Shown: in pieces, positions 1 to 13,336 of the stretch
Layout of the letters: the number at the start of each line of letters is the position of its first letter
Position numbering within the stretch: the first letter of the stretch is position 1
NCBI GenBank assembly: GCA_028293265.1
Contig: JAQGPB010000212.1
Span: 1-13,336, forward strand
Source of the DNA: Pedosphaera sp.
Lineage (GTDB): Bacteria > Verrucomicrobiota > Verrucomicrobiae > Limisphaerales > Pedosphaeraceae
Reading direction: 5' to 3'
DNA length: 13,336 bases
The notes under the pieces: model-generated
Told to the model about the DNA's origin: nothing
What the model saw: the letters and a program-made list of their open reading frames with translations, nothing else
Database searches by the model: none
Program-made: the position numbers and the translations under genes

Positions 1-1218
1 CGGTCACAGGGCCGGGCCTTTTGGGAAATGATCGGTTACGAAGTCATGGGGCCGCTGCATCACGCCTATGTTTCATGGGTGATCGCCCGCGCCGCCAAAC
101 TGGGGTTGAAAAAACTTTTCTTCCTCGCGCGCGACGGTTTCAACCTGCTGAAAACTTTTGATCTCATCAAAAAACAGAACGGCCTGGAAATGGAGGCCGA
201 ATATCTGTTCGCGTCAAGGCGGCTTTGGAATTTCGCCCGCATTGACCGGCTGGACGAGGAAAACCTGAACTTCCTCGTGGTGCCCAATCCCCTCATGCGC
301 GTGCGTGATTTTCTCCAGCGCATTGACATTGATGCGGAACCCCACGAAGCCCTCGCGCGCAACATGGGCTTCAAGGGCCTGGATGAACGGGTGACCACCA
401 AGACCGGCGGATTCAAGTCGGAAGCCCATCAGGAGAACATGCGGCGGCTGATGCGCGCATTTGAGGGGCAGATCGTTGACCAAGCGCGGCGGGAGCGGGA
501 AATCTTGGTGCGCTATTTCAGCGATGTCGGGCTGCTGGGCGAGGGCGTGGGCATCGTGGACATCGGCTGGCATGCCTCCTCCTCACGCTCGTTGCAGATG
601 CTTTTGGCGCAATCGGGACACCATCGCCGGATTCCGGCTTTCTATTTTGGCACCTGGATTTATGCCCAATGGGTGCTGGAGGCCGGCTGCCATTATGAGT
701 CGCTCTTCATGCACCTGAGCCAGCCGCTCTATCGTTCGTGGATCGTGATGGAAGGTGTCGAGCTCATTGAGGCATTTTTTTCCGCGCCCCACCCGACCAT
801 CATCAGCATCGAAAAGCAGGACGGCACCTGGCGGGCAAAATATGGCGAGCCTGAAACCGACGCGTCCACGGAGGCGGCGCTGAAAATCGTGACCGGGGCG
901 GCGTTTGAATTCGTCCAGGATGCGCAGGCCATCTGCCCGAAGCCGCACGAAATCAGCCCGCCGTATGGTTATCTCGAAACGACCTTGGAACGGCTGTTGC
1001 GTCATCCGACGAAGGATGAAGCCACGGCGTTCGCGGCGTTTTCCTGGCGCAACACCTTCGGCGGCACCGGCCCCATCCGGCACCTGGCCAGCGTGCCCTC
1101 CTATTGGAACCGGATGGCGCAACCGGACGCGTTGCAGGAGGCGTATGACCACTGTTACTGGAAGAAAGGCTTTCTCGCCCAGCTCAGCGCCAAGGCCAGG
1201 GAGTACATCACCGTCTGA
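1..1218 (+). CDS. COG5610-like HAD-associated protein, 5' partial
   Basis: The frame is open from the first base of the window, so the true start lies upstream; the ATG at 28 is probably internal, because the residues just before it (AFWE) continue the fold naturally. Counting from that Met, about 396 residues are seen. Visible landmarks are GYEVMGPL at 3-10, FFLARDGFNLL at 31-41, YLFASRR at 59-65 and VDIGWHASS at 177-185. This combination is what I know from COG5610 'predicted HAD-superfamily hydrolases', which sit in polysaccharide and glycosyltransferase clusters. In that family the HAD catalytic Asp motif is N-terminal and would be upstream of this window, so activity cannot be judged here. 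No membrane segment or signal peptide is visible in the present part. The methyltransferase gene follows after 19 bases on the same strand, suggesting one transcript. Family assignment is fairly sure; the substrate is unknown. Confidence 0.75.
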   Translation, partial: RSQGRAFWEMIGYEVMGPLHHAYVSWVIARAAKLGLKKLFFLARDGFNLLKTFDLIKKQNGLEMEAEYLFASRRLWNFARIDRLDEENLNFLVVPNPLMRVRDFLQRIDIDAEPHEALARNMGFKGLDERVTTKTGGFKSEAHQENMRRLMRAFEGQIVDQARREREILVRYFSDVGLLGEGVGIVDIGWHASSSRSLQMLLAQSGHHRRIPAFYFGTWIYAQWVLEAGCHYESLFMHLSQPLYRSWIVMEGVELIEAFFSAPHPTIISIEKQDGTWRAKYGEPETDASTEAALKIVTGAAFEFVQDAQAICPKPHEISPPYGYLETTLERLLRHPTKDEATAFAAFSWRNTFGGTGPIRHLASVPSYWNRMAQPDALQEAYDHCYWKKGFLAQLSAKAREYITV

Positions 1219-1237
1219 ACCGGCGAATCCCGCTTTC

Positions 1238-2347
1238 ATGGATACCAAAACTCCAGCCCCGCCCCCGAAGGATGAACCCGCCGGTGAAAGGCTTCTGCTT
1301 TTTTCGCTGGCTGATTTTTGGAGTCTCATCGAGCCGTTGCTGATCGCGGCCGCGCCGAAAAAAATTTGCGAGATCGGCCTCGGCCAGGGGGATTTCACGC
1401 GGTTGGTGCTCGGGTTCTGCGCGCGAAATAACTGCCATTACGCCGGAATTGATCCGGGGCAGGATGGCGCCCTGGCGAACTCAAACGCCGAAGCTCAGGC
1501 GGAATTTTATCAGCGTCCGTCCCTGTCCGTCCTGTCCGAACTCCCGGCGCAAGACGTCTATTTTGTGGATGGCGACCACAACTATCACACGGTGCTCAAC
1601 GAACTGCGCTTGATCCGGCGCTGGCCGGAAAACTGGCCGTTGGTGATTCTGCACGACGTCGGCTGGCCGTGGGCGCGCCGTGACCATTATTACGCGCCGG
1701 AGACGATTCCCGAGGCGTTTCGCCATCTCCATTCCCCCAGCCAAGGCGTGATCACGGATAGCAACGAATCCGGCCAGAAAGAGCCGGGCAAACTCGACGG
1801 GCTTTACCAATGGCTGGTCGGGCGGAACGAGCCTGGTTTGCGGGAAGGCGCGAACCAGAGCGCCACCAAAGGGTACGATGCCGCCATGCAGGAGGGCGGG
1901 CCGCGCAACGGCGTGCTCACGGCCATCGAGGATTTTCTCCGGGAACCATTCAACGAAGGTTGGAAACTCGTCACCATTCCGGCGGTGTTCGGGCTGGGGA
2001 TTCTTTATGCGCCGCAAAAGTGCGCGCCGGCAATCGCGGATCACGTGGGCCGGTTGGAAGCCTCGGTTGCGCCGTTAAAACCGTTGCTCGCATTGCTGGA
2101 ACGAAACCGGTTGGAACTCTTCGCGAAACACCTCGGCCACGTGGAGCAACTGGGCGCCGTTCATGAAAATTATTCCAAATTGGACGCGCACGCGGCTGCC
2201 TTGCTCGGCAAGTTCAACGACTTGCTGCGCGCCTATGAGGGGTTGGACGCCTACTGCCAGACGCTGTCGTCAAATCTAAAAGCCGCGCAACAGCAAGCCG
2301 GCGAGTTGAAAGAAAAGCCCGAGGGCGGCCAGCCGCTGATAAACTGA
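1238..2347 (+). CDS. SAM-dependent methyltransferase-like protein (Methyltransf_24 type) with C-terminal helical tail
   Basis: The product is 369 residues from the ATG at 1238. The frame is open further upstream, but that part overlaps the preceding gene in another phase, so this first ATG after its stop is preferred. No clear Shine-Dalgarno site is present. A class I SAM-binding signature is seen: CEIGLGQGDF at 44-53, an acidic residue D72 in YAGIDPG, then VYFVDGDHNYHTVLNEL at 107-123 and VILHDVGW at 136-143. The DGDHxY and LHD pair is typical of the Methyltransf_24 (PF13578) group, often found in glycan and small-molecule clusters. From about residue 250 the chain becomes long charged and Ala/Leu-rich helices ending in a Gln/Lys-rich tail (SNLKAAQQQAGELKEK), which looks like a coiled coil. 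It probably works with the upstream COG5610-like protein on a surface glycan. The acceptor is unknown. Confidence 0.72.
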   Translation: MDTKTPAPPPKDEPAGERLLLFSLADFWSLIEPLLIAAAPKKICEIGLGQGDFTRLVLGFCARNNCHYAGIDPGQDGALANSNAEAQAEFYQRPSLSVLSELPAQDVYFVDGDHNYHTVLNELRLIRRWPENWPLVILHDVGWPWARRDHYYAPETIPEAFRHLHSPSQGVITDSNESGQKEPGKLDGLYQWLVGRNEPGLREGANQSATKGYDAAMQEGGPRNGVLTAIEDFLREPFNEGWKLVTIPAVFGLGILYAPQKCAPAIADHVGRLEASVAPLKPLLALLERNRLELFAKHLGHVEQLGAVHENYSKLDAHAAALLGKFNDLLRAYEGLDAYCQTLSSNLKAAQQQAGELKEKPEGGQPLIN

Positions 2348-2463
2348 ACTGTTTCCTGCCTCGGCCCGTCCGCTAAAATCAGTTTTATAACACTCAAGCA
2401 AATTGGCCGGTCAGCCGATATCTTGAATGACAACACCAGGAGGGCACCGCTTGTCTGGTTCCG

Positions 2464-2501
2464 GTACACCGGTTGTACGCTTTTCTGCCAGAATTTACAT
2501 T
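2464..2501 (+). promoter_or_regulatory. Possible promoter with overlapping operator dyad
   Basis: A 15-base dyad, GTACA-CCGGT-TGTAC, occupies 2464-2478. Its right half overlaps TTGTAC (2473-2478), which is 17 bases ahead of TACATT (2496-2501). These match the sigma-70 hexamers at only 3/6 and 4/6 positions, so the call rests on spacing plus the dyad. It would give a leader of about 110 bases before the FN3 gene at 2616. The rest of 2348-2615 holds no gene I can support; a weak inverted repeat at 2341-2347 / 2379-2388 around the methyltransferase stop could act as a terminator. Confidence 0.25.
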
Positions 2502-2592
2502 TACAGGACAGGAGAAACTCCGATCATCCGGCAAATGTCTCACGAATCATGGCGCTGGCTTGATCTGAGACGGGTTTAAACACCATGGCAAC

Positions 2593-2618
2593 CATCCTGC
2601 TTTTCACCCGGCAGGATG
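2593..2618 (+). promoter_or_regulatory. Start-codon hairpin of the FN3 gene
   Basis: CATCCTGC (2593-2600) and GCAGGATG (2611-2618) are a perfect 8-base inverted repeat with a 10-base loop. The last three bases of the right arm are the ATG start codon of the following gene, and the GCAGG next to it is the only purine-rich stretch resembling a ribosome site. In RNA the hairpin would hide the initiation region. The pairing is seen directly; a role in translational control is inference. Confidence 0.35.
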
Positions 2619-3311
2619 ACAAAAGTATTTGTAAACGGGCCGGCAAAGCCGGCTTCGATCACGCAATTCGTGTATCTGTGCCTGGTCGCGATATGGATTT
2701 CCTGCTGCGCCGCCGCCCGGGGCCAGACAGCGGCCACGCTCGGCTGGACTGCTCCGCCTGATGCCTCCGTGACTGGTTTCTATCTTTACTACGGCAACGC
2801 AAGCCAGATGCTTTCCACCAAGGTGGATGTCGGCACCAACACGATGTTCACCATCACGGGCCTGACGCTGGGCACGAACTATTTTTTCGCCGTTTCAAGT
2901 TACGGAGCAGACGGACTGGAGAGCGCGCTTTCCACGGAAGTACAGCTTACGGTGCCCTTCACCATGTTTTTTAACGGCAATGCCAGCCTGGGCAGCGGTG
3001 TGGAATACTTGGAGTTCCCGGATCAGGTTGTTTTTGGATACTACGATCAAACGGGCTACCCGTGGGTCTATCACTTTGACATGGGATTCGAGTATGTGAT
3101 CAATGCCGGCGACCAGCAGGGCTCGGTCTATCTCTACGACAATAGCAGCCAAAGCTTTTGGTTCACCAGCCCGGCGCTCTTTCCCTATCTTTACGACTTC
3201 AAGCTGAATTCCTGGATTTACTATTACGCGGACACCACGAAACCCGGCCGCTACACTTCCAATCCTCGATACTTCTACGACTTTAACCTGGCCCAGGTCA
3301 TCACAAAATAA
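2616..3311 (+). CDS. Secreted fibronectin type III protein with Tyr/Phe-rich C-terminal domain
   Basis: The product is 231 residues. An N-terminal stretch with Lys at 3 and 11 is followed by a hydrophobic segment (about 17-34) and AAARGQ, which reads as a signal peptide, so export is expected. Residues about 39-113 form one fibronectin type III domain: LGWTAPPDASVTGFYLYYG near the start, TITGLTLGTNYFFAVSSY at 78-95 and ESALSTEVQLTV at its end. The remaining ~118 residues are strikingly aromatic, with repeated units of the style VFGYYDQTGYPWVYHF, SVYLYDNSSQSFWFTSP and PYLYDFKLNSWIYYY. I recall similar aromatic tails in secreted verrucomicrobial proteins of unknown function. No catalytic motif is seen. 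The alternative GTG start at 2670 would remove the positively charged N-region, so ATG is preferred. The gene is isolated, with a long upstream region and repeats downstream. A binding or structural role at the cell surface is a guess. Confidence 0.65.
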   Translation: MTKVFVNGPAKPASITQFVYLCLVAIWISCCAAARGQTAATLGWTAPPDASVTGFYLYYGNASQMLSTKVDVGTNTMFTITGLTLGTNYFFAVSSYGADGLESALSTEVQLTVPFTMFFNGNASLGSGVEYLEFPDQVVFGYYDQTGYPWVYHFDMGFEYVINAGDQQGSVYLYDNSSQSFWFTSPALFPYLYDFKLNSWIYYYADTTKPGRYTSNPRYFYDFNLAQVITK

Positions 3312-3368
3312 AAAGGCGCAACCGAACGCCGGCGTTCGTCAGTGATTGATCCTTGATTCTGCTCCACA

Positions 3369-3486
3369 CGGAGCGCGGGTCTCTGACCCGCAGCAACGGG
3401 GTGACGGCCAGCGCGTCAGAACAATTCAAAGACGTCCTGACTTTCGGACGTTCCTGCGGGTCACCGACCTGCGCCCTGCGCCTCCG
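3369..3486. repeat. REP-like doublet, copy 1 (degenerate right arm)
   Basis: The left arm (3369-3398) starts CGGAGCGCGGGTC and contains the palindrome GCGGGTCTCTGACCCGC. The right arm (3449-3486) is its reverse complement with several substitutions and an extra GCGCAGG-like unit near its outer end. About 50 bases of diverged spacer separate them. The element lies between the 3' ends of two convergent genes (FN3 protein and hisI). It is the most decayed of the doublets in this window. Confidence 0.7.
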
Positions 3487-3487
3487 T

Positions 3488-3647
3488 GCGCATCTCATGG
3501 GCGTGTTGCCCAATCCCCGGAGCGCGGGTCTGTGACCCGCAGCAATGTGAAAACTTGCGCTGAGCCGCGCATTTACGAAGCCCATTCGCCCGCCTGCCAA
3601 TTCTTTTCCCTGTTTTCTGATTTGGGCAACACGCCCTTGAGATACGC
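3488..3647. repeat. 160-base element bounded by a second class of inverted repeat
   Basis: Bases 3488-3515 and 3619-3647 are inverted copies of one ~28-base sequence with only a few differences (a C/T, a T/A and one extra A). Each end carries a small internal palindrome, GGGC-GTGTT-GCCC, so each can fold alone or pair with the other. The interior holds a solitary REP-like arm at 3518-3544 and about 75 bases of unassigned sequence. The layout resembles a miniature inverted-repeat element or a second REP family. No protein is encoded. Together with doublet copy 1 this fills most of the 3312-3718 non-coding stretch. Confidence 0.65.
3518..3544. repeat. REP-like solitary arm, copy 2
   Basis: A single left arm identical to the left arm of copy 3, containing GCGGGTCTGTGACCCGC. 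No matching right arm follows before the hisI stop. It is enclosed by the second inverted-repeat pair at 3488-3515 and 3619-3647. Confidence 0.7.
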
Positions 3648-3718
3648 CCTTTCGACAGAGGATTGCCATCAAGCGCCGCGCAGCGGGACGCGCTGCCGAA
3701 TGGGGCGAAATCCTCCAG

Positions 3719-4108
3719 CTATTTTTTGCCGTAAATTTCGCCCGGCGGTTTGAGTTGCGGCTCCGTGATTTTAAAGCTGTTGCCGCCATCCCGGGCCGAA
3801 CGGAAGAAGCACGATTGATAACCCTCGTGGCACGCCGCGCCGATCTGCTCCACCTGGATCAGCAGCGTGTCGCCATCGCAATCAAACGCGATGTCCTTGA
3901 CGGCCTGCGTGTGGCCGCTGGTCTCGCCTTTCATCCAATATTTTTGCCGCGACCGGCTCCAGAAATGCGTCTTGCCCGTCGCGATGGTGGATTCGAGCGA
4001 CGCGCGGTTCATCCAGGCCATCATCAGCACGCGCCCGGTGGATTGCTCCTGGATGATGGCGGGAACCAGGCCGTCGGCGTTAAATTTCAAATTGTCGTAT
4101 AGGCTCAT
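3719..4108 (-). CDS. hisI: Phosphoribosyl-AMP cyclohydrolase
   Basis: The product is 129 residues and opens the purine ring of phosphoribosyl-AMP in histidine synthesis, in the cytoplasm. Family hallmarks are clear: [14 protein letters not shown] near 28-41, [20 protein letters not shown] at about 47-66, the metal-binding DCDGDTLL, and [18 protein letters not shown] with the zinc cysteines CH and SCF. The length fits a stand-alone HisI; no HisE (phosphoribosyl-ATP pyrophosphatase) part is fused. It starts at the ATG ending at 4108; no strong Shine-Dalgarno site is seen. A possible -10 element, GATAAT on the minus strand, sits at 4132-4137 with a poor -35. No other his gene is nearby. Downstream is the convergent repeat-rich stretch; upstream, between hisI and guaA, is REP-like doublet copy 3. 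Confidence 0.95.
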
Positions 4109-4217
4109 TTTCCAAATTTCGTTGCCTTCAGATTATCAGGTTTTCCGCCATTTGCGAACAGGAAGTTTTTGCGGTTAACGGTTCGGCGAAGGCGCATGTT
4201 GGCACCAGAACCTCTGC

Positions 4218-4326
4218 CGGAGCGCGGGTCTGTGACCCGCAGCAGTGAAGTGACGATGGACGCGTACGAATCTATCCAGGGCACCCCGGTTTTCGGGCGT
4301 GCTGCGGGTCACAGACCCGCGCTCCG
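4218..4326. repeat. REP-like doublet, copy 3 (perfect arms)
   Basis: The left arm 4218-4244 and right arm 4300-4326 are perfect 27-base inverted copies, each containing the palindrome GCGGGTCTGTGACCCGC or its complement, separated by 55 bases. It lies between the guaA stop and the hisI start. In RNA it would make a very stable branched hairpin, so it may also protect or end the guaA transcript. There is no T-run, so it is not a standard intrinsic terminator. Confidence 0.8.
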
Positions 4327-4359
4327 CTGAAGGCGGCAGGGCTTCCGTGGCCCGCCTGA

Positions 4360-5901
4360 TCACTCCCACTCAATCGTCCCCGGCGGCTTGCTCGTGATGT
4401 CGAAGCAGACGCGGTTGACGCCCTTGACTTCGTTGATGATGCGGCTGGAAAGTTTTTCGAGCAGATCGTAGGGCAGTTTTACCCAGTCGGCGGTCATGCC
4501 GTCCTGTGATTCGACGGCGCGCAACGCGATGGTGTAATCGTAAGTCCGTTCATCGCCCATCACGCCCACGCTCCGCACTGGCAGCAGCACGGCAAAGCTT
4601 TGCCAGATCTTGTAATACCATCCGCTCGCCTTCATTTCCTCCACCACGATGGTGTCAGCCTTGCGCAAAATGTCGCAACGACGCGGCGTGACCTCGCCCA
4701 AAATGCGCACGGCCAGACCCGGCCCGGGAAACGGCTGGCGCAAGACAATTTCGCGCGGCAGGCCCAATTCCAGGCCCAGCTCCCGCACTTCATCCTTGAA
4801 CAAGCATTTCAACGGCTCGACCAGTTTAAAGCGCATCTTTTTCGGCAGCCCGCCGACATTATGATGGCTCTTGATCATCGCGGCCGGATTGCCGCCGATG
4901 GGCACCGACTCGATCACATCGGGGTAAAGCGTCCCCTGCGCGAGGAACCGCGCCTGGCCCGCGCGTTTCGTCGCTTCCTCAAAAACCTCGATGAACGTGC
5001 GGCCGATGATTTTGCGTTTGCGCTCGGGATCGGTCACGCCCTTGAGCCGGCGCAGAAAAAGTTTCGAGGCATCCTCATATTGCAAGCGCATTTTGAAATG
5101 CCGCTCGAAAACTTCGCGCACCACGCCGGCTTCGCGTCCGCGCAACAGGCCGTTGTTGACGAAAATGCACGTCAACTGGTCGCCGATGGCCTTGTGCAGC
5201 AAGGCTGCGGCCACGCTGGAATCCACCCCGCCGCTCAGGCCGAGAATCACCTTTTCCCCGCCCACCTGGCTGCGGATCGCGGCGACCGCCTGGTCAATGT
5301 AATTGTGCATCGTCCAGTTTTTGCCGCAGCCACAGATGTTGTGGACAAAATTGGTGATGATCTCCCGTCCTTGCGGCGTGTGCGCCACCTCAGGATGAAA
5401 TTGCAGGCCGAACATCTTGCGCGCGCGGTCCTCGATGGCGGCATAATCCGAGTTTTCCGTGATGGCCACCGATTTGAAGCCGCGCGGAAGCTTCGTGAGC
5501 TTGTCCGCGTGGGAATTCCAGACTTGCAGCGTCTCCGGCAGGTTCGCGAAGAGCGGGCAGAAGCTGTCCTTCACCTGCAACGTGCCCTTGCCATATTCCC
5601 GCTTGAGACCCTTCTCAACTTTTCCACCAAGATATTGTGCAAGCAACTGGATGCCGAAGCAGATGCCCAATATCGGCATTCCCAGCTTGAAAATTTTCGG
5701 GTCTGGCAGCGGGGCGCCCTGGGCATAAACGCTGGCGGGGCCGCCCGAGAGAATCAGCCCCTTGGGCTGGAGCGCGAGGATTTCCGACGCGGGCGTGTCG
5801 TAGCGGAGGATGATCGAATAAACGTTGCACTCGCGAACCCGGCGCGCAATGACCTGCGTGTATTGGGAACCGAAGTCAAGGATGACAATTTGTTCGTTCA
5901 T
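4360..5901 (-). CDS. guaA: GMP synthase (glutamine-hydrolysing)
   Basis: The product is 513 residues, the normal length for GuaA, and converts XMP to GMP using ATP and glutamine in purine nucleotide synthesis. The N-terminal class I glutamine amidotransferase domain (about 1-190) has [18 protein letters not shown] at 7-24, [11 protein letters not shown] at 49-59, the nucleophile C81 in GICFGIQ (commonly GICYGMQ), and the FHPEV motif giving H169 and E171, so the triad is complete. The ATP pyrophosphatase domain has the PP-loop LSGGVDSS at 222-229. The C-terminal dimerisation domain ends in the family's usual PPGTIEWE. It starts at the ATG ending at 5901. No good Shine-Dalgarno site is present, as elsewhere in this window. 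The lipoprotein gene lies 91 bases upstream on the same strand with a possible terminator between, so guaA is probably transcribed separately. Confidence 0.98.
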
Positions 5902-5937
5902 GCGAAATGAAAACAGAGCGCCCGCAGTTTTGGCGAG

Positions 5938-5968
5938 AAAAAAATGGCGTCGGCGCGGAAACCGCCCA
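5938..5968 (-). terminator. Possible intrinsic terminator of the pseudopilin-like lipoprotein gene
   Basis: Read on the minus strand, TGGGCG (complement of 5963-5968) can pair with CGCCA (complement of 5945-5949) with one bulge, followed directly by seven T (complement of 5938-5944). It lies 25 bases after the lipoprotein stop and just before guaA. The stem is short, so this is a weak call. Confidence 0.35.
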
Positions 5969-5992
5969 AGGCCGGTTGCAAATGGCGAACCG

Positions 5993-6346
5993 CTATTGGT
6001 TCACAACCTTCACCGTCCCGCTCCCCGCGTCGTAAAAGAGCTTCATGCCGCGGGGTGCATCGGGAATTCTGTTGATCAGCTTGGCGTCCACCAATTCGTT
6101 CAAATCCTTCGGAAACCGCCCTTCGTTCACGTTGAAGATCTGGATGGCCTGGTTAAGCGACGCGATATCCACCGCCTTGATCGCGCGATTCTGGCCGTTG
6201 CCCAGCGCGCCGACATAATCGGCCGGGGCGTTCATCGGGCTGCTGCCGGGAGCGTTCGGGGCCGAGGCGGTGTTGCCTGCATTTTTATCGCCGCAACCGA
6301 GGAGCAGCGAAACTGCCAGCAAGGAAACATGAACGGGTGCTTTCAT
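5993..6346 (-). CDS. Lipoprotein with pseudopilin-like (GspG C-terminal) domain
   Basis: The product is 117 residues. The start gives a short charged end (K2), a hydrophobic stretch and the lipobox LLGC with the lipidated cysteine at 18, so it should be exported and anchored by lipid. Residues about 19-48 are a Asn/Pro/Ala/Ser linker. The C-terminal ~65 residues ([20 protein letters not shown], then [18 protein letters not shown], then [18 protein letters not shown]) follow the pattern of the globular part of type II secretion major pseudopilins: helix, GRFP, LxELV, IPDAP, YDxxSG. It lacks the pseudopilin prepilin-peptidase site and long N-terminal helix. The likeness is by pattern only, and function is unknown. 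It starts at the ATG ending at 6346 without a clear ribosome site. A REP-like doublet separates it from the small lipoprotein gene upstream. Confidence 0.7.
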
Positions 6347-6423
6347 GAAGGAACTCTAACCGGTAATTGAAAAAATCCAAGGGGAAGATGGTGCGTGAAG
6401 GGGCGCGGCTCAGTTGCTTGCGG

Positions 6424-6533
6424 CGGAGCGCGGGTCTGCGACCCGCCGCAACGCACTGACGACGGTGGCGCGGGTCAAGTCTGGCACCGCCCCGGCATTC
6501 GCACGTTGCTGCGGGTCACAGACCCGCGCTCCG
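6424..6533. repeat. REP-like doublet, copy 4
   Basis: The left arm 6424-6453 and right arm 6504-6533 are inverted copies of about 30 bases with only a couple of differences (for example GCGGGTCTGCGACCCGC against the complement of GCGGGTCTGTGACCCGC). The spacer is 50 bases and keeps traces shared with copies 1 and 3 (a TGACG early, then CGG and TTCG late). It sits between the two minus-strand lipoprotein genes. Confidence 0.8.
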
Positions 6534-6557
6534 GCCGGGGGGCGTGGTTGCATCCGC

Positions 6558-6695
6558 CTACTTGTTGGTCGAAGGCATGGAAGGAGCGGTATTCGTGCCG
6601 GAGGAAGTCGATGAATTGTCAGCCGGACTGCAACCCGCCAAAACCAAGCCGCTCAGGACGCACAATAATAATATAAGGGATGATTTCCTTTTCAT
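6558..6695 (-). CDS. Very small lipoprotein (45 residues)
   Basis: A 46-codon frame starts at the ATG ending at 6695 and stops with TAG at 6558-6560. It encodes MKRKSS, an uninterrupted Leu/Val-rich core and the lipobox LAGC with the lipidated cysteine at 22. The short polar remainder (about 23 residues) is rich in Ser, Thr, Asn and Pro. This is a textbook lipoprotein signal peptide with almost no mature domain, like entericidin-type or other mini-lipoproteins. The AT-rich upstream sequence (about 6700-6740) could hold the promoter, but I see no convincing hexamer pair. There is no obvious ribosome site. Its neighbour beyond REP-like doublet copy 4 is another lipoprotein on the same strand. 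Function is unknown; coding is supported by the signal peptide alone. Confidence 0.6.
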   Translation of the reverse strand: MKRKSSLILLLCVLSGLVLAGCSPADNSSTSSGTNTAPSMPSTNK

Positions 6696-6839
6696 TGAAG
6701 CATTGTAGCACAATAAGTAAGAAATATATATGGGGTGTTCAACGATTGAAAACCAGCCGCCACCACTTTGCGCTTTTCCGCAGCCGTTCCTCCCTGCTTC
6801 TGACCATTTGCAGTTAAAACTGAATCTTTCCCGGTCAAC

Positions 6840-7352
6840 TCACGGTTTTAACGACCGGCACCGCACAAACACACCTGTAAAATAGGCGATGTAATAACTT
6901 GCCAGCAATCCGAACAAGAACAGCGTCAGCGCGCTTTGACCGACCTTGGCATAAGTCAGCCCGGTCGTTTCCGAAACTGAATACAGCTTGAACATCCGGC
7001 AGAACAGCCGCACCACCAGCAGGACCGACAGTGCCACACCGATGTAAGTGTTTGGAGTGTAAAAATGACCTTCCGGCGTCGCCTCGAAACGAGTCAGGCG
7101 CAACCCCACCAAAGCCAGCGGCACGCCCAGCACCAACCCTGCGCCAAAGCCGAGCATTAATTCCGTATGCAGCAACGAAATCGCCCCGAACAGCAAGGCC
7201 ACCACCGCGAAAATGACGATTCGCGCGATCATTCGCTTCGGCTGCAATGGTTGCCGCCCGATGTTGCGACGGACCCGTTGAATCATCCTCCAGCCGACAA
7301 ATCCCATCAGCAGCAGCGGGACATAAGTGGACGGTTGTGAATTGATGGCCAT
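6840..7352 (-). CDS. Four-segment integral membrane protein (possibly DUF1453/CcdC-like)
   Basis: The product is 170 residues from the ATG ending at 7352. The frame is open to 7472, but that extension is unlike a membrane-protein N-terminus. From the chosen start the chain opens MAINSQPSTYVPLLLMGFVG. Hydrophobic segments are about 10-20 (short), 45-62 (IVIFAVVALLFGAISLL), 68-84 (MLGFGAGLVLGVPLALV), 104-118 (YIGVALSVLLVVRLF) and 140-160 (ALTLFLFGLLASYYIAYFTG). The motif RMIQRVRRNIGRQPLQPKRM after the first segment, then FYTPNTYIGVALS, recalls small membrane proteins labelled DUF1453/CcdC-like in other bacteria. That match is from memory and moderately sure. No catalytic residues are evident. 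The gene is divergent from the phosphoesterase gene at 7720 and shares a 367-base intergenic region with it. Confidence 0.65.
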   Translation of the reverse strand: MAINSQPSTYVPLLLMGFVGWRMIQRVRRNIGRQPLQPKRMIARIVIFAVVALLFGAISLLHTELMLGFGAGLVLGVPLALVGLRLTRFEATPEGHFYTPNTYIGVALSVLLVVRLFCRMFKLYSVSETTGLTYAKVGQSALTLFLFGLLASYYIAYFTGVFVRCRSLKP

Positions 7353-7719
7353 GTCATTTGAAATTGACGGGACAAAATAGACCCGCGTCCGCCCTGCGAG
7401 GCAAGCACTTTCCCTTAACCACGGCGCCGACTCCCTGAATTTGTGGGAGGCAGGCAACAACGCTTTGGCCAAATCACGGAACGCCAGCAGATGAGCTTGC
7501 TGATTTCTTCACTATGCGGAGCGCATCTCGTGTTCAGGAGGTATAATCGTATCTATTTGAGGCGCAGATATTTGCATCCTTAATTCACTGAAATTCCCCG
7601 ATAAACGTCACTTGTCCCCCTTTTCGCCGATGAAACCCTCAAACCCTTTTTCCAAAAAGCTTTTGTCCCCGCCCGTTTTCTATTTGCCGGGCTGACGTTT
7701 TCCAACCAAGGTTCCCAAT
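7353..7719. other. Divergent intergenic region
   Basis: This 367-base stretch separates the minus-strand membrane protein from the plus-strand phosphoesterase and should hold both promoters. It contains a small dyad ATGCG-GAG-CGCAT at 7514-7526 and a perfect TATAAT at 7542-7547, but no acceptable -35 stands 16-18 bases ahead of it. No gene, RNA or repeat family member is convincing here. Confidence 0.4.
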
Positions 7720-8667
7720 ATGCTGAAAGCCAGTTTCTCCGTCCTGTCGGTCCGCAATTTGGTGTCCGGTTTGTGCCTCTTGATTTTCTGGGCGAACCCG
7801 GTCCCGGCACAGACAAATGAAACCAATTCCGCCGATTACTCCTTCATGGTCGCCGGTGACATGCGCGGCTTTCTCACTTCGGACAAGCCGGGCAAGCGTT
7901 ATTTCGACGGCGCTTGCGAGGCGATGAAGCGGGTCGGCCCCGGCGCTTTCCTGCTCAGCCCTGGCGACTGCGATGCCGCCGCCGCCACCCGCGCGGTGAT
8001 GGACCAATTTCTGGGCTCGAATTATCTCTGGTATCCGCTGGTGGGAAATCACGACGCCGAAAAGCCCGCGAACCTGGCCTGGTTCCATCAATGGGCCAAG
8101 GCGGGCATTCCGCACCTGGTGCGCTCCGGCCCCGCAGGCAGCGAAGAAACGACTTTCTCGTTCGATTACGGGAATTCGCATTTCATCTTGCTGGATGAAT
8201 ATTTTGATGGCCATGTCACCAGCGCGGCCAACTCCGCAGACATTGGCGGAACGACGCTCGCGTGGTTGGAACAGGACCTTGCCGCCACCCGGCAACCGGT
8301 CATCTGGGTGAGCGGCCACAAGCCAATCGAGTCGCTGCCGGACATGGACACCGGCTACGTCCGGCATGCCGGCGAATCCATCACCGCGAATGCCGTGCGG
8401 CGTGAGCAGTTTTTGGAATTGCTCCGGAAATATCATGTGCGTGGTTACATTTGCGGCCATACGCACAATTCTTCCATCGCCAAGGTCAAGGGCGTCTGGC
8501 AATTGGATTCCGGCCATTCCCGCGGGGGCCACATCAATCCCAAGACGGAATCTCCCAGCACGTTCCTCAAAGTGCACGTGACCGGGGCGCGGGTCGCGGT
8601 GGATGTTTACCGGGCGGACAACGATGGTTTGGAATACAAGCTCACGCGGACGGTGGTGGTGGAGTGA
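7720..8667 (+). CDS. Secreted calcineurin-like metallophosphoesterase
   Basis: The product is 315 residues. The N-terminus (K3, R12, then LVSGLCLLIFWANPVPAQ) reads as a signal peptide cleaved near residue 30, so export is expected. Metallophosphoesterase motifs appear in order: VAGDMRG at 44-50, SPGDCD at 80-85, GNHD at 109-112, SGHKP at 199-202 with H200, and GHTH at 236-239. The first motif is D-M-R instead of the usual D-x-H, so one metal ligand may be replaced; the others are intact. Substrate cannot be told from sequence: phosphomonoesters, nucleotides or phosphodiesters are all possible. AAGG lies 8 bases before the ATG, one of the few plausible ribosome sites here. The nuclease/phosphoesterase fusion gene follows 118 bases later on the same strand, suggesting a shared role in breaking down extracellular phosphate compounds. 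Confidence 0.85.
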   Translation: MLKASFSVLSVRNLVSGLCLLIFWANPVPAQTNETNSADYSFMVAGDMRGFLTSDKPGKRYFDGACEAMKRVGPGAFLLSPGDCDAAAATRAVMDQFLGSNYLWYPLVGNHDAEKPANLAWFHQWAKAGIPHLVRSGPAGSEETTFSFDYGNSHFILLDEYFDGHVTSAANSADIGGTTLAWLEQDLAATRQPVIWVSGHKPIESLPDMDTGYVRHAGESITANAVRREQFLELLRKYHVRGYICGHTHNSSIAKVKGVWQLDSGHSRGGHINPKTESPSTFLKVHVTGARVAVDVYRADNDGLEYKLTRTVVVE

Positions 8668-8691
8668 GTGTGGTCGAGGGTTGGTGACTGA

Positions 8692-8714
8692 AGTTTGCGT
8701 GACTCAGGCAAACT
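8692..8714. promoter_or_regulatory. Dyad before the nuclease fusion gene
   Basis: AGTTTGC (8692-8698) and GCAAACT (8708-8714) are perfect 7-base inverted copies with a 9-base centre. There is no T-run, so it is not a standard terminator. A similar dyad, GTTTGCGTGAC with a matching CAAAC, lies directly before the integrase start at 12627-12650. It could be an operator or a chance likeness. Confidence 0.3.
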
Positions 8715-8785
8715 AGGACTTGATTGCGGCCTTCATTTCTAGTACGCATACGGCTGTTGTTTTAGTCGTAATTCAGAAGTTTTTT

Positions 8786-11700
8786 GTGCAAAAAATCCTT
8801 TCCGTTCTCGTGGGCGCCTCGGCGCTTTTTCTGGCCATCTTTCCGGCGCATGGTTACATCGGCACCGGCTACCAACTGCAATTGGGGAACCCCAGCAATG
8901 CGACCGCCGACACCAACAACCACGATCATTACCTGATTCAACGCACCGTCGAGGCTTTGGATTACAGCGACAATCTGGGGGAGCCGGTCTGGGCAAGCTG
9001 GGATTTGACGCCGGGTGACATCGGTTCAAGCGGCCGCTCCGGTTCATTCTTCACGGACACCAACCTGCCGCCGGATTTTTACGAGGTGACCGACACTGAT
9101 TACAACGGAGTGGGGAGCATCAATTTCAACCGCGGCCACCTCTGCCCGTCGGAGGACCGGACCGACAACACAACCGACAATGATCTGGTGTTTTTCATGT
9201 CCAACATCATGCCCCAGGCGGCGAACAACAATCAGGGCGTGTGGGGAAATCTGGAGAACGATTGCCGCTCGTTTGCACAAGCCGGCAACGAACTGCTGAT
9301 TTTCTGCGGGCCGAGCGGCTTCGGCCCCAACCGCATTCCGAGCGGCAAGGCGGTCATTGCCGACTACACGTGGAAAATCGCGGTGGTGGTTCCCAGCGGG
9401 ACGAACAGTACGTTGAACCGCATCAACGCCGCGACGCGTGTCATCGCGGTGAAGATTCCCAACAACAATTCGGTGACTACTGCGTGGCAGAGTTATGTCA
9501 CCAACGCCGCTCAGATCGAGGCGGATACGGGCTTCAAATTCTTCACAGCGCTGCCCGCGCCGGTCGCGTCGGCGTTGCGTTACAAGGTGGACGGCCAGAC
9601 GGCGCCCGCGCCGGTCATCAGCAACTTTTCGCCCGCGAGCGGCACGGTGGGAAGCAGCGTGGTGATCACCGGCACAAATTTTGGTTCGGCTTTGTCAGTG
9701 TCGTTCAACGGCATGAGCGCGGCTTACTCGGTGGATTCCGCCGGACAGATCACTGCGCAGGTGCCGACCAATGCGACGGCCGGCCACATCAGCGTCGCGA
9801 CCGCTTCCGGCGTAGCGGCAAGTTCCGGAAACTTCACGCCGCTGGGCGTCGGTTTGCAGGGTATTCAGACCGTGTTCATCATACTGATGGAGAATCACAA
9901 TTGGTCGGAAATCAAGGGAAGTGCCTCCGCGCCCTACATCAACAACACGCTGCTGCCGATGGCGTCGCACGCGGAGCAATACTACAATCCACCGGGCATT
10001 CATCCGAGCCTGCCCAATTATCTCTGGCTGGAAGCTGGGACGAATTATGGCATTGCGGACGATAATGACCCCGCCATCAACCACCAGGGCACGACCAATC
10101 ATCTGGTCGCCTATCTGAGAAAAGCCGGCATCTCCTGGACCTCCTATCAGGAGGACATCAGCAGCAACGTCTGCCCGCTTACGTCGGTGAATCTCTACGC
10201 CCCCAAACACAATCCGATGGTGTATTTTGACGATGTCACCAGTTCAAACAGCAGCAGTTCGGCATACTGTATCGCCAATGTCCATCCCTTTTCGGAACTT
10301 GCCTCAGATCTTTCGAGCAACGCCGTCACACATTACAATTTCATCACGCCGAACCTATGCGACGACATGCATAATGCAAGTTGCGGCACCGGTGATTCCA
10401 TCAGGAATGGTGACAACTGGCTGGCTGCCAACCTGCCTGCGATTTTGAACTCCCAGGCTTATTCGAACAACGGCGTCGTTTTCGTCACCTGGGATGAATC
10501 GGAAACTGGCGATGGACCCATTGGCATGATCGTCCTTTCGCCGCTGGCCAAGAGCGGCTACTCCAACGCTGTTCATTACACTCACAGTTCCACATTGCGG
10601 ACGATCCAGGAAATTTTCAATGTCACGCCCTTCCTCGGTGATGCCGTGAATGCGACTGATTTGAGCGCCCTCTTTAACCTGAACACTCCCTCGCTGCTCT
10701 CCGTCAGCCCCGCGGCGGGATTGACTTCGAGCGGGCCGGTTGGCGGACCGTTCACCCCGGGCGTCCAAAATTACGTGCTTACAAACACGGGTGGAATCGC
10801 GCTGAATTGGACGGCGTCCAGTCTCTCCAATTGGCTGACGGTCTTGCCCATGGCGGGCACCCTGACTGCCGGCTCGAACATCACTGTCACGGTCTCCATC
10901 AATACGAATGCAAATGCTCTGGCGGGGGGCGCGTATGCGGACACCGTCTCGTTCAGCAACACTTCCACCGGCGCGGGCAGCACTACGCGCGCGGTCAACC
11001 TCACGGTGGCGGGGTCGCCGACGGTTGACCTGGGCATTTCTGCAACGCACAGCGGCAGCTTTACGCAGGGCGACGCGGCGGACGTTTATTCCATCATCGT
11101 CACCAACCTCGGCACGCTCGCTTCGAGCGGGACGATCACCGTGACCGATGCTTTGCCGGCCGGACTGACGGCGACGGCTATCAGCGGAAGCGGTTGGACA
11201 ACGAACCTGGCGACGCTCACCTGCACGCGTTCCGACAGTCTGGCGGCGGGCGCGAGTTATCCGCCGATCACCATCACCGTGAGCGTGGCGACCAATGCCC
11301 CGGCCCTGGTAACGAACGCCGCCACGGTTTCGGGCGGGGGCGACGCGAACGTTGACAATAATGTCGCGAATGATCCGACCGCCATCAACACCCCGGGCGG
11401 CGTGACGGGAGTTCTCGCGGGTTGGAACATGAATGGATTGACGGCTTATGGACCTTCGCCATTCGCGCCCACAAATATCGCGGCCAATCTCACGGTCGTA
11501 GGGTTGACGCGCGCGGCCGGGATTGGCACGAGTGGCACGGCGGCGGCGCGCGCTTGGGGCGGAAACGACTTTGTGGATACCACCTCTGCATTGGCCATCT
11601 CCAACAATCATTACGCGACCTTCACGATCACGGCGAACAACGGCTATAAAGTTTCCTTTGGCGCGGTGAGCCCGTTCAATTACCGGCGTTCCGGGACGGG

Positions 11701-12364
11701 ACCGATCAGCGGTTTGTTGCAATACCGGATTGGCGCAGGGGCGTTCTCGGACATTGCAACGGTTTCTTACAGCGTCTCCACGAGCGGCGGTGCATCGTTG
11801 GGACCGATTGATCTTTCCGGAATTGACGCGCTGCAAAACATCGGCGCCGGAACGAACGTCACGTTCCGCATCGTGAACTGGGGTGCGACCGGTTCCACCG
11901 GCACGTGGTACATTTATGATATGAATACCAACGCCGCGCTGGACTTCGCAGTTCAGGGAACCGTCACCTCCGCGTTGACGTTGACACCCATTCAATCCTG
12001 GCGGCAGCAATGGTTTGGCACCGCCGCCAACAGCGGCGCAGCGGCCGACACCGCCATCGCCACCAGCGACGGCATGCCCAACCTGCTCAAATATGCCCTC
12101 GGGCTGAACCCGTTCACGCCAGCGACCAATCCCGTGGTGGGCGACATTTCCACCGGATATCTGCGCCTCACCTCGCCCAAAAATCCGAATGCGACCGATG
12201 TCAGTTTTTTTGTGGAGCTGAGCAGCGCATTGCCGGGTCAGAGCTGGACGACAAATGGAACCATCATTGACCAGAACACTTCAACCTTGCTCCAAGCCCA
12301 CGACGCGCAGCCGATCCACTCTTCCACCAACGGCTACTTGCGGCTGCGAGTCAGCGATCCTTAG
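8786..12364 (+). CDS. Secreted multidomain NUC1 nuclease / PF04185-type phosphoesterase fusion
   Basis: The product is 1192 residues from GTG 8786, chosen because it begins with a good signal peptide (MQKILSV, then hydrophobic to FPAHG, 1-23). The frame opens at TTG 8720, and there is no ATG. Domains in order: DNA/RNA non-specific endonuclease (~45-268) with NRGH (H118), N149 in NNNQGVW and E157, corresponding to His89, Asn119 and Glu127 of Serratia nuclease; IPT/TIG (~272-352); phosphoesterase of the phospholipase C/acid phosphatase superfamily (~360-632) with MENHNW (368-373), HPSLPNYL, LCDDMH (D526, D527, H529) and TWDE (D570); BACON-like sandwich (~635-745); DUF11-like repeat (~746-868); a further beta-rich domain (~872-1063); and a tail with DGMPNLLKYALGLNP (~1093-1107), typical of exported verrucomicrobial proteins. 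Catalytic residues look complete in both enzymes. Likely role: degrading extracellular DNA/RNA and releasing phosphate (inferred). Confidence 0.85.
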   Translation: MQKILSVLVGASALFLAIFPAHGYIGTGYQLQLGNPSNATADTNNHDHYLIQRTVEALDYSDNLGEPVWASWDLTPGDIGSSGRSGSFFTDTNLPPDFYEVTDTDYNGVGSINFNRGHLCPSEDRTDNTTDNDLVFFMSNIMPQAANNNQGVWGNLENDCRSFAQAGNELLIFCGPSGFGPNRIPSGKAVIADYTWKIAVVVPSGTNSTLNRINAATRVIAVKIPNNNSVTTAWQSYVTNAAQIEADTGFKFFTALPAPVASALRYKVDGQTAPAPVISNFSPASGTVGSSVVITGTNFGSALSVSFNGMSAAYSVDSAGQITAQVPTNATAGHISVATASGVAASSGNFTPLGVGLQGIQTVFIILMENHNWSEIKGSASAPYINNTLLPMASHAEQYYNPPGIHPSLPNYLWLEAGTNYGIADDNDPAINHQGTTNHLVAYLRKAGISWTSYQEDISSNVCPLTSVNLYAPKHNPMVYFDDVTSSNSSSSAYCIANVHPFSELASDLSSNAVTHYNFITPNLCDDMHNASCGTGDSIRNGDNWLAANLPAILNSQAYSNNGVVFVTWDESETGDGPIGMIVLSPLAKSGYSNAVHYTHSSTLRTIQEIFNVTPFLGDAVNATDLSALFNLNTPSLLSVSPAAGLTSSGPVGGPFTPGVQNYVLTNTGGIALNWTASSLSNWLTVLPMAGTLTAGSNITVTVSINTNANALAGGAYADTVSFSNTSTGAGSTTRAVNLTVAGSPTVDLGISATHSGSFTQGDAADVYSIIVTNLGTLASSGTITVTDALPAGLTATAISGSGWTTNLATLTCTRSDSLAAGASYPPITITVSVATNAPALVTNAATVSGGGDANVDNNVANDPTAINTPGGVTGVLAGWNMNGLTAYGPSPFAPTNIAANLTVVGLTRAAGIGTSGTAAARAWGGNDFVDTTSALAISNNHYATFTITANNGYKVSFGAVSPFNYRRSGTGPISGLLQYRIGAGAFSDIATVSYSVSTSGGASLGPIDLSGIDALQNIGAGTNVTFRIVNWGATGSTGTWYIYDMNTNAALDFAVQGTVTSALTLTPIQSWRQQWFGTAANSGAAADTAIATSDGMPNLLKYALGLNPFTPATNPVVGDISTGYLRLTSPKNPNATDVSFFVELSSALPGQSWTTNGTIIDQNTSTLLQAHDAQPIHSSTNGYLRLRVSDP

Positions 12365-12472
12365 AACTGGACGAATTAACTTGCCGCCGCCGCCGGCCAG
12401 CGCAAAATGTTTTCCCGGTTGGCTTGTCTTGTGTCATATTTGCCGCCGGAAACTTTGTCCGCAAAGCCAGTT

Positions 12473-12548
12473 GCCTCCGTAGCTCAAATGGATAGAGCAG
12501 CGGTTTCCTAAACCGTTGATCCCGGTTCAATTCCGGGCGGGGGTACCA
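12473..12548 (+). tRNA. tRNA-Arg (anticodon CCT)
   Basis: A 76-base cloverleaf. The acceptor strand GCCTCCG pairs with CGGGGGT (two G-U pairs), followed by A73 and an encoded CCA. TA at positions 8-9 is followed by the D arm GCTC...GAGC. The anticodon stem GCGGT/ACCGT holds the loop TTCCTAA, anticodon CCT at 12507-12509. The T arm is CCCGG-TTCAATT-CCGGG. It would read AGG codons. An integrase gene begins 106 bases downstream, making the 3' half of this tRNA a likely attachment site. Confidence 0.95.
12524..12548. other. Probable attachment site core (tRNA 3' end)
   Basis: The T arm and acceptor end of tRNA-Arg lie next to a tyrosine integrase gene pointing away from the tRNA. Tyrosine integrases of islands and phages commonly use the last 15-50 bases of tRNA genes as att sites, leaving the tRNA intact. 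A second copy would mark the far end of the element; none is inside this window, so the core length is a guess. Confidence 0.45.
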
Positions 12549-12578
12549 TTAATAAAGCGCTTACTTTATAAGGGGATA

Positions 12579-12608
12579 TTGACTGTTCTCACAAAAACAT
12601 CGGATATT
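12579..12608 (+). promoter_or_regulatory. Possible integrase promoter
   Basis: TTGACT (12579-12584) and GATATT (12603-12608) match the sigma-70 hexamers at 5/6 and 4/6 positions with an 18-base spacer. Transcription would begin about 35-40 bases before the integrase ATG. The call is by inspection only. Confidence 0.3.
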
Positions 12609-12653
12609 CAAATTTGACCGCGTGACGTTTGCGTGACACATTGACAAACTTTT

Positions 12654-13336
12654 ATGTCGCGCAAATCAAAAAAGCGTCAATGGCCCAATGTTTACGAGCG
12701 GGAGCATCGCAGCGGTGAGGCCAGTTTTGTGGTTGATCTTGGGCTGGTCAATGGTAAGCGCGAGCGCCACTCGTTCACCGACAAAGCCAGTGCTAATACA
12801 TTTGCCGAACAGAAACGGGTGGAGCGCCTGAACGAGGGCACGGCAGCATTGGGTTTGAGCCGGGAGACCCGTTCGGATGCCGCCAAAGCAGAAAAGTTGT
12901 TGAAACCCCATGGTGTGACGCTGGAGGAGAGTGCCAAATATTACCTCAAGCACGTCATTTCTTTTAGGAATGCGCCCACGGTTGACCAGATCATTGACAA
13001 AATGGTTGCGGAGGCAGAACAAAACAATCGCCGGGATCGCACCGTCTTGGATTTGAAGAATCGGTGCAAGGTGTTTTCTGAGGATTTCCCCAATACCCGT
13101 CTTAGTGAAATCAGCCTGGATGAACTCAAGGAATGGTTTGCCGAAGCTGATGATTGGGCTCCCAGGACCAAAATCAACTACCTGACGAAGATCTCCCAGC
13201 TTTACAATTACGCCCTGAAGCACAACTGGGTGGATTCCAATCTAGTTGAGCGGATTGACCGGCCAAACGCGGAAGATAAAGAACCGGGCATTTTTGCGGT
13301 GGATCAGGCAGCGGAACTTTTGGAACATGCGGATCA
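12654..13336 (+). CDS. Tyrosine recombinase (phage-type integrase), 3' partial
   Basis: The frame starts at ATG 12654 and stays open to the window end, 227 codons seen. The N-terminus is basic (MSRKSKKRQWPNVYEREHRS) and continues as a beta-rich segment (ASFVVDLGLVNGKRERHSFT) that suits an arm-type DNA-binding domain. Residues about 110-205 are helical, with SLDELKEWFAEA, WAPRTKINYLTKISQLYNYA and WVDSNLVERIDRPN, the familiar pattern of the SAM-like core-binding domain ahead of the catalytic domain. The catalytic R...HxxR...Y residues would follow FAVDQAAELLEHAD and lie outside the window. GC content here is visibly lower (about 50% in one line counted) than in the nuclease gene (over 70% in one line counted), in keeping with acquired DNA. 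Just upstream are the repeats GCGTGAC (12620-12626 and 12631-12637), possible integrase or regulator sites. It likely inserted its element at the adjacent tRNA-Arg. Confidence 0.85.
   Translation, partial: MSRKSKKRQWPNVYEREHRSGEASFVVDLGLVNGKRERHSFTDKASANTFAEQKRVERLNEGTAALGLSRETRSDAAKAEKLLKPHGVTLEESAKYYLKHVISFRNAPTVDQIIDKMVAEAEQNNRRDRTVLDLKNRCKVFSEDFPNTRLSEISLDELKEWFAEADDWAPRTKINYLTKISQLYNYALKHNWVDSNLVERIDRPNAEDKEPGIFAVDQAAELLEHAD

Follow-up and report, generated by a model that had tools for sequence, protein, structure and literature searches.

A candidate exported nuclease-phosphoesterase chain of Pedosphaera sp. that may mine phosphate from environmental nucleic acids

An apparently exported chain that carries two unrelated hydrolases raises the question of whether both act on the same substrate, and of how they came to be joined. 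Such a chain is encoded in a stretch of 13,336 nucleotides from Pedosphaera sp., analysed as a whole and called here the window. A single stop-free plus-strand ORF, with in-frame starts at TTG 8720 and GTG 8786 and its stop ending at 12364, gives from the GTG a protein of 1192 aa (P0001), and the database copy of this same protein (P0002, 1184 aa) starts a few codons downstream. The longer TTG start is possible, since the residues encoded 5' of 8786 look, by eye, like the N-terminus of the related protein P0008. The original prediction had placed at 8786..12364 a fusion of a NUC1 nuclease, an IPT domain and a PF04185-type phosphoesterase, with beta modules behind them, and both its coordinates and its frame are right: the Pfam models PF01223, TIG/IPT, PF04185 and BACON_2 follow in the claimed order, all four above their curated cut-offs, with no frameshift or stop between domains in the ORF. 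The features are as follows.

8786..8854, plus strand: signal-peptide-like start (residues 1-23 from the GTG; translation inspected by eye)
8870..9601, plus strand: NUC1 / Endonuclease_NS domain (residues 29-272; PF01223, PDB matches and alignment A5)
9611..9832, plus strand: IPT/TIG domain (residues 276-349; TIG E 2.2e-8)
9845..11008, plus strand: putative inserted cassette, phosphoesterase plus BACON_2 (about residues 354-741; from the P0008 alignment)
9857..10684, plus strand: PF04185 phosphoesterase (residues 358-633; E369, N370, S408, H475, H529, D570, E571)
10775..10987, plus strand: BACON_2 beta domain (residues 664-734; PF19190 E 8.7e-9)
11021..12361, plus strand: C-terminal scaffold modules CT1 (746-880), CT2 (881-1090) and CT3 (1091-1192)

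By inspection, the N-terminus shows a basic start, a hydrophobic core and small residues preceding Y24, an export-type beginning that agrees with the exported chain predicted earlier. The PF01223 match that follows covers residues 46-257 (E 9.8e-37, 127.2 bits against a cut-off of 23; profile positions 14-221 of 223). Among chains of known structure, the nearest in sequence are 2o3b and 1zm8 (163.8 and 163.4 bits, query residues 30-269), which carry the database label 'Nuclease' and which we take to be NucA of Anabaena; mitochondrial EXOG and EndoG rank behind them. The PF01223 motif consists of the histidine of RGH, the metal Asn and a Glu eight residues on, and P0001 has all of these (N115-R116-G117-H118, N149 and E157, as predicted) together with R161. 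While DRGH is often found in NUC1-type enzymes, both DRGH and NRGH are seen among the relatives, and NRGH is a natural variant, as it is common to several of them in alignment A5 (P0003, P0008, P0012, P0037, P0043, P0050, P0060 and P0108). Like NucA, P0001 matches across the whole domain and has the H, N, E and R set, but its nuclease is fused to IPT, phosphoesterase and beta modules and has the N before RGH that it shares with those relatives.

The PF04185 match covers residues 404-613 (E 5.3e-27, 95.3 bits against a cut-off of 23; profile positions 127-355 of 356), and the E-N motif that precedes it is confirmed by alignment. E369, N370, S408, H475, H529, D570 and E571 are invariant in 46 of 46 aligned sequences and follow the order given for SapM in the source text available. 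The motifs predicted for this domain are in place (E369-N370, C525-D-D-M-H529, D570-E571), and S408 (in HPSLPNY), absent from that earlier list, is the expected nucleophile. The predicted structure has an alkaline-phosphatase-like fold. Pfam and the catalytic residues bear out two complete, unrelated catalytic domains; as for structure prediction of the two active sites, that of PF04185 is upheld by predicted fold and residue conservation, while that of NUC1 is judged from sequence, because the joint NUC1-IPT-PF04185 model (alignment A2) was poor (pLDDT 55.6, perhaps owing to misaligned tails) and was left out of the fold search. AcpA is 20% identical to the P0001 phosphoesterase in the structural alignment and ties in fold score with RePLC, with phospholipases C nearly as high; the predicted fold fits phosphomonoesterases and phospholipases C alike. 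The domain is shorter (about 280 aa) than the AcpA chains (472-481 residues) and, unlike AcpA and SapM, sits within a multi-enzyme chain. In the text available of a 5'-nucleotidase review, the substrates of the PF04185 enzyme AcpA are NMP, NTP, NDP and others (PMC8475336).

The reading that we favour, with a probability of about 0.58, is that P0001 is an exported two-enzyme chain that mines phosphate, along with nucleosides, from environmental DNA and RNA, and that it arose by cassette insertion. The NUC1 domain would cut nucleic acid without sequence preference by a NucA-type His/Asn-metal mechanism and, as NUC1 enzymes yield 5'-phosphorylated pieces, would leave fragments of that kind. PF04185, acting like AcpA and SapM as a metal phosphatase with a Ser nucleophile, would then strip phosphate from these products, a step performed elsewhere by separate nucleotidases, and the IPT and BACON domains may serve as spacers or sticky modules by which both active sites stay together on the secreted chain. 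Nucleotide dephosphorylation is described as critical, membranes being impermeable to nucleotides, in the part of the source available (PMC8289736). A screen of soil for phosphatase activity gave Pho09C, a possible member of the window-type PF04185 subfamily, which bears no no-activity mark and whose nearest match is an 'alkaline phosphatase family protein' of Pedosphaera parvula (PMC6355987).

The principle of nuclease plus phosphatase has precedents in YhcR and EddA/EddB; by sequence membership P0001 belongs to PF01223 and PF04185, and by analogy it would work like these systems while being a member of neither. YhcR of B. subtilis is like P0001 one exported chain with a non-specific nuclease, but its domain families are unrelated to those of P0001, in which a Pfam scan at E 0.1 detects PF01223, PF04185, TIG and BACON models only, and neither a staphylococcal nuclease nor a 5'-nucleotidase domain. 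YhcR also has a sortase-type sorting signal, whereas P0001 lacks an LPXTG-like motif followed by a hydrophobic stretch. According to the available portions of the sources, YhcR combines a nuclease and an apparent 5'-nucleotidase in one chain (PMC3222306), has thermonuclease-type homology (PMC3929857), and is raised under phosphate limitation, where it helps to reclaim eDNA phosphate (PMC11458576). EddA and EddB of P. aeruginosa, a secreted nuclease and an alkaline phosphatase/phosphodiesterase encoded in an eDNA-induced operon in the account available (PMC9294136), are two separate proteins, whereas P0001 is one chain and not a pair of adjacent genes; their arrangement is closer to a gene pair at locus L013, described below, than to the window. 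Modular and secreted, ExeM belongs with the EEP nucleases that have OB modules and a lamin tail domain (LTD); LTD is found in P0003 too, but the nuclease of ExeM is EEP, not NUC1, and the available text mentions no phosphatase partner (PMC6085458). The suggestion that the architecture was undescribed agrees with the literature searched, outside which most subscription journals lie: in the texts available from it, no paper names PF01223 and PF04185 together and none describes a NUC1-PF04185 fusion.

The earlier idea of a polymer cutter followed by a product handler is supported by sequence comparison, and it is strengthened by the existence of PF04185-NUC1 proteins in both orders, of PF04185-EEP-like fusions and of the L013 gene pair. 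Among the best 120 of 456 matches to the phosphoesterase part (lengths limited by the query; 119 besides the window's own), 6 of 119 relatives have a NUC1 partner and 33 an EEP-like one, giving 39 with a nuclease-type partner, which are not independent events. A further 14 carry another N-terminal domain, tentatively called OB-like, five carry GH99, and 61 have no catalytic partner by Pfam lists or our own profiles. The number of EEP-like relatives depends in part on judgement, comprising 30 found by our own profile (built on P0072, P0074 and P0090) and three by motif (P0194, P0203 and P0208); all three searched EEP motif strings are present in 21 of the 33. Pfam backs EEP in nine (P0072, P0074, P0090 and P0154, plus P0153, P0178, P0182, P0199 and P0207, for which the precomputed list was used), finds P0096 below its cut-off (22.1 against 24.5 bits), and gives no EEP in P0066, P0079, P0137, P0186, P0203, P0145 or P0194; P0079 and P0186 have partial EEP-like domains only.

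The reverse order, PF04185 then NUC1, occurs in P0007, P0010 and P0011 and in the partial P0211 and P0212, and close unfused relatives of both halves of these proteins are named Kofleriaceae. In P0246 the PF04185 domain precedes an EEP domain; in P0035 it is NUC1 that precedes a domain scored as EEP-like by profile, where Pfam finds NUC1, TIG and LTD only. At L013 (Spartobacteria), there lies downstream of a PF04185 gene, and on its strand, a gene whose product we call EEP-like because its domain is 71-79% identical to the pre-PF04185 domain of P0055, P0119, P0168, P0191, P0194, P0203 and P0208 (78-79% for P0203, P0208, P0055 and P0194) and contains the YNI, GDWN and SDH strings; Pfam there finds dockerin only, and our three-sequence EEP profile gave no match. 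Source names of such proteins are 'DNA/RNA endonuclease G (NUC1)', 'phosphatidylinositol-3-phosphatase', 'PKD repeat protein' and 'hypothetical protein'.

It could also be that the two hydrolases are independent and share a chain for delivery only, PF04185 acting on organic phosphate such as phospholipids or phytate and NUC1 on nucleic acids, so that the gain would be co-secretion or general necromass digestion with no substrate relay. The nearly level scores of same-fold phospholipases C and AcpA suit this explanation, as do the joining of the window-type PF04185 subfamily to GH99 or GH31 and the free exchange of BACON, IPT and Ig modules. Pho07, a phosphoesterase-family soil enzyme from the study that gave Pho09C and perhaps of the same subfamily as P0001, was most active on phytate among the substrates tested (PMC6355987). 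We nonetheless judge independent action unlikely, given the 39 of 119 relatives with nuclease-type partners (not independent events, and the 33 EEP-like ones mostly missed by Pfam) against five with GH99 among the best 120 of 456, and a PF04185 domain that is short like SapM and is followed by no PLC-type C-terminal domain.

Improbable in our view is a role in remodelling or detaching an eDNA-based matrix, or in clearing competitors' DNA, with phosphate release as a side effect: biofilm eDNA can be a substrate of secreted nucleases, according to the portions available of two sources (PMC6085458, PMC11458576), but matrix dispersal needs no phosphomonoesterase, and a Pfam scan of nine window proteins gave no pointer to a biofilm system. 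With regard to the neighbourhood, the gene 5' of the fusion (7720-8667) encodes a calcineurin-like phosphoesterase of a family other than PF04185; an operon of the two was rejected, as none of the 14 relatives' loci, several of them cut by contig ends, has a homologue, and no conserved neighbour gene was found in these loci. A search for a phosphate-starvation box with an E. coli-type pattern gave nothing above chance. An anti-phage role was set aside, PADLOC matching neither P0001 nor P0007, and the viral-contig locus L001, considered with regard to viral origin, holds a NUC1 ORF with no PF04185 in the stretch.

The favoured reading includes an origin by insertion, which is indicated by P0008 (821 aa, no phosphoesterase). 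This protein aligns to residues 1-353 of P0001 at 78% and to residues 738-1192 at 70%. Those fetched proteins that are related to the stretch from about residue 354 to 741 carry PF04185, and residues 641-745 match 54 fetched proteins, 54 of 54 with PF04185. The C-terminal modules, whose limits we set ourselves and which have no Pfam name at E 0.1, match instead NUC1 proteins lacking PF04185 (80 of 81 for CT1, 77 of 81 for CT2 and 47 of 48 for CT3, at E 1e-6 among fetched proteins). Because P0008 lacks the stretch between, and because cassette and flanking modules have different relatives, the simplest reading is that a ready-made phosphoesterase plus BACON cassette would have entered between the IPT and C-terminal modules of a common Verrucomicrobia secreted nuclease. 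Where an organism is given, the source names of such nucleases read Verrucomicrobiae or Pedosphaera. In NCBIfam, the IPT stretch also matches the 'choice-of-anchor Z' repeat, scoring 35.6 bits where the cut-off is 30. The earlier proposal that the tail holds the chain near the cell is not supported: the C-terminus (..GYLRLRVSDP) shows by inspection no LPXTG-, PEP-CTERM- or hydrophobic-helix-like end, and the modules of the tail are the ones seen in NUC1 proteins that lack PF04185.

Absence of the fusion from all relatives had been named as a refutation, but relatives do carry it: P0003 matches P0001 at 70% across 721 residues that span both catalytic domains and BACON, and P0004 and the fragment P0006 keep the domain order of P0001. 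An assembly misjoin of two genes, or a decayed fusion with one dead site, is very improbable, for although the window comes from one record of 13.3 kb and P0006, P0211 and P0212 are partial, P0003 and P0004 (longest contigs of 116 kb and 64 kb, respectively) are collinear with P0001, the former speaking strongly against a misjoin, and the catalytic residues are kept.

The NUC1 fusion is rare, as none of 80 genome loci (kept from 136 relatives) has NUC1 in the fetched stretch and no match spans both halves in 384 class genomes. In two of these loci (L004 and L005, Pfam EEP being found in L005 but not in L004) an EEP-like domain lies in the same ORF. The class-genome scan, in which at most three candidates per genome were scored, gave a match in 44 of 384 genomes, with none of the 44 spanning both halves. 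In 9 of the 44 (G093 among these nine being counted on a weak NUC1 match, 2e-23) the two halves are present on different contigs, and an origin from two once-adjacent genes is not supported for the NUC1 case.

Trees of the two halves (199 rows for PF04185, by a quick method, and 113 rows for NUC1; P0002 and P0006 left out) bear on the number of origins. In the PF04185 tree, P0001, P0003 and P0004 lie inside a 67-row clade (99), with P0004 deeper and beside P0064, and the reverse-order P0007, P0010 and P0011 fall well away from these three, in a group shared with unfused proteins (96). In the NUC1 tree, P0001 pairs with P0008 (98/98), P0003 with P0033, P0056 and L082 (99/79), and P0004 with L093 (96/92), all of these partners being unfused. 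P0004 and L093 are long branches. A tree constrained to unite P0001, P0003 and P0004 is rejected (AU p 0.0076), and one that unites P0001 with P0003 is weakly rejected (p 0.026). Related bacteria seem to have made nuclease-phosphatase joins several separate times; cassette loss or recombination of the nuclease half could produce the same tree pattern.

More tentatively, and at somewhat less than even odds, these fusions may represent a recurrent design in Verrucomicrobiota and Myxococcota, in which PF04185 was joined independently to no fewer than two unrelated families of nucleases, NUC1 and EEP, and in both orders, to give one-chain enzymes with efficient tethered product transfer. Much of the phosphorus of dead cells lies in DNA and RNA, and in the known cases, as the sources available describe them, the phosphate-freeing step is mostly carried out by an enzyme separate from the secreted nuclease. 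If one chain does both steps and has been assembled repeatedly from different nucleases, this would indicate selection for extracellular coupling, and nuclease plus PF04185 would serve as a sequence marker in metagenomes for the trait of taking phosphate from nucleic acids. If true, the recurrent nuclease-PF04185 design would amount to a way of recycling organic phosphorus in soil that has so far gone unrecognised.

Ahead of the PF04185 phosphoesterase domain, the relatives P0063, P0064, P0109, P0143 and ten others have in common, over about 280-300 aa, another N-terminal domain, possibly OB-like by its look, which takes the place held elsewhere by the domain resembling nucleases of the EEP family (EEP-like). 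Proteins with the EEP-like domain and those of this group are intermixed in the PF04185 tree. The window's PF04185 subfamily is also joined to glycoside hydrolase modules, namely GH99 together with CBM96 in P0122, P0148, P0155, P0164 and P0195, and GH31 at one relative's locus:

L039:7695-12590, GH31 joined to the window's PF04185 subfamily

Around the nuclease gene of the window, the following features are found:

2616-3311, fibronectin type III protein of 231 aa
7720-8667, same strand as the nuclease gene and directly upstream of it, calcineurin-like metallophosphoesterase (PF00149, E 4.5e-9)
12473-12548, tRNA-Arg(CCT) gene, a short distance 3′ of the nuclease gene
12654-13334, past the tRNA gene, tyrosine-recombinase-like ORF extending beyond the window end

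The metallophosphoesterase has a signal-peptide-like start, and a homologue of it was found in none of the 14 related loci. The fibronectin type III protein displays a weak similarity to the purple acid phosphatase N-terminal domain (E 0.0062, below the cut-off). On the 3′ side, the tRNA gene and the recombinase-like ORF probably represent the edge of an integrative element located at the tRNA.

The EEP-like domain is also met with NUC1. In P0035 (1207 aa), NUC1 is followed by an EEP-like domain, and the protein also has IPT in four places, along with a lamin tail domain; it is possibly one exported chain with two unrelated nuclease-type domains. In a Spartobacteria genome, separate genes lie side by side:

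L013:7920-9335, PF04185 gene
L013:9529-11301, same strand, after the PF04185 gene, EEP-like gene

Pfam did not recognise EEP in the second gene. In this pair, the two parts that are joined in EEP-like-PF04185 proteins would be present as unfused neighbours.
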